From Bacillota bacterium (lineage in GTDB: Bacteria; Bacillota; UBA4882; UBA10575): a DNA stretch of 64,000 bases. Positions 1 to 64,000 of the stretch are shown piece by piece. The stretch lies in the NCBI GenBank assembly GCA_012839115.1, contig DUNX01000038.1, forward strand, positions 1 to 64,000, written 5' to 3'. The notes below the pieces were generated by a model. It searched no databases, was not told the origin of the DNA, and saw nothing but the letters and a program-made list of their open reading frames with translations. Numbering within the stretch: the stretch's first letter is position 1; the number at the start of each line of letters is the position of its first letter. The translations under genes were made by a program, and so were the position numbers.

Positions 1-2
1 AA

Positions 3-248
3 CAGATGGATTTGGACGATTGGTATTACAGCCAGTTCAGGATCGGCGAAAAAGGAAGAGTTCCGAAAGAAGTTAATCTAAAGCGCTTCCTTGATTATAT
101 TAAAGAAGAATACAATAGAAGCGACGACCTCTGGCTGGGCGCGGTGGAATTCGGCATAATGTATAACGATCAGACAGCCGGGCAGGGCTTGGTCAAAAAA
201 CTCGATTATATCATAAACGGTGAAAGAGTGAGTTCGGGCCGCCCATGA
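3..248 (+). CDS. C-terminal end of an unidentified protein (possibly GH12-like), partial
   Basis: The reading frame is open from the window edge, so this is probably the last ~80 codons of a longer gene; the first ATG is at 6. The visible protein has a helix-like basic stretch followed by WLGAVEFGIMYND and a beta-rich LDYIINGERV end. That order (a DFL-like helix, then W-L-x-x-V-E-F-G) resembles the C-terminal strands of GH12 endoglucanases, and secreted glycosidases occur elsewhere in the window, but the match is from memory and weak. The gene upstream is not visible, and there is no clear terminator before the rimP promoter. Confidence 0.45.
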   Translation, partial: QMDLDDWYYSQFRIGEKGRVPKEVNLKRFLDYIKEEYNRSDDLWLGAVEFGIMYNDQTAGQGLVKKLDYIINGERVSSGRP

Positions 249-371
249 TGTTACAGGACAAGAGTCGACTCACCGGGCGGCCGGAAGATTGGTTAAAGGG
301 TCGATTAGGGCGGGTTTTGCTTTTTCAATTTAGGGGATTGGCAAAATTTTTCACCGCAGCCGGTGAGCCTC

Positions 372-400
372 TTGTTAAAATTTTTGAAGTATGATATACT
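372..400 (+). promoter_or_regulatory. sigma-A promoter of the rimP-nusA-infB operon
   Basis: TTGTTA (372-377) and TATACT (395-400) are separated by 17 bp, matching the vegetative consensus at 4/6 and 5/6. It lies about 95 bp upstream of rimP, after a 120-bp stretch with no visible gene, and is the only good promoter before the operon. Confidence 0.7.
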
Positions 401-493
401 ATGGGCGATTGAGATTTTCCAAGAAGGAGTGGGCGCGACCCACTCTTTCATCTTATCGAGCTAATCTGAGGAAGGGAAAGAAGAGGGAGAAGG

Positions 494-958
494 ATGGAGG
501 AGAAAAAATCCCCGTTAAGGGAGATCGTGGAGCAGGCCGGTGCGGAACTCGGATACGAAGTGATTGCTCTTCGCTTCACCAGAGAAGGCTCCCACCGGGT
601 GCTGAAGGTCTTTATTGATCGCCCTGAGGGGATCACCATTAAGGACTGCGAGGTTTTCAGCGGACATTTAAGCGCCGTTTTGGATGAGCAAGATCCGATT
701 TCCGGCGCGTATCTGCTGGAGGTTTCTTCACCCGGGATTGACCGGCCTTTAACAAAACCCGAACACTTCCAAAGGTTTGCCGGAGAACCGGTGGAATTAA
801 GGCTCTACTCTCCCTGGCAGGGACGGAAGAAGATAAAAGGGATACTTGCCGGGTGGTCCGCACAGGAAGACGGTGCGGTTTTGGTAGAGGCCGGCGGCGA
901 AAAGTTGGCCGTACCCTGGCGCATGGTAGCCAAAGCCCGTTTGGCTCCGGATATTTAA
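494..958 (+). CDS. rimP: ribosome maturation factor RimP
   Basis: RimP binds the free 30S subunit and assists late 16S/S12 assembly in the cytoplasm. The 154-residue product has the family length and layout: an N-terminal alpha/beta domain (EIVEQAGAELGYEVIALRF, then VLKVFIDRPEGITIKDCE) containing the LEVSSPGIDRPL signature at about residues 75-86, and a C-terminal SH3-like barrel. ATG 494 follows a purine-rich GAGAAGG ribosome site. It is the first gene of the operon, immediately before nusA, as in most Bacillota; usually polC precedes it, but here polC lies 36 kb downstream. Confidence 0.95.
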   Translation: MEEKKSPLREIVEQAGAELGYEVIALRFTREGSHRVLKVFIDRPEGITIKDCEVFSGHLSAVLDEQDPISGAYLLEVSSPGIDRPLTKPEHFQRFAGEPVELRLYSPWQGRKKIKGILAGWSAQEDGAVLVEAGGEKLAVPWRMVAKARLAPDI

Positions 959-996
959 GGCCTGTAAAGTAAGGAATAAGGGAGGAAAATCAGGAA

Positions 997-2553
997 ATGA
1001 ACCGCGATTTGGTTGAGGCCTTGGCGGTGGTGGAAAAAGAAAAAGGCATCTCCAAGGATATTTTAATCGACGCCATTGAATCGGCGCTTACTTCCGCCTA
1101 CAAAAAAGACCAAAAAGGAGCACAAAAGGTAAGGGTTCAGCTGGACCCAGAAACTGGTGATTTCCGCGTTTTTACCTATAAAACCGTAGTGGAGGAGAAA
1201 AACGACGACGCAGCGGAAATAACCCTTTCCGAAGCAAAAGCCATTGACCCCCAATACCAGCTTGGAGATGAAGTAGAGATAGAAATCTTCCCCAAGGAGT
1301 TCGGCCGTATTGCGGCGCAAACCGCCAAGCAGGTAGTAGTACAAAGGATCCGCGAGGCGGAACGGACCTTAATTTATGAGGAGTATTCCTCCCGGGTCAG
1401 CGATATTATTACCGGTGTGGTCAGGCGTTTTGAACAAAAAACGGTCTTTATCGATCTCGGACGGGCGGAGGCAATTTTGCCTGTGGGTGAACAGATCCCC
1501 GGCGAACGCTACGAGCAGGGGTCAAGGATCAAAACCTACCTGGTAGAGGTGAAAAAAACCACCAAAGGACCGCAGATTATCCTCTCCCGGACCCGGAACG
1601 GTCTTTTGACAAGACTTTTGGAACTTGAGGTCCCGGAGATTCAAGAAGGGATTGTGGAGATCAAGGCGGTCGCCAGGGAACCCGGGATCCGTTCCAAAGT
1701 TGCGGTTTACAGCAAATATGAAAATGTTGACCCGGTGGGGGCCTGTGTGGGGACCCGGGGTTCCCGCATCCAGATGATCGTCCGGGAATTAAGGGGTGAA
1801 AAGATCGATGTCATCCCCTGGCAACCCGAACCCGAGCTTTTTATCATCCGGGCGATGAGTCCGGCCCGGGTCTATGATGTTAAGCTTCTGCCCAGTAAAA
1901 AAGTGGCGCTGGTTATTGTGCCCGACAACCAGCTTTCTCTGGCCATAGGGAAAGAAGGGCAAAATGCCCGGCTGGCCGCACGGTTGACCGGGTGGAAAGT
2001 GGACATTAAGAGCGAGACCCAGGCAGAAGAGGCCCGGGAGGAGATCGAAGCCCTGCTGGAGGAGGAAAGGGAACTTCAAGCCCAGGCGGAAATAGAGCTC
2101 GAAGAAGCCTTACTCCCCGAGAATGAGGAAGAGGAATTGACGGCGATTGAAGGAGAGCCGGAAGAAGAGATCTTTGCCGGAGAGGAAGACGAGGAAGAGT
2201 TTGTTCCTGGGGACTTCATCCCCGAAGAAGTAGAAAAGGTTGAAGAGGAAGAAGAGGAAAGACCGGTGAAGAAAAAGGCGAAAAAACGTTTACGCCGGCG
2301 GGAAAAATCCAGGGATTTGATGGACGAGATGGAAGAAGGAATAGATCTCTTTGAAGATATAATAAAAGAAGATGAGCAGGAGACGGCCGCGCAACCGCAG
2401 GAAGAAGAGACAGAGGTGGTCTTCAGCGAGGAGAGTGCCAGCGGTTTTACCATTGGTCAGCTTTTGGCCGATCAATTAAAAGCAAAGCTCAGCGGGGAAG
2501 GAGAGGGAGAAAAAGAATCAGGGCAGAAGAAAAAGGGGAGTAAATCCAAATGA
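997..2553 (+). CDS. nusA: transcription termination/antitermination factor NusA with acidic tail
   Basis: NusA binds RNA polymerase and nascent RNA and modulates pausing, termination and antitermination. Residues 1-130 form the polymerase-binding domain, ~135-200 the S1 domain, and ~205-345 the two KH domains ([13 protein letters not shown] and [18 protein letters not shown]). Bacillus NusA ends near residue 370; here ~170 further residues follow, first a very Glu/Asp-rich stretch broken by a basic [13 protein letters not shown] patch, then a Lys/Gly tail. GGGAGGA precedes ATG 997. The stop overlaps the rnpM start (ATGA). The tail looks disordered; its role is unknown. Confidence 0.95.
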
Positions 2554-2834
2554 AGCGGCGCGTTAAGAAGATTCCCCGGCGCACCTGTATCGGTTGCGGG
2601 ACAATCCGTAATAAAAAAGAACTTTTGCGCATTGTCCGCACTCCCGAGCAGGAAGTGCTTCTTGACCCGACGGGAAAAAAGTCCGGCCGGGGGGCCTATA
2701 TCTGTCCCGCAGTGGACTGCTTGGAAAAAGCCTTTAAAGGAGATTTACTGGCGAAAAAATTGGAGGCAACTATTACCCCACCGGATAAGGAACGGTTACG
2801 GGAGCAATTGGCAACCGTGATTCCTGGTGAATAA
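2550..2834 (+). CDS. rnpM: RNase P modulator RnpM (YlxR family)
   Basis: A small basic protein of 94 residues carrying the YlxR signature RRTCIGC near the start, a KKELLRIV strand, then GRGAYICP and a conserved downstream Cys. YlxR has been described as a nucleoid-associated regulator and as an RNase P-binding modulator; that knowledge is from the family, not this sequence. The gene overlaps nusA by 4 bp and ylxQ by 8 bp, so it is translationally coupled. Confidence 0.92.
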   Translation: MKRRVKKIPRRTCIGCGTIRNKKELLRIVRTPEQEVLLDPTGKKSGRGAYICPAVDCLEKAFKGDLLAKKLEATITPPDKERLREQLATVIPGE

Positions 2835-3180
2835 GATCCTGTCTCTCCTTGGGTTGGCACGGCGGGCAGGAAAAACGGTCTTGGGCTTTGACTCTACCTG
2901 TGCAGCCATGGAAAAGGGTCGTATCCGGCTGGTGATCATGGCGGGGGATACCGCGGTCAATACCCGGAAGAAGATGGAGAAAAACTGCCGCCGTCATAAC
3001 GTGCCCTTTTACTACCTTGCCAACCGCGAAGAATTGGGTCGCGCCATCGGGAAAAAGGCCCAAGTTGTCTTGGGATTGCCCACCCACGGTTTAACAGGGT
3101 TAATCATGAAAGAGCTTACCGCGTACGCGCGCGCGGGGGGTGTTGCGCAGCGCGTACCTTGTGAGGATGATAAGAAATAA
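2827..3180 (+). CDS. ylxQ: L7Ae/L30e-family K-turn RNA-binding protein YlxQ
   Basis: 117 residues with the L7Ae-type fold: the opening [17 protein letters not shown] is diagnostic of bacterial YlxQ, followed by [15 protein letters not shown] and the region around the [11 protein letters not shown] helix. The start is GTG 2827, inside the end of rnpM. The last ~20 residues ([17 protein letters not shown]) are not family-like and are encoded by a CpG-rich tract that forms an 8-bp inverted repeat, suggesting the original C-terminus was altered by that tract. The function is inferred to be ribosome- or RNase P-associated. Confidence 0.9.
3123..3157 (+). repeat. CpG-rich inverted repeat at the 3' end of ylxQ
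   Basis: GTACGCGC (3123-3130) is the exact reverse complement of GCGCGTAC (3150-3157), giving an 8-bp stem around a G-rich loop. The left arm lies in a 15-base perfectly alternating purine-pyrimidine run starting at 3121. There is no T-run, so it is not an intrinsic terminator; it sits between ylxQ and the infB ribosome site. Confidence 0.6.
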
Positions 3181-3194
3181 CTGGAGGTGGTTTG

Positions 3195-5750
3195 ATGTCG
3201 AAGAAAATACGCGTCCACGAGCTAAGTAAAGAATTGGGGATCCAGAGCAAAGACTTGATCCGCATTTTAAATGAATTGGGCGCCGGAGTAAAAAACCACA
3301 TGAGTACGGTGGATGATCAGTATTTGGAACAGATCCGCCGGTCTTTCAATACCGGCGTCAAAAAACAACGCACACCTGTGAAAAAAGATAAACCGGAGCC
3401 CCCGCGGAAAGAGGACGCGCCACGCGTACCGGATCTGGAGAAGAAGGCAAAAGCGACCACCTCTTCTGAGAAAAAGCAACCGGTTGCGAAGAAGCCAACT
3501 GCTGCAACGAAAGCCAAACCTGTGAAAGAAGCAGCTGCGAAAACAATGGTGGACCGGCAAAAAACTACGGTAAAAAAAGCCAAGGAAAAGGAGGAACCTT
3601 CCCCCGGGAAAAAACCGGCTGCCGTAGCAAAACCGCAGCAACAGCCGGCTATGCCCCCCAAAAGACAGGAGACTGCCGTTGCCACCAGTAAGAAACCGGC
3701 GAGGCCTGCCAGTGGCGAAAAGCCGAAAGCCGCCGTTGCCCCGGGTAAACCGGCCGCGCGGGTGGAGGCCAAGAAGGAACGGTCTGTTCCTCCAGGTAAA
3801 GGCGGAGTAAGGCAAAAGCCGGCGGCGGGTGCGCACGGTGCGCACGAGAAGACGGTGAAAAAATTCCCAGAAAAAAAAGGGAAGGGAAGAGCGCCGTCGC
3901 CGCAGGCGCAAAGGCGTCCGCAGCGCCCGCCAGGAAGGAGACCGGGCAGGAAAGGAGCCCGTCCTTCGCAACCCACCACCAACGTTAAGTCGGTACAGAT
4001 CCCCGGCAGCATTACGGTAAAAGAGTTTGCCCAGGCGATAGAGGTGGCGGCGACTGAGGTAATCAAGAGACTGATCGCTTTGGGGGTTATGGCCGGGATT
4101 AACCAGGAGATTGATTTTGATACCGCCGCTTTGGTGGGCGAAGAGTTCGGCGTGAAAGTAACGGCCGCTCCTACCGAGGAAGAGATCCTTAAGGTGGAAG
4201 AGATCGACGACGACCCCGCTTCCCTCCAGCCGCGCTGGCCGGTGGTAACCATTATGGGCCATGTTGACCACGGAAAAACATCCCTGCTTGACGCCATCCG
4301 GGAGTCAAATGTCACCGCTTTGGAAGCCGGAGGCATTACCCAGCATATCGGCGCCTACCAAGTGGAAGTGAAAGGGAAAAAAGTTACTTTTGTGGATACC
4401 CCGGGGCATGAAGCCTTTACCGCCATGCGGGCCAGAGGCGCCCAGGTCACAGATATTGCCGTGCTGGTGGTAGCGGCGGATGACGGGGTAATGCCGCAGA
4501 CAGTAGAGGCGATCAACCACGCCAAAGCGGCCCAGATCCCAATTATTGTGGCGGTTAACAAGATCGATAAACCAGCTGCCAACCCGGACCGGGTGAAACA
4601 GGAACTGGTCCAGTACGAATTGGTCCCTGAAGACTGGGGCGGCGATACGGTCTTTGTGGAGGTTTCCGCCCTTAAAAAGCAAGGGTTGGACGAATTACTC
4701 GACATGATTCTTTTAGTCGCTGAATTGCGGGAATTAAGAGCCAATCCCAACCGTCCGGCCAAGGGAACGGTGATCGAGGCCAAACTGGATAAAGGCCGCG
4801 GCCCGGTGGCTACGGTCCTGGTCCAGAACGGTACCCTCAAGTTGGGGGATACAGTGATCGCCGGGATGTTCTCCGGTAAAGTCCGGGCTCTGGTCAATGA
4901 TAAAGGAAAACAAGTGCGCAAGGTCGGTCCTTCCGAGCCTGTGGAGATAATTGGCCTGGACGATCTCCCGGAAGCCGGCGACACTTTTTACGTTACCGAT
5001 GAAAAGATGGCCCGCCAGTTGGCAGAGAAAAGACAGCAGTTCCACAGGGAAAAAGAGATTAAAAAATACCAGCGGGTTAGTTTGGACGATCTTTTTGACC
5101 GGATTAAGGAGGGCCAGATCAAGGAGTTAAATATCATCCTCAAAGCCGATGTCCACGGGACGGTGGAGGCGACCCGCCAATCTTTGGAACAGTTGGCCAC
5201 CGATGAGGTGCGGGTCAGGGTGATCCATGGCGGCGTAGGCGCGGTTAATGAAAGCGATGTCATGCTGGCTTCCGCTTCCAACGCAGTGATTATTGGTTTT
5301 AATGTCCGGCCCGATCCTATCGCCAAACGCCTGGCGGAAAGAGAAAAGGTGGACATCCGCCTTTACCGGGTAATCTATAACATCATTGATGACGTGCAGA
5401 AGGCGATGGAAGGCATGCTGGCCCCCGAATACCATGAGGTTGTCTTGGGACGGGCGGAGGTCAGGGCCGTCTTTAAAGTACCGAAAGTCGGAAGTGTGGC
5501 CGGCAGTTATGTGACGGAAGGAAAGATCACCAGAAATGCCGAGGCTAGAGTGCTCAGGGATAATGTGGTCATTCATGAAGGCAAGATCGATAGTTTGAAG
5601 CGGTTTAAGGATGACGTCAGGGAAGTTGCCAGCGGTTTTGAGTGCGGTATAGGACTTGAGAAGTTCAACGACGTAAAAGAAGGCGATATCATCGAGGCTT
5701 TTATCATCGAAGCTGTTAAGAGAACAGGAACAACCGATACCGGGGGATGA
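3195..5750 (+). CDS. infB: translation initiation factor IF-2
   Basis: IF-2 is the GTPase that places initiator tRNA on the 30S subunit and promotes subunit joining. Residues 1-53 are the first IF2_N module, 54-265 a long Lys/Ala/Pro-rich linker, ~270-325 the second IF2_N module, and the GTPase domain starts with GHVDHGKTS (355-363), DTPGHE and NKID, followed by domains II-IV. ATG 3195 is preferred over TTG 3192 because GGAGGTGG ends only one base before the TTG. The linker includes GAHGAHEK, encoded by two tandem GGTGCGCAC copies near 3829. It is co-transcribed with rbfA. Confidence 0.96.
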
Positions 5751-5794
5751 GGTTTTTCACGCCCACGCGTATACGCCTTATAGGGGGTGAGGAG

Positions 5795-6157
5795 ATGTTT
5801 GATCACCGGGCGGAGCGCCTGGCAGGATTAATCAAGGAAGAACTGGGGAAACTGTTGCAAAAGGAGATAAAGGATCCCAGAATCGGTTTTGTCTCCATCA
5901 CCAAGGTGAAAGTTTCCAGGGACAGAAGCCACGCCAAGGTCTACGTCAGTATCTTTGGCGACAAGGACCAGCAGGAGAATACAATGGCGGGGCTGGAAAG
6001 CGCCAAAGGTTTTATCCGTCTTGAACTTGGGAAAAGAATCCGTAGCCGTCACACTCCGGAAATTCAGTTTATTGTCGATTCTTCGCTGGAGGAAAGTGCG
6101 CGTATATTTTCGCTTTTGGATGAAATCAGCAGTGAACAGGGAGAGAAACAGCAGTGA
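5795..6157 (+). CDS. rbfA: 30S ribosome-binding factor RbfA
   Basis: RbfA is a KH-fold 16S maturation factor acting with RimP and IF-2 during late 30S assembly. From ATG 5795 the protein is 120 residues, beginning MFDHRAERLAGLIKEELGKLL, with KDPRIGFVSITKVKVSRD and a region ending in FIVDSSLEESARIF, all typical. An upstream in-frame ATG at 5747 overlaps the infB stop, but it would add residues unlike the family and encoded by an alternating tract (5762-5774); GGGGGTGAGGAG directly before 5795 decides the start. The stop overlaps the nrnA GTG. Confidence 0.93.
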   Translation: MFDHRAERLAGLIKEELGKLLQKEIKDPRIGFVSITKVKVSRDRSHAKVYVSIFGDKDQQENTMAGLESAKGFIRLELGKRIRSRHTPEIQFIVDSSLEESARIFSLLDEISSEQGEKQQ

Positions 6158-7158
6158 CCGGAAGAGAAGAGATCCTGCATCTCTTGGCAAAATATAATCG
6201 TTATTTACTCGGCTGTCATTTGCATCCCGATGGCGATGCCATCGGGTCTTTGTTGGCTCTTGGTTTGGCATTGGAAACCGCCGGCAAGGAAGTGGCGATG
6301 GTTCTTCCCGGAGGTGTTCCGGAGACCTTCCGCTTTCTAGAAGGGACAGAGAAGATATTACCAGCTCCTTCCCTCACCCCGGAGGTAATAATCGCTTTGG
6401 ACTGCGCCGACCGGGAACGGTTGCTCTTGCCCGAAGCAGTATTTGCCTCCGGCGCGCCGGTAGTCAATATTGATCACCATCTATCCAACTCCATGTTTGG
6501 TGATTTCAACTATGTCTTCCCCGAAGCGGGCGCCACCGGGGAGATCGTTTACGACCTCTTGGCCGGCGGCGGGTTTACGCTGGACAAAAGGATAGCAGAG
6601 GCCATTTATACTGCTGTGGCCACGGACACCGGGTTCTTTCGTTATTCCAATACCAGCAGCCGGGTGCTTTCCCTCGTTGCCAAACTGGTGGCCGGTTACG
6701 GGATTTCCCCATCCCGCATTGCCGAAGAAGTATATGAGGAGAGAAGTTACGACTCCCTCCGGCTGCTGGGGGAGGTCCTTTCCACTTTACGCCTTTCTGC
6801 AGACGGTAAAATCGCCTGGATGGCGCTGAGTCAACAATTAATGGCCGCATATTCCGTGCCGTTGGAAGAGACTGAAAACTTTGTCAACTATACTATCTCC
6901 ATTAGCGGTGTGGAAGTTGGTTTGTTTTTCAAGGAGATTACCCCGGGCGAGACGAAAGTGAGTTGGCGGTCAAGGATCACGGTGGATGTCAGCCGTCTGG
7001 CGGCTCATTTCGGCGGCGGGGGACACGCCCGGGCGGCGGGTTGCACTATTAAAACCCCCATTTCGCAAGCGATTGAGCAGGTGCTTCCTTTTTTGCGCAG
7101 CTATTTGGCGGGCGCCGGCTTGAAAAACACGGCAGGGGACGAAAAAAAACGTGTTTAA
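6154..7158 (+). CDS. nrnA: DHH-family nanoRNase / pAp phosphatase NrnA
   Basis: NrnA degrades 2-5-nt RNA and dephosphorylates 3'-phosphoadenosine-5'-phosphate. The 334-residue protein shows the metal-binding DHH motifs in order: HPDGDAIGS (~23), DCADRE, NIDHHLSN (~107) and ATDTGFFRYSN, and the DHHA1 substrate loop FGGGGHARAAGC (~288). Translation starts at GTG 6154, overlapping rbfA by 4 bp, and ends inside truB by 8 bp. The position between rbfA and truB is standard in Bacillota and implies a link between RNA turnover and ribosome biogenesis. Confidence 0.94.
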   Translation: MTGREEILHLLAKYNRYLLGCHLHPDGDAIGSLLALGLALETAGKEVAMVLPGGVPETFRFLEGTEKILPAPSLTPEVIIALDCADRERLLLPEAVFASGAPVVNIDHHLSNSMFGDFNYVFPEAGATGEIVYDLLAGGGFTLDKRIAEAIYTAVATDTGFFRYSNTSSRVLSLVAKLVAGYGISPSRIAEEVYEERSYDSLRLLGEVLSTLRLSADGKIAWMALSQQLMAAYSVPLEETENFVNYTISISGVEVGLFFKEITPGETKVSWRSRITVDVSRLAAHFGGGGHARAAGCTIKTPISQAIEQVLPFLRSYLAGAGLKNTAGDEKKRV

Positions 7159-8083
7159 CGGTTTTTTGGTCATTAAGAAGGAACCCGGCTGCACCTCGCA
7201 CCAGGTGGTGGGTGAGCTAAGACGCCTGCTCGGAGAAGACCGGATCGGCCATACGGGAACTCTAGACCCCATGGCCTGCGGGGTTTTGGTTACCGCCTTA
7301 GGGCAGGCCACCAAGGTCATTCCTTATCTGGATGAAAAGCGCAAGCTCTACCGTGGGCGGTTGGTTTTGGGAGTGGTCACCGATACTCAAGATATCACCG
7401 GCCGGATTATTTCTCTGGACCGGGAAACCCGGATCTCCCGGGAAGCACTGGCCGCAGTTTTTCGGGGGAAAACCGGCGCCCAGGAACAACTCCCCCCGAT
7501 GTATTCTGCAGTCAAGGTTAAGGGGGAACCCCTTTACAAACAGGCTCGCCGCGGGCAGGAACTCCCCAGGGAAAAACGGAAAATCCACATTTACCGCCTG
7601 GAGTTTTCCGGCCCGGGAAAACCGGTCTACGGTTTTCAGGAGGGACCGGAGTTTCTGGTAGAATGTTCCAAAGGGACGTATGTGCGCACCCTCTGTCATG
7701 ATATCGGGCAGGAGCTTGGGTGCGGCGGTTGCCTGGGCGAACTGGAACGCCTGGCCTCCGGCCCATTCACCTTGGCAAATGCCTGGTCAATGGCGGAGAT
7801 TGCCGCCGCGGTCGAGGAGGGGACAGTGGCGGAAAAGATCATCCCGCCCCTGCAGGCGCTGGCGCATCTGCCACGGCTGGAACTGGACGCTGAAGTCGCT
7901 GCCCGGATCGAGCATGGGATGGCCGTTCCCGCCGGTGAAATAGGAGATACATACCGCGGGGGGAAGCCAGTTGCCGGTGTCGCCGGTGACCGGCTGGCGG
8001 CAATCCTGAAGCTTACCGGAAGGGACGGGAAAGAATTTTTCCAGCCGGTCAGGGTTTTCCCGCGGGCAACAGCAGACAGATAA
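7151..8083 (+). CDS. truB: tRNA pseudouridine(55) synthase TruB
   Basis: TruB forms pseudouridine 55 in the T-loop of tRNAs. The protein has GFLVIKKEPGCTSHQVV at the N-terminus, the catalytic-Asp motif GHTGTLDPMACGVL (~36-49), the substrate Tyr region PPMYSAVKVKGEPLYKQAR, and CSKGTYVRTLCHDIG. The C-terminal ~60 residues are the short TruB/PUA-like tail. GTG 7151 is inside the end of nrnA. At 310 residues it matches the usual length. The ribF start follows 19 bp later. Confidence 0.95.
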   Translation: MFNGFLVIKKEPGCTSHQVVGELRRLLGEDRIGHTGTLDPMACGVLVTALGQATKVIPYLDEKRKLYRGRLVLGVVTDTQDITGRIISLDRETRISREALAAVFRGKTGAQEQLPPMYSAVKVKGEPLYKQARRGQELPREKRKIHIYRLEFSGPGKPVYGFQEGPEFLVECSKGTYVRTLCHDIGQELGCGGCLGELERLASGPFTLANAWSMAEIAAAVEEGTVAEKIIPPLQALAHLPRLELDAEVAARIEHGMAVPAGEIGDTYRGGKPVAGVAGDRLAAILKLTGRDGKEFFQPVRVFPRATADR

Positions 8084-8102
8084 GGGCAAAGAAGGTGAAA
8101 AG

Positions 8103-9230
8103 GTGAAATCCTGGTTTTCCATTGCGAACATGCGCCGGGAATTGGGCGCGCACGCGCGCGGAGACCTTATGGTGACCATCGGCAATTTTGACGGTGTCCA
8201 CCGTGGCCACCAGCTTTTACTCAAGATACTGAAAGAAAAAGCGCAGGAAAATGGCTGGTTTAGCCTGGTTGTAACCTTCCGGGAACACCCCGCCGGCTTT
8301 TTACGGCAGGGTACCCCTTTGCTCTTAACAACAGTAGAAGAACGGTCCGCCGTCTTTAGCGGCTTGGGGTTGGACGGTTGCCTGGTTTTGGATTTCAACC
8401 AGGAACTGGCAAGCATGACTCCGGAGGAATTTTTGTCCCTGGCAAAGGATTGGGGCGCCCGGGGGTTTATTGTCGGGTACGATTTTCGTTTCGGCGCCGG
8501 GGCGGCCGGCGGGACCGGCGAGGTTTTGGAATTCTGCCGCCGCCACGGGTTGCTGGGGCAGGTCATCCCCCCGGTTAAGGTGGGAAGGGAGATCGTTTCC
8601 AGTTCCAGAATACGTGAGCTTCTCCAGGCCGGAGATCTGGCAAAGGCCAATCTGATGCTGGATCGCGCCTATATGATCACCGGGAGGGTGACCCACGGCG
8701 CCCGCCGCGGGCGGCTTTTGGGCTTTCCCACGGCCAACCTGGAATTGCCGGCAAACCGCTTGTTGCCCGGATCCGGGGTCTACCTTGTCCGGGTATTCTT
8801 TGACGGCCGGACCCACTTTGGCCTGGCCAATATCGGGGTGCGGCCGACTTTTTCCAGGACCCGGCCAGAGCCGGAAGGCCGGCTGGAGATAGAAAGCCGG
8901 CTCGAAACCGAAAATCAGTTAAAGACGGAAAACCAACCAGAGGCAGGAAACCAACTGAAGACAGAAGTCCATTCGGAGACAAATAACCAGCTAAAGGCGG
9001 AAAACGAGTTCAAGGCAGAAAACCGGCCAACAACAGAGATCCATCTCCTGGACGTGGCCGCGGATTTATACTACAAGACCATGGTTGTGGAGTTCTTGGC
9101 CTTTATCCGGAGGGAGCGGAAATTCCCTTCCGCCGCGGCGTTAGTCGCCCAGATGAAAAAGGACGAGCAGGCGGCGCGCAAGCTTCTGCAACGGCATTCT
9201 TTTTTTGCCAAGCAGACCCTGAGTGGTTAA
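8103..9230 (+). CDS. ribF: bifunctional riboflavin kinase/FMN adenylyltransferase with repeat insertion
   Basis: RibF converts riboflavin to FMN and FAD. The N-terminal adenylyltransferase has IGNFDGVHRGHQ (~22) and SSSRIRELL; the flavokinase domain has GRVTHGARRGRLLGFPTANLE. Between IGVRPTF and EIHLLD, normally joined by only a few residues, are about 60 residues of six-residue repeats (LKTENQ-like), making the protein 375 residues rather than ~310. The frame is intact, so expression is likely. The start is GTG 8103 after AAGGTGA. The segment GAHARGD near residue 17 is another product of an alternating CpG tract. It is the last gene before the tRNA. Confidence 0.93.
   Translation: MKSWFSIANMRRELGAHARGDLMVTIGNFDGVHRGHQLLLKILKEKAQENGWFSLVVTFREHPAGFLRQGTPLLLTTVEERSAVFSGLGLDGCLVLDFNQELASMTPEEFLSLAKDWGARGFIVGYDFRFGAGAAGGTGEVLEFCRRHGLLGQVIPPVKVGREIVSSSRIRELLQAGDLAKANLMLDRAYMITGRVTHGARRGRLLGFPTANLELPANRLLPGSGVYLVRVFFDGRTHFGLANIGVRPTFSRTRPEPEGRLEIESRLETENQLKTENQPEAGNQLKTEVHSETNNQLKAENEFKAENRPTTEIHLLDVAADLYYKTMVVEFLAFIRRERKFPSAAALVAQMKKDEQAARKLLQRHSFFAKQTLSG
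8862..9041 (+). repeat. ten 18-bp tandem repeats inside ribF
   Basis: Units start at 8862, 8880, 8898, 8916, 8934, 8952, 8970, 8988, 9006 and 9024. They are imperfect but phase-locked to six codons with consensus (R/Q)-L-K-x-E-N. Polar and charged residues predominate, suggesting an extended or helical solvent loop in the flavokinase domain. Confidence 0.88.
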
Positions 9231-9252
9231 GCGGGGGAACCAAAAGTTTTTC

Positions 9253-9281
9253 TTGACAAATCAGTACCGGCGCGGTAAACT
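9253..9281 (+). promoter_or_regulatory. strong sigma-A promoter of tRNA-Ala
   Basis: TTGACA (9253-9258), a 17-bp spacer and TAAACT (9276-9281), 20 bp before the tRNA 5' end. The perfect -35 box fits a stable-RNA gene. Confidence 0.8.
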
Positions 9282-9301
9282 AGTAGTTGACGTGGAAATA
9301 T

Positions 9302-9377
<76 letters not shown>

Positions 9378-9390
9378 AAAGAAGACAAAA

Positions 9391-9415
9391 AAACCCCCGC
9401 ATAAGCGGGGTTTTT
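9391..9415 (+). terminator. Rho-independent terminator after tRNA-Ala
   Basis: CCCCGC, loop ATAA, GCGGGG, then five T; flanking A residues extend the stem. It starts 14 nt after the tRNA 3' end. Confidence 0.85.
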
Positions 9416-9606
9416 GCTACTCTCGGGATGGATTGAGATGTGGGTGTTTTGTTTGAAATGACCCGGAAAATCGAGTTAAACTAAAATCGTAATACCCTTA
9501 CAATACGCGCGCAATACACAAACGGGTTTTTTCATACTGTTGTATTCCGGGGTTAAAAAACGCCGGATAAAAAACCTGCCCGCCTCCGGAAAGAAGAGGG
9601 GCGAGT

Positions 9607-9795
9607 TTAATCCTTGAACGATCCATCGGTTCTTCGATGATGATAACGTAAAGCGTGCCTGCACTGGGGACATTTACGGACAAACAACCCCAAGTTCCAG
9701 CTTAACACCAATCCGTATAATAGTGTAAACGGAAAGATCAGCAACTTGATTATACCGGGCCGGGTACATTTGGAACAATCACGGCATCCCGCCAT
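9607..9795 (-). CDS. small membrane protein with two Cys-rich (zinc-knuckle-like) clusters
   Basis: A 62-residue ORF starting at the ATG ending at 9795; GGAAGGA lies ~8 nt upstream on the minus strand, and a TTG six bases earlier is less likely. The order is MAGCRDCSKC at the N-terminus, a hydrophobic span IIKLLIFPFTLLYGLVL with LSWNLGLF, then RKCPQCRH and a basic tail. Two CxxC-type clusters flanking one membrane segment suggest a metal-binding membrane peptide. I do not recognise a named family. It lies alone between the tRNA terminator and manA, on the opposite strand. Confidence 0.6.
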   Translation of the reverse strand: MAGCRDCSKCTRPGIIKLLIFPFTLLYGLVLSWNLGLFVRKCPQCRHALRYHHRRTDGSFKD

Positions 9796-9934
9796 AAGCA
9801 ATCAGTCCTTCCGGATCTTACTAATATGCGGGTACTAGGATATATATGCGGATGTCAGGTGGATATGAACAGGCAAACCTGAAAACGCCTGCTGCTTGAG
9901 GCGTTCATTACCTGTGGCAGGCAACAGCCGGCAT

Positions 9935-9960
9935 GCTTTTTTATTGATCAATAAAAAAGC
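9935..9960. repeat. perfect 26-bp AT-rich palindrome upstream of manA
   Basis: Arms 9935-9947 and 9948-9960 are exact reverse complements centred on TGATCA, with A6/T6 tracts in each arm. It ends 13 bp before the manA ribosome site. It could be an operator, or a terminator-like hairpin in either direction. Confidence 0.7.
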
Positions 9961-9989
9961 AAAAAAGCCGGGAAGGAGGTGCCCGGGGA

Positions 9990-11024
9990 TTGCTGTATCC
10001 TTTGCGGTTTGAACCAATATATAAAGAGCGGATCTGGGGCGGAACCGGCCTGCGGGATGAATTTGACCGGGAGCTTCCCAGCGATAAAATCGGTGAGAGT
10101 TGGGAGATTACCTGCAGGGATAATGGTGACAGCCGGGTGGCCGCCGGTCCCTTAAAGGGCAAATACTTAACGGAACTGGTTAACGATTTCGGCCCGGAGT
10201 TGTTGGGCAGGAAAATAGCCGGGGTTGTGTACGGGAGCGCACGCGGAGTTGCGCCCGGGGACACGCGCGGTGTCGCACACGGCGCGCGTGGGCGTTATGG
10301 TTTCCCGCTCTTATTGAAAATCCTCGATGCACGGGAGATCCTTTCCGTACAGGTGCACCCGGATAACGGGTTTGCCGCCACCCATGAAGGTTCTGCGGGA
10401 AAAAGCGAGGTCTGGTATATCCTGAAAGCCCGGCCGGGTGCGAAGATCATTTACGGGCTCAAGCCGGGAATTGCAAAGGAGGAGTTTATTACCGCCCTTG
10501 ACCGCGGCCAACTGGCGGAATGCCTGAATGAGGTGGAGGTCAAGCCGGGCGAGATCTATCCCATTCATCCCGGTCTAGTGCATGCGCTGGGGAAAGGGAT
10601 TATGGTCGTGGAATTACAGCAAAATTCCGACCTCACCTACCGGGTATTTGACTGGAACCGCACGGACGAGCAGGGGCGGGCCCGTCCTTTACACGTGGAA
10701 AAAGCACTGCAGGTTATTGAGTTTAGCAAAGCTCCGCCCCGGGGGTTTGATCCGGAAGAGGCGGACGGCAGTTTCTTATTGGAAAATGAATGTTTTTCCC
10801 TTTTGTATCAGCGGGTGGCAGGAGAAAAAAACATGAACCAAAGTCCTGAGACTTTTACCATCATAACCGTTGTGGCAGGAGAGGGAGAACTGCAGCATAA
10901 GGGAGGGGTTTATCCTTTATGGTACGGGGATTCCTATTTGCTCCCCGCCTGTCTCGGGCATTATACCCTCTGCGGCCGGATGAAACTCTTGTTTGGGTCG
11001 GCCAACAAGCCTTTACAAAAGTGA
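9990..11024 (+). CDS. manA: mannose-6-phosphate isomerase, class I
   Basis: A zinc enzyme interconverting mannose-6-phosphate and fructose-6-phosphate. Bacillus-type features are LRFEPIYKERIWGG at the start, the zinc/active-site motif LSVQVHPDN, the region EVWYILKARPGAKIIYG, the YPIHPGLVHALGKGIMVVELQQNSD cupin motif, and TYRVFDWNR. Residues ~81-102 (from YGSARGVAPGDTRG) are an insertion between KIAG and YGFPLLLKILDA that homologues lack; it is encoded by a dense CpG-rich tract. The start is TTG 9990, eight bases after AAGGAGGTG. The convergent GH130 phosphorylase suggests joint mannoside use. Confidence 0.92.
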   Translation: MLYPLRFEPIYKERIWGGTGLRDEFDRELPSDKIGESWEITCRDNGDSRVAAGPLKGKYLTELVNDFGPELLGRKIAGVVYGSARGVAPGDTRGVAHGARGRYGFPLLLKILDAREILSVQVHPDNGFAATHEGSAGKSEVWYILKARPGAKIIYGLKPGIAKEEFITALDRGQLAECLNEVEVKPGEIYPIHPGLVHALGKGIMVVELQQNSDLTYRVFDWNRTDEQGRARPLHVEKALQVIEFSKAPPRGFDPEEADGSFLLENECFSLLYQRVAGEKNMNQSPETFTIITVVAGEGELQHKGGVYPLWYGDSYLLPACLGHYTLCGRMKLLFGSANKPLQK

Positions 11025-11099
11025 GGAGATTCTGTCAACGTATTACGCGCGCGAAAAGAGAAAGGTCTTCCGTTACAGAGGGGTTACGCCAAGAACAGA

Positions 11100-11138
11100 G
11101 AAGAGGTTCTCCTTGCCGGGGAGAACCTCTTCTTTTTT
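11100..11138 (+). terminator. Rho-independent terminator after manA
   Basis: A perfect 13-bp stem (11100-11112 with 11120-11132) with a 7-nt loop, followed by six T. It separates manA from the convergent GH130 gene. Confidence 0.9.
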
Positions 11139-11188
11139 GACTGCTATTTTCCACTGTTATCAGGACTTCAATTGCTGGGAGGTAACTG

Positions 11189-12184
11189 TTAACAAAGGGA
11201 ATTTTCTTTGGTGAAGGCGATGAGTTCGTCCACATAGGCAAAGGCCAAAGCGGTCACGGTGTCGGCCGCTCCATAGTAGATGGCCAGCCGTCCGGTGGCT
11301 GTATCACACAAAGCCGCACAGGGAAAGACCACATTGGGAACGTCCCCGACACATTCATAATCTTTTTGTGGGGAGAGGAGATACGGGGCTGTTCTGTACC
11401 TTACCTTCCAGGGCTCGTCCAGATCCAACAGAGCCGCGCCCATACTGTAAACATAACCATTACAAGAGGTCAGGACGCCATGGTAGATTAGGAGCCAGCC
11501 TTCGGTGGTTTCAATCGGGACCGGACCCGCGCCGATTTTTGTCGATTGCCATCCCCCTGCCGGCCGCATCACCAGCCGGTGCCGGCCCCAATGGAGCAGA
11601 TCCGGACTCTCGCTGTAAAAGATATCGCCAAAGGGGGTATGGCCCATGTCGCTGGGCCGGCTCAGCATGGCATACTTCCCCCGGATTTTCCTGGGAAAAA
11701 GCACACCGTTGCGGTTGAATGGCAAAAAGGCGTTCTCCAGTTGTAAGAATTCTTCAAAATCATATGTATAGGCCAGGCCAATGGTGGGGTAACCTGCATA
11801 ACCGTTACACCAGGTGAGATAGTAACAGTCTTCAAGCAGGCAAACTCTTGGATCGTAGCGGCCATAGTTGTACGCGGCGATCTCAGGATCGGCCCCTTTG
11901 AAAACAATGGGCTCAGGAGAGATCCGCCAGTTCAAACCGTCATCGCTCTCTCCCCGGTGCAGATTCATGCGGCGGCATTTGTCATCACAACGGAAAACCC
12001 CGGTAAACTTGTGGTTAAAAGGAATAACCGCGCTGTTAAATATACTGTTGGAGGTGGGAATTGCGTCTCTGGGAATCACCGGGTTTTTTGAATAACGCCA
12101 CACCGGATCCGAAGAACCGGCCGGCCGGTCTTCCCAAGGAATATTTGGTAAATCGACGCCAATAACAGTTCTCTTCTGCGGCAT
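11189..12184 (-). CDS. GH130-family beta-mannoside phosphorylase/glycosidase
   Basis: A 331-residue single-domain five-bladed propeller protein. GH130 hallmarks are the GRYDPR motif with candidate catalytic Asp111, [26 protein letters not shown], and the phosphate/sugar-site motif [26 protein letters not shown]. Family members phosphorolyse beta-1,4-mannosyl-glucose or manno-oligosaccharides to mannose-1-phosphate; a few hydrolyse. No signal peptide is seen, so it is cytoplasmic. AGGAAGGGG precedes the ATG. With manA next door, intracellular manno-oligosaccharide breakdown is likely; the subfamily cannot be set by eye. Confidence 0.85.
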
Positions 12185-12228
12185 TTTTAAACCCCTTCCT
12201 ATTGAATAAACTGGGATATTTACTATCT

Positions 12229-12256
12229 ATTATTCTGAAAAATATCCTTTTGTCAA
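12229..12256 (-). promoter_or_regulatory. promoter of the GH130 gene
   Basis: On the minus strand, TTGACA (12256-12251), a 16-bp spacer, and AATAAT (12234-12229), about 45 bp before the start codon. Confidence 0.65.
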
Positions 12257-12315
12257 GGAATTTCGGAAATACTCTTTATTATGGGATCAATTTCCATTAT
12301 TTTGCCATCTATATC

Positions 12316-12344
12316 TTGACAGGGGTTGTGAAATCTTCTATAAT
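12316..12344 (+). promoter_or_regulatory. consensus sigma-A promoter of metK
   Basis: TTGACA (12316-12321) and TATAAT (12339-12344), both perfect, 17 bp apart. The ~155-nt leader that follows has no recognisable SAM riboswitch and contains a CpG-rich tract at 12359-12426. Confidence 0.9.
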
Positions 12345-12358
12345 CCTGTTTAGATTCA

Positions 12359-12426
12359 TCGCGCATAACGCGGCGCCATGCGCGGCACATTTGCCGGCGC
12401 ACTCGCGCGGTGCGTGCGCGTTCGCA
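12359..12426 (+). repeat. CpG-rich alternating tract in the metK leader
   Basis: About 68 bp dominated by GCGC, GTGCG and CGCAC words, with inner complementary segments (GCAC...GTGC around TCGCGCG) able to fold. It lies wholly in the transcribed leader between the promoter and the metK ribosome site. Confidence 0.5.
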
Positions 12427-12498
12427 ATTTCCCACGCCAGGGGTCTTTTTTTTGCCGTATAGACGAAATGCCGCGCTGTGGCAGAAAGGAAGGGAAAA

Positions 12499-13692
12499 AT
12501 GGGAACCAAGCGACAACTTCTGACATCGGAATCCGTAACAGAGGGACATCCCGACAAGATCTGCGATCAGATCTCCGATGCGATTCTCGATGATATTCTC
12601 AGCAAAGACCCTAATTCCAGGGTGGCCTGTGAGACTGCTGTTACCACCGGGTTGATTTTGGTAATGGGTGAGATCACCACCGATTGTTACGTGGATATAC
12701 CGCATCTTGCCCGGGAGACCGTACGGGAGATTGGGTATACCCGCGCCAAATATGGGTTTGACTCCGAAACTTGCGCGGTCTTGACTACCATCGACGAGCA
12801 GTCGCCCGATATTGCCCTGGGGGTTGATAGTTCTTGGGAGACCCAAACCGGAGAAGGAAAGGATCTCCTTGACAGCCTGGGCGCAGGTGACCAGGGGATG
12901 GTTTTCGGCTACGCTTCCAACGAAACCCCCGAATTCATGCCGGCGCCGATTTTCTACGCCCACCAACTCACCCGCAGGCTGGCGGAGGTGAGAAAAAATG
13001 GGATCCTCCCTTATTTGCGTCCGGACGGGAAATCCCAAGTGACAGTAGAGTATGAAGACGGCCGCCCCGTGAGAATAACGGCGGTAGTGGTTTCTGCCCA
13101 GCATCATCCGGAGGTTGATCTTAAGACTTTCCGCGAGGAGATCCGGGAAGAGGTGATTGACAAGACGCTCCCAGCGGAACTCCTGGACGGGAAGACCAAA
13201 TATTACGTTAACCCCACCGGACGGTTTGTTACCGGCGGGCCACAAGGGGATTCCGGTTTGACCGGGCGGAAAATAATCGTTGATACATACGGCGGCGCCG
13301 CCCGGCACGGCGGGGGCGCGTTTTCCGGGAAAGATCCCACCAAAGTCGATCGTTCCGGTGCTTACGCCGCGCGGTACGTGGCGAAAAATGTGGTCGCCGC
13401 CGGTTTGGCCCGGCGTTGTGAAATACAGGTGGCCTACGCCATCGGGGTGGCCCGTCCTGTTTCCGTGCTGGTCGAGACTTTTGGTACGGAACGGATCGCC
13501 CCGGAGCGTTTGGAGAAATTGGTTACGGAGGTCTTTGACCTTAGGCCGGCGGCGATTATTCGCGATATGGACCTGCGGCGCCCGCTCTACCGGAAGGTAG
13601 CCAGTTATGGACATTTTGGGCGGAACGATCTGGATTTGCCATGGGAGAAGCTGGATAAAGTCGAGATCTTGCGTAAAGAGGCCGGGCTGTAG
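12499..13692 (+). CDS. metK: S-adenosylmethionine synthetase
   Basis: MetK makes SAM from methionine and ATP in the cytoplasm. All core motifs are present: [15 protein letters not shown] at the start, [12 protein letters not shown] (the ATP/methionine loop), [16 protein letters not shown] (P-loop-like), and a C-terminal region with [19 protein letters not shown] 12499 after AGGAAGGG gives the usual 397 residues; a GTG 21 bp upstream lacks a ribosome site and would add non-conserved residues. It is monocistronic, between the divergent GH130 gene and rpmE. Confidence 0.96.
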
Positions 13693-13732
13693 GGATCTTT
13701 TGGCGAAGTCGCGCGTGCGCGTTGCTCTTTTC

Positions 13733-13761
13733 TTGCGCATGCCTTACGGTTGTGTTATAAT
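13733..13761 (+). promoter_or_regulatory. promoter of rpmE
   Basis: TTGCGC (13733-13738), 17-bp spacer, perfect TATAAT (13756-13761). The -35 box lies in a GCGC-rich stretch; a 13-base alternating run (from ~13710) is just upstream. Confidence 0.7.
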
Positions 13762-13796
13762 TGAAAAGTTAATAAGTGCAGTAAGAAAGGTGATCG

Positions 13797-14021
13797 ATGC
13801 AGATGAAAAAAGATATTCATCCCGAATACCACCAGGCGAAAGTGACTTGCGTCTGTGGGGAGAGTTTTGTTACCGGTTCGACTAAAAAAGAGATCCGGGT
13901 AGAGATCTGTTCCAAATGCCACCCGTTATTCACCGGGAAACAGCGGATTGTGGATTCCGGTGGCCAGGTGGAAAAATTCCAGAAACGTTTCGGTAAAACC
14001 CAGAAGAAACAGAAGGCTTGA
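13797..14021 (+). CDS. rpmE: 50S ribosomal protein L31 (zinc-binding type)
   Basis: A 74-residue L31 beginning [12 protein letters not shown], with CVC at ~18-20 and CSKC at ~38-41, the four-cysteine zinc form that is replaced by a Cys-less paralogue under zinc starvation in other Bacillota. GGTGATC sits correctly for ATG 13797; ATG 13803 would remove two residues. The basic C-terminal tail binds rRNA. The downstream order DUF1385-prfA-prmC is typical for Clostridia. Confidence 0.94.
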
Positions 14022-14067
14022 CAAAGAGGGCGTTTTTACCAAGATAATATCGGGAAGGTGAAAAATC

Positions 14068-15024
14068 TTGCCCAATAATTTTCAATACGGCGGCCAGGGC
14101 GTCCTGGAAGGCGTAATGATGCGTGGCCGGCGTCATTATGCCGTGGCTGTCCGCCGTGGGCCCGGGGATGTTGTGCTGCAAAGCCGGGAGACGGCTTCTT
14201 ATACAGAGAGACATCCCTTATTGAAAAGGCCGTTCATCCGGGGGATAATCGCCCTTGGGGAATCTTTTCTCCTGGGGTTGAGGGCCTTGGAATTCTCCGC
14301 CAATCAGTTAATGGAAGCCGAAGGCGAAGGGGAAATTACCACCCGGGAGATGGTCGTAACGATCATTTTGGCCTTGGGAATGACGGTTCTTCTCTTCATC
14401 GCCCTCCCTTTGTTTATCCGCCAGATAATCAGCGGTTATCTCCCGGGGATCTTTTGGCGGAACCTCAGCGAGGGAGTGGTACGGGTTCTGATCCTGATGG
14501 GGTATATTTTAGCCGTTTCTGTGGTCAAAGATATCCAGCGGGTCTTTGCTTATCATGGTGCGGAGCATCAGGTGATCCACACCTATGAGGCGGGAGAAGA
14601 ACTGACAGTGGAAAACGCCCGGAAGAAATCGCCGCTTCACCCCAGATGCGGGACGAGTTTTTTGCTTTTTGTCGTCTTAATCAGTGCTCTTGTCTTCTCG
14701 TTCCTGGGCGAACAGACAATGTTAATGCGTTTTCTTTCGCGGTTGTTGCTTTTACCGGTAATAGCCGGTATTTCCTATGAAATAATCAAGCTGGCCGGGA
14801 AGAATCAATCCATTTTTCTTTGGCAGTGGCTGAGTTGGCCCGGTCTTTTGTTACAGCGCCTTACAACCCGGCCTCCGGATGACGAGCAGTTGCAAGTGGC
14901 AATTATGGCATTGCAAGAAGTGTTGAACCAGGAGGAGAAGAAGGAAACCCAACCCCTCCCTTCACAGACGGGGCTGCGTTCTACCGCCGGGAAAATGAAG
15001 AGCGAGGTTGACAGTGGTGTTTGA
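14068..15024 (+). CDS. DUF1385 multi-pass membrane protein (YqhQ family)
   Basis: A 318-residue protein starting at TTG 14068 after GGGAAGGTG. It opens with [26 protein letters not shown], the DUF1385 signature, followed by at least four hydrophobic segments (around residues 95-130, 140-160, 205-225 and 230-250) and the conserved [17 protein letters not shown] and [12 protein letters not shown] motifs. The family is membrane-embedded and of unknown biochemical role; the conserved His/Glu/Cys residues hint at metal binding. It ends inside the start of prfA. TTGACA at 14018 near the rpmE stop may give a secondary promoter. Confidence 0.9.
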
Positions 15025-16096
15025 GAAGTTGAATGCCATCACTAAAAAATATGAAGAATTGGGTAGAAAATTGGCTGACCCGGAAGTGGTGGCCAACCCC
15101 AAGGAAATGCAAAAATTGGCCAAGGCCCATGCGGACCTGGCCGGTATTGTTTCTGTTTACGAAGAATACCGCCAGGTAGAGTCTGATTTGGAGGTTGCCC
15201 GGGGTCTGCTGGAGGAGCAACTTTCCGAAGAAGAGGTAGCCCTGGTTAAAAAAGACCTGGTTGAACTGGAAAAGAAGGAACGGGAGTTATCCCAGGAGTT
15301 AAGATTGCTGCTTATTCCCAAGGATCCGGATGATGAAAAGAATGTCCTCGTGGAGATTAGGGCCGGAACCGGTGGAGAAGAAGCCGCCCTTTTTGCCGGG
15401 GACCTCTTCCGGATGTATACCCGGTATGCCGAGTCCCAGGGGTGGAAGACTGAGATTATGAGTGCCAACCCTACGGAATTGGGGGGGTTTAAAGAGATTA
15501 TCTTTATGGTGGAGGGAAAAGGGGTTTATAACCGCTTGAAGTTTGAGAGCGGGGTCCACAGGGTCCAGCGGGTGCCGGTGACTGAAGCCGGGGGCAGGAT
15601 CCATACCTCTGCCGCCTCTGTCTTTGTTCTACCGGAAGCAGAAGAGGTCGACGTGGAACTGGACCCCAACGACCTGCGGATTGATGTTTACCGTTCTTCC
15701 GGCCACGGGGGACAGAGTGTTAACACCACCGATTCCGCAGTGCGGGTAACCCATTTGCCCACCGGGATGGTTGTTTCCTGTCAGGACGAAAAGTCGCAGT
15801 TGAAAAATAAGGAAAAAGCCTTGAAGGTCCTGCGGGCCAGGCTTTTGGATCAGATGCGCCAGAAACAACAGGAGGAACTGGCCAACACCCGCCGGAGTCT
15901 GGTAAGAACCGGCGACCGGAGTGAAAGGATCCGCACTTATAATTTCCCGCAGAACCGGGTGACCGACCACCGTGTCGGTTTAACTTTACACCGCCTGGAT
16001 GCAATTATCGCCGGAGATCTGGAAGAGATCATTTCTACGCTGCTGATTTCTGAACAAACGGAAAAATTGAAACAGGCGGACGGAACGGGCGGTTGA
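15017..16096 (+). CDS. prfA: peptide chain release factor 1
   Basis: RF1 reads UAA/UAG and triggers peptide release. It has an N-terminal coiled coil, the domain starting [22 protein letters not shown], and the catalytic GGQ loop [20 protein letters not shown] 15017 gives [16 protein letters not shown], matching family N-termini, with GCGAGG nine bases upstream; GTG 15014 and TTG 15008 are alternatives. It overlaps DUF1385 by 8 bp and prmC by 1 bp. PrmC methylates the GGQ glutamine, so the pair is functionally coupled. Confidence 0.95.
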
Positions 16097-17025
16097 TGAA
16101 GATGCCTGATATCAAGACGGTTCTTACTTCAACCGCTGTTTTTTTTGCCGGTAAGGGCCTGGACGCCGCCCGCCTGGAAGCAGAGGTCCTTTTGGCCCAT
16201 GTCCTAGCCACCGACCGGCTCCACCTTTACTTAATGCCCGACCGGCCATTGGACGCGGAGGAGATACGGAAGTATAAAGAAGTAATCCGCCTCCGGCTCA
16301 TGGGGACGCCCACGGCTTACATCACGGGGAAGAAGTCCTTTCTCAAGTGGGAGTTCAAAGTAACCCCGGAGGTGCTTGTCCCCAGGCCGGAAACGGAACT
16401 ACTGGTGGAAAAGGCGGTGGAGGCGGCGGCCGGGCGGATACCATCGCTAGCAGCGATGACAGCACCGGCTGCGTGCGCGGGTAAAGACCCGGGCGCATGC
16501 CGCCTGTTGGATTTGGGGACCGGCAGCGGCGCGGTGGCAGTCGCCCTTGCCCATTATCTTCCGGAATGCCTGATCGATGCGGTTGATATTTCTCCGGCTG
16601 CGGTGGCGGTGGCAGAAGAGAACTCCCGGTTGCTCGGGATGGAAGAAAGGATCACTTTCTACACGGGCGATCTTTTCTCGGTTTTACCGGAGGAGAAGAA
16701 AGACAGCTATTTAGGGGTTGTCTCCAACCCCCCGTATATCCCCAGCAAAGCCTGGCCCGACCTGCCCAGGGAAGTCCAGGCGGAGCCGCGGGTGGCCCTG
16801 GACGGGGGAGAGGATGGCCTGAAGGTAATTAAAGATATTTTGCACCAGGCCGGCGAGTACCTGATGCCAGCGGGTTTTGTTGCCCTGGAGCATGGGGATG
16901 ATCAACCCTTGCAGGTGGCGGAGATCGCAAGAAATGAAGGATTTCCCCATGTTTGTACATATAAGGATCTTGCCGGACGCTGCCGGGTGACCGTTGTTTC
17001 CCGGGAAAAATGGGAGAAGTCGTGA
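16096..17025 (+). CDS. prmC: protein-(glutamine-N5) methyltransferase, release-factor specific
   Basis: PrmC methylates the glutamine of the GGQ motif in release factors using SAM. The N-terminal helical domain is followed by the Rossmann domain with LLDLGTGSGAVAVALA and the substrate motif VSNPPYIP. The start is taken at ATG 16096 in a TGATG overlap; TTG 16093 and ATG 16102 are possible. Between VPRPETELLVEKAVEAAAG and CRLLDLG are ~20 extra Ala/Pro-rich residues encoded by a GCGTGCGCGGG tract at ~16440-16500. They lie before the SAM motif and probably form a loop. Confidence 0.94.
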   Translation: MKMPDIKTVLTSTAVFFAGKGLDAARLEAEVLLAHVLATDRLHLYLMPDRPLDAEEIRKYKEVIRLRLMGTPTAYITGKKSFLKWEFKVTPEVLVPRPETELLVEKAVEAAAGRIPSLAAMTAPAACAGKDPGACRLLDLGTGSGAVAVALAHYLPECLIDAVDISPAAVAVAEENSRLLGMEERITFYTGDLFSVLPEEKKDSYLGVVSNPPYIPSKAWPDLPREVQAEPRVALDGGEDGLKVIKDILHQAGEYLMPAGFVALEHGDDQPLQVAEIARNEGFPHVCTYKDLAGRCRVTVVSREKWEKS

Positions 17026-17030
17026 TTCTC

Positions 17031-17065
17031 TATGGCGTAGCCATGCGTAGCCATGCGTAGCCATG
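17031..17065 (+). repeat. short 10-bp tandem repeat CCATGCGTAG
   Basis: CCATGCGTAG occurs twice in direct tandem (17041-17060), flanked by partial copies on both sides (GGCGTAG and CCATG). It lies just after the prmC stop and has no coding meaning. Confidence 0.75.
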
Positions 17066-17139
17066 TTTTCTCCATGCCTTGGATAACATAAGACAGTTAC
17101 GGGTTACTACAGATTGCGCATTTTGCGATTGGACGTTTC

Positions 17140-17174
17140 AGCGCTTAAGCCAACAGTGGCGTAGGCGCTTTTTT
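17140..17174 (+). terminator. probable Rho-independent terminator after prmC
   Basis: AGCGC...GCC pairs with GGC...GCGCT through an imperfect stem, followed by TTTTTT. It lies ~115 bp after the prmC stop. Confidence 0.6.
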
Positions 17175-17299
17175 ATTTGGCAAGATCCTGCCGTCGTCAT
17201 CAACGGTATTTGGTGGTAAATGTCTAAAAAACACAGTTTTGCGTAATAATTATAAGGAAACCAAAAATGGACAATTATAAAGGGGAAGGAGGCGGCCGG

Positions 17300-17971
17300 A
17301 TGGGGTCCGGGTTTTGGGAGAAGAGAATCGAGGGCAACCGGAAACAAGCCGAGGAGAACAAGATCTTTTTGACCTCACGGAAAGCCATCCTCTTTAACCT
17401 GATCGGAAGCTCCGGTGCGGGCAAGACCGAAGTAATCCGGAGAACCCACGAAATTTTACAGGGCCGGTTTTTCATCCAGGTGGTGCAGGGTTCGGCCGCA
17501 GCGGAACTGGATATGGCACGGTTACAGGCGGTAGGAATTACTTCATGTGCGGCCAGGACCGGGCGGCAATGGGGGTATCTAAAGGCCGGAGAGGTCGGCG
17601 CCGCCCTGCGGAGGCTGCCGCTTTCCCCGGGCAGCCTGGTTTTTATCGAAAATCCGGGGGAATTGTTCTCGCCTGTCGATTTTCACCTGGGCGAGCATTG
17701 CCGGGTATTGGTACATAGTATCGCCGAGGGTGATGATACACCGGCAAAATTTCCCCGGGCCTATGCCGGGGTTGACCTTGTTATTTTGAACAAGATTGAT
17801 CTTCTCCCTTTTTCCGGGTTCTCCCGGAAGCGGTTCACCGCCCACCTCCGGCAGGTCAACCCGGACGCGGAGGAGTTGGCCCTTTCCTGCCGGACCGGCG
17901 TGGGGTTGAATCACTGGCGGGACTGGCTTTTGAAGTTTTGCGGGGAAAGCCCGTTTGAGGAGAGCGGTTGA
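17300..17971 (+). CDS. HypB-like G3E GTPase lacking the usual metal ligands
   Basis: 223 residues with the HypB/UreG fold: Walker A GSSGAGKTE, EGDDTPAKFP, VILNKIDLLP (G4) and the FIENPGEL strand. HypB inserts nickel into hydrogenase, binding metal in its G domain through a Cys-His pair (GCHLDA-like) and a Cys in NLVCPA. Here the equivalents read RTGRQWGYLKA and GELFSPVD, so these ligands appear absent, and there is no His-rich N-terminus. No hyp, hydrogenase or urease gene is nearby. AAGGAGG fixes ATG 17300. It may be a metallochaperone for another metal or a repurposed GTPase. Confidence 0.75.
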   Translation: MGSGFWEKRIEGNRKQAEENKIFLTSRKAILFNLIGSSGAGKTEVIRRTHEILQGRFFIQVVQGSAAAELDMARLQAVGITSCAARTGRQWGYLKAGEVGAALRRLPLSPGSLVFIENPGELFSPVDFHLGEHCRVLVHSIAEGDDTPAKFPRAYAGVDLVILNKIDLLPFSGFSRKRFTAHLRQVNPDAEELALSCRTGVGLNHWRDWLLKFCGESPFEESG

Positions 17972-18004
17972 GTCAAGGCCGGAGGCTTTGCAACAGAAGG
18001 ATAA

Positions 18005-18033
18005 TTGACTTTTTACCCCTGCCATGCTATACT
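18005..18033 (+). promoter_or_regulatory. promoter of hom
   Basis: TTGACT (18005-18010), 17-bp spacer, TATACT (18028-18033); the hom start is 62 bp downstream. Confidence 0.75.
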
Positions 18034-18094
18034 AACAGAAGTTACGCTGGATATTTCTCTCTTTTTTTTTATGAGAAGATTATAGGAGAAAGAG

Positions 18095-19426
18095 ATGATT
18101 GCAATGGAGCAACCGGTAATCAATATTGGCATTATGGGGGTAGGAAATATTGGTACCGGTGTGGCCAGAATTCTCTTGCAAGAAAGAGAGTTGCTTGCTT
18201 CCCGTTGCGGAATGCGCTTCAACCTGAAAACCGTGGTCGATACGGACTGGGAGCGGGAGCGGGGAGTTGGTTTTGCCGGTGTAAAGATGGGCACCGATGT
18301 GACGGAGATTATTAATGATCCCGAAATTGATATTGTTATAGAAACTATCGGCGGCTATGAACCGGCATTCACCTATGTCATGCAGGCGTTGGCCAGCGGA
18401 AAACATGTGATTACCGCCAACAAGGCCTTACTGGCCACCAAGGGCCGGGAGCTCTTTTCCCAAGCCCGGGCCAACGGGGTCGATATTCTTTTTGAAGCTA
18501 GTGTGGGCGGGGGGATCCCAGTGATTATGGGGTTACGTGAGGGTCTGGTCGCCAACAGGATCCTCGGCCTCTACGGGATCGTCAACGGGACCTCCAACTA
18601 CATCCTTTCCCGGATGCATCAGGATAATATGGACTTTGCCGGGGCGCTCAAGGAAGCACAGGACAGAGGATTTGCCGAAGCCGATCCCACTCTGGATATC
18701 AATGGGGTTGATGCTGCGCATAAATTGGCGATCCTGGCTTCTCTAGCCTCCGGATCCCTGGCGGATTTTGACCGGATTCCGGTGGAGGGCATCACCGGTG
18801 TGACGCCGCTTGATATTAATTATGCCAAGAGTTTCGGATATGTCATTAAATTACTGGCGATTTGCCGCTTTGTCGGGGGAAAAGCCGATTTGCGGGTACA
18901 TCCGACGCTTGTTCCGGAAGAACACTTGTTGGCGGCGGTCAACAATGAGCTTAATGCGGTTTTTATCAGCGGTGATTTGGTTGGCAACACCATGTTTTAC
19001 GGGCCCGGCGCCGGCCAGAACCCGACGGCCAGCGCTGTAGTGAGCGATATTGTTGATATGGCCAGGAATATACTGGCACGCCCGTGTACCATGAAAAATG
19101 GGGAGAGTTTTTTCGGCCTTTCGGTGAACCCGGAAAAGGATCTTCCCCTTTTGCCCCTGGACGAGGTTACCAACCGTTTTTACCTGCGCCTGTATACTTT
19201 GGACCAGCCGGGAATTCTGGCCAAGATCTCTGGCGTCCTTGGGGCAAATAAGATCTCCATCTCTTCTGTAGTGCAACTGGAAACCCATGGGGAAAAGGAT
19301 TTTGTCCCGATTGTCCTTTTGACGCACGAAGCCCCGGAGCATGCTTTGAATGAGGCGCTTATGGAGTTGAAGGAGTTTGCTTTTATCCGCCCGGATATTC
19401 TCCGGCTCAGACTTTTTCACGCCTGA
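18095..19426 (+). CDS. hom: homoserine dehydrogenase with C-terminal ACT domain
   Basis: It reduces aspartate semialdehyde to homoserine with NAD(P)H on the way to threonine and methionine. NINIGIMGVGNIGTGVA-like Rossmann motif at residues ~8-22, the family signature around ANKALLA, EASVGGGIPVI, GIVNGTSNYILSRM, and DINGVDAAHKLAILA. Residues ~360-443 form an ACT domain (YTLDQPGILAKISGVLGANKISISS), implying allosteric control, probably by threonine. AGGAGA precedes ATG 18095. It has its own promoter; thrB and thrC are not adjacent. Confidence 0.95.
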   Translation: MIAMEQPVINIGIMGVGNIGTGVARILLQERELLASRCGMRFNLKTVVDTDWERERGVGFAGVKMGTDVTEIINDPEIDIVIETIGGYEPAFTYVMQALASGKHVITANKALLATKGRELFSQARANGVDILFEASVGGGIPVIMGLREGLVANRILGLYGIVNGTSNYILSRMHQDNMDFAGALKEAQDRGFAEADPTLDINGVDAAHKLAILASLASGSLADFDRIPVEGITGVTPLDINYAKSFGYVIKLLAICRFVGGKADLRVHPTLVPEEHLLAAVNNELNAVFISGDLVGNTMFYGPGAGQNPTASAVVSDIVDMARNILARPCTMKNGESFFGLSVNPEKDLPLLPLDEVTNRFYLRLYTLDQPGILAKISGVLGANKISISSVVQLETHGEKDFVPIVLLTHEAPEHALNEALMELKEFAFIRPDILRLRLFHA

Positions 19427-19483
19427 GGAAAGAAAGGATTTGCCGTTGGGGATATTATAAAAAACATGAGGAGGCTCTAGTCC

Positions 19484-19705
19484 ATGAAAGAGCAAGTCGA
19501 AAAGGCCCTGGAAAAGATCCGTCCCGCTTTGCAGGCTGACGGGGGCGATGTGGAACTGGTTGATGTTACGGAAAACGGGGTTGTCCAGGTCCGGCTCAGA
19601 GGAGCCTGTGCCGGTTGTCCCATGGCGACGCTGACGTTAAAAAACGGGATTGAACGCCGTCTACGGGAAGAGATACCGGAGATAAAAAGCGTAGAAGCTG
19701 TTTAG
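19484..19705 (+). CDS. NifU C-terminal-domain (Nfu-type) iron-sulfur scaffold protein
   Basis: 73 residues consisting only of the Nfu domain: [18 protein letters not shown], then [18 protein letters not shown] with the CxxC that bridges a [4Fe-4S] cluster between two subunits, then [17 protein letters not shown]. Such proteins carry clusters to apo-proteins; IspG in this window is one possible client (inference). AGGAGG lies 10 nt upstream of the ATG. A terminator follows. Confidence 0.92.
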
Positions 19706-19801
19706 TTTAGGCCAGACCTGCCCGTGAAACCCTAAAGGTATACTTGTCGGGCATTTCCATAAGGATATACCCGCAAGGGTATAGCCTTACTGTACATTGG
19801 G

Positions 19802-19830
19802 AAAAAGCGCCGGAAAAAGGCGCTTTTTTT
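19802..19830 (+). terminator. Rho-independent terminator downstream of the Nfu gene
   Basis: AAAAGCGCC, a short A-rich loop, GGCGCTTTT, continuing into a T-run. Confidence 0.85.
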
Positions 19831-19968
19831 GTTGAACCGGGCAAAAGGCCTGCCTTAGAAAAATTATGTTGACACAGGAGCTTTCTGATAAAAATTTTAT
19901 ATACTGTTATAGGATGCTTAAGACGCCTCCCGAACCAAGATAGCGAGATAAAGGAGGGAAATAAGCTC

Positions 19969-20064
19969 ATGGCAGAAGGCATGAATATTTTTGGGTCGAA
20001 GGATTCTCTTTCCTTATGCCTCTTCATCATCTTGATTCTGTGCTTGTGTGGAAACAGGTTCTAA
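19969..20064 (+). CDS. 31-residue hydrophobic peptide
   Basis: AAGGAGG at 19951 precedes ATG 19969 by 11 nt; the product starts MAEGMNIFGSKDSLSL, then has one short membrane segment CLFIILILCLCGN and ends RF. It is followed by a clear terminator, so it has its own expression unit. Tiny single-span peptides with this layout are common in spore formers, but I cannot assign a family. TTGACA at 19869 is upstream, without a well-spaced -10; sporulation-sigma control is possible and unproven. Confidence 0.55.
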   Translation: MAEGMNIFGSKDSLSLCLFIILILCLCGNRF

Positions 20065-20086
20065 GCCAGGGATAGCCAAGTAAAGA

Positions 20087-20116
20087 CAAAAAACCCCGGA
20101 ATACCCGGGGTTTTTT
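20087..20116 (+). terminator. Rho-independent terminator after the 31-residue peptide gene
   Basis: CCCCGG, loop, CCGGGG, flanked by A6 upstream and T6 downstream; it may act in both directions. Confidence 0.85.
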
Positions 20117-20267
20117 ATTGTTGCCGCAGGCGTGCGAACAAGTGTAACCAGGCCCTACCCCCGGCGCACATATGGGCGGAGGAATTTCTTTTATAAGAAG
20201 GAGTTTTGTCCCGGATTGACGAAATGAACTGAGAATTGCGGCTAAATTCAGGTATGAGGTGAAGGCT

Positions 20268-21191
20268 ATGAAGGTGAAAATTATACTTAATCCCCAGGCC
20301 GGGAGGGGGAAAGCCGCCAAACTCAAACCAAAGATTCTGGCTGAACTGGCGAAGTACGGCTACCTTTCCCACCTGGAGGAGACGCAATGGCACGGTCATG
20401 CCATAGAAATTGCGAAAAAGGCAGTGGAATCCGGGTATGATCTGGTGATTACTGCCGGCGGTGACGGTACGGTTAATCAAGTGGTTAACGGGATGGCGGG
20501 CAGCAAGGTTCCACTTGGTGTTTTGAGCGCCGGCACAGGTAATGATTTTGCTGCCATGATCGGGATGCCCGCCGACCCGGTTGCCGGGATCTGGCAAATT
20601 ATCGAAGGGGAAACCAAGTGGGTGGACCTCTGCCGCCTAAATGAAAGCTTTTTTATTTCTTCGGTGGGCGCCGGGTTTGACGGGCAGGTGGCATATAACG
20701 TTAACCGGGGGATACGCTTTGTCCGCGGGATGCCCGCCTATCTTTTGTCGGTGCTAAAAACACTCTTCTCTTTCCGGCTCCACCGGGTGAAAATGGTGGT
20801 GGACGGGAGAGAACGGGAGTATAGAGCTTTATTATTCGCGGTTACTAATTCCTGCACCTATGGCGGGGGGATAAAAATAACCCCGGCGGCCAGAATTGAT
20901 GACGGTCTATTCGAAATCTGCGTGGTGAAAGAGGTTACTCCCTTCGATGTCCTCTGGTTTCTGCCGCTGGCGATTAAAGGGGAGCACGGCCGGTTGCACG
21001 ATAAAGTTGAGTTTTTCCGGGGACGGGAGATTTATCTGGAAAGTACGACCCCACTCTTCTACCAAATAGACGGGGAGGTTTTTCAGGAGACTGTTTTCCG
21101 GTTTTCAATGATTCCCGGGGGGTTTCCGGTCCGCGGAGCGGTTCTTACCCCTTCCGCCAATGAAGAAGTAGCAACGGTAAAGGAGGCTTAG
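20268..21191 (+). CDS. diacylglycerol/lipid kinase (DagK catalytic domain)
   Basis: 307 residues: KIILNPQAGRGKA nucleotide-binding start, TAGGDGTVNQVVNG (residues ~64-77) and LSAGTGNDFAAMIG, the hallmarks of DgkB/YegS-type kinases that phosphorylate diacylglycerol or a related lipid at the membrane face. The C-terminal beta-sandwich includes KITPAARIDDGLFEICVV. ATG 20268 with GAGGTGA is chosen over GTG 20259. It ends 2 bp before plsY, so the two phospholipid genes form an operon. Confidence 0.9.
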   Translation: MKVKIILNPQAGRGKAAKLKPKILAELAKYGYLSHLEETQWHGHAIEIAKKAVESGYDLVITAGGDGTVNQVVNGMAGSKVPLGVLSAGTGNDFAAMIGMPADPVAGIWQIIEGETKWVDLCRLNESFFISSVGAGFDGQVAYNVNRGIRFVRGMPAYLLSVLKTLFSFRLHRVKMVVDGREREYRALLFAVTNSCTYGGGIKITPAARIDDGLFEICVVKEVTPFDVLWFLPLAIKGEHGRLHDKVEFFRGREIYLESTTPLFYQIDGEVFQETVFRFSMIPGGFPVRGAVLTPSANEEVATVKEA

Positions 21192-21193
21192 TA

Positions 21194-21778
21194 ATGGATT
21201 TGGGATCAGTAATGTCTTTGGTGCTTATGGGGATCGTTTCCTATTTAACCGGTGCCATCCCCACCGGGGTCCTGGTGGGGAAATGGTTGAAAGGCATCAA
21301 CCTCCAGAGGGAAGGGAGCGGTAATATCGGGGCTGCCAACGCCTTTGATACAATGGGCATCGTTCCGGCATTGCTGGTTTTGGCCGGCGATTTTGGCAAA
21401 GGACTGCTGGTTCTAGTTCTCACCAGGGCTTTGGGCTTTCCGGCCGAAGTGGAGCTCTGGATGGGTTTTCTGGCGGTAACAGGCCATATCTTCCCCGTTT
21501 ACCTGCGTTTCCGGGGAGGTAAAGGCCTGGCCACCGGTCTGGCAGTAGCCCTATGGGGCGCACCCCTCGCGGTCCTGGTCTTTATTCCCCTCTGGGCGGT
21601 GGTTTTTCTCCCTACCCGCTATATGCCGGTCGCTTCCTTTACGGGGGTTTTGGGAGTGGCGGTTTATGCCGGTATTTCAGGTATCCCCGCCGGGGTTTGT
21701 CTCGGCTTGCTGATCGCCGGGAGACATTTCCCGGAAACTTGGGCCTTTCTGAAAAAGAAATTCTCCCCGGGTACATAA
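21194..21778 (+). CDS. plsY: acyl-phosphate:glycerol-3-phosphate acyltransferase
   Basis: PlsY makes lysophosphatidate from acyl-phosphate and glycerol-3-phosphate in the membrane. 194 residues, five hydrophobic segments, with the conserved SYLTGAIPTGVLVGKW, GSGNIGAANAFDTMG and FRGGKGLATGLAV loops (the phosphate and acyl-phosphate sites). The last codons share an inverted repeat with the end of the convergent trmL. Confidence 0.94.
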   Translation: MDLGSVMSLVLMGIVSYLTGAIPTGVLVGKWLKGINLQREGSGNIGAANAFDTMGIVPALLVLAGDFGKGLLVLVLTRALGFPAEVELWMGFLAVTGHIFPVYLRFRGGKGLATGLAVALWGAPLAVLVFIPLWAVVFLPTRYMPVASFTGVLGVAVYAGISGIPAGVCLGLLIAGRHFPETWAFLKKKFSPGT

Positions 21779-21797
21779 GGATCAAGCGAACCCGGGG
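21765..21797. repeat. inverted repeat across the plsY/trmL convergent stops
   Basis: CCCCGGGT (21765-21772) is complementary to ACCCGGGG (21790-21797), with both stop codons in the loop. Without a T-run it is at best a weak two-way terminator or transcript-end stabiliser. Confidence 0.5.
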
Positions 21798-22243
21798 AAA
21801 CCGGTCTGGCGTAAAGCCTCATAAAGAACAATCGCTACGGAGTTGGCCAGGTTTAGAGAGCGTGCCCCGGGGATCATGGGAATCCGGAGGTTCTGCCCGG
21901 GGTTCAGCGAGAGGACCTCTGCGGGCAATCCCCGTGTTTCCGGGCCAAAGACCAAAAAATCGTTGGGTTGGAAAACAGCTTCATGATACGGTCTTTGGCT
22001 TTTGGTGGTAAAAAAGAACCAGCGGGCGCCGGGATGAGCGGTGAGCAACGCCTGGAAATCCAGGTGCCGCCGGAGGGGAACCAGGGGCCAATAATCCAGG
22101 CCGGCACGGCGAAGGTGCTTGTCATCAAGGAAAAAAGCCAAAGGTTCCACCAGGTGCAGGCTGCTCCCGGTGGCGGCACAGAGACGGGCGATGTTCCCTG
22201 TGTTTTGCGGGATCTCCGGCTGGTAGAGGACAATGTTGAACAT
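21782..22243 (-). CDS. trmL: tRNA (cytidine/uridine-34 2'-O)-methyltransferase TrmL
   Basis: A 153-residue SPOUT enzyme that methylates the wobble ribose of leucine tRNAs. Trefoil-knot motifs are clear: LYQPEIPQNTGNIARLCAATG at residues ~7-27, FGPETRGLP, and IPMIPGARSLNLANSVAIVLYEALRQ. GAAGGAG lies upstream of the ATG at 22243. It is convergent with plsY (3 bp apart) and divergent from folC. Confidence 0.94.
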   Translation of the reverse strand: MFNIVLYQPEIPQNTGNIARLCAATGSSLHLVEPLAFFLDDKHLRRAGLDYWPLVPLRRHLDFQALLTAHPGARWFFFTTKSQRPYHEAVFQPNDFLVFGPETRGLPAEVLSLNPGQNLRIPMIPGARSLNLANSVAIVLYEALRQTGFPGFA

Positions 22244-22303
22244 GACCGTTTACTCCTTCGTTTAGTTTTTTGGGTTTCTATGGTCCGGTACGGGTGTGTG
22301 TAT

Positions 22304-22332
22304 TTGCGCGCACTCGCAAAGAGTAAGACAAT
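22304..22332 (+). promoter_or_regulatory. possible promoter of folC
   Basis: TTGCGC (22304-22309), 17 bp, GACAAT (22327-22332). The -35 box overlaps an alternating GTGTGTG/GCGCGCAC tract, as at rpmE. Confidence 0.4.
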
Positions 22333-22416
22333 ATTTTCTTCTCCATTTTGCCCAATATCCCTTTGGCGGGCATCCCTTTGGCTGGTGAAAAAGTGAATGG
22401 CGGGTGGCAGAAGTCA

Positions 22417-23736
22417 ATGGCTAAGTCTATGGCTTACGAAGAAGCCCTGCAGTACATCCACGGGCGCTACCGTTTCCGGATCAAACTTGGGCTGGAACGC
22501 ATGGGTTATCTCCTTAAGGAACTTGGCGATCCCCACCGCCAATTCCCGGCGGTTCATATTGCCGGGACCAACGGGAAAGGTTCCACCGCCATGATGTTGA
22601 ATGCGGTTTTGAAAAAAGCCGGCTATAAAGTGGGACGGTATACTTCGCCGCATTTGAGTTCATATTGTGAACGTATGGTTGTAGATGATAAGAATATTCT
22701 TCCGGAAAGACTCGCTTCGCTGGTAACCCGGGTTAAGCCGGTGGTGGAGGCCGCAGACTGCCGGCCGGAGATCGGCGCCGCTACCGAGTTTGAATTCGGT
22801 ACCCTCCTGGCGTTTTCTTTTTTTGCCGAAGAACAAGTGGATATAGCCGTTATTGAGGTGGGTATGGGAGGGAGACTTGACGCGACCAATGTGGTGGATC
22901 CCTTGGTTTGCGCGATCACCCCGATTGGCCTGGAACACCGGGAATATCTGGGCCAGACCCTGGAGGAGATTGCCCGGGAAAAAGCGGGCATTATTAAAGA
23001 AAAACGGCCGGTGGTAACCGGGTTACAGGAACCCGGAGCATTAAAGGTATTGGCCGGGTGTGCCGCCAAAACCGGCGCTCCCTTTTACCGTGTGGGCGGA
23101 GAGATCCGCTTCCGGTTGGGCAAAGCCGATCTAACCGGAACTTATCTGGAATTACAATGGAAAGAAGAGCCGGCAGTGCCGGTACGGTTGAATCTTTTAG
23201 GGTCGCACCAGGCGGCCAACGCCGCCCTGGTTTTTGGCGCTTTACACTTGCTGCGGGAAGAAGGTTTCCCTTGGCGGCAGGAGGATCTGCTCACCGGCTT
23301 GAATGAGGTGAAATGGCCGGGACGTCTGGAGTTAATTCCAGGGAACCCCTCTTTTTTGCTGGACGGGGCCCATAACCCCCATGCTTGCCGGGTATTGGCG
23401 CGGAGCCTTGAAGAACTGTTCCCCCAAACAACGCTCACGGCAATCATCGGTGTGCAGGAAAACCGGCCGGTGGAAGAGATGGCCGGGATTCTCGCGCCCA
23501 AGCTTCGCAAGGTTTTTGCTACCCGGATTCCCCACCCCAAAACGGCTCTTCCCCCACGGGTAGCCGCGGCCTTTCGCAGCCATGGCATTGACGCGGTGGA
23601 GGTAGCCGATCCGCTACAGGCAGTGCGTTTGGCCGGGGAAGAGAACCTGTCAGCCCGCGCGGCACTGCCTGTCTTGTTTACCGGCTCTTTTTACCTGTTG
23701 GGGGAGGTACGCCCATATTTGTTGCCCGGGTGTTAG
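22417..23736 (+). CDS. folC: folylpolyglutamate synthase/dihydrofolate synthase
   Basis: FolC adds glutamates to folates, and often also glycine-linked glutamate to dihydropteroate. Motifs are AGTNGKGSTAMML (P-loop), the conserved EVGMGGRLDATNVV, and LDGAHNPHA; the final third is the Rossmann-like Mur ligase C-domain. The N-terminus is uncertain: ATG 22417, ATG 22429 (MAYEEALQYIHG, best homology) and GTG 22393 (with GGTGA upstream) all fit. The gene is alone between divergent trmL and the rpsB promoter. Confidence 0.93.
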   Translation: MAKSMAYEEALQYIHGRYRFRIKLGLERMGYLLKELGDPHRQFPAVHIAGTNGKGSTAMMLNAVLKKAGYKVGRYTSPHLSSYCERMVVDDKNILPERLASLVTRVKPVVEAADCRPEIGAATEFEFGTLLAFSFFAEEQVDIAVIEVGMGGRLDATNVVDPLVCAITPIGLEHREYLGQTLEEIAREKAGIIKEKRPVVTGLQEPGALKVLAGCAAKTGAPFYRVGGEIRFRLGKADLTGTYLELQWKEEPAVPVRLNLLGSHQAANAALVFGALHLLREEGFPWRQEDLLTGLNEVKWPGRLELIPGNPSFLLDGAHNPHACRVLARSLEELFPQTTLTAIIGVQENRPVEEMAGILAPKLRKVFATRIPHPKTALPPRVAAAFRSHGIDAVEVADPLQAVRLAGEENLSARAALPVLFTGSFYLLGEVRPYLLPGC

Positions 23737-23804
23737 CAGTTTTTGCCGGATCTTTTTGCGGTTTTTCTGTGGTTTTTGCGCGTGTGGAAATTCCGGCTAA
23801 ACTA

Positions 23805-23833
23805 TTGCCAGGAAAACTTAATCATGATATACT
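23805..23833 (+). promoter_or_regulatory. promoter of the rpsB operon
   Basis: TTGCCA (23805-23810), 17-bp spacer, TATACT (23828-23833), followed by a 117-nt leader. Confidence 0.75.
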
Positions 23834-23858
23834 TTAAGGGTATGTTTTTCATCACACA

Positions 23859-23918
23859 CGCTTTCGGATCCCGCGCCCAGGTGCCCTGAAGGGGGTGGGT
23901 GCGGGGAGGAAGAAAGCG
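23859..23918 (+). promoter_or_regulatory. structured rpsB leader, candidate S2 autoregulatory element
   Basis: CGCTTTC (23859-23865) pairs with GAAAGCG (23912-23918); inside, CCCGC pairs with GCGGG and GCCC with GGGT, capped by CCC-TGAA-GGG. The coaxial stem ends ~20 nt before the ribosome site. Ribosomal protein leaders often serve autogenous control, but I cannot match this to a named motif. Confidence 0.5.
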
Positions 23919-23950
23919 GAGGTATTAACCAAAGGGAAGGAGGTGACCAC

Positions 23951-24952
23951 ATGGCAGTTATTTCGATGAAGCAATTACTTGAAGCCGGGGTGCATTTTGG
24001 TCACCAGACCAGGCGTTGGAACCCGAAGATGGCTCCTTATATTTTTGCCGAACGCAACGGGATCTACATTATCGACCTGCAAAAAACCGTAAAAATGGTG
24101 GAAGAAGCCTATCATTTTGTGCGGAATTTGGCGGCCGAAGGCGGCAGTATTCTCTTTGTCGGCACCAAAAAGCAGGCCCAGGATGCCATCCGTGAAGAAG
24201 CCACAAGGTGCGGGATGTTCTACGTCTGCCACCGGTGGCTGGGCGGGATGTTAACCAATTTTCAGACCATCCGCTCACGGGTGGAGAGACTGAAAAAGAT
24301 TGAAAAAATGGCTGAAGACGGTTCCTTTGATTTGCTTCCGAAAAAAGAGGTCTTGCAGTTGGAAAAGGAACGGGCCCGCCTGGAGAAGTTTTTGAGCGGG
24401 GTCAAGGAAATGAACCGGCTGCCCGATGCGATTTTTGTTGTGGACCCGCGCAAAGAACGGATTGCGGTGGCAGAAGCAAGAAAGCTGGCGATCCCCATTA
24501 TCGCCATTGTCGATACCAACTGCGACCCCGATGAAGTGGATTATATTATCCCCGGGAATGACGATGCGATCAGGGCAGTTCGCCTTCTCTCCGGGAAGAT
24601 TGCCGACGCTGTGATTGAAGGACGCCAGGGCGAGCAAACGGCAGAAGCGGAGACTGCTCCGGCTGACACGGCTAGCCAAGCTAGCCAGGGGGAAGCCGCG
24701 GAAATTATAGAGGAAACCGAAGCAGCGGTTGAACCTGAGGAACCGGCCGCCGAAAAACCGGTGGCGACCAAGAAACCGGCGGCCAAGGAAAAACCGGTAA
24801 AAACCAAGGAACCGGCGGCCAAAGAAAAACCGGTAAAAACCAAGAAACCGGTTGCTGAAGAAGAACCGGTAGAAACCTTGGAACCGGCTGCCGGGGAAGA
24901 AACGGTAGAAACCGGGGAACCGGCGGCTGCAACAGCTGCGGAAGATAAGTAA
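23951..24952 (+). CDS. rpsB: 30S ribosomal protein S2 with repeated C-terminal extension
   Basis: Residues 1-225 are a complete S2: [94 protein letters not shown]. Normal S2 ends near residue 235-260; here ~100 extra residues rich in Glu, Lys, Pro and Ala follow, including four 12-residue repeats. The extension is in frame and acidic/basic mixed, probably disordered. AAGGAGGTGACC gives a strong ribosome site at ATG 23951. Confidence 0.95.
24785..24928 (+). repeat. four 36-bp tandem repeats in the 3' part of rpsB
   Basis: Units 24785-24820, 24821-24856, 24857-24892 and 24893-24928 encode (K/A/G)-E-(K/E)-(P/T)-V-(K/E)-T-x-x-P-A/V-A, residues 279-326 of S2. The first two units are nearly identical at DNA level; the later two are diverged toward Glu. 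Confidence 0.85.
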
Positions 24953-25049
24953 GGAAGGATGGCGCCGTGAGCAATTCGCGGCCCTCCTTTTATCAAATTC
25001 CATTTTTCTGTGAACAAGTCGATTTTTTTAAGAAAGGAGATGAGTGGAT

Positions 25050-26003
25050 ATGAATGTTTCGACCGCGGAGATTAAGGAATTACGGGAAAGAACCGGGGCC
25101 GGGATGATGGATTGTAAAAAAGCCTTGATCGAATCCGGCGGCGACTTGGAAAAGGCCGTGGAATACTTGAGGGAAAAGGGATTGGCGGCTGCAGCGAAGA
25201 AAGCCGGCCGGATTGCGGCGGAAGGGATGATCACTTCCTTCATTACCCCGGATAAAAAATGCGGCGCCTTGGTAGAAGTAAACTGTGAGACGGATTTTGT
25301 TACCAAGGTCGACAGCTTTAGGGAGTTTGCCCGGGAATTGGCAGAGCATATAGCGGTTAACGCCCCAAAGGCCCTTTCGGCGGAAACAGGGAAAGAAGGT
25401 CCCTACCTGTTGGAGCAGACCCTGAAAAGCGGCGCGACTGTGCAAGAGACTGTAAACGAATTAGTGGCCAATATCGGCGAAAAGATCACCGTTCGCCGTT
25501 TTGTCCGCTTTGAGCGGTCAGGAGCCGGATTGGTCCAGGATTATATCCATATGGGAGGGAAAATCGGGGTCCTGCTGGAAGTGGCCCTGGAGAATGCAGA
25601 GGCTGCCGGGGAGGAGGCCTTCTTGAATTTGGCCAAAGACCTGGCTATGCAAGTGGCTGCAGCTAAACCCGAGTATGTCCGGAGAGACGAGGTCGACAAG
25701 GAGACCCTGGAGAAGGAAAGAGCCATTTATATGGCACAAGCAGTCAACGAGGGCAAACCTGAGGCAATTGCGGAAAAGATCGCCCAGGGCCGTTTGGAGA
25801 AGTTTTTCAAAGAGGCCTGCCTGGAAGAGCAGGTATATATTAAAGACAATAATCTGACCGTAAAAAAACTTCTTGAGGAGGTTGCGAAAAAACTGGGCGC
25901 CGGGATAGAGGTTGTCCGTTTTGCCCGGTATGAAAAGGGAGAGGGCCTTGCCAAACGAAGCGATGATTTTGTGGGCGAGGTCATGTCGCAGCTTAATCAG
26001 TAG
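25050..26003 (+). CDS. tsf: translation elongation factor Ts
   Basis: EF-Ts recycles EF-Tu by GDP release. An N-terminal UBA-like domain with LRERTGAGMMDCKKALIESGGDLEKA is followed by core subdomains N and C (CETDFVTKVDSF; HMGGKIGVLLEV). At 317 residues it is the long form. ATG 25050 is favoured over GTG 25044 by the position of AAAGGAGATGA. rpsB lies 97 bp upstream, and a terminator follows tsf, so pyrH begins a new unit or depends on read-through. Confidence 0.95.
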   Translation: MNVSTAEIKELRERTGAGMMDCKKALIESGGDLEKAVEYLREKGLAAAAKKAGRIAAEGMITSFITPDKKCGALVEVNCETDFVTKVDSFREFARELAEHIAVNAPKALSAETGKEGPYLLEQTLKSGATVQETVNELVANIGEKITVRRFVRFERSGAGLVQDYIHMGGKIGVLLEVALENAEAAGEEAFLNLAKDLAMQVAAAKPEYVRRDEVDKETLEKERAIYMAQAVNEGKPEAIAEKIAQGRLEKFFKEACLEEQVYIKDNNLTVKKLLEEVAKKLGAGIEVVRFARYEKGEGLAKRSDDFVGEVMSQLNQ

Positions 26004-26010
26004 AACAAAT

Positions 26011-26042
26011 AAAGGGAACGCCCACCGGTGTTCCCTTTTTTT
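26011..26042 (+). terminator. Rho-independent terminator after tsf
   Basis: AAAGGGAAC-G-CC, loop CACC or similar, GG-T-GTTCCCTTT, then T-run; stem of about 11 bp with one mismatch. Confidence 0.85.
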
Positions 26043-26057
26043 GCAGGAGTTTCCTAA

Positions 26058-27384
<1,327 letters not shown>

Positions 27385-27389
27385 TCTTA

Positions 27390-28148
27390 TTGAGCGCGGC
27401 AGAAACTTCCGGCAGGCAACTACCCCGGCATATTGCCATCATTATGGATGGTAACGGGCGCTGGGCGAAGCAACGGGGATTGCCCAGAACCGCCGGTCAT
27501 CAGGAAGGAGTCAAGCGGACGCGGGAAATTATTGAAGAGTGCGGCCGTTTGGGAGTGGAAATCCTGACTTTATATGTGTTTTCCACAGAAAATTGGCGGC
27601 GGCCGCCGGAAGAGGTTTCATTTTTGATGGGGCTCTTGGAGGATTCCCTCATGGACGAGGTGGAGAGGATGCACCAGCGGGGGGCAAGAGTCCGTTTCCT
27701 TGGTCTCCGGGAAGGGTTAAGCCCGCAACTCGCTGCAAAAATGCGGGCGGCGGAAGAAAAAACCGCCGGCAACACCGGTCTGAACGTAAATTTGGCCATA
27801 AATTACGGGGGCCGCGTTGAGTTGGTAGAAGCCCTGCGGAGGGCGGTGGAAGAGCATGGAGAGGACTTGAAAGCCGGGTTCGATGAGTCCCTGTTGGAAA
27901 AGTATCTTTTCACCGCCGGCCAGCCCGATCCGGACCTGGTCATTAGAACCAGCGGGGAGCAGAGGATTAGCAATTTTCTGCTCTGGCAGATCGCCTATGC
28001 CGAACTCTATTTTACCCCTGTGCTCTGGCCGGATTTTGACCGTACGGAACTGGCAAAAGCCATTGCCGAATACCAACGCCGGCGAAGACGGTTCGGCGGG
28101 GTTGAAAGTGTTGCCAGTGAAAGAGCTGAAAGTAAGGAGAACATATGA
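27390..28148 (+). CDS. uppS: undecaprenyl diphosphate synthase (isoprenyl transferase)
   Basis: A cis-prenyltransferase making the C55 carrier lipid for cell wall synthesis. IIMDGNGRWAKQRGLPRTAGHQEG contains the catalytic Asp and the diphosphate-binding loop; TLYVFSTENWRRP and the C-terminal DPDLVIRTSGEQRISNFLLWQIAYAELYF are diagnostic. The start is TTG 27390, nine bases after GGAGGT. It overlaps cdsA by 4 bp. Its substrates derive from the MEP enzymes Dxr and IspG encoded nearby. Confidence 0.95.
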   Translation: MSAAETSGRQLPRHIAIIMDGNGRWAKQRGLPRTAGHQEGVKRTREIIEECGRLGVEILTLYVFSTENWRRPPEEVSFLMGLLEDSLMDEVERMHQRGARVRFLGLREGLSPQLAAKMRAAEEKTAGNTGLNVNLAINYGGRVELVEALRRAVEEHGEDLKAGFDESLLEKYLFTAGQPDPDLVIRTSGEQRISNFLLWQIAYAELYFTPVLWPDFDRTELAKAIAEYQRRRRRFGGVESVASERAESKENI

Positions 28149-28963
28149 CGAAACGGATTATTACAGGCATAACCGGAGCTGCGCTCCTTATATTATTGGT
28201 CATCAAGGGCGGCCTTTTCTTTGCCGCCGCTGTGGGCCTAATTATAGCCGCCGGGGTTTGGGAGTATTCACGGTTGGCCGGCGCCTATGGCAGGGAGGCC
28301 GATTTTCTTCTTTTGCTCTCGTTGAGCCTGCTTTATTTCTTAGGCCGCACCTTATCCCTTTATACTTCCTGGTTTCCGGCGGACGGGTTAACCGGTATTG
28401 CCTTGCTCCTTTGCCTGTTCTTCTCTTTCCTCCTGGCTTTGCGGAAATATGACCGCATGCTCGGGCGGAAAGGGCTGTTAACCTTCTTTACAGTTCACCT
28501 TTTTGGACTGGTCTATCCCGGGATTTTACTGACCTATGCCGTTATGATCCGGGCTTTTGCACCGCCTCTCGGTACCGAGGTTCTGCTCTTGGTTTTCGCC
28601 GTTGTCTGGCTCAATGATACCGGGGCCTATTTCACCGGTTTATGGGTGGGACGGAAAAAGCTGGCGCCCAACATCAGCCCGGGGAAGACGGTTGAAGGCG
28701 CTGTCGGCGGCATCTTGGCGGGTACGGTTGGCGGCATCCTTTTCGGGGCCTTGATAGGCCTGCCGTTTTCCTGGTTGCTCTTCGCTGCGCCGGTCTTTTG
28801 TCTCCTGGGACAACTGGGGGATCTTTTTGAGTCTTTACTGAAACGGGGAGCTGGGGTGAAGGACTCCGGAAACCTCCTTCCCGGGCATGGCGGTATCCTC
28901 GATCGCTTTGACAGCCTGCTTTTTGTTTTGCCTTTAGCCTATTATCTTCTTAATTTTTTATAA
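28145..28963 (+). CDS. cdsA: phosphatidate cytidylyltransferase
   Basis: CdsA makes CDP-diacylglycerol in the membrane. A 272-residue polytopic protein whose C-terminal half has NDTGAYFTGLWVGRKKLAPNISPGKTVEG and LGDLFESLLKRGAGVKDSGNLLPGHGGILDRFDSL, the CDP-alcohol cytidylyltransferase signature. It starts inside the uppS stop (ATGA) and supplies the pathway that plsY and the lipid kinase also feed. Confidence 0.94.
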   Translation: MTKRIITGITGAALLILLVIKGGLFFAAAVGLIIAAGVWEYSRLAGAYGREADFLLLLSLSLLYFLGRTLSLYTSWFPADGLTGIALLLCLFFSFLLALRKYDRMLGRKGLLTFFTVHLFGLVYPGILLTYAVMIRAFAPPLGTEVLLLVFAVVWLNDTGAYFTGLWVGRKKLAPNISPGKTVEGAVGGILAGTVGGILFGALIGLPFSWLLFAAPVFCLLGQLGDLFESLLKRGAGVKDSGNLLPGHGGILDRFDSLLFVLPLAYYLLNFL

Positions 28964-29050
28964 ACCGGTTTGCCCGGAATTTTTCCGGGGAAAGATCTTA
29001 CTGTAGAGCATGACCGGAAGTGCCAGAAAGCAAAGTTAAGGAGGAGCGGA

Positions 29051-30142
29051 GTGCGAATTTCAAAAAAACTCCGGACTTTTTTCGTTTTTCTGGCCCTGGT
29101 GCTGTTGACACTTTTGGGAATCAAGTACCTGTTCCCGGTTTTGGCCCCTTTCATTGTCGGGCTGTTAATCGCCTATCTAATCGAGCCTTCGGTCAAATGG
29201 GTGGAAGAAAGAATCCGGTTACCGCGTTGGTTGGAGAAGAAGGGGATTTTATCCGCAAGACCGTTGGCGGTGGCATTGGTCCTTGTTACTACTCTTATTG
29301 CCGGCGGGATCATTTTGACTTTCTCCTTTGCCCGGTTGTATCTGGAGGCTAAAGAACTCCTGATCGACCTGCCGGAAAAACTGGTGGCCCTAGCAAAAGA
29401 AGCGGAACGCTTGTTTCTTCAGGTACAGGGGAGACTGCAACTACCGGAGGGTTTTTGGGAACAACCCTGGTTGCGGCCGGAAAGCCTGATGGAGACCGCA
29501 GGTGGTTTTTTGCAGGATTTCTTACAGAAACTGCTGAATCTTTTTCGCGGTTTCCCCATTTTTCTGATTAACCTCTTTCTCAGCGGGCTGGCGGCTTATT
29601 TTTTCAGCAGGGATAAGGAAAAACTCAGCGCTTTTCTCTTGTCATTGCTGCCCCAGGAATGGAAAGAGCCGGCGCGGCGGCTGCAGGGGGCGGTCGTTCT
29701 CTCCACTTTGAATTTTTTAAAAATCCAGGTTATGCTGGCAACAATCACCGGCCTGGTTGCCACCTTTTTTTTGGGGCTTTTTGGCTTTACCCGCCCGGGT
29801 TTGTTGGGGGTCTTAACCGGTATTTTGGATCTACTGCCCATGGTTGGGCCGACAACCCTTTTTTTGCCTTGGGCCGGTTGGAATTTTGCCATTGGCGATT
29901 TTTTTCGCGGTCTGCTGATAATAGGGATTTTACTGATTGTTTTAGCCATGCGTGAAATCTCCGAAATACGTTTACTCGGAAAGAGACTTGGTTTACATCC
30001 TTTATCCGCTCTTTTCTCTGTCTACCTGGGTTTCCGGCTTTTTGGCGTTTACGGGCTCTTTGCCGGTCCGGTCGTTTTTGTCATGTTACGCTCCTTTTAC
30101 TACGGAGTTCTCCCCTTGTTAGAGCGGGAGGGGAATCCCTGA
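29051..30142 (+). CDS. AI-2E/YtvI-family polytopic membrane protein
   Basis: 363 residues with an N-terminal pair of membrane spans, a soluble amphipathic region (~105-190) and then five or more spans, the layout of the AI-2E/TqsA/YtvI superfamily. The segment LFGFTRPGLLGVLTGILDLLPMVGP contains the family P-x-x-G-P motif. AAGGAGGAG precedes GTG 29051; an earlier in-frame start at 28970 has no ribosome site. Members export small solutes or, as YtvI, are linked to sporulation. Its place between cdsA and dxr is unusual for this otherwise conserved cluster. Confidence 0.88.
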   Translation: MRISKKLRTFFVFLALVLLTLLGIKYLFPVLAPFIVGLLIAYLIEPSVKWVEERIRLPRWLEKKGILSARPLAVALVLVTTLIAGGIILTFSFARLYLEAKELLIDLPEKLVALAKEAERLFLQVQGRLQLPEGFWEQPWLRPESLMETAGGFLQDFLQKLLNLFRGFPIFLINLFLSGLAAYFFSRDKEKLSAFLLSLLPQEWKEPARRLQGAVVLSTLNFLKIQVMLATITGLVATFFLGLFGFTRPGLLGVLTGILDLLPMVGPTTLFLPWAGWNFAIGDFFRGLLIIGILLIVLAMREISEIRLLGKRLGLHPLSALFSVYLGFRLFGVYGLFAGPVVFVMLRSFYYGVLPLLEREGNP

Positions 30143-30163
30143 CTTTACAAAGGTGATGATGGC

Positions 30164-31342
30164 TTGAAAAAACTGGCGATAATCGGTTCCACCGGTTCGA
30201 TTGGCCGCCAAACCCTGGAGGTGGCGGAACATCTCCGGGAGAAAATCGTTATCTACGGTTTAGCAGCCCACAGCAGCTTGGAACTCTTGGCGGAGCAGGT
30301 AAAAAAATACCGGCCGCCAGTTGTGGTCCTGGCTGAGAGCGCAAACCGGCAAGCCTTTGTTTCCCTTTTGGACGACAGCTGGCAGGGGAGGCTTCTCACG
30401 GGTCCGGAGGGCCTGGAGGAACTGGCGACCGACCCGGAGGTGGAGATGGTCGTTTCCGCCGCAGTGGGGGCGGCGGGGATCAGGCCTACCCTGGCCGCAG
30501 TCAAAGCCGGGAAGGCGGTGGCCTTGGCCAATAAAGAGACACTGGTCGCCGCCGGCGAACTGATTATGGCCGAGGTCGCAAAGGGAAAAACCCCCTTTTT
30601 ACCGGTTGACAGCGAACACAGTGCGGTTTTCCAATGCCTCCTGGGCGAGGACCGTTCATCAGTGAAAAATATCTATCTTACCGCTTCCGGCGGGCCTTTC
30701 CGGGAGATCGGCCTCTCCGGTTTGGCAAAGGCCACTCCGGAAGAAGCCTTGGCCCATCCCACCTGGAAGATGGGGAAAAAGATCACCATCGACTCGGCAA
30801 CCTTGATGAATAAGGGGCTGGAGGTAATTGAAGCCCATTGGCTGTTTGCTTTGGATTATGACCGGATTCAAGTGGTTATTCATCCCCAGAGCATAGTGCA
30901 TGCGGTTGTCGAAATGGTCGACGGGTTTTTTACCGCCCAATTGGGGCCGGCGGATATGCGCCTGCCGATCCAGTTTGCCCTGACCTGCCCGGAAAGGAGA
31001 GAAAACCCCTTCGCGCGTCTGGATTTACCCACCCTCGGGCGGTTGGATTTTTCCCCGCCGGATCTGGAGCGATTTCCCTGCCTGGCCCTGGCCTATGCAG
31101 CCGGCAGGAAGGGCGGGACAATGCCGGCGGTGATGAACGCCGCCAACGAAGAAGCGGTTAGCGCTTTTCTGGAAGGGCGGATTGGCTTCTGCGCCATCCC
31201 TGCCCTGGTGGAGAAGGTTATGGAGAACCACGAAAAAGAGGATTTCCTCTCCTCGCCTGACCTGGAGGCGATCCTGCATGCCGACAATCAGGCGCGAAGG
31301 GTGTTTTCTTCTTTACTCAACCGGCAAAGCTGCGTCCGGTGA
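30164..31342 (+). CDS. dxr: 1-deoxy-D-xylulose 5-phosphate reductoisomerase
   Basis: Second enzyme of the MEP isoprenoid pathway (DXP to MEP, NADPH and divalent metal). The N-terminal IIGSTGSIGRQTLEV, ALANKETLVAAGELI, the metal-site PVDSEHSAVFQ, LTASGGPFRE, HPTWKMGKKITIDSATLMNKGLEVIEAHWLF and HPQSIVHA are all present. The start is TTG 30164 after GGTGATG. IspG, a later enzyme of the pathway, is two genes downstream. Confidence 0.96.
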   Translation: MKKLAIIGSTGSIGRQTLEVAEHLREKIVIYGLAAHSSLELLAEQVKKYRPPVVVLAESANRQAFVSLLDDSWQGRLLTGPEGLEELATDPEVEMVVSAAVGAAGIRPTLAAVKAGKAVALANKETLVAAGELIMAEVAKGKTPFLPVDSEHSAVFQCLLGEDRSSVKNIYLTASGGPFREIGLSGLAKATPEEALAHPTWKMGKKITIDSATLMNKGLEVIEAHWLFALDYDRIQVVIHPQSIVHAVVEMVDGFFTAQLGPADMRLPIQFALTCPERRENPFARLDLPTLGRLDFSPPDLERFPCLALAYAAGRKGGTMPAVMNAANEEAVSAFLEGRIGFCAIPALVEKVMENHEKEDFLSSPDLEAILHADNQARRVFSSLLNRQSCVR

Positions 31343-31601
31343 CGGCGCGCACGGATACACTACGGGCGCACCACAGGCCTGTTACGGGCATGTCACGGCC
31401 CCGCCTTAAGTATGCGACGGACACGCCATAGGCACGCACCATGGCGCCCCCGCCATCTCCCGGAGAAACTCCGGGGGATACACCGGCGCCCTGCCGGAGG
31501 CCAATGTAAAGAGTCTTGTACCTGGCGGCATGCGTTGAAACACGCGCGCTGCGCGACTTCCGGCAAAAGGTTGCCGGGGAAGAATAGGAGGTTTTTTCAA
31601 C
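31343..31601. other. 259-bp CpG-rich spacer between dxr and rseP
   Basis: No convincing gene. It is rich in GCGCAC/ACGGGC words and includes a perfect hairpin CCCGGAG-AAA-CTCCGGG (31459-31475, no T-run), an ACACGCGCGCTGCGCG stretch (~31541-31556), and an imperfect stem CTTCCGGCAA/TTGCCGG(GG)AAG just upstream of the rseP AGGAGG. dxr and rseP are normally almost contiguous, so the insertion is atypical. Confidence 0.55.
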
Positions 31602-32678
31602 GTGATTTCTTTTTCCTCAATTATCTATACGATATTGATTATCAGCTTTCTGATTCTCGTCCATGAGCTTGGCCATTTTTTTATGGCGCGGCTTTTTAAG
31701 GTGACGGTCCATGAGTTTTCCGTTGGTTTTGGCCCCCTTTTGCTGCAACGAAAATGGAAGAAAGTCAAATACTCCCTGCGGGCGATTCCTTTGGGAGGTT
31801 ATTGTAAAATTGCCGGCATAGATATTGCGCTTGAAGGCGAACCGGGAGAAAGGCCCAACCCCGGCGAATTTGCCTTTTATGAACTGCCCCTCTACCGGAA
31901 GATCTTGATTATTCTTGCCGGCCCTGTTAACAACCTCCTCCTGGCCTTGATGACTTTTATGTTTGTCGCGGCGGTGGTGGGCCTTCCCGACCGCCCGGAG
32001 GAAAGGCCGATTATTGGCTTTGTTGAACCAAAGACCCCCGCTTTTGAAGCCGGGCTGTCATCGGGTGACGAGATTGTTGAGATTAACGGCGAGGCTATCC
32101 AAAGGTGGGAAGAGGTGGTGGCGACGATCCACCGTTCACCTTTGCAGCCGCTGGAATTTAGGGTCAAAAGAGGCGAGGAATATTTTTTCCGGGAGATCAC
32201 CCCTTTTTATGACCCTGCCGGCGGTGTCGGCCGGATCGGTATCATGCAGGCTTATACCGTCAAGCGTCTTCCCCTGTATCAAGCTGTACCGTACGGCTTT
32301 GCCAGCACCTGGTATGGGGTGAAAGGAATAGTTGTCGCTTTATACCGGGTAGTGATTGGGCAGGAAAGGGCGGGATTCATCGGCCCCATCGGTATGGTGG
32401 GCTTTGTGGATCAAGCCCGTCACCAAAGCGGTCTTCTCCTTTTTATGATGACCAGTATCAACCTGTTCCTGGCTCTTTTCAACCTGCTGCCCATCCCTTT
32501 ACCGCTTTTGGACGGGGGCTGGATTGTCATCTTAATCCTGGAGCGGTTGCGCGGGAAGGAGTTCTCTCCCGAACAAAAAGGCGCCGCCCAAATGGTCGGG
32601 TTATTACTGATGATGGTTTTATTCATCATGATCACCTTCGGAGATGTAGGCAGTATAATCAGGCGGCTAGGCAACTGA
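31602..32678 (+). CDS. rseP: RIP zinc metalloprotease RseP/RasP (site-2 protease)
   Basis: An intramembrane protease that cleaves anti-sigma factors and signal-peptide remnants. The active site HELGHF is in the first span (~22-27), a PDZ domain (IIGFVEPKTPAFEAGLSSGDEIVEINGEAIQ) lies at ~120-185, and the third motif is LFNLLPIPLPLLDGGWI. GTG 31602 lies 10 nt after AGGAGG. The ECF sigma/anti-sigma pair at 55.3-56.4 kb is a plausible client system (inference). Confidence 0.95.
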   Translation: MISFSSIIYTILIISFLILVHELGHFFMARLFKVTVHEFSVGFGPLLLQRKWKKVKYSLRAIPLGGYCKIAGIDIALEGEPGERPNPGEFAFYELPLYRKILIILAGPVNNLLLALMTFMFVAAVVGLPDRPEERPIIGFVEPKTPAFEAGLSSGDEIVEINGEAIQRWEEVVATIHRSPLQPLEFRVKRGEEYFFREITPFYDPAGGVGRIGIMQAYTVKRLPLYQAVPYGFASTWYGVKGIVVALYRVVIGQERAGFIGPIGMVGFVDQARHQSGLLLFMMTSINLFLALFNLLPIPLPLLDGGWIVILILERLRGKEFSPEQKGAAQMVGLLLMMVLFIMITFGDVGSIIRRLGN

Positions 32679-32732
32679 GACTGGGCGCTGTTATGTAAGT
32701 GAAGAGTTGGCAAACCGGCTCCTGCTCCCGGT

Positions 32733-32800
32733 CCGGTTTCCCCAGGGTGAGTTCGGGGATGGTTCCCGGCCCGGTTTCCAGGATGAGTCCCAGGATGGTT
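32733..32800 (+). repeat. imperfect ~30-bp direct repeat upstream of ispG
   Basis: Two copies (32733-32764 and 32771-32800) share CCGGTTTCC at the left, GGTGAGT/GATGAGT in the middle and GGATGGTT at the right. They lie in the 157-bp gap between rseP and ispG. Confidence 0.6.
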
Positions 32801-32835
32801 AGGGGATGGGTTCGCCAAGCAACGGGGTGTCTGCT

Positions 32836-33924
32836 ATGGAGAAAAGAAACCGGAGGCCCACTCGCCGGGTTAGGGCCGGTCCGCTCTTTATCGGCGGTGG
32901 CGGGCCGGTTCTGGTACAATCGATGACGAATACCGATACCCATGACCACGAGGCCACCTTAAAACAGATCCATGCCTTGGCCGCGGCCGGTTGTGAACTG
33001 GTCCGGGTGGCGGTTCCGGATCAGCAGGCGCTTCCGGCGTTGCAGAAGATTGTCGACGCCTCGCCATTGCCGGTGATTGCGGATATTCAGTTCGATTACC
33101 GCTTAGCCCTGGGCGCCTTGGAGGCAGGGGTGGCGAAACTCCGGATTAACCCGGGGAATATCGGCGGGGCGCAGCGGGTTAAAGAGATCGCCCGTGCGGC
33201 TACGGCGTACGGGGTTGCGATCCGGGTCGGTGTCAATGCCGGCTCCCTCTCCCGGAAGTTGCTGGCGGAAAAAGAGGGCGATATCGTCCGGACCATGCTG
33301 GCCGCGATGGAAGAACAACTCCGGCTTCTGTTGGATGAGGGTTTTGCCGAAATTGTGGTTTCGCTGAAATCTTCGGCGGTTACGGAGACCATCGCCGCCT
33401 GCCGCGAATTTGCCGCCCGGTGGGATTTTCCACAGCATCTCGGGATAACGGAGGCCGGCGCCGGCTACCGCGGCCTGATCAAATCCTCAGTGGGGCTGGG
33501 GGTTCTTTTGGAGGAAGGGATCGGCGATACCATCCGGGTATCTTTAACCGGGGATCCAGTCCAGGAGGTGACAGCGGCTTACGAGATCCTTAAAGCCCTC
33601 TCCCTGCGCGAACGGGGGCCGGTGATTGTTTCCTGCCCGACCTGCGCCCGGTGTAATCTTGAGCTGGAAGAATTGGTGGCGGCGGTGGAAAAAGCAACGG
33701 CCGGGCTCTCATCCCCCCTTCACCTGGCAGTGATGGGTTGCATGGTTAACGGCCCCGGGGAAGCCAGCCGTGCCGACCTGGGACTGGCCGGGGGTAAGAA
33801 TGAGGGTGTGATTTTTCGCCGGGGGAAAATTATCCGGCGGGTGCGGAAAGAAGAATTGCTCCCCGCCTTTTTGGAAGAACTAGAGCGACTCACCGCCGGG
33901 AAGGACAACGGCTTTATGTCATAG
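32836..33924 (+). CDS. ispG: 4-hydroxy-3-methylbut-2-enyl diphosphate synthase (IspG/GcpE)
   Basis: Penultimate MEP-pathway enzyme with a [4Fe-4S] cluster. PVLVQSMTNTDTHD at the start of the TIM barrel, LRINPGNIG, and cluster cysteines in SCPTCARCNLELEELV and MGCMVNGPGEA. ATG 32836 gives 362 residues, close to the family norm; an in-frame upstream start at 32806 lies in the direct repeat region. It needs reduced ferredoxin or flavodoxin and an Fe-S delivery system such as the Nfu protein at 19.5 kb. Confidence 0.95.
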   Translation: MEKRNRRPTRRVRAGPLFIGGGGPVLVQSMTNTDTHDHEATLKQIHALAAAGCELVRVAVPDQQALPALQKIVDASPLPVIADIQFDYRLALGALEAGVAKLRINPGNIGGAQRVKEIARAATAYGVAIRVGVNAGSLSRKLLAEKEGDIVRTMLAAMEEQLRLLLDEGFAEIVVSLKSSAVTETIAACREFAARWDFPQHLGITEAGAGYRGLIKSSVGLGVLLEEGIGDTIRVSLTGDPVQEVTAAYEILKALSLRERGPVIVSCPTCARCNLELEELVAAVEKATAGLSSPLHLAVMGCMVNGPGEASRADLGLAGGKNEGVIFRRGKIIRRVRKEELLPAFLEELERLTAGKDNGFMS

Positions 33925-34001
33925 AATTTTTCTTTACTACGCAGCAGGAACGGAACCCTTATTTACTTGTTGTCAGTACGTAGTTTCAGGAGGTGCTTTT
34001 C

Positions 34002-35729
34002 ATGCGGTTTTCCCAGTATTTATTGCCCACTTTACGCGAGACGCCGGCAGAAGCAGAAGTTGTCAGTCATAAATTAATGCTCCGGGCCGGACTGATCCGC
34101 AAAGCCGCCGCGGGAATCTACACCTTTTTGCCCCTGGGCTACCGGGTGGTGAAAAAGATCATCCGCATTGTGGAGGAGGAGATGGACCGGGCGGGCGGGC
34201 AGGAAGTACTTATGCCCATCGTCCAACCGGCGCAGATTTGGCAGCAGACTGGAAGATGGAAATTATATGGCGAGGAGATGTTTCGCCTGCAAGACCGGCA
34301 TGGGCGGGATTTTTGTTTGGGCCCCACCCATGAAGAGATGATTACCACAGTGGTGAAGAATGAGGTTCGCTCCTACCGGGATCTGCCGCTGTTGATCTAC
34401 CAGATTCAGAATAAATACAGGGACGAGATCCGGCCCCGTTTCGGGGTAATGCGGGCCAGGGAATTTATTATGAAAGACCTGTATTCCTTTGATACAGATG
34501 AAGCAGGAATGAACCGCAGCTATGAAATTATGTATGATGCGTATACGCGGGTTTTTCGCCGGTGCGGCCTGAAATTCCGGGCGGTTGAGGCTGATACAGG
34601 GGCAATCGGCGGTGATGTCAGCCATGAATTTGTCGTGTTGGCGGAGACGGGCGAGGCGGTTATTCTTTACTGCAAAAAATGCGGTTACGCGGCAAACGTC
34701 GAGAAGGCGGAGGCCGCCCTGCCTACTCCGGGGGATGCCGCCCCCGGCGACGTAAAAAAGGTATCCACCCCGGGTTATACCACCGTCCCCGCGGTGGCCG
34801 CTTTTCTTTCCGTGCCGCCGGAAAAATTAATCAAAACCCTTTTTTATACGGTGAACGATGAATTGGTCGCGGTTTTACTCCGGGGCGACGATGAATTAAA
34901 CGAGATTAAACTGGGCAACTTCTTCAATGCCCCTTATCACTTGGCCGGACCGGAGGAAGTCAAAGACCGGTTGGGCTTGACCGTCGGTTATGTCGGACCT
35001 GTCGGGTTCCCGTCCGGAGTCAAACTGCGGGTCCTGGCCGATCTGCGGGTGCAGCGGATGGTCAATGCGGTCTGCGGGGCGAACGAAGAAGGGTATCACC
35101 TGCTCAATGTGAACCCCGGCCGTGATTTTACTGTTGATACTTATCTTGATCTCCGGCTGGTCCGCGCCGGTGATTCCTGCCGGCACTGCGGGGAACCCTT
35201 GGCGGAGACGAGAGGAATTGAAGTCGGGCACATCTTTAAGTTGGGGACCAAATACAGCAGTTCGTTGCAGGCCAACTTCTTGGATGAGCGGGGAGAAGAA
35301 AAACCGATGGTGATGGGGTGCTACGGGATTGGTGTTACCCGGATTGTTGCCGCTGCCATTGAGCAAAATTATGATGAGAATGGAATAAAGTGGCCGTTCC
35401 CGCTGGCTCCCTTCCATGTGCTGGTGCTCCCGGTTACGCAAGAGCAGATGGCGGAGGCGGAGAAGATATATGAAGAATTGACCGCCGCCGGTGTGGAGAC
35501 CCTCTTGGATGACCGGCCGGAAAGGGCGGGCGTGAAGTTTAAGGATGCGGATCTGATCGGAATCCCCCTCCGGATTACGATCGGGCCGAAAGGCCTGGCC
35601 ACCGGGGAAGTGGAAGTGAAAAACCGGATGACCGGCGACCAGTGGCGGTGGCCGCTGGCGGAGGTTATCGCCAAAGTCCAGGAATATCTCGCGGTAGAAG
35701 GGAGCAGAATCGGATTGGAGGGAGAATAA
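34002..35729 (+). CDS. proS: prolyl-tRNA synthetase (bacterial type)
   Basis: A class II synthetase of 575 residues. Motif 1 is in [31 protein letters not shown], motif 2 in [24 protein letters not shown], the INS editing domain spans ~235-390 ([29 protein letters not shown]), and motif 3 is [19 protein letters not shown] lies 7 nt before ATG 34002. The stop overlaps the next start (TAATG). Confidence 0.95.
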
Positions 35730-36373
35730 TGGCGGTTGCTGTTATCATCCCAGCGTTTAATGAAGAAAGAACGGTGGGCAGGGTGATCCGGGCCGCCCGG
35801 AACTCCCCGGGGATCTCCCAGATTATTGTGGTAAATGACGGGTCCACAGACCGGACGGCGGCAATCGCAGAGAAGGCCGGGGCCAAGGTGATTGACCTCT
35901 CTGCCAATATGGGGAAGGGCGCGGCGGTTGCCACAGGAGTGGAAGCTGCCACCGCCGAGATCATCTTGCTGCTCGATGCGGATTTAGTAGGGCTTCGTCC
36001 TTCCCATATTCATGCGCTTCTCCAGCCGTTGCTGCAGGATGAGGCCGATATGACCGTCGGCGTTTTTACCGACGGGCGGAAAGTAACCGATCTTTCACAG
36101 CGCCTGACACCTTTTTTAAGCGGGCAGCGGGCGGTGAAGAGAGAGATCCTTGAAGCCATTACCGACCTTAAATCCAGCGGCTTTGGGATGGAGGTGAGCC
36201 TGAGCCGGTTTGCCAAGCAGGAAAATTTACGGGTCTTTTATATCCCGCTACGCCGTATTTCCCAGATCATGAAGGAAGAAAAGAGGGGTTTGGTCCGGGG
36301 TTTTGCCGCCCGGATGAAAATGTACTGGGAAATAGTCCTGCTTTTACTGGGAGTTAAACTTCCACCGCAATAA
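35729..36373 (+). CDS. family 2 glycosyltransferase
   Basis: A 214-residue GT-A domain: VAVIIPAFNEERTVGRVI, VVNDGSTDRTAAIAEKAG and the metal-binding ILLLDADL, similar to dolichol-phosphate-mannose synthase-like enzymes but without membrane anchors, apart from a possible amphipathic end (WEIVLLLLGVKL). The donor and acceptor are unknown. GGAGGGAG before ATG 35729 decides the start over a longer frame reading back into proS. It separates proS and polC, which are usually adjacent in Bacillota. Confidence 0.85.
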   Translation: MAVAVIIPAFNEERTVGRVIRAARNSPGISQIIVVNDGSTDRTAAIAEKAGAKVIDLSANMGKGAAVATGVEAATAEIILLLDADLVGLRPSHIHALLQPLLQDEADMTVGVFTDGRKVTDLSQRLTPFLSGQRAVKREILEAITDLKSSGFGMEVSLSRFAKQENLRVFYIPLRRISQIMKEEKRGLVRGFAARMKMYWEIVLLLLGVKLPPQ

Positions 36374-36402
36374 TCGTAACCGGGATAATTGGGGTGACTG
36401 CA

Positions 36403-39400
36403 GTGGGCGAAGAATACTTATTGAAACCGGCGATCCGGAATATTTTAGAACTGAGAGGGATTGATGAAACCTCTCTTTCTTTTGGGACAAAGGAATGTCT
36501 CCACCGGCTGAGCTTGGAAGAAGTAATCATCCATAACAAACGGGGCTCCGCAGATACAGGGTATCTCGAGTTGAAAGTGGGGGTTTCCGCGGAACTCACG
36601 CCCGAAAGGCAGCAGGAACTGGAGGCTGTTCTCAGCGAACTGGCGGGGGTTGAGTGTAGAATAACGCCAACCGGTGAGTGTAAAACCGCACCGGCCGGGA
36701 AAGACCGCGTGCGCACGGGCGAAAAGGCGCGCGGGGAGGAGACGGAACCGTCCCCTGTCTTCGAAGAGGCTGCGGTGGACTGGCCCCGCCTCCTGGAGGC
36801 AATGAAGAAAAAACTACCCGGCCTTTACGGCTGGTTGGCGCCGGAACCCCCTGAAACGAAGAATAACGGAGGATTACGTTTAAAAGTCAACAGTCCGCTG
36901 GCGGTTGAGTATTTACAACGCCGGGAAGATAAACTCCAGGCTTTTCTCAAGGCGGAACTTGGCCGGACCTGTCGTCTCTCCTATGAAATTGTGGAGGAGG
37001 CAGGGAAGCCCCTGGATTATGACTATGAATACGAAGAAGAAATTCGCCGTCGGGCAAGGGAAGCGGTTGAAGCCGCCGCCCGTGCCGGCGAAAAATCAGA
37101 AGGGGATGTTCTTTTTGGCCGTAAAATCCGCGGCAAACCCTGCCCCATCAGGGATCTGCCGGAAGAGGGGCGGGCGGTCATTGAGGGAGAAGCCTTTCAG
37201 ACAGAGCTCCGCTCTTTACGGTCGGGAGGGACGATCCTTCTCTTGCTGATCACCGACTTTACCGATTCGCTTACGGTAAAGGTCTTTTCCCGCAAGGACC
37301 AGGAGAAATTGCCGGCGATCCGGGAAGGCGCCTATTTACGGGTGAAGGGCAAAATCCAGTATGATGAGTTCCAAAAGGAACCGGTAATGATTGCGGAGAG
37401 CATTCAAACCGCCCGGCCGGTAGAGGTCCGGGATGAGGCGGAAACAAAACGCGTGGAATTGCACATCCATACGAAGATGTCGGCTATGGACAGTGTGGTA
37501 AACCTGAGAGAAGCAGTGAAAACAGCGGCGGCCTGGGGACACCCGGCATTGGCCGTCACCGACCACGGGGTTGTCCAGGCCTATCCTGAAGCCGCACTGC
37601 TGGGAAAGGAATACGGGGTAAAGATTATTTACGGGATGGAAGGATATCTGGTCCACGACCAGGAGCCGGTCTTTACCGGTGTCACTCCGGACTGCGGGTT
37701 TACGGATGCTCCTTTGGTGGTCCTGGCTTTGGCTACTACCGGCTCTAACCCCTGCCCTGATGAATTACGGGGTCTGGCCGCCCTCAGAATCGAGGGGGGA
37801 GAGCCGGCCGGGGAATTTATCCCTGCGCCCGGCCGCCCGCTGACTGATGAGGCGCTCCGGGAGTTTCTGGACTTTGCCGGCGGCGCCGTCATTGCTCTTC
37901 CTAATCCCGGCTCCGGTTGGCATCAGTTATCCTGCCGCCTCCGGAGTATTGACCGGGCGTATGAGCCGCCGGTCTTAAGTATTCTTCATCTCTGCCAGGC
38001 TTTACGCTCTAGTTCAGAAGAGGAAGAGCTGCCGGAATTGCCTGCGGAATTTAGCGGTGCGCCTGCAGAAGAGGGCGGCGGGGGCAGCATGGAAGGAGAG
38101 GTCAAGGCCTTATGGGAGATAATAAGGAAGGCCTTTGTCGTTTGCCGGGAGAAAGGAGTTGCGTCCTGGCAGGAACTGGGAAAACTCTTGCCACCGGCGG
38201 GAGCCTTGCAGAACCCGGAGCAATTACCATCCCACCATATTTTACTTTTGGTCCGGAATATGACCGGTCTCAACAACCTCTACCGCTTGGTCTCCGAGTC
38301 CCACCTCCGTTTTTTCCACCGGCATCCGCGGATCCCCAAATCCCTTCTGACCCGGTACAGGGAAGGGTTGCTGCTGGGGACGGCCTGTGAGTCCGGGGAG
38401 TTGTTTTCTGCCTTATTGGCAGGGGCGGGGGAGGAACGGATTAGGGAGATCGCGGGTTTCTATGATTTTTTGGAGATTCAACCTTTAGGCAACAATGATT
38501 TTTTACTCCGGGGGGGGAGGCTGACCCGGGAGGAATTGATGGAGCTTAACCGGGAAATCTGCCGTTTGGGGGAAAAATACGGCAAACCGGTGGTGGCCAC
38601 GGGGGATGTCCATTTTCTCCGCCCCCACGATGAAGTTTTCCGCCGGATCCTCATGGCCGGCCAGGGTTATGCGGACGCCGACCGCCAGCCCCCGCTGTAC
38701 TATCGCACTACCGGTGAAATGCTGGCGGAATTCTCTTATCTGCCGCCCGAGACTGCTTTTCAGGTGGTCGTCGAAAACCCCCGCCGCCTGATCGCGGGTA
38801 TTGAGGAGTTGGAACCGGCGCCGGAGGAGTTCTGCCCGCCGGAGATTCCCGGGGCCGGTGAAGAGATCCGCCGCATGGCTTATGCGCGGGCCCGGGAGGT
38901 TTACGGGGAACCGTTGCCTCCCCGGATTCAAGAACAACTGGAGTGGGAACTCCAGAGTATTATTAACCACGGGTACGCCGTTATTTTTCTAATCGCCCAT
39001 AAATTGGTGAAAAAGTCTTTGGAAGACGGCTACCTGGTGGGTTCACGGGGTTCGGTCGGCTCTTCGCTGGTGGCGACGATGTGCGGGATTACCGAGGTTA
39101 ATCCCTTGCCGGCCCATTATTTATGCCCGGCTTGCAAATATTTGGAGTTTCCCGAGAATGTGCAGCGTCTCTCCGGGATCGATCTGCCGGCAAAGGATTG
39201 CCCCAGGTGCGGGCAGCCCCTGCACAAAGACGGCCATGATATTCCTTTTGCCACTTTTATGGGTTTTGAGGGTGATAAAGAACCGGATATTGATCTGAAT
39301 TTCTCCGGGGAATACCAGGCGGAGATTCAGAGATATACCGAGGAACTTTTCGGTAAAGACCAGGTATTCCGGGCTGGAACCATTTCCACATTGGCGGAGA

Positions 39401-40704
39401 AGACGGCTTTTGGTTTTGTCCGGGGATACCTGGATGAGCGGGGACTAAAAGTCAAAAGCGCCGAGATCGACCGGCTGGTAAAGGGCTGCAGCGGGGTAAA
39501 GCGGACAACCGGACAACACCCCGGGGGAATGATGATCATCCCGACCGGGCGGAAAATCTATGACTTTACCCCTGTCCAGTATCCGGCGAATGACCGGAAG
39601 GCGGAATGGATAACCACCCATTTTGATTACCGCTCACTCAGTGGCCGCCTGATTAAACTGGATCTTCTCGGACACGATGACCCTACGGTCCTGAAGATGC
39701 TTTCGGATCTAACGGGGGTCAACCCCACGACCATCCCCCTGGATGATCCGGGAACCCTGGCCTTGTTCTCCTCCGCGGTCCCACTTGGCCTCGACCCGGA
39801 AGAACTCGGCTTTGACCTGGGGACGCTCGGGATTCCGGAATTCGGCACGGAATTTGTCCGCCAGATGCTGGCGGAGACAAAGCCGGCCACCTTTTCCGAT
39901 TTGGTTTATATCTCCGGGTTATCTCACGGGACAGGGGTTTGGCTGGGGAACGCCCAGGATCTGATTAAAAAGAAGGTGGCAACCCTTTCGGAGGTCATCA
40001 GTACCAGGGATGATATTATGAATTACTTGATTGATAAGGGCCTCCCGCCCCGCCAGGCTTTTGGGATCATGGAAAAAGTGCGTAAAGGGAAGGGACTCTC
40101 CGACGGGGAGGTCAAAATCCTGAAAGAGTTCGGGATCCCCGACTGGTATATCGGCTCCTGCCGGAAAATCCAGTATATGTTCCCGAAGGCCCATGCCGTG
40201 GCCTATGTGATGATGGCTTTCCGCATCGCCTATTTCAAGCTGTATCACCCTGAAGCTTTTTACGCCAGTTACTTTACGGTACGGGCCGGTGAGTTCGACG
40301 CCGGGATGATGCTGAAAAGTGCCGGGGAGATCTACGAACAGCTTCAGGAGTTAAAGAGGAAAGGGAACGAGGCCTCAGCCAGGGAAAAGAGCCTCTACAC
40401 CATCCTCGAACTTGTCCGGGAGGCAATGCTACGGGGTATCCGCTTTTTACCGGTTGATCTCTATCTCTCGGACCCCACCCGGTTTTTAATTACCCCGGAA
40501 GGACTCAGGGTACCCCTGGTCTCTCTCCCGGGTTTGGGAGAAAACGCCGCCATCTGCCTGGACCGGGCCCGCCGGGAAATGAACTTCTTTTCGGTGGAGG
40601 ATCTGAAAACCCGGGCTCGCCTTTCTTCAGCGGTGATCGATGTTTTGAAGAAAAATGGCTGTCTTAAAGGACTTCCGGAAAAAAACCAGCTTACGCTCTT
40701 TTAA
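36403..40704 (+). CDS. polC: DNA polymerase III alpha subunit PolC with degenerate proofreading domain
   Basis: The main replicase of Bacillota. In order: N-terminal domain, OB fold (~245-340), PHP domain (VELHIHTKMSAMDS, AVTDHGVVQ), a vestigial exonuclease (~430-585), then the polymerase with a four-Cys zinc finger (CPACKYLEFPE...CPRCGQ), KEPDIDLNFSGEYQ, RTTGQHPGGM, and the usual end NQLTLF. In PolC the exonuclease motif I is FDVETTG; here it is LALATTG (Ala442 and Ala444). The AHNASFD motif reads LPNPGSG and the HRAxYD motif is gone. GTG 36403 follows GGGGTGA. Proofreading by this domain should be lost. Confidence 0.95.
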   Translation: MGEEYLLKPAIRNILELRGIDETSLSFGTKECLHRLSLEEVIIHNKRGSADTGYLELKVGVSAELTPERQQELEAVLSELAGVECRITPTGECKTAPAGKDRVRTGEKARGEETEPSPVFEEAAVDWPRLLEAMKKKLPGLYGWLAPEPPETKNNGGLRLKVNSPLAVEYLQRREDKLQAFLKAELGRTCRLSYEIVEEAGKPLDYDYEYEEEIRRRAREAVEAAARAGEKSEGDVLFGRKIRGKPCPIRDLPEEGRAVIEGEAFQTELRSLRSGGTILLLLITDFTDSLTVKVFSRKDQEKLPAIREGAYLRVKGKIQYDEFQKEPVMIAESIQTARPVEVRDEAETKRVELHIHTKMSAMDSVVNLREAVKTAAAWGHPALAVTDHGVVQAYPEAALLGKEYGVKIIYGMEGYLVHDQEPVFTGVTPDCGFTDAPLVVLALATTGSNPCPDELRGLAALRIEGGEPAGEFIPAPGRPLTDEALREFLDFAGGAVIALPNPGSGWHQLSCRLRSIDRAYEPPVLSILHLCQALRSSSEEEELPELPAEFSGAPAEEGGGGSMEGEVKALWEIIRKAFVVCREKGVASWQELGKLLPPAGALQNPEQLPSHHILLLVRNMTGLNNLYRLVSESHLRFFHRHPRIPKSLLTRYREGLLLGTACESGELFSALLAGAGEERIREIAGFYDFLEIQPLGNNDFLLRGGRLTREELMELNREICRLGEKYGKPVVATGDVHFLRPHDEVFRRILMAGQGYADADRQPPLYYRTTGEMLAEFSYLPPETAFQVVVENPRRLIAGIEELEPAPEEFCPPEIPGAGEEIRRMAYARAREVYGEPLPPRIQEQLEWELQSIINHGYAVIFLIAHKLVKKSLEDGYLVGSRGSVGSSLVATMCGITEVNPLPAHYLCPACKYLEFPENVQRLSGIDLPAKDCPRCGQPLHKDGHDIPFATFMGFEGDKEPDIDLNFSGEYQAEIQRYTEELFGKDQVFRAGTISTLAEKTAFGFVRGYLDERGLKVKSAEIDRLVKGCSGVKRTTGQHPGGMMIIPTGRKIYDFTPVQYPANDRKAEWITTHFDYRSLSGRLIKLDLLGHDDPTVLKMLSDLTGVNPTTIPLDDPGTLALFSSAVPLGLDPEELGFDLGTLGIPEFGTEFVRQMLAETKPATFSDLVYISGLSHGTGVWLGNAQDLIKKKVATLSEVISTRDDIMNYLIDKGLPPRQAFGIMEKVRKGKGLSDGEVKILKEFGIPDWYIGSCRKIQYMFPKAHAVAYVMMAFRIAYFKLYHPEAFYASYFTVRAGEFDAGMMLKSAGEIYEQLQELKRKGNEASAREKSLYTILELVREAMLRGIRFLPVDLYLSDPTRFLITPEGLRVPLVSLPGLGENAAICLDRARREMNFFSVEDLKTRARLSSAVIDVLKKNGCLKGLPEKNQLTLF

Positions 40705-40721
40705 CCCACTCCGGGCGGCGC

Positions 40722-40750
40722 TTGACAAAAGGTGTCTTGTCGGCAATAAT
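40722..40750 (+). promoter_or_regulatory. promoter of lspA-lgt-rluD
   Basis: TTGACA (40722-40727), 17 bp, AATAAT (40745-40750), in the 77-bp gap after polC; the lspA start is 31 bp downstream. Confidence 0.75.
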
Positions 40751-40781
40751 GTCTTTGTAAGCAGTAGGGAGGAAAGTTTAA

Positions 40782-41285
40782 TTGCGTTTGGTTTGTTTTT
40801 TGCTTGTTCTTGTGGCCGCAGCCGATCAGGCTTTAAAGCTCGGGATCCAATGGTTTATCCTGGAAAACCAGAGGGTTCCGGTTATACCGGGGGTCTTTTC
40901 TGTAACCCATGTTTTGAACCCCGGGGCGTCATTTGGTATTCTTCCGGGGCATACCCGGCTGATCCTTTTTATGACCGTGGTCCTCTTCGCCCTGATTTTT
41001 TTCTTCCGAAAAACCATTCAAGAACAGCCGCTCCTTTTCCGGTTGGGCCTGGGCTTGGGTTTGGGCGGCGCCCTGGGAAATTTCATTGACCGCGTACGCC
41101 TCGGCAAAGTCATCGACTTTTTGGCTTTAGAGTTCTGGCCGTTCCAGAATTGGCCGGTTTTTAACCTGGCCGATGCAGCCATCACCACCGGCGCCGTTTT
41201 AATCGTTATTTTCCTCATCGCCTTTGAAATCCGCGCTGCGCGCAGATCCACGCAACCGCGGATAAACCCCGGGAACGAAGATTGA
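40782..41285 (+). CDS. lspA: lipoprotein signal peptidase II
   Basis: LspA removes lipoprotein signal peptides after lipidation. 167 residues, four spans, with DQALKLGIQWF, a catalytic Asp in LGGALGNFIDRVRLGKVIDF and the second in VFNLADAAITTGAVLIV. The start is TTG 40782 after GGGAGGAAAG. The C-terminus EIRAARRSTQPRINPGNED is encoded by a GCGCTGCGCGCAG tract. It is followed by lgt, which acts just before it in the same pathway. Confidence 0.94.
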   Translation: MRLVCFLLVLVAAADQALKLGIQWFILENQRVPVIPGVFSVTHVLNPGASFGILPGHTRLILFMTVVLFALIFFFRKTIQEQPLLFRLGLGLGLGGALGNFIDRVRLGKVIDFLALEFWPFQNWPVFNLADAAITTGAVLIVIFLIAFEIRAARRSTQPRINPGNED

Positions 41286-41307
41286 AAAAGTGCAAGGGAG
41301 GAATGAA

Positions 41308-42087
41308 ATGAGAAGGGTTCTTTTTTCCATCGGCAGGCTGGAAATCTACTCTTACGGTTTTACGGTGGCCCTGGCCCTTTTTCTTGGTTTACTCTGGGTC
41401 GGAAAAGCCGTAGAAAAACGGGGTATCGGCAAATTTGACCTTGTAATAGATCTTGCCATCCAATTATTTATCGGTGGACTAATCGGGGCCAGGTTGTTTT
41501 ATGTTGTCACCGAGTACTCCTACTACCTCAAAAACCCCCTGGCTGTTTTAAAACTCTCCGACGGCGGTTTATCGTTTTTTGGGATGATCATCGGCGCTTA
41601 TATCTGGGGGGTTTTATATGCGAAAAGAGCCAACCTTCCCACCTGGCAACTGGCGGATCTGATCGCTGTTTATCTCCCGCTGGGTTACGCGTTGGCGCGG
41701 GTAGGTTGCCTGCTCAACGGGTGCTGCTATGGAGTACCGTCAAGGCTGCCCTGGGCCTTTGTTATCCCGGCAGTGGACAACCTCCCGCGTCACCCGACAC
41801 AGGTTTATGCCATCATCGCCAGCCTCTTGATTTTTATCATCCTATGGCTGTTGCGGGAGACCAAGTATTTTCCCGGTTTATTGTTCTGGCTGTATGTGGA
41901 GTTATACGCCGCCAGCAGGTTTATTATTGAGTTTTTCCGGGAAACCCCGGTCATCGCCTTTGGCTGGCTCCGGCTCACACAGGCCTTTTGTCTCCTGGTG
42001 ATCGCCGGGACGACCGTATATATTGTCTACCGGCTTAAAACCAAAACAGGAGTAGAAAAGGATGCCCCGCCGGGTGTTCCAAGTTAA
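41308..42087 (+). CDS. lgt: prolipoprotein diacylglyceryl transferase
   Basis: Lgt transfers diacylglycerol from phosphatidylglycerol to the lipobox Cys. A polytopic protein of 259 residues with LFIGGLIGARLFYVVTEY, LSDGGLSFFGMIIGA, the signature ARVGCLLNGCCYG, and PRHPTQVY. AAGGGAGGAA precedes ATG 41308; GTG 41290 is less likely. The end overlaps rluD by 26 bp. Confidence 0.94.
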   Translation: MRRVLFSIGRLEIYSYGFTVALALFLGLLWVGKAVEKRGIGKFDLVIDLAIQLFIGGLIGARLFYVVTEYSYYLKNPLAVLKLSDGGLSFFGMIIGAYIWGVLYAKRANLPTWQLADLIAVYLPLGYALARVGCLLNGCCYGVPSRLPWAFVIPAVDNLPRHPTQVYAIIASLLIFIILWLLRETKYFPGLLFWLYVELYAASRFIIEFFRETPVIAFGWLRLTQAFCLLVIAGTTVYIVYRLKTKTGVEKDAPPGVPS

Positions 42088-42973
42088 ACCGGAAGAAGAA
42101 GGGGAAAGGATTGACCGCCTGTTATCCGTTATGGAGTGGGCGCCTTCCCGTGCCTATATCCAAAAACTTCTCAAGAACGGGAAGGTCTTTGTGAACGGGT
42201 CGCCGGTAAAAGCCAGCTACCGGTTGGCGCCGGGCGACGAGATTATTGTTGAGGAGAATGAACCGGCGCCCGCCGGGGTTAAGGCCCAACCGTTGCCCCT
42301 GGACATCCTTTACGAAGATGAAGACCTGGTTGTCATTGATAAACCCCGGGGGATGGTGGTCCATCCGGCGCCTGGCAACCAGGAGAATACCCTGGTTAAC
42401 GCCTTATTGGCCCACTGCCGGGAGTTGTCGGGGATCGGCGGCGTGGCCCGGCCAGGAATTGTTCACAGGCTGGACAAAGACACCTCCGGGGTGCTGGTGG
42501 CGGCAAAAAACGACTTCACCCATTTGGCCTTGGCCCGCCAGTTCCAGCAACGGACGATGACCAAAAAATACCTGGCTTTGGTCCACGGGAGGGTTTCTCT
42601 TCCGGAAGGGGAAATCAACGCGCCGATCGGGCGCCATCCGGTCCACAGAAAAAAGATGGCGGTATTGCCTAACGGCAAGCCGGCGGTCACCCGCTACCGG
42701 TTGCTGGAGTATGCCGGGTCCTGTTCTTTCTTGGAGATTACTCTGGAGACCGGCAGAACCCACCAGATCCGCGTCCATATGCAACATATCGGCCACCCGC
42801 TGGTGGGTGACGGGCTATACGGCCGGAAACGGGAACAGTCGCCCCTGGCAGGGCAGGCTTTGCACGCGGCGGTTCTCGGTTTTGTCCATCCCCGTACCGG
42901 ACATTATCAGGAATTCACTGCCCCGTTACCGCCGGAGATGGAAGAGACAATCGCCTATTACCGAAAAAATTGA
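42062..42973 (+). CDS. rluD: 23S rRNA/tRNA pseudouridine synthase of the RluD family
   Basis: 303 residues: an S4 RNA-binding domain (residues ~14-75, ERIDRLLSVMEWAPSRAYIQKLLKNGKVFVNG) and the RluA-type catalytic domain with GIVHRLDKDTSGVLVAAK, whose Asp attacks uridine, and LETGRTHQIRVHMQHIGHPLVGD. In Bacillota this gene regularly follows lspA. Exact target uridines (1911/1915/1917 for RluD) are inferred from the family. Confidence 0.9.
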   Translation: MPRRVFQVKPEEEGERIDRLLSVMEWAPSRAYIQKLLKNGKVFVNGSPVKASYRLAPGDEIIVEENEPAPAGVKAQPLPLDILYEDEDLVVIDKPRGMVVHPAPGNQENTLVNALLAHCRELSGIGGVARPGIVHRLDKDTSGVLVAAKNDFTHLALARQFQQRTMTKKYLALVHGRVSLPEGEINAPIGRHPVHRKKMAVLPNGKPAVTRYRLLEYAGSCSFLEITLETGRTHQIRVHMQHIGHPLVGDGLYGRKREQSPLAGQALHAAVLGFVHPRTGHYQEFTAPLPPEMEETIAYYRKN

Positions 42974-42983
42974 CAGCAGGATA

Positions 42984-43012
42984 TTGACGGGAAGCAAAAT
43001 CAATGATAAAAT
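42984..43012 (+). promoter_or_regulatory. promoter of infC-rpmI-rplT
   Basis: TTGACG (42984-42989), 17 bp, TAAAAT (43007-43012), driving a ~200-nt structured leader. Confidence 0.75.
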
Positions 43013-43029
43013 CTAAAAGACAACACAGC

Positions 43030-43170
43030 ATCCTTGCAAAGTAGAAGTTTTCCGCTTCTCACCCGGCGGCCTCGCGCGCGTGGCGCGCGGATTGCCAGTC
43101 CGGGTTAACAGACCGTTTCAATACCAGGCGAGTTCTTGTTTGACGAGCGGAAATGACGCTCGTTTTTATT
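43030..43170 (+). promoter_or_regulatory. L20-type autoregulatory leader with attenuator
   Basis: The leader contains GAAGTTTTCCGCTTCTCACC, an ACCCGG/CCGGGT stem (43061-43066 with 43100-43105) and TTAACAGACC, the layout of Firmicutes L20 leaders, and ends in a terminator hairpin ACGAGCG (43143-43149)/CGCTCGT (43157-43163) followed by T-rich sequence. L20 binding is known to favour termination ahead of infC in Bacillus. Unusual: a CGCGCG-CGTGG-CGCGCG hairpin (43073-43089) sits inside the stem-loop. Confidence 0.75.
43143..43167 (+). terminator. attenuator terminator in the infC leader
   Basis: A 7-bp stem ACGAGCG/CGCTCGT with loop GAAATGA and a following T-run, 45 bp before the infC start. 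Confidence 0.8.
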
Positions 43171-43213
43171 TGGCGCCTGTTTACCAGGGGTGAAAAATAG
43201 GAGGTGGCGGCTG

Positions 43214-43723
43214 ATTAACAGTGATCTGCGGATAAATGAAGCTATTCGGACGCGTGAGGTTCGGGTGGTGAATACCGACGGAGAGCAGCTTGGGGTCCTG
43301 CCGATAAAAGAAGCCCTGCGTATCGCTGCGGAGAAAGATCTGGACCTTGTGGAAGTGGCACCGACCGCAAAACCCCCGGTTTGCAAGATCATGGATTACG
43401 GGAAGTACCGTTACGAACAGAGTAAAAGGGAACGGGAAGCGCGGAAACGCCAGAAGATCGTGGAGTTGAAAGAGATCCGCTTAACTCCGAAGATTGAAGA
43501 TCACGATTTTCAGGTTAAAGTAAAGGCAGCGGCAAAATTTCTTAAAGAAGGAGATAAGGTTAAAGTCAGCGTACGGTTCCGGGGCCGGGAGATTGTCCAT
43601 GCGGAGTTAGGCAGAAGTCTCTTGCTGCAACTGTATGAGGCCGTCAAAGACCAGGCTACCCTGGAACGGGATCCAAAAGTTGAAGGCAGAAACATGGTGA
43701 TGATTCTCAGCGCCAAAACATGA
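43214..43723 (+). CDS. infC: translation initiation factor IF-3 (AUU start)
   Basis: IF-3 keeps the 30S free and checks the start codon. The frame has no ATG/GTG/TTG near the strong AGGAGGTGG (43199-43207); ATT 43214, nine bases after AGGAGG, gives INSDLRINEAIRTREVRVV, matching family N-termini. infC in many bacteria uses AUU, allowing IF-3 to repress itself. A CTG at 43211 is the alternative; GTG 43190 lies upstream of the ribosome site. Conserved DLDLVEVAPTAKPPVCKIMDYGKYRYEQ and KEIRLTPKIEDHDFQVK follow. 169 residues. Confidence 0.93.
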   Translation: MNSDLRINEAIRTREVRVVNTDGEQLGVLPIKEALRIAAEKDLDLVEVAPTAKPPVCKIMDYGKYRYEQSKREREARKRQKIVELKEIRLTPKIEDHDFQVKVKAAAKFLKEGDKVKVSVRFRGREIVHAELGRSLLLQLYEAVKDQATLERDPKVEGRNMVMILSAKT

Positions 43724-43781
43724 TAAGCGTGCGCTCCAGCAGAATCACGGGTTAGATTAGGAAGAGAAGGAGAGAACGGAA

Positions 43782-43979
43782 TTGCCAAAGATGAAGACCC
43801 ACCGTGGAGCCGCCAAGCGGTTCAAGTTGACGGGACGCGGGAAAGTTAAAATGAACCGGGCTTTTAAGAGCCATATTTTGGAGAAGAAAAGTGCAAAAAG
43901 AAAGCGTAACCTCCGTCATGCCCAGTTGGTGAGCGAGGCGGATGCTAAAAAAGTCAAACGCATGCTGGGAGTAGGATAA
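43782..43979 (+). CDS. rpmI: 50S ribosomal protein L35
   Basis: 65 residues, very basic: [31 protein letters not shown] is the L35 signature. TTG 43782 follows GAGAAGGAGAG. It is the middle gene of the infC operon. Confidence 0.95.
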
Positions 43980-44032
43980 GTTCCTGACAAAAAGAGAGTT
44001 TGAATACGATTTTGTGAAGTGGAGGAGTTGTC

Positions 44033-44392
44033 ATGGCAAGGGTAAAGGGTGGCACTGTTACGCGCCGGCGGCATAATAAAATTCTCAAGCTGGCTAAAGG
44101 ATATCGCGGTTCACACAGCCGTAGGTTTCGGACTGCCAACCAACAGGTCTTAAAGGCGTTGTTCTACGCGTATCGTGACCGGAGGGCAAAAAAACGCGAA
44201 TTCAGGAAGCTTTGGATTGCACGGATCAACGCTGCCGCGCGGATGAATGGCATTTCTTACAGTGCTTTCATTAACGGCTTGAAAAAGGCGGGAGTTGAGA
44301 TCAACAGAAAGATCCTGGCGGAGATGGCTCTCCATGACGACCAGTCCTTCAAGGAACTGGTGAGCGTCGCCAAGGAACAGATTGGTAAGTAA
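44033..44392 (+). CDS. rplT: 50S ribosomal protein L20
   Basis: 119 residues: [70 protein letters not shown]-type sequence is diagnostic (shown here in key parts: [33 protein letters not shown]). The long basic N-terminal helix enters 23S rRNA; the globular C-domain also binds the leader RNA for autogenous control. GGAGGAG precedes the ATG. Confidence 0.95.
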
Positions 44393-44451
44393 AACCGGAA
44401 AGCCGCGGTGCGTGTAAAAAAAGCGGCCTGCGGTAAAGGGTAACGAAATTT

Positions 44452-44479
44452 AAAAAACGGCCATAACGGCCGTTTTTTT
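44452..44479. terminator. bidirectional terminator between rplT and the glycosidase gene
   Basis: AAAACGGCC / GGCCGTTTT stem with loop ATAAC, an A-run on one side and a T-run on the other, so it can serve both converging genes. Confidence 0.85.
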
Positions 44480-44508
44480 GTGGGTTTGCCAAGGGGGCTA
44501 TCCATTGG

Positions 44509-47313
44509 TTACTTGATTATTTCCCCTTCAAACCAGAAGGTTTTTTCCTTACCGGTATCGATGATGAATTTCCAAACGCCGTCAGCGTCCGGTTTTCCTT
44601 TAATCTCTTTTTTCCGCGCCCCGGTTGGATCCAGGGCATACAGGCGCAGGCTTGTTCCTGCCGGCGGTTGAAAAGATGCTGATAAACGGACCGGCCGGAT
44701 CCGCGGCGGCGCCTGCCCCCAACGGTCGTCGACGGAGTTTTGTTCTTTGTTCCAGCGCATGCCGGTATTACGGTGCTCGCTCCAGACGGTGAAGAGGAAG
44801 TTTTCTGATGCTTGCGACATTAGTGACGTTGGCGACTGTTGCGTCGCTGGTGTATCTTCCGCCACCGGCCACCGCCCACCGGCCGGCTGCAAGAGGACGG
44901 CACAGTGGTCCGGGCTTTTTTCTTCCAGATGAAAACTCCAGGCGGGGAAGGAGAAGGTTCTGTTCTGCAAAAATCCCACGGCGCCTGTAACCGCCGGTCC
45001 ACGCAACTCCAGGAAAGCCCGGGCCGGGTCGTTCCGGTCCCAGATCAGTTGTTGATGGTCGGAGACCACCCGTTCCTCAGGCACCGGCCGGGATAGATCG
45101 CCCCCGGGCGGCGCAGCAAAGGAAGTGATCCGGAGTTGGTGGATGAGGGCATTGGCCCGGTCAAAACCATGGGCGGTCAGGAAATAATCGGCCTCGGTTA
45201 GTCTTTCGGCGTACCCGGCGAATATCTCATCAAGGTTCAAGGAGAGAGCAATCTGCGACCGGGCCGGTTTGATCTGCCCGCCGAGGAAGATCCGGGAAGC
45301 CACCGGCAATTGGGCGGTCTTCACCGGGTTCCCGCAGAAGGCAAAGAAGGAAGTGGTGTATTTATTGGAAAATTCTTCGTAATCGCCGGCGTAGTCAAAA
45401 AGATAAACCGCATCCCAATCCTGGAAGGCCGCAAAGGCGGCGATGAGGAGCGGCGCTTCCAGGGCGTAACGATTGGGAAAACTCTGGTTATATTCGCTAA
45501 GGGTGAAGGGTTTCCCCTCTACCGCCATGGCGGCCAACCGGCAAAGCCGGTCCAGGGAATTGATCTGCGGGGTATTGTTAATGACCCATCCCCGGGGCGA
45601 CCAGGATGGCACCGCCGGCCACCAGGGATGATCCCAGTAGTAGTGGCTGTCGATGAAGTCCATCTCCGACTGGGCGGCAATGTCGCCCAGAAAGGCCCAC
45701 CAGGGAGCGGTACCGGTGACCAAGGCTTTGACCCCGAGTTCCTCCTTAATATAACGGCGCATCTGGGTAAAGTAGGACCTGTCCAATTCATAGTAGAAGC
45801 GGAGGAGATCCAAGAGGCGGTTCTCCGCGTAGCGGCCGAAACCGGAACGGAGCGGACGGGTGATGTTTCCCAAGACCAGGCTCTCACCGGCTTCAAGGAT
45901 AACCGGCGCCGTCTCCCTGAATTCCACCCGGTCAATCCAGATGGTGTTTGTGCTATCACCCAGGTTAAAGGTGATCCGGGCTTCCCGCTCATCGGTGGTA
46001 TTCGCCATGAACGAGGCCCGGTACTGCCGCCAGGTGGTATCCAGGGAAAACTCTTTACTCAATCCGAAATTCTGCCACGGCGGGGCCCCTTTCATCATCG
46101 AGAGGTTAATTTTTCCGGGTTTTCTTGCCCGGGCCCAAAAAGAGATCTCATAACGCTGGCCGTGAAGAATGGCGTGCCTGCCCTGCATCAATTGGACATG
46201 CCAGTCGACACCATCGGAGGTGACCTTGATCTCGGCAGCCGGACCCCCACCGGGGCCGGTCTTCTCTTTAATCTCCCAAGTCATACGGGCCTTTTCTAAG
46301 GCTTGGGCCTGCCATTCCGCCTTTCCCCTGCTAAAATCGCTGTTCCGGACAAGGTTGGTGAGATCGGGAGAGGGCAGACCCGGATCCCAGGCAGCGGCCA
46401 GTTCCTCGTCGGTACCGTATTTATCCTTTAGCCATTGGTTCCATAAAGCATCCAATTCCCGGCTGTATTCTTCCGGGAGAACATCTTTTTTCCCGGGGAT
46501 ATAATTGATCTCGCCATCGGTCAAAAGACTCCCAAAGAGAGAATCTTCGTTAGTGATCTCCACACAGAAGACCACCGGGTCCTCGGCATAAGTCAGGCCG
46601 GTATAGAGGTTTTTGCGCGTCAATAACTGCGCGGCGTAATCCTTTTGCAGGGCAATCATCTGCGGGTTATAATGGGAAACACCACGGAAAAAACGGTTAT
46701 CGGTGAAAAGATGCGTACTGGAAAGGCCGTCGCCCGGGCCAAAATTACGGGCGACCTTGAGGTTGATGTTGACATAGATCCCGTGGCGTTTCAACTGATA
46801 GACAAGGTAATCCCAGCGGTCCAATTGTCCGGGGTCCAGATGTTGCGTATCACGGGGGAAATATCGCGGGTCCCAGATTCCCCGCGGAGCCGCATAATAG
46901 TCCATGTGGTGAAAGCGGACCACATTCACACCAAGCTTGGCGAGGCGGGCGGCGACTTTCTCCGCCCGGTCCTTGGTGGGGAAGTTGGCCCCGAAAGTAA
47001 AATTAACCCCCCAAAACTTCGCCCGGCGCCCGGTTTTAGTAAAGTAGAAATGGCCGTCGGCGCCGGCGCAGACATGGCCCCGGCTGTCAATGACCGTCGC
47101 CGGATCCTGCCCTGGATAATCAAGGAGCAGGTACGAAGCATCGACAATGGTGGGTGTTGCATCGTCCCATGGCAAGACAAAGGGAAACCAGTTGTCTTGG
47201 GCCAGCAGCGGCGGGTGGTACCAAAAACTAACGAGCAATCCGAAACCCAGCAGCAACCAGAGGCCACCCTTCCAGCCCGGCCGGGCGACTCGCGGGCGTA
47301 TGCGAAATCTCAT
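44509..47313 (-). CDS. secreted multidomain glycoside hydrolase with inserted carbohydrate-binding module
   Basis: 934 residues. A basic N-terminus and hydrophobic span (WLLLGFGLLVSFWY) ending near LLAQDN form a signal peptide or anchor. A TIM-barrel half follows (KFWGVNFTFGANFP, LGVNVVRFHHMD), with VEITNEDSLFG giving Glu256 as acid/base candidate. Residues ~320-468 look like a CBM4/9-type jelly roll (NLVRNSDFSRGKAEWQAQA, GQRYEISFWARA). The barrel resumes, with FTLSEYNQSFPN giving Glu607 as nucleophile candidate, then beta domains. It is clan GH-A-like; family and substrate are unclear. GAAGGAGAGG precedes the ATG. Likely a plant-polysaccharide or cell-wall enzyme. Confidence 0.8.
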   Translation of the reverse strand: MRFRIRPRVARPGWKGGLWLLLGFGLLVSFWYHPPLLAQDNWFPFVLPWDDATPTIVDASYLLLDYPGQDPATVIDSRGHVCAGADGHFYFTKTGRRAKFWGVNFTFGANFPTKDRAEKVAARLAKLGVNVVRFHHMDYYAAPRGIWDPRYFPRDTQHLDPGQLDRWDYLVYQLKRHGIYVNINLKVARNFGPGDGLSSTHLFTDNRFFRGVSHYNPQMIALQKDYAAQLLTRKNLYTGLTYAEDPVVFCVEITNEDSLFGSLLTDGEINYIPGKKDVLPEEYSRELDALWNQWLKDKYGTDEELAAAWDPGLPSPDLTNLVRNSDFSRGKAEWQAQALEKARMTWEIKEKTGPGGGPAAEIKVTSDGVDWHVQLMQGRHAILHGQRYEISFWARARKPGKINLSMMKGAPPWQNFGLSKEFSLDTTWRQYRASFMANTTDEREARITFNLGDSTNTIWIDRVEFRETAPVILEAGESLVLGNITRPLRSGFGRYAENRLLDLLRFYYELDRSYFTQMRRYIKEELGVKALVTGTAPWWAFLGDIAAQSEMDFIDSHYYWDHPWWPAVPSWSPRGWVINNTPQINSLDRLCRLAAMAVEGKPFTLSEYNQSFPNRYALEAPLLIAAFAAFQDWDAVYLFDYAGDYEEFSNKYTTSFFAFCGNPVKTAQLPVASRIFLGGQIKPARSQIALSLNLDEIFAGYAERLTEADYFLTAHGFDRANALIHQLRITSFAAPPGGDLSRPVPEERVVSDHQQLIWDRNDPARAFLELRGPAVTGAVGFLQNRTFSFPAWSFHLEEKSPDHCAVLLQPAGGRWPVAEDTPATQQSPTSLMSQASENFLFTVWSEHRNTGMRWNKEQNSVDDRWGQAPPRIRPVRLSASFQPPAGTSLRLYALDPTGARKKEIKGKPDADGVWKFIIDTGKEKTFWFEGEIIK

Positions 47314-47500
47314 GGTTCAACCTCTCCTTCTTCGGTAATTAGTAAGTAAACAAGGGAAATAGCACATGGATTTGGCTGTTAATTAATGTTTTCGCACTTA
47401 AACACGGAATTCCTTTTTTCCTGTTGGTCAGGGCAGGACAGGAACAGGAGAATGGCAAAATCGTCACCGGACATCTCCTGCTTTTGCACCCCGTTCCGGC

Positions 47501-47529
47501 TTTACTGTCAAAGCCGGGCGTGGTATGAT
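47501..47529 (+). promoter_or_regulatory. possible promoter of the TrmH-family gene
   Basis: TTTACT (47501-47506), 17 bp, TATGAT (47524-47529). The transcript would start near 47536, just before a CCGTGTC/GACACGG hairpin (47541-47561), making GTG 47543 an unlikely start. Confidence 0.5.
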
Positions 47530-47629
47530 AAGATAACAACCCGTGTCAAGCATGGACACGGAGTGGCTATATACGAACGGAGCATACCAAGTAAACACCG
47601 GGTGTGACAGTCCGGAGGAGGGAAGGGCA

Positions 47630-48433
47630 ATCGCGGTTATAACCAGCAGGGATAATCCCTTGTTCAAGCTGTATAATTCGGTAAAAACCAATAGGGGCCG
47701 GAGAAAACACCGGTTGTTTTTGGTGGAAGGGCCGCACCTGGTAGAGGAGGCGTTCAAAGTTTCCTATCCCCTCCACAGTGTGTTGGTGGCGGAGGAGAAA
47801 TTTTTTTCCCGGCAAAGCTCCGGTTGGTTGTTACCCCTTTTGCAGCAGGCGGCGGCGAAAAGCATTCCCGTTTACCGGATGACTGGTGTTCTTTTCCGGG
47901 ATTTGGCGGAGACCGAAACCCCCCAGGGTATCCTGGCCTTGGCCATGTTTCCGGCGGAAGGGATGGAACTATCGGCGCCTACGGGATTTTTGGGGCTGCT
48001 CCTTAACGGTGTCCGGGACCCCGGTAATATCGGGATGATTATGCGGACCGCGTGGGCGGCGGGGGTTAAAGACCTATTCTTCACCCCCGGTACGGCAGAT
48101 CCTTACTCCGGGAAAGTTGTCAGGGCATCACAAGGCGGTATTTTCCATCTCCGCCTGCACCAGCGGCCGTTGTCCGCCTTTTTGAACTGGGCGAAGGAAG
48201 CCGCTGTCACCTGCTGGGTGGGTGATCCCCACGGGGGGACGAATTACCACCAGGCGGATTTTTCCGGCCCGGCCCTGTTTATTTTGGGCCACGAAACACA
48301 GGGACCGGAGAAAGCCGCCCGGGAAGGCGGGGAGCGTGTAAAAATACCGCTCCCCGGGGGCGCTGAATCCTTGAACGTCGCGGTCTCCGCCGGGATCCTC
48401 CTATATGAAGCCCTGCGCCAACGGACCAACTAG
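47630..48433 (+). CDS. TrmH/SpoU-family RNA 2'-O-methyltransferase
   Basis: A SPOUT methylase with a substrate-binding N-domain (ITSRDNPLFKLYNSVKTNRGR, then LFLVEGPHLVEEA) and the knot: LLLNGVRDPGNIGMIMRTAWAAG, FILGHETQGP, IPLPGGAESLNVAVSAGILLYEA. Homologues begin almost at ITSxxNP. The very strong AGGAGGG at 47616 points to a start near 47630, where only ATC (47630) or ATA (47639) exist; canonical in-frame starts (GTG 47543, ATG 47552, GTG 47564) lie upstream, within a hairpin and without ribosome sites. The target rRNA or tRNA is unknown. Confidence 0.88.
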   Translation: MAVITSRDNPLFKLYNSVKTNRGRRKHRLFLVEGPHLVEEAFKVSYPLHSVLVAEEKFFSRQSSGWLLPLLQQAAAKSIPVYRMTGVLFRDLAETETPQGILALAMFPAEGMELSAPTGFLGLLLNGVRDPGNIGMIMRTAWAAGVKDLFFTPGTADPYSGKVVRASQGGIFHLRLHQRPLSAFLNWAKEAAVTCWVGDPHGGTNYHQADFSGPALFILGHETQGPEKAAREGGERVKIPLPGGAESLNVAVSAGILLYEALRQRTN

Positions 48434-48530
48434 ACCCGCAGGCGAAGGCTGGAATTGACCGTGAACTCCTTCTAAAACCCGTTTTTCCGTCATAGTTTTA
48501 AAAAAGGGTCTCCGGAGGGAGGGAAAACGG

Positions 48531-49127
48531 GTGCGCGGGTTTTTCATCCTGTTCCTGGCGGTATTTCTGTGGAGCCTGGCTTTTTTTTCTTTATACTGTC
48601 TACAAGTTAGGAGAGCCGGGCTGCGGGAAACAGTTCTCCTCCTCAACCGGCTTTTTCTGGAAAAGAAGGGTTATTGCTGCGGAGAAGAAGAAAATTCTGT
48701 AGTGTTTCTGTTTCGCCTGGTTAGCAAAATGGGAGGGCTGCTTCTGACCGCCTGTACACTACGGTTTTTTTTGGTGCCGGATTATTACGGCTTCCTACTC
48801 TTGCTATTTATAGCCAGTGGGGTTTCTTTCGGTTGGTTGTATCTTTTCCGCCGTGCGCGCGCGTGGGCGGTGCCTGCGCCGGCGGCTTGGGAACGGATCT
48901 ATTCCTTACCCGAGGGATATGCGGTTTTTCTTGTCGCCCTGAACAAGAAGGAAGCTGAAGAAGACTGGATCGGGGCAACCTTATCCCAGCTGGATTTGAG
49001 GAAAAAAAACCTTTTGGTCCTGGCGATCTTGCGTTCAGGGAGACTGATTGTTTTCCCAAAAGGGCAAGAGGTTTTATCCGCCGGCGATCGCCTGCTGATC
49101 TTTGGCCGGAAAAACAACAACAATTGA
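48531..49127 (+). CDS. membrane protein with C-terminal TrkA-C (RCK_C) domain
   Basis: 198 residues. An N-terminal span ([21 protein letters not shown]), a short loop, two more hydrophobic stretches (~62-105) and then a soluble domain from ~125: [51 protein letters not shown], which is a clear TrkA-C fold. Such domains sense ligands (c-di-AMP in several Bacillota) in ion transporters. No pore domain is attached, so it may be a sensor or accessory subunit. GGAGGGAGGG precedes GTG 48531. The segment [13 protein letters not shown] is encoded by a 13-base alternating CpG tract. Confidence 0.75.
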
Positions 49128-49182
49128 TACCAACTCTCCCTGGTTGCTTAAGGTCTGTAGTGACAGGAGAGTTTTTGCGATA

Positions 49183-49211
49183 TTGCTTTCTCCGGGAAGA
49201 TACAATATAAT
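49183..49211 (+). promoter_or_regulatory. promoter of mtrB
   Basis: TTGCTT (49183-49188), 17 bp, perfect TATAAT (49206-49211), 35 bp before the start. Confidence 0.7.
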
Positions 49212-49245
49212 GGAGGCAGCAGTAACAGAGGGAGAAGGTGGATTT

Positions 49246-49497
49246 ATGGAAGAAATTGGCCAACACAGCAATGAGATTTTTGGTGATTTTATTGTTGTTA
49301 AAGCCTTGGAAGACGGAGTCACCTTAATCGGCTTAACCCGGGGGAAGGAGACCAGGTTTCATCATACAGAAAAACTGGACAAGGGTGAAGTGATGATGGT
49401 GCAGTTTACTTTGCACACTTCAGCCATGAAGATCCGGGGGAAGGCGGAAATCCTGACCAAGCACGGGCGGTTGACCAGCGGGCGCGACGAAACCTAA
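49246..49497 (+). CDS. mtrB: trp RNA-binding attenuation protein TRAP (MtrB)
   Basis: 83 residues closely matching Bacillus [56 protein letters not shown]. By alignment from memory, the tryptophan contacts Thr25, Thr49, Thr52 and the RNA-contact Lys37, Lys56, Arg58 of Bacillus correspond to Thr31, Thr55, Thr58, Lys43, Lys62 and Arg64, all conserved. The 11-mer binds (G/U)AG repeats in trp leader RNA when loaded with tryptophan. GAGAAGGTGG supports ATG 49246. folE, its Bacillus partner gene, is absent; it is monocistronic with its own promoter and terminator. Confidence 0.92.
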
Positions 49498-49540
49498 AGA
49501 ACCGGGGGTTTCGAGATCTTACGCATCAGAACAGAATAAG

Positions 49541-49574
49541 GCGGGTAACGGCGTTCGGTTACCCGCTTTTTTTT
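49541..49574 (+). terminator. Rho-independent terminator after mtrB
   Basis: GCGGGTAAC/GTTACCCGC perfect 9-bp stem, 8-nt loop, then eight T. Confidence 0.92.
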
Positions 49575-49592
49575 AACCGTGGGTTGTCCCTC

Positions 49593-49627
49593 ATATTAAT
49601 ATTTTTGATATCTATATTAATATTTTT
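49593..49627. promoter_or_regulatory. two identical AT-rich 14-mers 21 bp apart upstream of the DUF2089 promoter
   Basis: ATATTAATATTTTT occurs at 49593-49606 and 49614-49627, exactly 21 bp (two helical turns) apart and 11 bp before the -35 box. Each copy contains the palindrome ATATTAATAT. The arrangement suits a cooperative regulator or an UP-element-like signal. Confidence 0.6.
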
Positions 49628-49637
49628 AATTTGCGTA

Positions 49638-49666
49638 TTGATTATTTTTATATAAGATGCTATACT
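49638..49666 (+). promoter_or_regulatory. promoter of the DUF2089-SHOCT-YvlD cluster
   Basis: TTGATT (49638-49643), 17 bp, TATACT (49661-49666), followed by a ~125-nt leader filled with alternating repeats. Confidence 0.7.
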
Positions 49667-49680
49667 GGGATTAATCCGTG

Positions 49681-49773
49681 CCCGCGTCGCGCATCCGTCA
49701 CACGCATCGCACATATGTCGCACGCATTACGCGTGGGTCGCGCACATATGGCGTACTTATGTCGCACGCATTA
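49681..49773 (+). repeat. array of TCGCAC/CATATG-type alternating repeats in the DUF2089 leader
   Basis: A 93-bp stretch made of GTCGCACGCAT, GTCGCGCAT, TCGCACATATG and ACGCGTG words. TATGTCGCACGCATTA is present twice exactly (49714-49729 and 49758-49773, 44 bp apart). It is non-coding leader between the promoter and the start codon. Confidence 0.7.
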
Positions 49774-49790
49774 TTTGTACGTGGGGGAAA

Positions 49791-50213
49791 ATGGAAGGAC
49801 AGGAAGTGATGATCATTAAGTACCAGGCGCCGGGGGCCTGTCCGGTGTGCGGGCATCCACTGGCCGTAACCAGGCTCTCTTGTCAGCATTGCCGCAGTAT
49901 CTTGGAGGGGGAATTTGCTTCCTGCCGCTTTTGCCAGTTACGCGAAGAGCAGCAGCGGTTTATTGAGGTTTTTATCAAGTGCCGGGGGAATATCAAAGAA
50001 GTCGAAAAAGAACTGGGAATCTCTTATCCTACGGTCCGGAGCCGTTTGGATGAGGTGATTATTGCCTTGGGCTATCCGGTAGACAAGACAGACCGGCAGG
50101 AAGAGGCGGAGGAACGCCTGGAGATCCTGGCTGCTTTGGAAAAGGGTGAGATCACTCCCTTGGAAGCGGCCAAACGGTTGCGTGCATACGCACGCAATAA
50201 AACCCACCGCTGA
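49791..50213 (+). CDS. DUF2089 zinc-ribbon/helix-turn-helix regulator
   Basis: 140 residues: an N-terminal zinc ribbon (CPVCGHPLAVTRLSCQHC, then CRFC), a helix-turn-helix (FIKCRGNIKEVEKELGISYPTVRSRLDEVI) and a C-terminal ERLEILAALEKGEITPLEAAKRLRA segment like a short SHOCT. It is probably the transcriptional regulator of the cluster. ATG 49791 and ATG 49809 (AGGAAGTG upstream) are both usable. The last codons (RAYARNKTHR) lie in an 18-base alternating, nearly palindromic tract. The next gene repeats the same C-terminal motif at its N-terminus. Confidence 0.88.
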   Translation: MEGQEVMIIKYQAPGACPVCGHPLAVTRLSCQHCRSILEGEFASCRFCQLREEQQRFIEVFIKCRGNIKEVEKELGISYPTVRSRLDEVIIALGYPVDKTDRQEEAEERLEILAALEKGEITPLEAAKRLRAYARNKTHR

Positions 50214-50267
50214 AAAAACCCCTTTATCAACTGGACAGCGCAGGCGCGCTAAGAAGGAGGGTGAAGA

Positions 50268-50696
50268 ATGAACAGTAGTGAAGAGCGGATGAGAATCATG
50301 AAAATGGTGGAAGAAGGGAAAATCAGCGCTGAAGAAGGGGTAGAGCTTTTAAAAGCTCTGGAAGGACCGGAACTACCGCTACAGGCAGCGAATTCCCCCG
50401 CCTCCGGTAACAACCGGTTTTTACGGGTGCGGGTAGAAGTGGGAAACGAAGTAAAGGTAAACATGAACATCCCTTTGCGCTTGGTGAGGGTATTTTCAAA
50501 AATAGCAGGGCAAGGGCTGAAGTTTATTCCCGAAGACGCCCGCAGGGAATTGGAGGCCAAGGGGATTGATTTGGCCGGTATTGATCTGGAAGAACTGGTG
50601 AAACAGATTGAGGAGGGTTTGACGGACGGAAAAATTATTGATGTCGATATTGATGAACCCGGTGAAAAGGTAAAGGTGGAGATTTATGTGGAGTAA
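50268..50696 (+). CDS. SHOCT-like/YvlB-type protein
   Basis: 142 residues. It starts with ERMRIMKMVEEGKISAEEGVELLKALEG, a short helical SHOCT-like module, followed by a linker, then FLRVRVEVGNEVKVNMNIPLRLVRVF and a C-terminal DGKIIDVDIDEPGEKVKVEIYVE beta part. This layout is found next to DUF2089 and YvlD genes in envelope-stress (yvl-like) clusters of Bacillota. No catalytic residues are evident; a scaffold or sensor role is inference. AAGGAGGGTG precedes the ATG. Confidence 0.8.
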   Translation: MNSSEERMRIMKMVEEGKISAEEGVELLKALEGPELPLQAANSPASGNNRFLRVRVEVGNEVKVNMNIPLRLVRVFSKIAGQGLKFIPEDARRELEAKGIDLAGIDLEELVKQIEEGLTDGKIIDVDIDEPGEKVKVEIYVE

Positions 50697-50787
50697 ACCT
50701 TGCGATGGTTGGGAAGAACCAGGCTGCTGGAGATTGAAACCGGAAATTTTTATTTTCTGGTAGATATTATCTAAAGGGGAGGGGGAA

Positions 50788-51111
50788 ATGTCCCAGATAG
50801 TTCTGAGGTTTTTAGTGAATGTGTTTGTAATTTACGTCGCCAGCCGGTTTTTTCGGGGTATTCAACTGGCGGCACCGGCGGCGGCGCTTTGGGCCGGATT
50901 GGCTTTGACCCTGGTCAACCTGTTGGTGCGTCCGGTTCTTTTCCTGCTCACTTTGCCGGTTAACCTTCTTACTCTCGGCCTTTTCACTTTTGTGATTAAT
51001 GCCTGGATGGTATTGCTGGCAAGCCGGCTGGTGGACGGTTTTCAGATTACGGGATTTAGGCCGGCCCTGCTTTTAGTGGTTATTATTCATATCTGCAATT
51101 TTTTCCTCTGA
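50788..51111 (+). CDS. YvlD/phage_holin_4_2-family membrane protein
   Basis: 107 residues with four hydrophobic segments (~4-22, 28-46, 50-70, 88-106) joined by short loops; the LVNLLVRPVLFLLTLPVNLLTLGLFTFVINAWMVLLAS core is typical of YvlD. Despite the Pfam name it is not evidence for a prophage. In Bacillus the yvlABCD operon responds to cell-envelope stress; here the PspC-like gene is missing. GGGGAGGGGG precedes ATG 50788. Confidence 0.88.
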   Translation: MSQIVLRFLVNVFVIYVASRFFRGIQLAAPAAALWAGLALTLVNLLVRPVLFLLTLPVNLLTLGLFTFVINAWMVLLASRLVDGFQITGFRPALLLVVIIHICNFFL

Positions 51112-51212
51112 TCTTCTTTACCCTGGAACTCTTGACGCTTGCGGTATGGCGCCGGCAGTTCCCGGCAGGAGTTCATCAGATAAAAGCCAGGGCCGGAAAA
51201 GGAGAGAGATAA

Positions 51213-51785
51213 ATGACAGAAGGGACAGTTGCATCAAGAAACATGAACCTGCGTATGACCGTCTACACAGCTTTATTTACAGCACTTATGATCATTGGCG
51301 GCTACATAAGCGTGCCGCTTCCTGCCGGGCCCGTGCCAATTGTTTTGGCGGATTTTTTCGTTATGGTAACCGGATTTTTTCTCGGGTTCAAATGGGGGTT
51401 GACCAGTGTTCTTCTTTATCTATCCTTGGGGGTACTCGGTTTGCCGGTATTTGCCGGTGGCAGGGCAGGTTTGGCGGTTCTATTCGGTCCGACCGGCGGT
51501 TTTTTGTTTGGCTATTTATTACTTGTAGCTTCCGTGGGCTTGCTTTCAAGCAAAGGAAAACCGTCAATTGCCAGGAATCTTACGGCTTTGGTTACCGGCA
51601 ACATCCTCTTGTATGGGGCGGGTGTACCTTGGCTGAAAGCAGTGATGAATCTGGGTTGGACCAGCGCCTTGGCTGCGGGATTAATCCCGTTTATACCGGG
51701 GATTATTATTAAAATAGCTGTTGCTTCCGGGTTAGTCCGTGCCTTCCTGCCCCGTTTTAAAGAAAGATTGGTTTCCTTTCAATAA
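51213..51785 (+). CDS. bioY: biotin ECF transporter substrate-binding protein BioY
   Basis: 190 residues, six spans: LFTALMIIGGYISVPLPAGPVPIVLADFFVMVTGFFLG with the PxPxxPVPIxL-type motif, LSLGVLGLPVFAGGRAGLAVLFGPTGGFLFGY (the GPTGGY-like biotin loop) and PFIPGIIIKIAVA. It binds biotin in the membrane and docks on the EcfA/EcfT module encoded next. AAAGGAGAGAG precedes ATG 51213. No BirA-like operator was recognised upstream. Confidence 0.93.
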   Translation: MTEGTVASRNMNLRMTVYTALFTALMIIGGYISVPLPAGPVPIVLADFFVMVTGFFLGFKWGLTSVLLYLSLGVLGLPVFAGGRAGLAVLFGPTGGFLFGYLLLVASVGLLSSKGKPSIARNLTALVTGNILLYGAGVPWLKAVMNLGWTSALAAGLIPFIPGIIIKIAVASGLVRAFLPRFKERLVSFQ

Positions 51786-51806
51786 AGCAACAAAGGTGAT
51801 AGAGAA

Positions 51807-52556
51807 ATGCCTGTTTTGGAGATACAAGATTTGACCCACGTTTTTCCCGACGGCGCCGTAGCCATTGCCGAGATAAATTTGAAGGTCAACGCCGGTGAAT
51901 TCCTGGTCATTGCCGGGCCCAACGGGTCCGGGAAAACCGTTCTTGCCCTGCACTTGAACGGGTTGTTAAGACCCACTAGGGGGAAGGTGCTTCTTGACGG
52001 GGAACCCATCGATAAAAATATAATTGCAGCACGGAAAAAAGTCGGCCTGGTTTTTCAGGATCCGGATAACCAGATTGTCGGTCAAACTGTGGCCGAGGAC
52101 GTTGCTTTTGGCCCGGAAAATCTCAATTTCCCCCCAGCCCAAGTTGGGATGATTGTCAAAGAATCCTTGGCCGCGGTTGACTTAAGCCAGTTCGCCACAC
52201 GCAGCCCGCACGCCCTCTCCGGCGGGGAAAAGAGAAAACTGGCAATCGCGGGGATCCTCGCGATGAAACCCAAGATTATTGTTTTTGACGAACCCTTTAC
52301 CGGGCTTGACTACCCCGGGGTGGTACAAGTCCTTAAAGAGATTTTGCGCCTCCATAAAACCGGCCACACCATCCTGCTGATCACCCACGAACTTGAAAAG
52401 GTCCTGGCCCATGCGGACAGATTGGTAATAATGCATAAGGGAAGGCTGGTTGCGGACGGAAAACCGGAATCCGTTATCTATCGTGCCGAAAGCTACGGGG
52501 TGAGAATGCCCCTGAAGGATGGGGAGAAGGTTAGTGCGCTGACATGGCTGAAATGA
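51807..52556 (+). CDS. ECF transporter ATPase (biotin, BioM-like)
   Basis: 249-residue ABC ATPase: Walker A GPNGSGKTVLALHLNG (~35-50), Q-loop VFQDPDNQIVGQTVAEDVAFGPENL, signature LSGGEKRKLAIAGILAMKP, Walker B IIVFDEPFTGLD and switch His in LLITHELEKV. ENL after the Q-loop is typical of EcfA proteins. A single ATPase gene suggests a homodimer. It overlaps the next gene by 13 bp. Confidence 0.93.
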   Translation: MPVLEIQDLTHVFPDGAVAIAEINLKVNAGEFLVIAGPNGSGKTVLALHLNGLLRPTRGKVLLDGEPIDKNIIAARKKVGLVFQDPDNQIVGQTVAEDVAFGPENLNFPPAQVGMIVKESLAAVDLSQFATRSPHALSGGEKRKLAIAGILAMKPKIIVFDEPFTGLDYPGVVQVLKEILRLHKTGHTILLITHELEKVLAHADRLVIMHKGRLVADGKPESVIYRAESYGVRMPLKDGEKVSALTWLK

Positions 52557-53299
52557 CGCTTTTTCACTACATACATAAGGATACGGTGCTCCACAGGATG
52601 GACGGCAGGCTGAAGCTGGCTTCTCTGTTGCTCTTTAGTCTCGCAGCCGGCTTTGCCTCTGACTTGCCTGACTACTTGGCGCCATTATCCGTTCTGATTT
52701 GTTCTGTACTCCTCGCAAAACTGCCTTTTACGGTACTGCTTAAAGAGATGAGGTTTTTTGGCGTAATAATCCTCATTGTCATTGTTGTGAACGCCTTTAC
52801 TTTCCCCGGTGATCCCATACTAAAATCTCCGTTCGCAAGCATTTCCCGGCAAGGAGTTATCGCCGGTTTGCGCTTTGCCGGACGGCTAAGTATTGTCCTT
52901 TTGGTTTCTACGGTGATTACAGGAACCACACCTTTAACAAGGTTCAGGGATGCTATTGAATGGTACTTACGTCCCGTTCCTTTTGTCCCGGAGGCAAGGG
53001 TCGCCACCATGATCAACCTGACCTTTCTCTTGATCCCGGTGCTCCTGGATAGTTTTAAGGAAATAAGAAACGCACAAAACTCCCGTTGTGGCCAACTGAG
53101 AAAAAACCCGGTAAAGCGTATGAAATATCTGGTTTTTCCCCTTCTTGGCCAAACCCTGCGCCGGGCTGATGAAATAGTAAACGCCATGGAAGCCAGGTGT
53201 TATTCGGAAGTACGGACAAAAGCGACTTTCAAATGTAAGAAAACAGACTGGTTTCTGCTGGCTATCTCTTTCGCGGTCTTCCTTTTCGTTCTTCTCTAG
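52544..53299 (+). CDS. ECF transporter transmembrane subunit (biotin, BioN/EcfT)
   Basis: 251 residues: FHYIHKDTVLHRMDGRLKLASLLLFSLAAGFA at the start (the P-x-R-KL-like motif), several spans, and the coupling-helix region with RNAQNSRCGQLRKNPVKRMKYLVFPLLGQTLRRADEIVNAMEARCY, containing the ARG-like EARC coupling motif that contacts the ATPase. Together with BioY and the ATPase it forms BioMNY. Confidence 0.92.
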   Translation: MAEMTLFHYIHKDTVLHRMDGRLKLASLLLFSLAAGFASDLPDYLAPLSVLICSVLLAKLPFTVLLKEMRFFGVIILIVIVVNAFTFPGDPILKSPFASISRQGVIAGLRFAGRLSIVLLVSTVITGTTPLTRFRDAIEWYLRPVPFVPEARVATMINLTFLLIPVLLDSFKEIRNAQNSRCGQLRKNPVKRMKYLVFPLLGQTLRRADEIVNAMEARCYSEVRTKATFKCKKTDWFLLAISFAVFLFVLL

Positions 53300-53474
53300 A
53301 AAAAAGATTGCCAGAAAAAAAATGATTATTGGCGCTGCCCCTATGGCTGTACCATTATACCATAGAGCACATCATCGCCTATGGACAAATAATTGCCGGT
53401 GGTATTGGGCTTTGCCAGAACAAAAAAGACTTCCGCGAGAAAAAGCGTTGCTCTGTACAAGTGCGCGCAAAAAG

Positions 53475-53510
53475 AAAGGGCTAACGGCGTAGGCCTTAGC
53501 CCTTTCCTGT
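53475..53510 (-). terminator. Rho-independent terminator of serC
   Basis: AAAGGGCTAA (53475-53484) pairs perfectly with TTAGCCCTTT (53496-53505); read on the minus strand the stem is followed by CTTTTT (to ~53469). It lies 65 bp past the serC stop and may also stop plus-strand ecfT transcripts. Confidence 0.8.
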
Positions 53511-53569
53511 TGATTCCACTTGTGCGCAATGCCCGCTACAAGCTGTTTTTAGGTACTTTCGTCCTGTTC

Positions 53570-54658
53570 TTAACTGTTTTCCTGCCGGAATTCCCGCATA
53601 AAGGCGGCCAGTGTTTGGGCGCCTTCCAGAGTCATGGCGTTATAGAGGGAGGCCCGCAAGCCGCCGACCGAACGGTGGCCCTTAAGGCCAATCAAGCCGT
53701 TGGCCGTGGATTCTTCAACGAACTTCTTCTCCAGTTCGGGGTTGGGGAGACGGAAGGTGATATTCATTAGGGAACGGCTTTCTTTTTGGGCATGTCCGCG
53801 GTAAAACCCGTCGCTTTCATCGATCTCTTTATAAATAAGTGCGGCTTTTTCCCGGTTTTTCTCGGCCATGGCCGCCAGGCCGCCGGTGTCTTCGATCCAT
53901 TTCAGGACCAGGTTAACAATGTAAATCGCAAAGACCGGCGGGGTGTTATAGAGGGAGTCCTTGTCAGCGTGGGTCTTGTAGTTGAAGATGATGGGCACAT
54001 CTTCTTTAATTTTTTCCAGCAATGACTGTTTGATAACGACTACCGTCACCCCGGCGGGACCAAGATTTTTCTGGGCCCCGGCATAAATCAGGGAAAACTT
54101 TTTCGCGTCAAAGGGACGGGACAGGATATCGCTGGACATATCCGCCATCAGGGGGACGTCGCCGCAGTCGGGGAAATCGTGCCACTGGGTGCCCATGATC
54201 GTGTTGTTACTGGTCAGGTGGGCGTAAACCGGCTCGGGTGAGAATTTGATCTCCCCCGGGGAAGGGATACGGGTGAAGTTTTCCTCTTCAGTGCTGGCGG
54301 CGATATGGGCATTTCCCAGGCGGGCGCCTTCTTTATAAGCCTTCTGCGACCAACTGCCGGTCAGTACATAATCGGCGGTCCGGCCCGGAGTAAGGAAGTT
54401 CATGGGGATCATGGCGAATTGACCGCTGGCGCCGCCTTGCAAAAAGAGACAGCGGTAATCGTCGCCCAGGTTTAAGAGTTTTTTCATCCGGGCTTCCGCT
54501 TCCAGGTGAACCCCTTCGTAGGGTTTGGACCGGTGGCTAATCTCCAGTACCGAGAGGCCGGTAGCGCTAAAATCCAACAACTCTTTTTGGACTTGTTCTA
54601 AGACCGGCCGGGGTATGGCTGCCGGTCCGGGATAGAAATTATAGGTTTTTTTCTCCAT
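53570..54658 (-). CDS. serC: phosphoserine aminotransferase
   Basis: A PLP enzyme converting 3-phosphohydroxypyruvate to phosphoserine. YNFYPGPAAIPRPVLEQVQKELLDF, SVLEISHRSKPY, FLQGGASGQFAMIPMN, HLTSNNTIMGTQW and the PLP-lysine motif YAGAQKNLGPAG; the final GLKGHRSVGGLRASLYNAM is the SerC C-terminal signature. 362 residues, AGGAGCGGAGAG upstream of the ATG. Own promoter and terminator; serA is not adjacent. Confidence 0.96.
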   Translation of the reverse strand: MEKKTYNFYPGPAAIPRPVLEQVQKELLDFSATGLSVLEISHRSKPYEGVHLEAEARMKKLLNLGDDYRCLFLQGGASGQFAMIPMNFLTPGRTADYVLTGSWSQKAYKEGARLGNAHIAASTEEENFTRIPSPGEIKFSPEPVYAHLTSNNTIMGTQWHDFPDCGDVPLMADMSSDILSRPFDAKKFSLIYAGAQKNLGPAGVTVVVIKQSLLEKIKEDVPIIFNYKTHADKDSLYNTPPVFAIYIVNLVLKWIEDTGGLAAMAEKNREKAALIYKEIDESDGFYRGHAQKESRSLMNITFRLPNPELEKKFVEESTANGLIGLKGHRSVGGLRASLYNAMTLEGAQTLAAFMREFRQENS

Positions 54659-54691
54659 CGCTCTCCGCTCCTGTTATTTGGTTTTATCAGC

Positions 54692-54720
54692 ATTATACTA
54701 TTAACTTCCTCTCTTCTCAA
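54692..54720 (-). promoter_or_regulatory. promoter of serC
   Basis: On the minus strand TTGAGA (54720-54715), 17-bp spacer, perfect TATAAT (54697-54692). Confidence 0.8.
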
Positions 54721-54769
54721 GTAAAAAAAAATACTGGCAGGATTTATTTACTATAAATTTTACCCAATT

Positions 54770-55198
54770 TTAACTCCGGGGCAGCCTGGAAGCGGGAGCC
54801 GGGCTCCCGGCAGGTAACCGGTAAAACTGGGAAAGGAGTTTTTCCCCGTTTGCGTCTTTAACTTGAAAGACCAGGCAGGAACGGTAGAAGTATTTGGCCG
54901 GAAGGTAGTAGAGACCCAGGCAAGGCCGGTACCGGCCTTTTATCGTGACATAACATCCCCGGTATTTGGCTTCCAAAGGTTCCACACCGGCGGTCAGGAT
55001 CAGGATTTTTTCCCGGCACGGCGCCGGTTGGGGGAGAGCGCAGCCGTATTTTTGCGCCAGCCCGGGCCTGCTGGCGATATTTTCCTCCCCAACCAGAAGC
55101 AGAGGTTTACCGGCAACCGGTTCATGGAAGAAGACCGGTTCAAGGTAAAGCGGGATATACTGGAGAGGAGGATATGGATACAGCGGTGATCTGGGCAA
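54770..55198 (-). CDS. uncharacterised protein downstream of the anti-sigma gene
   Basis: An open frame with codon choice like its neighbours (CGG Arg, GCC Ala, GGC Gly), so likely real. From TTG 55198 it is 142 residues; the frame is open to GTG 55252, which would include a terminator-like hairpin. The sequence has LLLVGEENIASRPGLAQKYG, EKILILTAGVEPLEAKYRG, then CYVTIKGRYRPCLGLYYLPAKYFYRSCLVFQV, rich in Tyr and Leu with four Cys. No membrane span or known motif. It lies 110 bp after the anti-sigma gene on the same strand, so it may be part of the sigma regulon. No family recognised. Confidence 0.55.
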   Translation of the reverse strand: MPRSPLYPYPPLQYIPLYLEPVFFHEPVAGKPLLLVGEENIASRPGLAQKYGCALPQPAPCREKILILTAGVEPLEAKYRGCYVTIKGRYRPCLGLYYLPAKYFYRSCLVFQVKDANGEKLLSQFYRLPAGSPAPASRLPRS

Positions 55199-55231
55199 AA
55201 AAAACGCCCCCTTTTTTCTGTAGGCGTCTTC
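55196..55231 (-). terminator. probable terminator of the sigma/anti-sigma operon
   Basis: On the minus strand GACGCC, a long A-rich loop, GGGCGT, then eight T. It ends at the suggested TTG start of the following gene, so it could also act as an attenuator. Confidence 0.6.
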
Positions 55232-55308
55232 GCGCTTGCAGCTCGTGCCCACATGTGCGCGTACGCTTTATCATATGCCGGGGGAGAGCAGGGGGCGCTT
55301 GGAAGTAT

Positions 55309-55773
55309 TTAACGGGAAACGGGAATCCCCGGGAGGAGGGGAAGAAACGGTTTTTTGCCACCCTCTTCTGCCTGGGTTTCCTGCTGCTGGGGAGTGCGCT
55401 CGTGCACGTCATAACCTGGCAACCGGTCTTCTTTTTTCGCCAATTCCGGTCCTGAGGAGTTTGGAAAGAGCAAAAATGAAGTGAGGAGAAACAAAAGAAT
55501 CCAGGCGGCTGTCATAGCCAAACGTTTTCCCCAGAGAAAGGTCTCTTGCAGCAACCGGCCATCCCGGTAGAGATGGACCTTCTTAAGGAAATCCCCGCCG
55601 ATGGCAGGCGGTTCCAGACCCTCTAAGGAATCTTTGATCAGGGTCAGTTCATCACAAAGGCGGGAACAACCGGCACAAGCAAAGAGGTGCCTGCGGATTT
55701 CCCGGCGCTCTCCAGCACTAAGTTCCTGGTCGAGGTAGGAAGAGAGGAGGTTTTGTACCCGGTGGCAGTTCAT
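55309..55773 (-). CDS. zinc-finger anti-sigma factor (zf-HC2/RsiW type)
   Basis: 154 residues: N-terminal MNCHRVQNLLSSYLDQELSAGERREIRRHLFACAGCSRLC holds the H-x3-C-x2-C zinc motif that binds the sigma factor, then a linker, one membrane span (LAMTAAWILLFLLTSFLLF, ~87-105) and ~50 residues outside. Such proteins are released by site-1 then RseP-type cleavage. The start overlaps the sigma gene by 4 bp (ATGA), so they are co-translated. Confidence 0.92.
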   Translation of the reverse strand: MNCHRVQNLLSSYLDQELSAGERREIRRHLFACAGCSRLCDELTLIKDSLEGLEPPAIGGDFLKKVHLYRDGRLLQETFLWGKRLAMTAAWILLFLLTSFLLFPNSSGPELAKKEDRLPGYDVHERTPQQQETQAEEGGKKPFLPLLPGIPVSR

Positions 55774-56366
55774 TTTTTTCTTCTCCTTTCTTCACGGAAG
55801 TATGGTTTGAGTAACTCCCTGAGTAACCTCCGTCCGCGGTGAATCCGGGATCTTACGGTTCCTAGCGAACACCCCAGCACCTGGCTGATCTCTTCATATG
55901 ACAACCCTTGAATATCACAGAGGATAACCGCAACCCGGAAGTTTTCCGGTATGAGCATAAGGGCCTCTTGGATCGTCCGGCCCAGTTCCTGCCGGAGGGC
56001 TGAATCCTCCGGGATGTTGCTGTAATCCGGTACATCGGTGGTTTTTGCCTGTTCCAGATGGGGATGGGGTTCATCCAGTGAAGAGATGAAAGGACGCCGG
56101 CGTTTTTTCCGGTAGTTATCAACGAAAAGACGGTAAATGATCTGGAACATCCACCGGTCAAAGGCAGTCCCGGGCTGAAAACGGTGATAAGAACGGTAGG
56201 CCTTCAAAAACCCTTCCTGCAAGAGATCCTGGGCATCGTTAATATCCCCCGTCAACCTGTAGGCAAAGTGATAAAGGGGTTTTTCGTAGATTTTAACCTG
56301 TTCTTCAAAGTCCCCCCAGCGGTCGGAGGGAGAACGGGTAAGGCTCAGGCTTTCACTACGCAGCAT
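55770..56366 (-). CDS. ECF RNA polymerase sigma factor (SigW/RpoE-like)
   Basis: 198 residues with region 2 (ekPLYHFAYRLTGDINDAQDLLQEGFLKAYRSYHRFQPGTAFDRWMFQIIYRLFVDNYRKKRR) and region 4 (LMLIPENFRVAVILCDIQGLSYEEISQVLGCSLGTVRSRIHRGRRLLRELL). The linker (~95-125) is acidic. No clear ECF autoregulatory promoter (GAAAC...CGTC) was found in the 174 bp before it; an AT-rich region is present. It is flanked by htrA upstream and its anti-sigma downstream. Confidence 0.93.
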   Translation of the reverse strand: MLRSESLSLTRSPSDRWGDFEEQVKIYEKPLYHFAYRLTGDINDAQDLLQEGFLKAYRSYHRFQPGTAFDRWMFQIIYRLFVDNYRKKRRRPFISSLDEPHPHLEQAKTTDVPDYSNIPEDSALRQELGRTIQEALMLIPENFRVAVILCDIQGLSYEEISQVLGCSLGTVRSRIHRGRRLLRELLKPYFREERRRKK

Positions 56367-56540
56367 TTTGGCCAGTCCTTCCTCATGGTTTTTATGGCTT
56401 TATAATTTTTTAGTTTTACCTTGATGAAACCGGATTTTTCTGCAAAATTTCTTCAAAAAAATTTCTTTGAAATTAATTGTACCTTGTAACCGGGCAAAAG
56501 TCAAAATTGACTCCCCGCCCGGCTGGCAATTATTGGTCTA

Positions 56541-57722
56541 TTAAGGACTGGTCCCGAGAGTGGCGGTGAAGGTCCGGAACGCATTATCTCTCCAGACCAG
56601 CAGGGTGATCTTATCGCCGGCTTTTAACTTCTTAATTTTTGCCGCAAGTTCATCCGGGGATGCCACCTGTTCATGGTTGATCTCCCGGATAATATCCCGC
56701 GGTTTGAGCCCGGCTTTGGCAGCCGGTGAATCTTGAACCACGCTGTCCACATAAACTCCGCTCTTAAATGGAAGATTTAGATAGGAGGCCAATTCCTCGT
56801 TGACCGGGAGCATCCAGATGCCCAGCCACGGACTGGGTGGAGCGGGGGTGGTCAACTCTTCCAGGTGCTTTTTGGCTAGGTTAATCGGGATGGCAAAACC
56901 CATTCCTTGCGCGTTGGAGATGATTGCTTCGTTGATCCCGATGACTTTTCCCTCAAGGTTAACCAGGGGACCGCCGCTGTTGCCGGGGTTAATGGCGGCG
57001 TCGGTTTGGATCAAGTAACCTTGCTCTTTCGGGTCTTTTAAGGAACGGTTTAAAGCGCTGATGATCCCGGCGGTCACGGTCTCCTGAAAACCGAAGGGGT
57101 TGCCGATTGCCACCACCCATTCCCCGATTTGGAGCGCATCAGAGTCGCCAAGTTCAGCATAGGGCAGCGGTTTTTTGGCGTCGATCTTAACCACTGCCAA
57201 ATCAATTTCGGGGTTGGAACCCATCACCTTCGCCTCGAGAGTATCGCCATTTTTTAAGGTGACCGTAATTTTGTCGGCATAGCGGATGACATGTTCATTG
57301 GTGAGGATGTAGCCTTCCGGGTTAATAATGAATCCGGAACCGGTACCTCTCTGTTCGAACTCCGGTCCTTCAAAGGCTTCCGGGAAATCCGGTCCGAAGA
57401 AGTCCCGGAAAAACCTGGGCACCATAAACCTACCGCCGCTGACTTTCCTTACAGTATCAATATAGACAACGGAGGGCGCAACCTTTTCTCTTACCCGGAT
57501 GATCGCGTTTTGCCAGTCGGCGACCGGGAACTCCGTAGTCTTCCGGTGCTCTGTGGCATTATTCGCCGGTCCCACAGCGGAGACGTGCCCGCCCGGGTTT
57601 TTAACGCCGGGAAAAGCAATAAAAACAGCGGAAACAACCACTGGGACAACGAGGATCAGAATAACAGAGAACAGGCGCTTGCGCGCCAGGCGCGATGTTT
57701 TTTCCGGAAACAATTTGGGCAT
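56541..57722 (-). CDS. htrA: HtrA/DegP-type membrane-anchored serine protease
   Basis: 393 residues: a short cytoplasmic basic start, one membrane span (LFSVILILVVPVVVSAVFIAF), a linker, the trypsin-like domain with the triad His in ILTNEHVIRY, Asp in NPEIDLAVVKID and Ser in INPGNSGGPLVNLEG, and one PDZ domain (~300-393, GVYVDSVVQDSPAAKAGLKPRDIIREINHEQVASPDEL). It degrades misfolded exported proteins. The KRLFS segment is encoded by a CGCTTGCGCGCCAGGCGCG tract. The downstream sigma/anti-sigma pair suggests an envelope stress module. Confidence 0.94.
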   Translation of the reverse strand: MPKLFPEKTSRLARKRLFSVILILVVPVVVSAVFIAFPGVKNPGGHVSAVGPANNATEHRKTTEFPVADWQNAIIRVREKVAPSVVYIDTVRKVSGGRFMVPRFFRDFFGPDFPEAFEGPEFEQRGTGSGFIINPEGYILTNEHVIRYADKITVTLKNGDTLEAKVMGSNPEIDLAVVKIDAKKPLPYAELGDSDALQIGEWVVAIGNPFGFQETVTAGIISALNRSLKDPKEQGYLIQTDAAINPGNSGGPLVNLEGKVIGINEAIISNAQGMGFAIPINLAKKHLEELTTPAPPSPWLGIWMLPVNEELASYLNLPFKSGVYVDSVVQDSPAAKAGLKPRDIIREINHEQVASPDELAAKIKKLKAGDKITLLVWRDNAFRTFTATLGTSP

Positions 57723-58004
57723 AGATCCGTACCTCCCACAAACAAGATTCTGCTAAGACCTTTTATCCATAAAAACGGTGCCGGTGTGAGAAAGTTCCTA
57801 AAAAACATCTTTGCTTTTAAAGACAAGCATAAACCAGGTTTTGATGCGCTGTGCAAGGAAATTTCAAGCAAATTACCATTTAAAAAGAAGGATTTTTCTA
57901 GCTGGAGTGGAATATATAACGTGAAATATTTCATGTATGCATATGCAGGCTTATCCTGGGCCGGGAGCAATCCGGTATCCCTTGCGCATATAAGGAGATA
58001 GAAT
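57723..58004. other. divergent intergenic region htrA/yicC with two palindromes
   Basis: 282 bp without a convincing gene. It contains TGAAATATTTCA (57922-57933) and TGCATATGCA (57938-57947), both perfect palindromes, near AATATATAAC. No consensus promoter could be placed with confidence for either gene; the palindromes are candidate operators for yicC and downstream genes. Confidence 0.45.
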
Positions 58005-58889
58005 ATGCCTTTTAGTATGACCGGATACGGGCGGTATAGCAAGGAAGATGCCTTCTATAAAGCAGTAGTCGAGATTCGTAGCCTCAATCACCGTTTTTTA
58101 GATATCTCTGTCCGCCTGCCTTCGAAATATTTATGGTTGGAAGTTGAGTGCACGAAGGTTTTGAAGGAGTTTTTCCGGCGGGGCAAGATTGAAGTCCGTA
58201 TTCAACTGGAAGCGAAGCCGGAGGCTTCCGCGCCGAAAGTAGTTTTAATGGGTGATCTGGTCCGTCAATACCTTGACCAGTTAAACCAGGCAAAAAAACG
58301 TTTCCGGTTGGCCGGGCGTTTACATATAGACCATCTATCAATGATCCCCGAGGGGTTTTTTCTTGTCGAATCAGAAAAAGATGACGAAAAGGCTTTAGGC
58401 GACTTGGTCTTAGCCACTGTTAAAGAAGCCGCCCGCCGCCTTTTGGAGATGCGGGAGAAAGAAGGTAAAGCCCTGGCTTCCGATCTTAGCCGCCGGATAG
58501 GGATACTGGAGGAACGAATTGAAGAGATCCAAACGGTGGCCGGTGATTTGCCCACTGTTTACCGGGAGAAGCTAACCAATAAGATCAAGGAGTTGGCCAA
58601 CGGGGTGATTATCGACGAGAACCGGTTGGCAGCCGAGGTCGTTTATTATGCGGAACGGGCGGATATTACCGAGGAAATAACCAGGTTCAGAAGTCACCTG
58701 CAGCAGTTTACAGCCACTTTGTCACTGGCGGGCCCGATCGGAAGAAAACTGGATTTTATCAGCCAGGAGTTGCTAAGAGAGGTTAATACCATAGCTTCTA
58801 AAGCTTCTGATCTGTCGATCTCCCGGCAGGTGGTGGATATCAAAACGGAAATAGATAAGATCAAAGAACAGGTACAAAACATAGAATAG
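58005..58889 (+). CDS. yicC: YicC-family endoribonuclease
   Basis: 294 residues: SMTGYGRYSKEDAFYKAVVEIRSLNHRFLDISVRLPSKY at the N-terminus and the C-terminal DUF1732 part with DITEEITRFRSHLQQF, GRKLDFISQELLREVNTIASKASDLSISRQVVDIKTEIDKIKEQVQNIE, the most conserved segment of the family. YicC proteins form ring-shaped oligomers and cleave RNA (family knowledge). AAGGAGATAG precedes the ATG. It heads the yicC-mihF-remA-gmk-rpoZ unit. Confidence 0.94.
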   Translation: MPFSMTGYGRYSKEDAFYKAVVEIRSLNHRFLDISVRLPSKYLWLEVECTKVLKEFFRRGKIEVRIQLEAKPEASAPKVVLMGDLVRQYLDQLNQAKKRFRLAGRLHIDHLSMIPEGFFLVESEKDDEKALGDLVLATVKEAARRLLEMREKEGKALASDLSRRIGILEERIEEIQTVAGDLPTVYREKLTNKIKELANGVIIDENRLAAEVVYYAERADITEEITRFRSHLQQFTATLSLAGPIGRKLDFISQELLREVNTIASKASDLSISRQVVDIKTEIDKIKEQVQNIE

Positions 58890-58900
58890 GAGGTGATAAG

Positions 58901-59215
58901 ATGCCGCTCCCCACTTTATCTTTGGAAGAGAAGAAAAGGGCCCTTAAAAAAGCACAACGGGTAAGAAGTCAACGGGCGAAGCTGCGTCAGGATCTGAAAG
59001 CGGGGCGTACAACCATTCGCGAAGTGCTGGAAAGAGCAGATGACGACGTTATCGCCAAGATGCGTGTGGTCTATCTTCTCGAGTCCTTACCAAGGATTGG
59101 TAAGATCCGCACCCGCAAGATCATGAACGACATCGGGATCGATGAGACCCGGCGTATTCAAGGGTTAGGTAGCCGTCAAAAACAAGCATTACTTGAGCGC
59201 TTTGGCAACCAGTAG
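58901..59215 (+). CDS. mihF: integration host factor, mIHF type
   Basis: 104 residues: an N-terminal helix rich in Lys/Arg (EEKKRALKKAQRVRSQRAKLRQDLKAGRTTIREVLERADDD), then the H2TH-like module MRVVYLLESLPRIGKIRTRKIMNDIGIDETRRIQGLGSRQKQALLERF. This matches the actinobacterial-type IHF found next to gmk in actinobacteria and many Clostridia; it binds DNA and bends it. AGGAGGTGA gives a strong ribosome site. Confidence 0.9.
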   Translation: MPLPTLSLEEKKRALKKAQRVRSQRAKLRQDLKAGRTTIREVLERADDDVIAKMRVVYLLESLPRIGKIRTRKIMNDIGIDETRRIQGLGSRQKQALLERFGNQ

Positions 59216-59236
59216 GGAAGGAGGACATTATTCCGG

Positions 59237-59506
59237 ATGGAGATAAAGCTGATCAACATAGGATTTGGAAATATTGTCGCGGCAAATAGAATTGTTGCTA
59301 TTGTCAGTCCGGATTCCGCGCCGATCAAAAGAATCATCCTTGAGAGCCGTGAAAAAGGTATGTTGATTGACGCCACCTACGGACGGAGAACAAGGGCGGT
59401 GGTTATCGTTGACAGTGGCCACGTTGTCCTTTCCGCCGTGCAGCCGGAGACAGTCGCTCACCGTTTAGCGGCCAAGGAATCTCAGCAAGGAGAAGTGGTG
59501 GAGTAA
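59237..59506 (+). CDS. remA: RemA/DUF370 extracellular matrix regulator
   Basis: 89 residues: [68 protein letters not shown] is the complete DUF370 fold (key blocks [20 protein letters not shown]). In Bacillus, RemA is an oligomeric DNA-binding activator of biofilm matrix and osmoprotection genes. GGAAGGAGG precedes the ATG, and gmk starts 5 bp after its stop. Confidence 0.93.
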
Positions 59507-59511
59507 AATCA

Positions 59512-60111
59512 ATGGCACGAGGGTTGTTATTTGTCATCTCCGGACCTTCGGGCGTAGGTAAAAATTCAGTACTTAACAGGGTTTTAAAAGAGCGGAACGA
59601 CATATTTTACTCGATCTCCGCCACTACTCGTCCTCCGCGCCGGAACGAGGTGAACGGGAAGGATTATTATTTCCTTACCAAAGATGAGTTTGAAAAAGCC
59701 ATTGAAAGCGGCGGTTTGTTGGAATGGGCCTTGGTCTATGACAATTATTACGGTACACCGCGGAAAGCGGTGGAAGAGCGACTAAACAAGGGACAGCATG
59801 TAATAATGGATCTGGATACCCAGGGCGCGGCTCGTGTCCGGAATAATTTACCAGAAGCGGTTCTAATTTTTCTTCTTCCTCCATCCCGTGAAGAACTAAA
59901 ACGGCGGTTACTGGCAAGGAAATCCGAAGCGAAGGCGGCTGTGGAAAGACGCTTGGCATGTTTTGATAACGAATTGGCCGCAATTGACCGGTATAACTAT
60001 GTGGTAGTGAACGATCTTTTGGAAAACGCCTGCCGGAAAGTGACAGCCATTATTACTGCAGAAGAGGCCAGAGTAGACAGGGGTTATTGGCGCGAAATAT
60101 TTTGGACTTGA
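59512..60111 (+). CDS. gmk: guanylate kinase
   Basis: GMP to GDP with ATP. P-loop GPSGVGKNSVLNRVL (~11-25), GMP-binding ATTRPPRRNEVNGKDYYFLTKDEF, and the LID region RRLLARKSEAKAAVERRL. The P-loop has Asn-Ser after the Lys, where most enzymes have Gly/Ser-Thr/Ser; it remains compatible with activity. 199 residues, at the family size. Confidence 0.95.
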   Translation: MARGLLFVISGPSGVGKNSVLNRVLKERNDIFYSISATTRPPRRNEVNGKDYYFLTKDEFEKAIESGGLLEWALVYDNYYGTPRKAVEERLNKGQHVIMDLDTQGAARVRNNLPEAVLIFLLPPSREELKRRLLARKSEAKAAVERRLACFDNELAAIDRYNYVVVNDLLENACRKVTAIITAEEARVDRGYWREIFWT

Positions 60112-60136
60112 CAAAGCAATAAATTCATGCTAAAAG
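60108..60136 (+). promoter_or_regulatory. possible internal promoter for rpoZ
   Basis: A perfect TTGACA (60108-60113) over the gmk stop with a 17-bp spacer to TAAAAG (60131-60136), a weaker -10. Confidence 0.45.
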
Positions 60137-60196
60137 TGAATAGCTAGAAGTACAAAAAAAGTAAAAGTCACTACTTTGCATAGAAGGAGGATGTCC

Positions 60197-60379
60197 ATGA
60201 TCACCCCTTCGCTTGAGGATCTCCTGAAACAAGTAGACAGCCAGTATACACTGGTTATCGCTACAGCAAAACGGGCCCGGCAAATCAATGCCAGGGACGG
60301 TGACGACAACAGTATAAGGGCCGTTTCCCTTGCCATGGAAGATATTTTGAGCGGGCGGGTGCAAATTGAGCGGAAATAG
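60197..60379 (+). CDS. rpoZ: RNA polymerase omega subunit
   Basis: 60 residues: TPSLEDLLKQVDSQYTLVIATAKRARQINA is the omega core, followed by SIRAVSLAMEDILSGRVQI. AGAAGGAGG directly abuts ATG 60191, so ATG 60197, six bases further, is the better start. The protein is short but complete for Bacillota. Confidence 0.92.
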   Translation: MITPSLEDLLKQVDSQYTLVIATAKRARQINARDGDDNSIRAVSLAMEDILSGRVQIERK

Positions 60380-60413
60380 GTAAGGCCGCTTCTTTGCTGC
60401 ATCATCATTTTTA

Positions 60414-60446
60414 CCCGGTACCTCGTTGTACCGGGAATTTTGTTTT
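60414..60446 (+). terminator. Rho-independent terminator after rpoZ
   Basis: CCCGGTAC/GTACCGGG perfect 8-bp stem with loop CTCGTT and a T-rich tail. coaBC begins 55 bp later, after a 13-base CpG alternating run (60468-60480). Confidence 0.75.
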
Positions 60447-60500
60447 GGCCCATGGGGACCAGGAAAGTCGCGCGTGCGCGCTAACAGTTGCGAGGTGGAA

Positions 60501-61718
60501 ATGATGGGAGGCTCTTATAAGGGTAAACATGTTCTCCTTGGGGTAACTGGAGGAATTGCCGCGTATAAAGTTCCGGAGTTGATCCGGGCACTCCAGGGCC
60601 GTGAAATAACCGTGGAAGTGATTATGACCAAAGCCGCCTGCGAATTTGTTACTCCGCTGACACTCCGGGAGATCACCGGTCTACCTGTGCATACGGAGAT
60701 GTTTTCCCCGCCTGCCCAGTGGCGGACAGCCCATATTTCCCTGGCCAGAAAAGCCGACCTTCTGGCGGTCATCCCCGCCACCGCCAATATCATTGGGAAA
60801 ATTACCGCCGGGATCGCCGACGATCTGCTGACCACAACGGTTATGGCGACGCGGGCGCCGGTGTTAATCGCCCCGGCAATGAACACGGCCATGTATGAGA
60901 ACCCGGTCTTCCGGAGAAACCTGGAGACGTTGTCCGGGCTCGGCTACCGGATCGTACCGGCTGCTACCGGCGATTTGCTTTGCGGGGAAAAGGGCGCCGG
61001 CCGTCTCCCGTCCCTGGACGTACTGGAAGAGGAGGTTCTGCGCCTGCTTTCCCCCAAAGACCTGGCAGGGAAGCGACTACTGATTACCGCTGGTCCGACC
61101 AGGGAGTACCTGGATCCGGTCCGTTTTATTACCAACGATTCCTCAGGGAGAATGGGTTATGCCCTGGCGAAAGAGGCGTACCGACGGGGCGGCCAGGTGA
61201 CCCTGGTGGCCGGGAAAACCAGTCTTCCTCACCCGCCGGGCGTCAAGATCCTCCCGGTTACCACCACCGGTGAGCTTTATGAGACCGTGATGGCGGAGCT
61301 TCCGGCTGCCGACATTATTATTATGGCCGGAGCGCCCGTGGATTTTTCCCCGGTTACCGTCAGCAGTAAAAAAATAAAAAAGACAGAAGAAGGGGCTTTG
61401 GCCCCGGTAAACCTGCGGCTGACCCCGGATGTCGCCCGGGCGGTCGGCGAAAAAAAAGACGGGCGCTTTTTGGCGATCTTTGCCGCGGAGACCAATGACC
61501 TGGTGGCCAACGCCAGGGAAAAGATCGGGCGTAAACAGGCGGATTTGGCTGTTGCCAATGACCTGACGGAAGAAGGCGCCGGTTTTCAGCACCCAACAAA
61601 TAAAGTAACCCTTGTCACCAGAGAAGAAGTGAAGGAACTACCGTTGATGAGTAAAGAGGAGGTGGCAAAGGAGATCATCTCAACCATCCTCCGCCTGCAG
61701 GAAGGGAAAAACTTATGA
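60501..61718 (+). CDS. coaBC: bifunctional phosphopantothenoylcysteine decarboxylase/phosphopantothenate-cysteine ligase
   Basis: Two steps of coenzyme A synthesis. The CoaC flavoprotein half has LLGVTGGIAAYKVPELIRAL, TPLTLREITGLPVHTEMF, HISLARKADLLAVIPATANIIGKI and PAMNTAMYENPV (~100-120); CoaB starts near ~185 with KRLLITAGPTREYLDPVRFITNDSSGRMGYALAKEA and ends with the FAAETNDLVANAREKI-type motif. GCGAGGTGGAA precedes ATG 60501; the longer frame back to 60426 lies in the terminator. It overlaps priA by 4 bp. Confidence 0.95.
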   Translation: MMGGSYKGKHVLLGVTGGIAAYKVPELIRALQGREITVEVIMTKAACEFVTPLTLREITGLPVHTEMFSPPAQWRTAHISLARKADLLAVIPATANIIGKITAGIADDLLTTTVMATRAPVLIAPAMNTAMYENPVFRRNLETLSGLGYRIVPAATGDLLCGEKGAGRLPSLDVLEEEVLRLLSPKDLAGKRLLITAGPTREYLDPVRFITNDSSGRMGYALAKEAYRRGGQVTLVAGKTSLPHPPGVKILPVTTTGELYETVMAELPAADIIIMAGAPVDFSPVTVSSKKIKKTEEGALAPVNLRLTPDVARAVGEKKDGRFLAIFAAETNDLVANAREKIGRKQADLAVANDLTEEGAGFQHPTNKVTLVTREEVKELPLMSKEEVAKEIISTILRLQEGKNL

Positions 61719-64000
61719 GAGAGACAGAGAGGAAGGGGAGCCCTGTTTTTGCCCGGGTCGTGGTGAGTCTTCCCGGATTGCCCGAAGACCGGCTTTATGA
61801 TTATCTATTACCGGAGGAACTGGCAGAAACCGCATTACCCGGCGCCCGCTTGCTGGTGCCTTTCGGCAAGAGGAAGGCTGAAGCGGTCCTCTGGGAGATC
61901 ACAACTGACAGTGCTTACCGGGACCGGGAAGACCTCCGTCCCGTTTTGGCGGTATTGGATGGGGAACCTTTGCTTTCCGGGTTTCAGCTTGCACTTATTG
62001 ACTGGATGGCCCGGCGTTTTTTCTGTCGTCGCTGCGATTTGCTACGGCTTTTTTTTCCGCCGGGGTTGAAGATCAAGACCGAAAAATGCTGGCAGCGTTT
62101 GGTCCCGGTGGAAGAGATCGAAGCCTTTCTTTCGACCCTGCCTTTGCCGGAAGAAACATACCGCTCTTTTCTGGCAAAAGTGGCAGAGGCCGGTCGTCCC
62201 AGTTGTTTTCCGGATTTGGGAAAAGAAGAATCCCAGCTTTTGAGCCTTTTGGTGCAGGCCGGTTTCGTGAAAACCGGCTGGCTCCCGCAGAAACCGGCGG
62301 TTAAGTTCAAAACGGTCAAATTTTACCGTTTGGCAAAGGCGGCTCCTCTCTCTCCGGGCAATTGGGAAGAGATCAGGCTAACGGCCAAACAAAAAGAGGT
62401 TTACCATTATTTACAAGAACAAGCCGGGCGGCCGGTTCCGGCGGCGGAAATATTGGCCGCTACCGGTGTCTCCGCCTATGTACTTACAGCATTGGTGAAA
62501 AAAGGCGTGGTCGAGTGTTCACTGCAAGAGGCGCCCAGGGATCCTTTTTCCGGCTTACAGCCGGAGGACGCTCCGGTCCCCGCGCCTGTGCACGTACAGC
62601 TTAATCCGGATCAGGCCGCGGCTTTGCACCGGATCTTACCCGCGATTGACCGGCCCGAACCTGCCGGTTTTCTTTTGGAGGGTGTGACGGGAAGCGGGAA
62701 AACCGAGATCTATCTCCGGGTAATTGAAGAGGTGCTCAAGAGGGGAAAAAACGCCTTTTACCTGGTTCCGGAGATCGCCTTAACCCCCCAGACCGTGGCC
62801 AGGGTCCGGGCCCGGTTTGGCGAAGCGGTGGCGGTTTTCCATAGTAGTCTGGGCCAGGGGGAACGGTTTGACGAGTGGTGGCGGGTGAAGCGCGGCGAGG
62901 CCAGGGTGGTGGTGGGCGCCCGTTCCGCTTTATTTGTGCCCCTGGCCAATCCGGGTCTGATTATTCTGGACGAGGAGCACGAATATACTTACAAGCAGGA
63001 AGAAACCCCGCGTTATCACGCCCGTGATGTGGCCCGCGAGATCTGCCAGCGGGTGAACGGCCTGTTGCTACTGGGAAGTGCCACCCCGTCTCTGGAGAGC
63101 TACCGGGCGGCGGAGACCGGCGAGTTGACCAGGATTCCCCTGCCACGACGGGTATTAGGGCGACCGCTTCCGGAGATCGTCCTGGTTGACTTGCGGGAGG
63201 AGTTTAAGGCCCGCCGTTTTTCCATCCTCTCCCCGGTTTTGCAGGAAGCCATCGCCTCTTGCCTGGAGCGGGGGGAACAAGTGATTCTCCTTTTAAACCG
63301 CCGCGGCTATGCCACTTTTATAATCTGTCGCGAATGTGGCCATGTTTTGAAGTGTTCCGCTTGTGATGTTACCCTCACCTACCACCGCCGGCCCAACCTT
63401 TTGCTCTGCCATTACTGCGATTCCCGGAGGAAGCCGCCGGAGATCTGTCCCCAATGCCGGAGTCATCATATCCGGTATGTCGGCCGCGGCACCCAGCGCC
63501 TGGAAGAAGAGCTTAACCAGGTTTACCCCGGCGCCCGCGTGGCCCGGATGGATCTGGATACCACCGGGCGCAAAGGCAGTCATGAGAAGATCTATCAGGA
63601 TCTGCGTAAAGGAGAGATCGATATCCTGGTTGGCACGCAAATGGTGGCAAAGGGGTTTGATCTACCTAATGTAACTGTGGTGGGAATCATCAATGCCGAT
63701 GTTGCCTTGAACCTGCCGGATTTTCGCGCCGCGGAGCGCACATACCAACTGCTGACGCAGGCTGCCGGCAGGGCGGGGCGGGGTGATAAGCCCGGGATGG
63801 TGGTGGTGCAGACGTTTAACCCCGGCCACTATAGCATCGCTGCCCTCCGCCGCAGCGATGCTGAGGGTTTCTACCGCCGGGAACTGCTCTACCGTGAAGC
63901 GGGAAAATACCCGCCTTTTACCGGCCTTATCCGCCTGGTTTTTTCCGGAACGGACCCAAAAGCGGTAATGGCAACCGCCCGGGATCTAACCGGGGTTATA
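61715..64000 (+). CDS. priA: primosomal protein N' (replication restart helicase PriA), truncated by window end
   Basis: An open frame of 762 codons running to the last base, so the C-terminus is missing (~0-60 residues). It has the N-terminal 3'-DNA-binding domain, Walker A LLEGVTGSGKTEIYLRVIEEV (~322-342), VPEIALTPQ, DEEH Walker B (ILDEEHEYTYKQEETPRYHARDVA), LGSATPSLES, the zinc cluster CRECGHVLKCSACD...CHYCD...CPQC, and helicase motifs V-VI GTQMVAKGFDLPNVTVVGIINAD and QAAGRAGRGDKPG. The start ATG 61715 overlaps coaBC (ATGA). It restarts stalled forks. Confidence 0.95.
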   Translation, partial: MRETERKGSPVFARVVVSLPGLPEDRLYDYLLPEELAETALPGARLLVPFGKRKAEAVLWEITTDSAYRDREDLRPVLAVLDGEPLLSGFQLALIDWMARRFFCRRCDLLRLFFPPGLKIKTEKCWQRLVPVEEIEAFLSTLPLPEETYRSFLAKVAEAGRPSCFPDLGKEESQLLSLLVQAGFVKTGWLPQKPAVKFKTVKFYRLAKAAPLSPGNWEEIRLTAKQKEVYHYLQEQAGRPVPAAEILAATGVSAYVLTALVKKGVVECSLQEAPRDPFSGLQPEDAPVPAPVHVQLNPDQAAALHRILPAIDRPEPAGFLLEGVTGSGKTEIYLRVIEEVLKRGKNAFYLVPEIALTPQTVARVRARFGEAVAVFHSSLGQGERFDEWWRVKRGEARVVVGARSALFVPLANPGLIILDEEHEYTYKQEETPRYHARDVAREICQRVNGLLLLGSATPSLESYRAAETGELTRIPLPRRVLGRPLPEIVLVDLREEFKARRFSILSPVLQEAIASCLERGEQVILLLNRRGYATFIICRECGHVLKCSACDVTLTYHRRPNLLLCHYCDSRRKPPEICPQCRSHHIRYVGRGTQRLEEELNQVYPGARVARMDLDTTGRKGSHEKIYQDLRKGEIDILVGTQMVAKGFDLPNVTVVGIINADVALNLPDFRAAERTYQLLTQAAGRAGRGDKPGMVVVQTFNPGHYSIAALRRSDAEGFYRRELLYREAGKYPPFTGLIRLVFSGTDPKAVMATARDLTGVI

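What the first reader, a model, noticed from the sequence alone, without database searches (positions are those of the whole stretch)
8862..9041. Ten 18-bp tandem repeats expand the flavokinase domain of RibF
The units are exactly in register with six codons and lie between IGVRPTF and EIHLLD, where homologues have only a few residues. A coding minisatellite in an essential FMN/FAD enzyme could vary in length by slippage and tune stability or activity. It is not known from the RibF family as I remember it.
Basis: seen in the sequence. Interest (0 to 1): 0.6.

Follow-up and report, generated by a model that had tools for sequence, protein, structure and literature searches.

The report
Repeat-expanded loop in RibF flavokinase
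An essential vitamin-B2 enzyme of an uncultured bacterium has a mobile loop beside its active site that was stretched by repeated 18-letter DNA duplications (10 units here, 4 and 2 in sister species, 1 elsewhere); it is a real curiosity of protein evolution, most likely tolerated rather than a fast-changing switch.

Summary
RibF (8103-9230, 375 aa) carries ten degenerate 18-bp units at 8862-9041, in codon register. Lag-18 identity is 0.58 against a maximum of 0.47 in 2000 codon shuffles. Third-position identity exceeds what the repeated peptide alone would give (P = 0.003), so the units descend from DNA duplication.

The tenth unit (RPTTEI) is the native hexapeptide; its Glu312 aligns with CaFADS E268, the flavokinase catalytic base. 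The other nine units (54 aa) lengthen the L4c-FlapII loop between the PTF flavin-pocket motif and the catalytic Glu. The two other genomes of the genus have 4 and 2 units, other genera have 1; only this genus is expanded among 29 class and 153 matched phylum genomes. This excludes an assembly artefact.

The fast-slippage idea is not supported: units are about 38% diverged, exact matches between units reach only 8 bp, and the flanking enzyme is under purifying selection. The insert is predicted disordered and acidic. Other proteins of this genome (RpsB tail, IF-2 linker, ManA loop) are also longer than in sister species. Best reading: a neutral or weakly selected expansion of an already disordered flap in a working FAD synthetase.

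The parts
8103..9230 (+). ribF: bifunctional riboflavin kinase / FMN adenylyltransferase, 375 aa, GTG start
   Evidence: Pfam FAD_syn 2.7e-39 and Flavokinase 7.9e-37; TIGR00083 ribF above cut-off; Foldseek top hits S. pneumoniae SP_1110 (3op1), CaFADS and TmFADS; only RibF match in the genome
8727..8738 (+). PTAN motif (T210, N212), equivalent of CaFADS T208/N210 (ATP phosphates/metal)
   Evidence: invariant columns in A1; role from PMC2573891
8844..8852 (+). PTF of the flavin-pocket motif G-x-x-P-T-F, start of loop L4c-FlapII
   Evidence: sequence; motif 254-260 in CaFADS
8862..9023 (+). nine extra 18-bp units (54 aa, 13 Glu, net charge -6): the expansion relative to other genera
   Evidence: predicted disordered, pLDDT about 30-40
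9024..9041 (+). tenth unit RPTTEI = native hexapeptide, with catalytic Glu312 at codon 9036-9038
   Evidence: E312 invariant and aligned with CaFADS E268
8916..8933 (+). unit 4 QLKTEN, one base different from unit 3 of the sister species G002

Best explanation
This is an ordinary, active bifunctional FAD synthetase (RibF). The hexapeptide just before and including its flavokinase catalytic base was tandemly duplicated in DNA, in whole 18-bp steps, within one genus. Because 18 bp is six codons and the site is a flap that is already mobile and often disordered, the extra units stay in frame and loop out as a disordered acidic tether between the PTF strand and the strand carrying Glu312. Only the last copy is placed as the catalytic Glu. 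Unit number then drifted by gain or loss between species (10, 4, 2), and the units diverged while staying hydrophilic. The expansion most likely has little or mild effect on kinase activity, and is tolerated as part of a wider tendency of this genome to lengthen disordered protein segments. Shown: the repeat, its DNA origin, register, genus-limited distribution, alignment of the catalytic Glu, and purifying selection on the rest of the enzyme. Inferred: retained activity, disorder in solution, near-neutrality, and duplication by slippage or unequal recombination.
For: Ten in-frame units; DNA similarity beyond the peptide repeat. Genus series: G002 PTFSGN[RPETEG RTETES QLKTEN PPTTEI]YLLD, G001 PTFSSS[QPEAES RPKTEV]YLLD, other genera of the family PTFNQS[SPLLEV]YIFD. 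Orthologous units recognisable between G000 and G002 (4, 4, 1 and 3 differences of 18). Glu312 aligns with E268, the catalytic base (PMC2573891); this loop is L4c-FlapII, missing from electron density in several CaFADS crystals (PMC5428420). AlphaFold2 with 8 sequences: core mostly confident (70-95), insert 248-309 below 50, Glu312 in strand 310-315. Flanking dN/dS about 0.13-0.16 between G000 and G002 (dN 0.06, dS 0.38 and dN 0.09, dS 0.71). All catalytic motif residues present; single RibF in the genome. Other in-frame gains in the same genome: RpsB tail, IF-2 linker, ManA loop.
Against: Units keep Glu at position 5 in 8 of 10, and inner units have dN/dS near 0.2 (dN 0.39, dS 1.9; few sites), which hints at selection for the acidic, polar hexapeptide rather than pure neutrality. 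Kinase activity is not demonstrated. The structure prediction used a shallow alignment.
Confidence: 0.7

Rival explanations
1. The repeat is a selected functional insert: the acidic hexapeptide array gates the FlapII movement, mediates contacts between protomers or with other proteins, or changes stability, and its length tunes FMN supply.
For: The site is a substrate-responsive flap beside the active site, and flap residues modulate assembly and kinetics in CaFADS (PMC5428420). Hexapeptide register and polar character are kept (dN/dS near 0.2 between units). Present in all three genomes of the genus.
Against: Length varies fivefold in the genus, no conserved motif beyond x-x-x-x-E-x, insert predicted disordered; similar gains occur in unrelated proteins of the same genome.
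Confidence: 0.2
2. A contingency-type coding minisatellite: unit number changes often by slippage within populations and switches or tunes RibF.
For: Unit number differs between species in whole units.
Against: Units about 38% diverged, longest exact in-phase match 8 bp; orthologous units stable between species (dS 0.57, as in the flanks); steps of 18 bp cannot switch the frame.
Confidence: 0.05
3. A variant of the best explanation about direction only: the array is old, the genus ancestor had a long array, and G002 and G001 lost units (a contraction series rather than 1-2-4-10 growth).
For: Inner units of G000 differ more from each other (p 0.38, dS 1.9) than orthologous units differ between species (dS 0.57).
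Against: With 126 bp the estimates are poor; by a rough estimate from the flanking dS, relaxed evolution after a recent duplication could also give p 0.30-0.45.
Confidence: 0.4
4. Assembly or binning artefact.
For: The window is from a draft genome (148 contigs).
Against: Degenerate, non-identical units cannot come from collapsed or duplicated reads; separate genomes, one of them named record JAAYGG010000035.1, have in-register arrays in the same place.
Confidence: 0.01

Closest known systems
Bifunctional prokaryotic FAD synthetase RibF (CaFADS of Corynebacterium ammoniagenes, TmFADS of Thermotoga maritima)
   Same: Both domains, all catalytic motifs, fold (Foldseek E about 1e-27 to 1e-21)
   Different: 54 extra residues of hexapeptide repeat in loop L4c-FlapII; CaFADS has 7 residues between PTF and E268
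Lineage-specific loop insertion L3c (residues 231-246) of Corynebacterium/Mycobacterium FADS
   Same: Lineage-limited extra loop in the same kinase module; proposed to stabilise the dimer of trimers (PMC5428420)
   Different: Different loop, not described there as a repeat, not described as variable in unit number in what I read
Coding tandem repeats in disordered protein segments (PMC7230257 census)
   Same: In-frame tandem units in a predicted disordered segment
   Different: Sits inside a catalytic domain, between two active-site motifs of an essential enzyme, and its last unit carries the catalytic base

Membership tests
RibF, bifunctional riboflavin kinase/FMN adenylyltransferase | N-terminal FAD_syn and C-terminal Flavokinase domains | tested here: met
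   Pfam PF06574 and PF01687 above cut-offs; TIGR00083 above cut-off
RibF, bifunctional riboflavin kinase/FMN adenylyltransferase | Catalytic motif residues: GNFDGVHRGH, PTAN, G-x-x-PTF, catalytic Glu, Arg/Asp pair of the last helix | tested here: met
   Invariant columns incl. T210, N212, E312, R336, D354; E312 aligned to E268
RibF, bifunctional riboflavin kinase/FMN adenylyltransferase | Both enzyme activities | not testable with these tools
   needs purified protein
Hypervariable coding minisatellite (contingency locus) | Near-identical units able to slip | tested here: not met
   p about 0.38 among inner units, longest exact in-phase match 8 bp
Hypervariable coding minisatellite (contingency locus) | Unit number varies within a species | not testable with these tools
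   one genome per species held; between species it varies
Coding tandem repeat in a disordered segment | Units related by DNA duplication, in frame | tested here: met
Coding tandem repeat in a disordered segment | Segment disordered | tested here: inconclusive
   AlphaFold2 pLDDT 30-40 at 248-309 with a weak helix at 289-306; only 8 sequences

The most novel reading that the evidence does not exclude
The hexapeptide array is a selected, length-tunable acidic tether on the active-site flap of an essential kinase, made by repeatedly duplicating the peptide that carries the catalytic base, so that unit number sets flap dynamics and FMN supply in this genus.
Probability: 0.12. Interest if true: 0.65.

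Novelty: new variant of a known kind. Interest (0 to 1): 0.32.

Why it matters
It is a natural length series (1, 2, 4, 10 units) at one defined place, directly beside a catalytic base, in an essential enzyme with solved structures. It lets one test how much disordered insertion an active-site flap tolerates, and shows a route by which tandem duplication enters a catalytic domain. If near-neutral, as I think, it is a neat example rather than a new mechanism.

Tried and rejected
Dispersed or mobile repeat: the array DNA has no other copy in the genome (next E 0.69) and the peptide has none in the three genomes of the genus other than RibF itself. Pure peptide convergence or low complexity: rejected by the synonymous-codon test. 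RNA element: no Rfam match in the window except the downstream tRNA-Ala. Single-sequence AlphaFold model of the G002 protein: useless (mean pLDDT 37.6). Direction of change (growth or loss) could not be settled. Literature searches found no report of such repeats in RibF in the open-access library, which does not prove absence. One search was an empty script and carries no result.

Full report
Observation. RibF is encoded at 8103-9230 (+), 375 aa, with both Pfam domains and the TIGR00083 ribF model above its cut-off. Positions 8862-9041 contain ten 18-bp units in codon register. Lag-18 identity over 8856-9047 is 0.58, and about equal at lags 36 and 54; 2000 codon shuffles never exceeded 0.467 for any lag tested. 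The units are diverged enough that Tandem Repeats Finder misses the array. Resampling synonymous codons under the fixed peptide gives third-position lag-18 identity 0.36 +/- 0.06 against 0.56 observed (P = 0.003), so the units are related as DNA. In the window only the RpsB tail at 24.7-24.9 kb shows a comparable array.

Where it sits. Phmmer against the PDB aligns window Glu312, in the last unit RPTTEI, with E268 of CaFADS. E268 is invariant, proposed as the catalytic base, and its Ala mutant makes no FMN or FAD (PMC2573891). The upstream PTF belongs to the G-x-x-P-T-F flavin-pocket motif. The segment between is loop L4c-FlapII, which helps form the closed flavin site on ligand binding and lacks density at residues 259-264 in several CaFADS crystals (PMC5428420). 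The array therefore expands a naturally mobile active-site flap, and the repeated hexapeptide has the same phase as the native one whose fifth residue is the catalytic Glu; 8 of 10 units have Glu there.

Relatives. The two other genomes of the genus have four units (G002, the same as record JAAYGG010000035.1) and two units (G001) at the same place. Other genera of the family have a single hexapeptide, for example SPLLEV. In all 29 genomes held for the class and in 153 matched genomes of the phylum, the expansion was seen only in this genus. In the phylum search, which used an uninterrupted kinase domain as query, only this genus splits the alignment at the loop; elsewhere one alignment runs through the domain, and read by eye the net excess is at most about 10 residues over the whole domain. 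G000 units 1, 2, 4 and 10 are the evident counterparts of G002 units 1-4 (4, 4, 1 and 3 differences of 18). This excludes an assembly artefact.

Selection and age. Between G000 and G002 the flanks have dN 0.06, dS 0.38 and dN 0.09, dS 0.71; the orthologous units have dN 0.10, dS 0.57; the inner paralogous units of G000 have dN 0.39, dS 1.9. The enzyme is under purifying selection. The inner units are as diverged as, or more diverged than, the species are, so either the array is older than the species split and was shortened in the sisters, or the units evolve fast. The data do not decide. The longest exact in-phase match between units is 8 bp, so frequent slippage today is unlikely (inference).

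Structure. AlphaFold2 with eight sequences gives a mostly confident core (block pLDDT mostly 70-95) with Glu312 in strand 310-315, and pLDDT below 50 for 248-309 with a weak helix at 289-306. Foldseek finds S. pneumoniae SP_1110, CaFADS and TmFADS. The nine extra units have 13 Glu and net charge -6. The single-sequence model of the G002 protein failed.

Genome context. Among 58 window ORFs with a G002 counterpart, the largest internal in-frame gains are all in G000: an IF-2 linker (38 aa), the RibF loop (36 aa), a ManA loop (21 aa, weak 24-bp repeat), and the RpsB C-terminal tail (47 aa against G001; 36-bp units) (gene names by Pfam). A scan of 377 kb of G000 found few other arrays. A lineage-wide tendency to lengthen disordered segments explains the RibF case without a RibF-specific function; that link is an inference from four genes.

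Verdict. The repeat is real, genus-specific and oddly placed beside a catalytic base, but the enzyme is an ordinary RibF and the best reading is a tolerated expansion. Kinase activity, tuning and population variability remain untested.

Noticed in passing
window 24700-24952 (rpsB 23951-24952): Ribosomal protein S2 has a C-terminal tail of about five 36-bp repeats ([12 protein letters not shown]-like) that is not expanded in the two sister genomes (L050, L051).
   Followed up: partly
window about 3534-3647 (infB 3192-5750): IF-2 N-terminal linker is 38 aa longer than in G002 and about 19 aa longer than in G001.
   Followed up: partly
window 10233-10295: ManA-like phosphomannose isomerase has a 21-aa loop gain over G002 with a weak 24-bp duplication (SARGVAPGDTRGVAHGARG).
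   Followed up: partly
L067:7836-7960: Membrane-type protein without Pfam match has a degenerate 15-bp repeat (SETAV-like) in an apparent extramembrane stretch.
   Followed up: no
L052:16254-16548: Seven-base period array read as ATSNEQR repeats in one frame, possibly non-coding.
   Followed up: no
L057:8002-8276: 101-bp repeat directly after what looks like a tRNA 3' end, with hairpin-like GTTCCCC...GGGGAAC units.
   Followed up: no

Follow-up and report, generated by a model that had tools for sequence, protein, structure and literature searches.

The G3E GTPases whose roles are named in a section of PMC9164220 serve metal sites or metallocofactors. HypBs in general carry a nickel-binding region, a rule to which there are exceptions (extract of PMC12134894), and in M. 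jannaschii HypB the metal site of the G domain, CHxnC, consists of Cys-95, His-96 and Cys-127 (parts of PMC3262836 and PMC7055735). For A. fulgidus HypB, passages of PMC3262836 connect Asp-72 with Mg and with an inter-subunit salt bridge to Lys-148, describe Lys-148 as needed for GTP-dependent dimerisation, and place Asp-66 of the apo protein in the gamma-phosphate pocket, where it pairs with the P-loop Lys. The HypA-docking residues of E. coli HypB are the hydrophobic Leu-78 and Val-80 (extract of PMC3287977). In a literature search limited to open-licence PMC papers, none of the titles and abstract openings listed described a G3E HypB lacking CHxnC in the bacterial group studied here, and pairing HypB with Hydrogenispora in the same kind of search returned no paper.

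We analyzed a 64,000-nucleotide stretch of a Bacillota genome (the window; the genome, 96.9% complete, is called G000). At 17300..17971 (+) it encodes, counted from the ATG at 17300, a 223-aa HypB-like G3E GTPase that lacks the metal ligands; this order-specific, HypB-derived GTPase and its orthologues are hereafter called X. The longest ATG form of the frame spans 17267-17971 (234 aa), and the start at 17300 is at least as good, with a Shine-Dalgarno sequence (AAGGAGG, 17286-17292, located by eye) 7 nt ahead of it. Upstream lie metK, DUF1385, prfA and, as the direct 5' neighbor, prmC (16093..17025, +); downstream lies hom (18095..19426, +). No hyp gene adjoins X in the window, in agreement with the original prediction, which had also described X as monocistronic beside hom: hom is indeed adjacent here, and a monocistronic unit is plausible given intergenic gaps of 274 bp (counted from 17300) and 123 bp. 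We found no terminator-like site in either gap, and the single promoter-like site in 16950-18200, a region in which 0.9 such sites are expected by chance, sits before hom (18005-18033). A scan of positions 12000-24000 against Rfam gave nothing at the gathering threshold. Directly after prmC there is a tandem repeat (17035-17065, 3.1 copies of GCGTAGCCAT).

The HypB profile TIGR00073 scores window X at 156.8 bits (cut-off 121.2). Among orthologues it reaches 152.4 bits in G010, 121.9 in g3 and 64.5 in G016, and stays below the cut-off, at 98.7-105.3 bits, in one X each from g2, g4 and g5; three canonical HypB copies score 225-251 bits. The best match among solved structures by sequence is M. 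jannaschii HypB 2hf8 (phmmer E 1.4e-32), and the top solved relatives are the HypBs of M. jannaschii, A. fulgidus and H. pylori. An AlphaFold model built from 48 sequences has a pLDDT of 89.7, falling to 53 in the last block, the C-terminal tail. Foldseek with this model again returns 2hf8 first (E 4.3e-21, TM 0.83 by query and 0.91 by target), followed by other HypBs and then by UreG and MMAA. Because of these profile, solved-structure and model-fold matches, X is assigned to the HypB branch of G3E GTPases. TIGR00073 is an equivalog model and scores window X over its cut-off, so that a genome of this kind would be annotated automatically as having a nickel-insertion protein, one without the metal ligands.

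For a residue comparison, 18 X rows representing 17 genes were aligned with a canonical set of 98 HypBs, made up of 95 loci rows, the E. coli protein and the 2hf8 and 2wsm stretches; this set is not random, being drawn from pattern and profile matches resembling X. The Cys-His metal ligands, present in 98/98 canonical sequences, are replaced in window X by Gly103-Tyr104 (17573..17578, +), and the second metal-binding Cys, also found in 98/98, by Ser135 (17669..17671, +). RQWGYLKA of window X stands opposite KECHLDA of the solved HypBs, with one residue inserted near the lost Cys-His, and ENPGELFSP opposite ENVGNLICP. Across the family, the Cys-His columns read G/Y or G/A in 4 X rows and are gapped in 14, mostly through real deletion; at the second Cys, 17 X rows carry a letter, always one of Y, S, L and A. 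CHxnC as a whole is absent from all 18 X rows and present in all 98 canonical ones. The original prediction had read QWGYLKA and ELFSPVD as a replacement of the Cys-His and Cys ligands, and it was right; because 17 orthologues share the losses, they are not due to chance. A third loss concerns G2, where the invariant Asp (A. fulgidus Asp-66; D in 98/98 canonical) is Ser76 in window X (17492..17494, +); of the 18 X rows, 2 are gapped at this column and the other 16 have Q, S or T. The E. coli Leu-78 and Val-80 columns are Gly/Gly in window X, in a weakly aligned region. The N-terminus of X is absent or unalignable in g2, g4, g5 and g6, and in A2, an alignment of 11 of the 17 X sequences (a second alignment, A1, holds 10 of 17), residues 1-41 show 51% gaps and 24% identity.

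Among the loci read, loss of the ligands coincides with the order. CH is kept in 118 of the 178 loci found, and the 60 without it are all from the order (113 distinct ORFs were kept, and those dropped ORFs that we checked match kept rows exactly in their cores). In a sample of the phylum, 172 of 398 genomes matched; the 10 full-length order members score at least 247 bits, a fragment of X from G012 183 bits and the next best match 173 bits. Among the best 30 of these matches, which we read as loci, 11 are from the order and 19 from outside it, and 19/19 of the latter keep the ligands.

The nucleotide motifs and the dimer pair have a different fate. The G1/P-loop of window X, GSSGAGKT (residues 47-54, 17405..17428, +), is intact, and its Lys and Thr occur in 17/17 X rows with letters and 98/98 canonical sequences. 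G3 reads ENPG (ExxG; 17648..17659, +), with Glu in 17/17 X rows with letters. G4, NKID (residues 175-178, 17789..17800, +), is likewise intact, its Asp being kept in 17/17 X rows with letters although G016 reads NHLD, and G5, SCR (residues 207-209, 17885..17893, +), is invariant in A2. The original claim that the GTPase motifs are intact thus holds for the P-loop, ExxG, NKID and SCR and fails at the G2 Asp. Asp82, the equivalent of A. fulgidus Asp-72 (17510..17512, +), is D in 17/17 X rows with letters and 98/98 canonical ones; Lys161, the equivalent of Lys-148 (17747..17749, +; K in 98/98 canonical), is K in 16/17 X rows with letters and R in G016. In RRTHE (residues 58-62, 17438..17452, +), Arg58 occupies the column of A. 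fulgidus Glu-48, which is R in 17/17 X rows with letters (canonical: E in 77/98, R in 4/98), and His61 is invariant in A2. The C-terminal tail (..FEESG, 17933..17968, +) extends further than that of E. coli HypB and contains Glu231, also invariant in A2. Judged from sequence, the residue census of X against canonical HypBs thus indicates that X has lost what is specific to nickel and retained what serves the GTP dimer. GTP use by the G016 protein appears less sure, given NHLD and Arg in place of Lys-148.

A chaperone that has lost one metal site might have gained another. Window X contains four separated cysteines (94, 145, 208 and 225); Cys94 is found in 3/3 X sequences of g1, and Cys145 and His150, which g3 X shares with g1, in 4/4 sequences of g1 and g3 together. 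X could accordingly be a metallochaperone with new ligands, in which Cys94 or a nearby residue, Cys145 and His150 bind another metal in g1 and g3 and different ligands do so elsewhere; a cation-efflux gene neighboring X in g2, g4, g5 and g6 also hints at metals. We consider this unlikely. The Cys94/Cys145/His150 set is not common to the other 7 sequences of A2, and no metal-ligand set is common to all 11: His61 and Cys208 are the only invariant Cys/His residues, neither lies within the lost loops, and Cys at the Cys208 column is common in ordinary HypB (51/98 canonical). The conserved alternative Cys/His ligands that the original prediction had named as evidence against itself are therefore not seen family-wide. 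As for the efflux gene, it lies on the strand opposite to X; the loci of g1, g3 and f2 lack it, and its relatives in g1 and g3 are just 28-30% identical.

X occurs in 17/17 genomes of the order, namely 16/16 in the window's family and G016, the one genome available from a second family. In the class (29 genomes), canonical HypB is found in 8/10 genomes of f5, with none in the other 2 and none in f3 and f4 (this census leaves out one second HypB-like match in G028), and it stands beside X in 4/17 order genomes. HypA passes the cut-off on its own in G005, G006, G008 and G012 of the order and in the same 8 f5 genomes, so that canonical HypB is accompanied by HypA in 12/12 genomes of the class. 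HypA of G018 passes solely with neighboring segments added, and G009, G014 and G016 (E 1.1e-5 to 3.0e-4), as well as G017, have sub-cut-off matches. The NiFe large-subunit family is matched in 1/17 genomes of the order (G012, over 69 positions) and in 8/10 of f5. The original prediction had proposed looking for a canonical hypB elsewhere in the genome, and we find none in G000; HypA and the NiFe large subunit were searched for there too, and neither was found. It had also held that co-occurrence only with hydrogenases and no other hypB would speak against it. We observe instead that 16/17 X genomes have no NiFe large-subunit match and that X is accompanied by a canonical hypB in the four genomes mentioned.

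G000 does encode an FeFe hydrogenase (L001, G000:C42:26156-27859; NF040763 942.7 bits, cut-off 765), which provides for hydrogen metabolism without nickel by at least one route. The G012 locus L189 (G012:C110:20000-31959) contains complex-I-like/hyc-type membrane genes and HypE-, HypD- and HypF-like ORFs (identified by eye); together with hypA and the canonical hypB it likely represents a NiFe hydrogenase cluster, and G012 keeps X as well. The X gene of G012 is itself divided between two contig ends (L022 and L027), probably owing to an assembly break inside the gene; the pieces were left unjoined and out of the tree, and were counted as one gene.

The distribution bears on the idea that X, a HypB without a nickel site, continues to serve nickel enzymes by way of a different carrier. 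T. kodakarensis HypB may be a precedent, in that a section of a review (PMC7055735) reports that no nickel site has been identified in it. For X we regard this as quite improbable: HypA over the cut-off is missing from 13/17 genomes, G000 included, in a class where each canonical HypB is paired with HypA; residues 1-41 are gapped and divergent, as described above; and no canonical HypB was found in G000.

In a tree of 68 hand-picked rows of the 113, in which the bootstrap had not settled, the 16 full-length X sequences form one clade (100/100) that groups with the HypBs of f5, a family of the same class (97/83). The extra canonical HypB copies of G005, G006 and G012 are placed away from the X clade, as if they had been acquired separately. 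X of G016 is a long branch (2.2 changes per column). Long X branches would also fit relaxed selection, and X might be a decaying HypB, left from lost NiFe hydrogenases and drifting toward a pseudogene; the missing metal ligands, the large deletions in g2, g4, g5 and g6 and the 13/17 genomes without HypA over the cut-off all agree with such a scenario. The selection data make it very unlikely. The dN/dS of X is 0.155-0.223 in the window's genus (3 pairs), with reference values of 0.176-0.200 for prmC, 0.065-0.085 for prfA and 0.083 for metK, and in g2 it is 0.065-0.128 in 23/28 pairs (5 were not computable, and in many dS is saturated). The X frame is open in 16/17 genomes, the 17th being the split gene of G012, and in G016 the stops lie past the frame end. 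Pairwise identity among 11 X sequences is lowest in the old CH loop (0.23) and the N-terminus (0.24) and reaches 0.68 in the P-loop/alpha1 and 0.59-0.60 in the G4 and G5 regions, and the P-loop and G5 are invariant over the deep split. X is under purifying selection, with a dN/dS within the genus near that of prmC, and because this ratio is close to prmC there and low in g2, X looks like a working protein rather than a relic.

The genes around X vary. In G010, X is followed on its 3' side by cheB, and in G011 by a similar ORF (by eye). A cation-efflux gene takes this place in g2, g4 and g6; in g5 it comes second, after a YgjP-like gene, and g3 and G016 have other ORFs there. hom, the neighbor in G000, is not the neighbor at the other loci examined and was rejected as a functional partner. 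Cation efflux was rejected as an obligatory partner, a close gene lying near X in just 12/17 genomes; the relative in G016 is 50% identical and on another contig. On the 5' side, the order DUF1385-prfA-prmC-trkH-trkA-X recurs in G016, G001, G014 and G015 (genes partly by eye; a run of N lies near X in G015) and is probably the oldest. G018 has the same order up to trkA without X, followed by a run of N, and the absence of X there rests on the profile search. Since those four genomes have trkH (PF02386) and, by eye, an ORF resembling trkA directly 5' of X, X could be a GTPase tied to potassium uptake, a reading that we find extremely unlikely, as the trkH-trkA pair is not at the X locus in g1, g3, g4 and 7/8 g2 genomes, and an X genome, G009, has no TrkH match at all. 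For that last reason TrkH/TrkA was also dismissed as an obligatory partner.

Two candidate clients were rejected. Methylmalonyl-CoA mutase is absent, with PF01642 in 0/17 order genomes. An IsrA-like oxidoreductase is full-length only in G005, G006 and G008, where it has its own HypA-HypB, and the other 14 genomes hold partial matches of 35-39%. In these three genomes (L188:7624-12118 in G005, G006:C19 and G008:C17) hypA, canonical hypB and a methyltransferase stand together with a 936-aa FAD/Fe-S oxidoreductase in an operon-like run, of which the oxidoreductase-HypA-HypB part resembles the isr operon in the portion of PMC10134865 that describes it.

We favor, as probable, the reading that X is a HypB-derived, metal-free, GTP-gated dimer that serves a client other than a nickel enzyme. 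From its kept motifs X is predicted to bind GTP still, and GTP would dimerize it by joining Asp82 and Lys161 across subunits. The loss of the Asp-66 equivalent should alter nucleotide exchange, perhaps favoring the GTP-bound, dimeric state. The monomer-dimer switch would then act directly on a nickel-independent protein client, and X may gate this client much as MeaB gates its own, without holding a cofactor. The original prediction of a neofunctionalized G3E GTPase gains from the order-wide conservation, the single clade, the purifying selection, the lost metal ligands and the kept GTP-dimer residues. Its further suggestion, delivery of a different cofactor, stays conjectural: the 11 aligned X sequences share no set of metal ligands, and the candidates examined yielded no client. 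Somewhat more tentatively, and with slightly less than even confidence, we propose that X is the founder of a G3E subfamily independent of metal: at the base of the order, and a single time, the GTP-gated dimer of HypB would have been recruited to control a new client unrelated to nickel; this would be a natural separation of the HypB GTP switch from metal chemistry. If the favored reading is true, X would show that the GTP switch is useful alone, without a metal site, and X lends itself to telling apart, as a natural experiment, the HypB residues that serve GTP from those for nickel.

Comparison with described families sets X apart in different ways. UreG has the G3E fold in common with X (5xkt, TM 0.67/0.77), but TIGR00101 (cut-off 204.2) gives window X just 21.8 bits. 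Window X also matches PF02492, the nucleotide-binding domain of COG0523/CobW proteins, at 27.8 bits, but lacks CxCC and reaches 13.1 bits with TIGR02475 (cut-off 332.1); the sole other PF02492 match in G000 (22.3 bits, cut-off 20.7) lies inside a 518-aa frame. MeaB/MMAA is a weak fold match to the X model (8gju, TM by query 0.49-0.57), and its profile PF03308 is not among the profile matches of window X (E up to 1). According to part of PMC9164220, this G3E GTPase need not hold the cofactor that it helps deliver; since its classic client, methylmalonyl-CoA mutase, is absent from 17/17 X genomes, the analogy is one of mechanism alone. The T. kodakarensis HypB, whose nickel site is likewise not identified in the relevant part of PMC7055735, is an Mrp/MinD-type ATPase that works with HypA, whereas X belongs to the G3E proteins, carries NKxD and mostly has no HypA beside it. 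Closest is HypB itself (TIGR00073; 2hf8, A. fulgidus 2wsm and H. pylori 4lps). X differs from it in being without CHxnC, the G2 Asp-66 and recognizable HypA-docking residues, and most X carriers, unlike HypB genomes, are without HypA or NiFe hydrogenase; yet X, with 34% identity to 2hf8 in window X, is like HypB in fold, length and G1, G3, G4 and G5 motifs, and has the equivalents of both Asp-72 and Lys-148.
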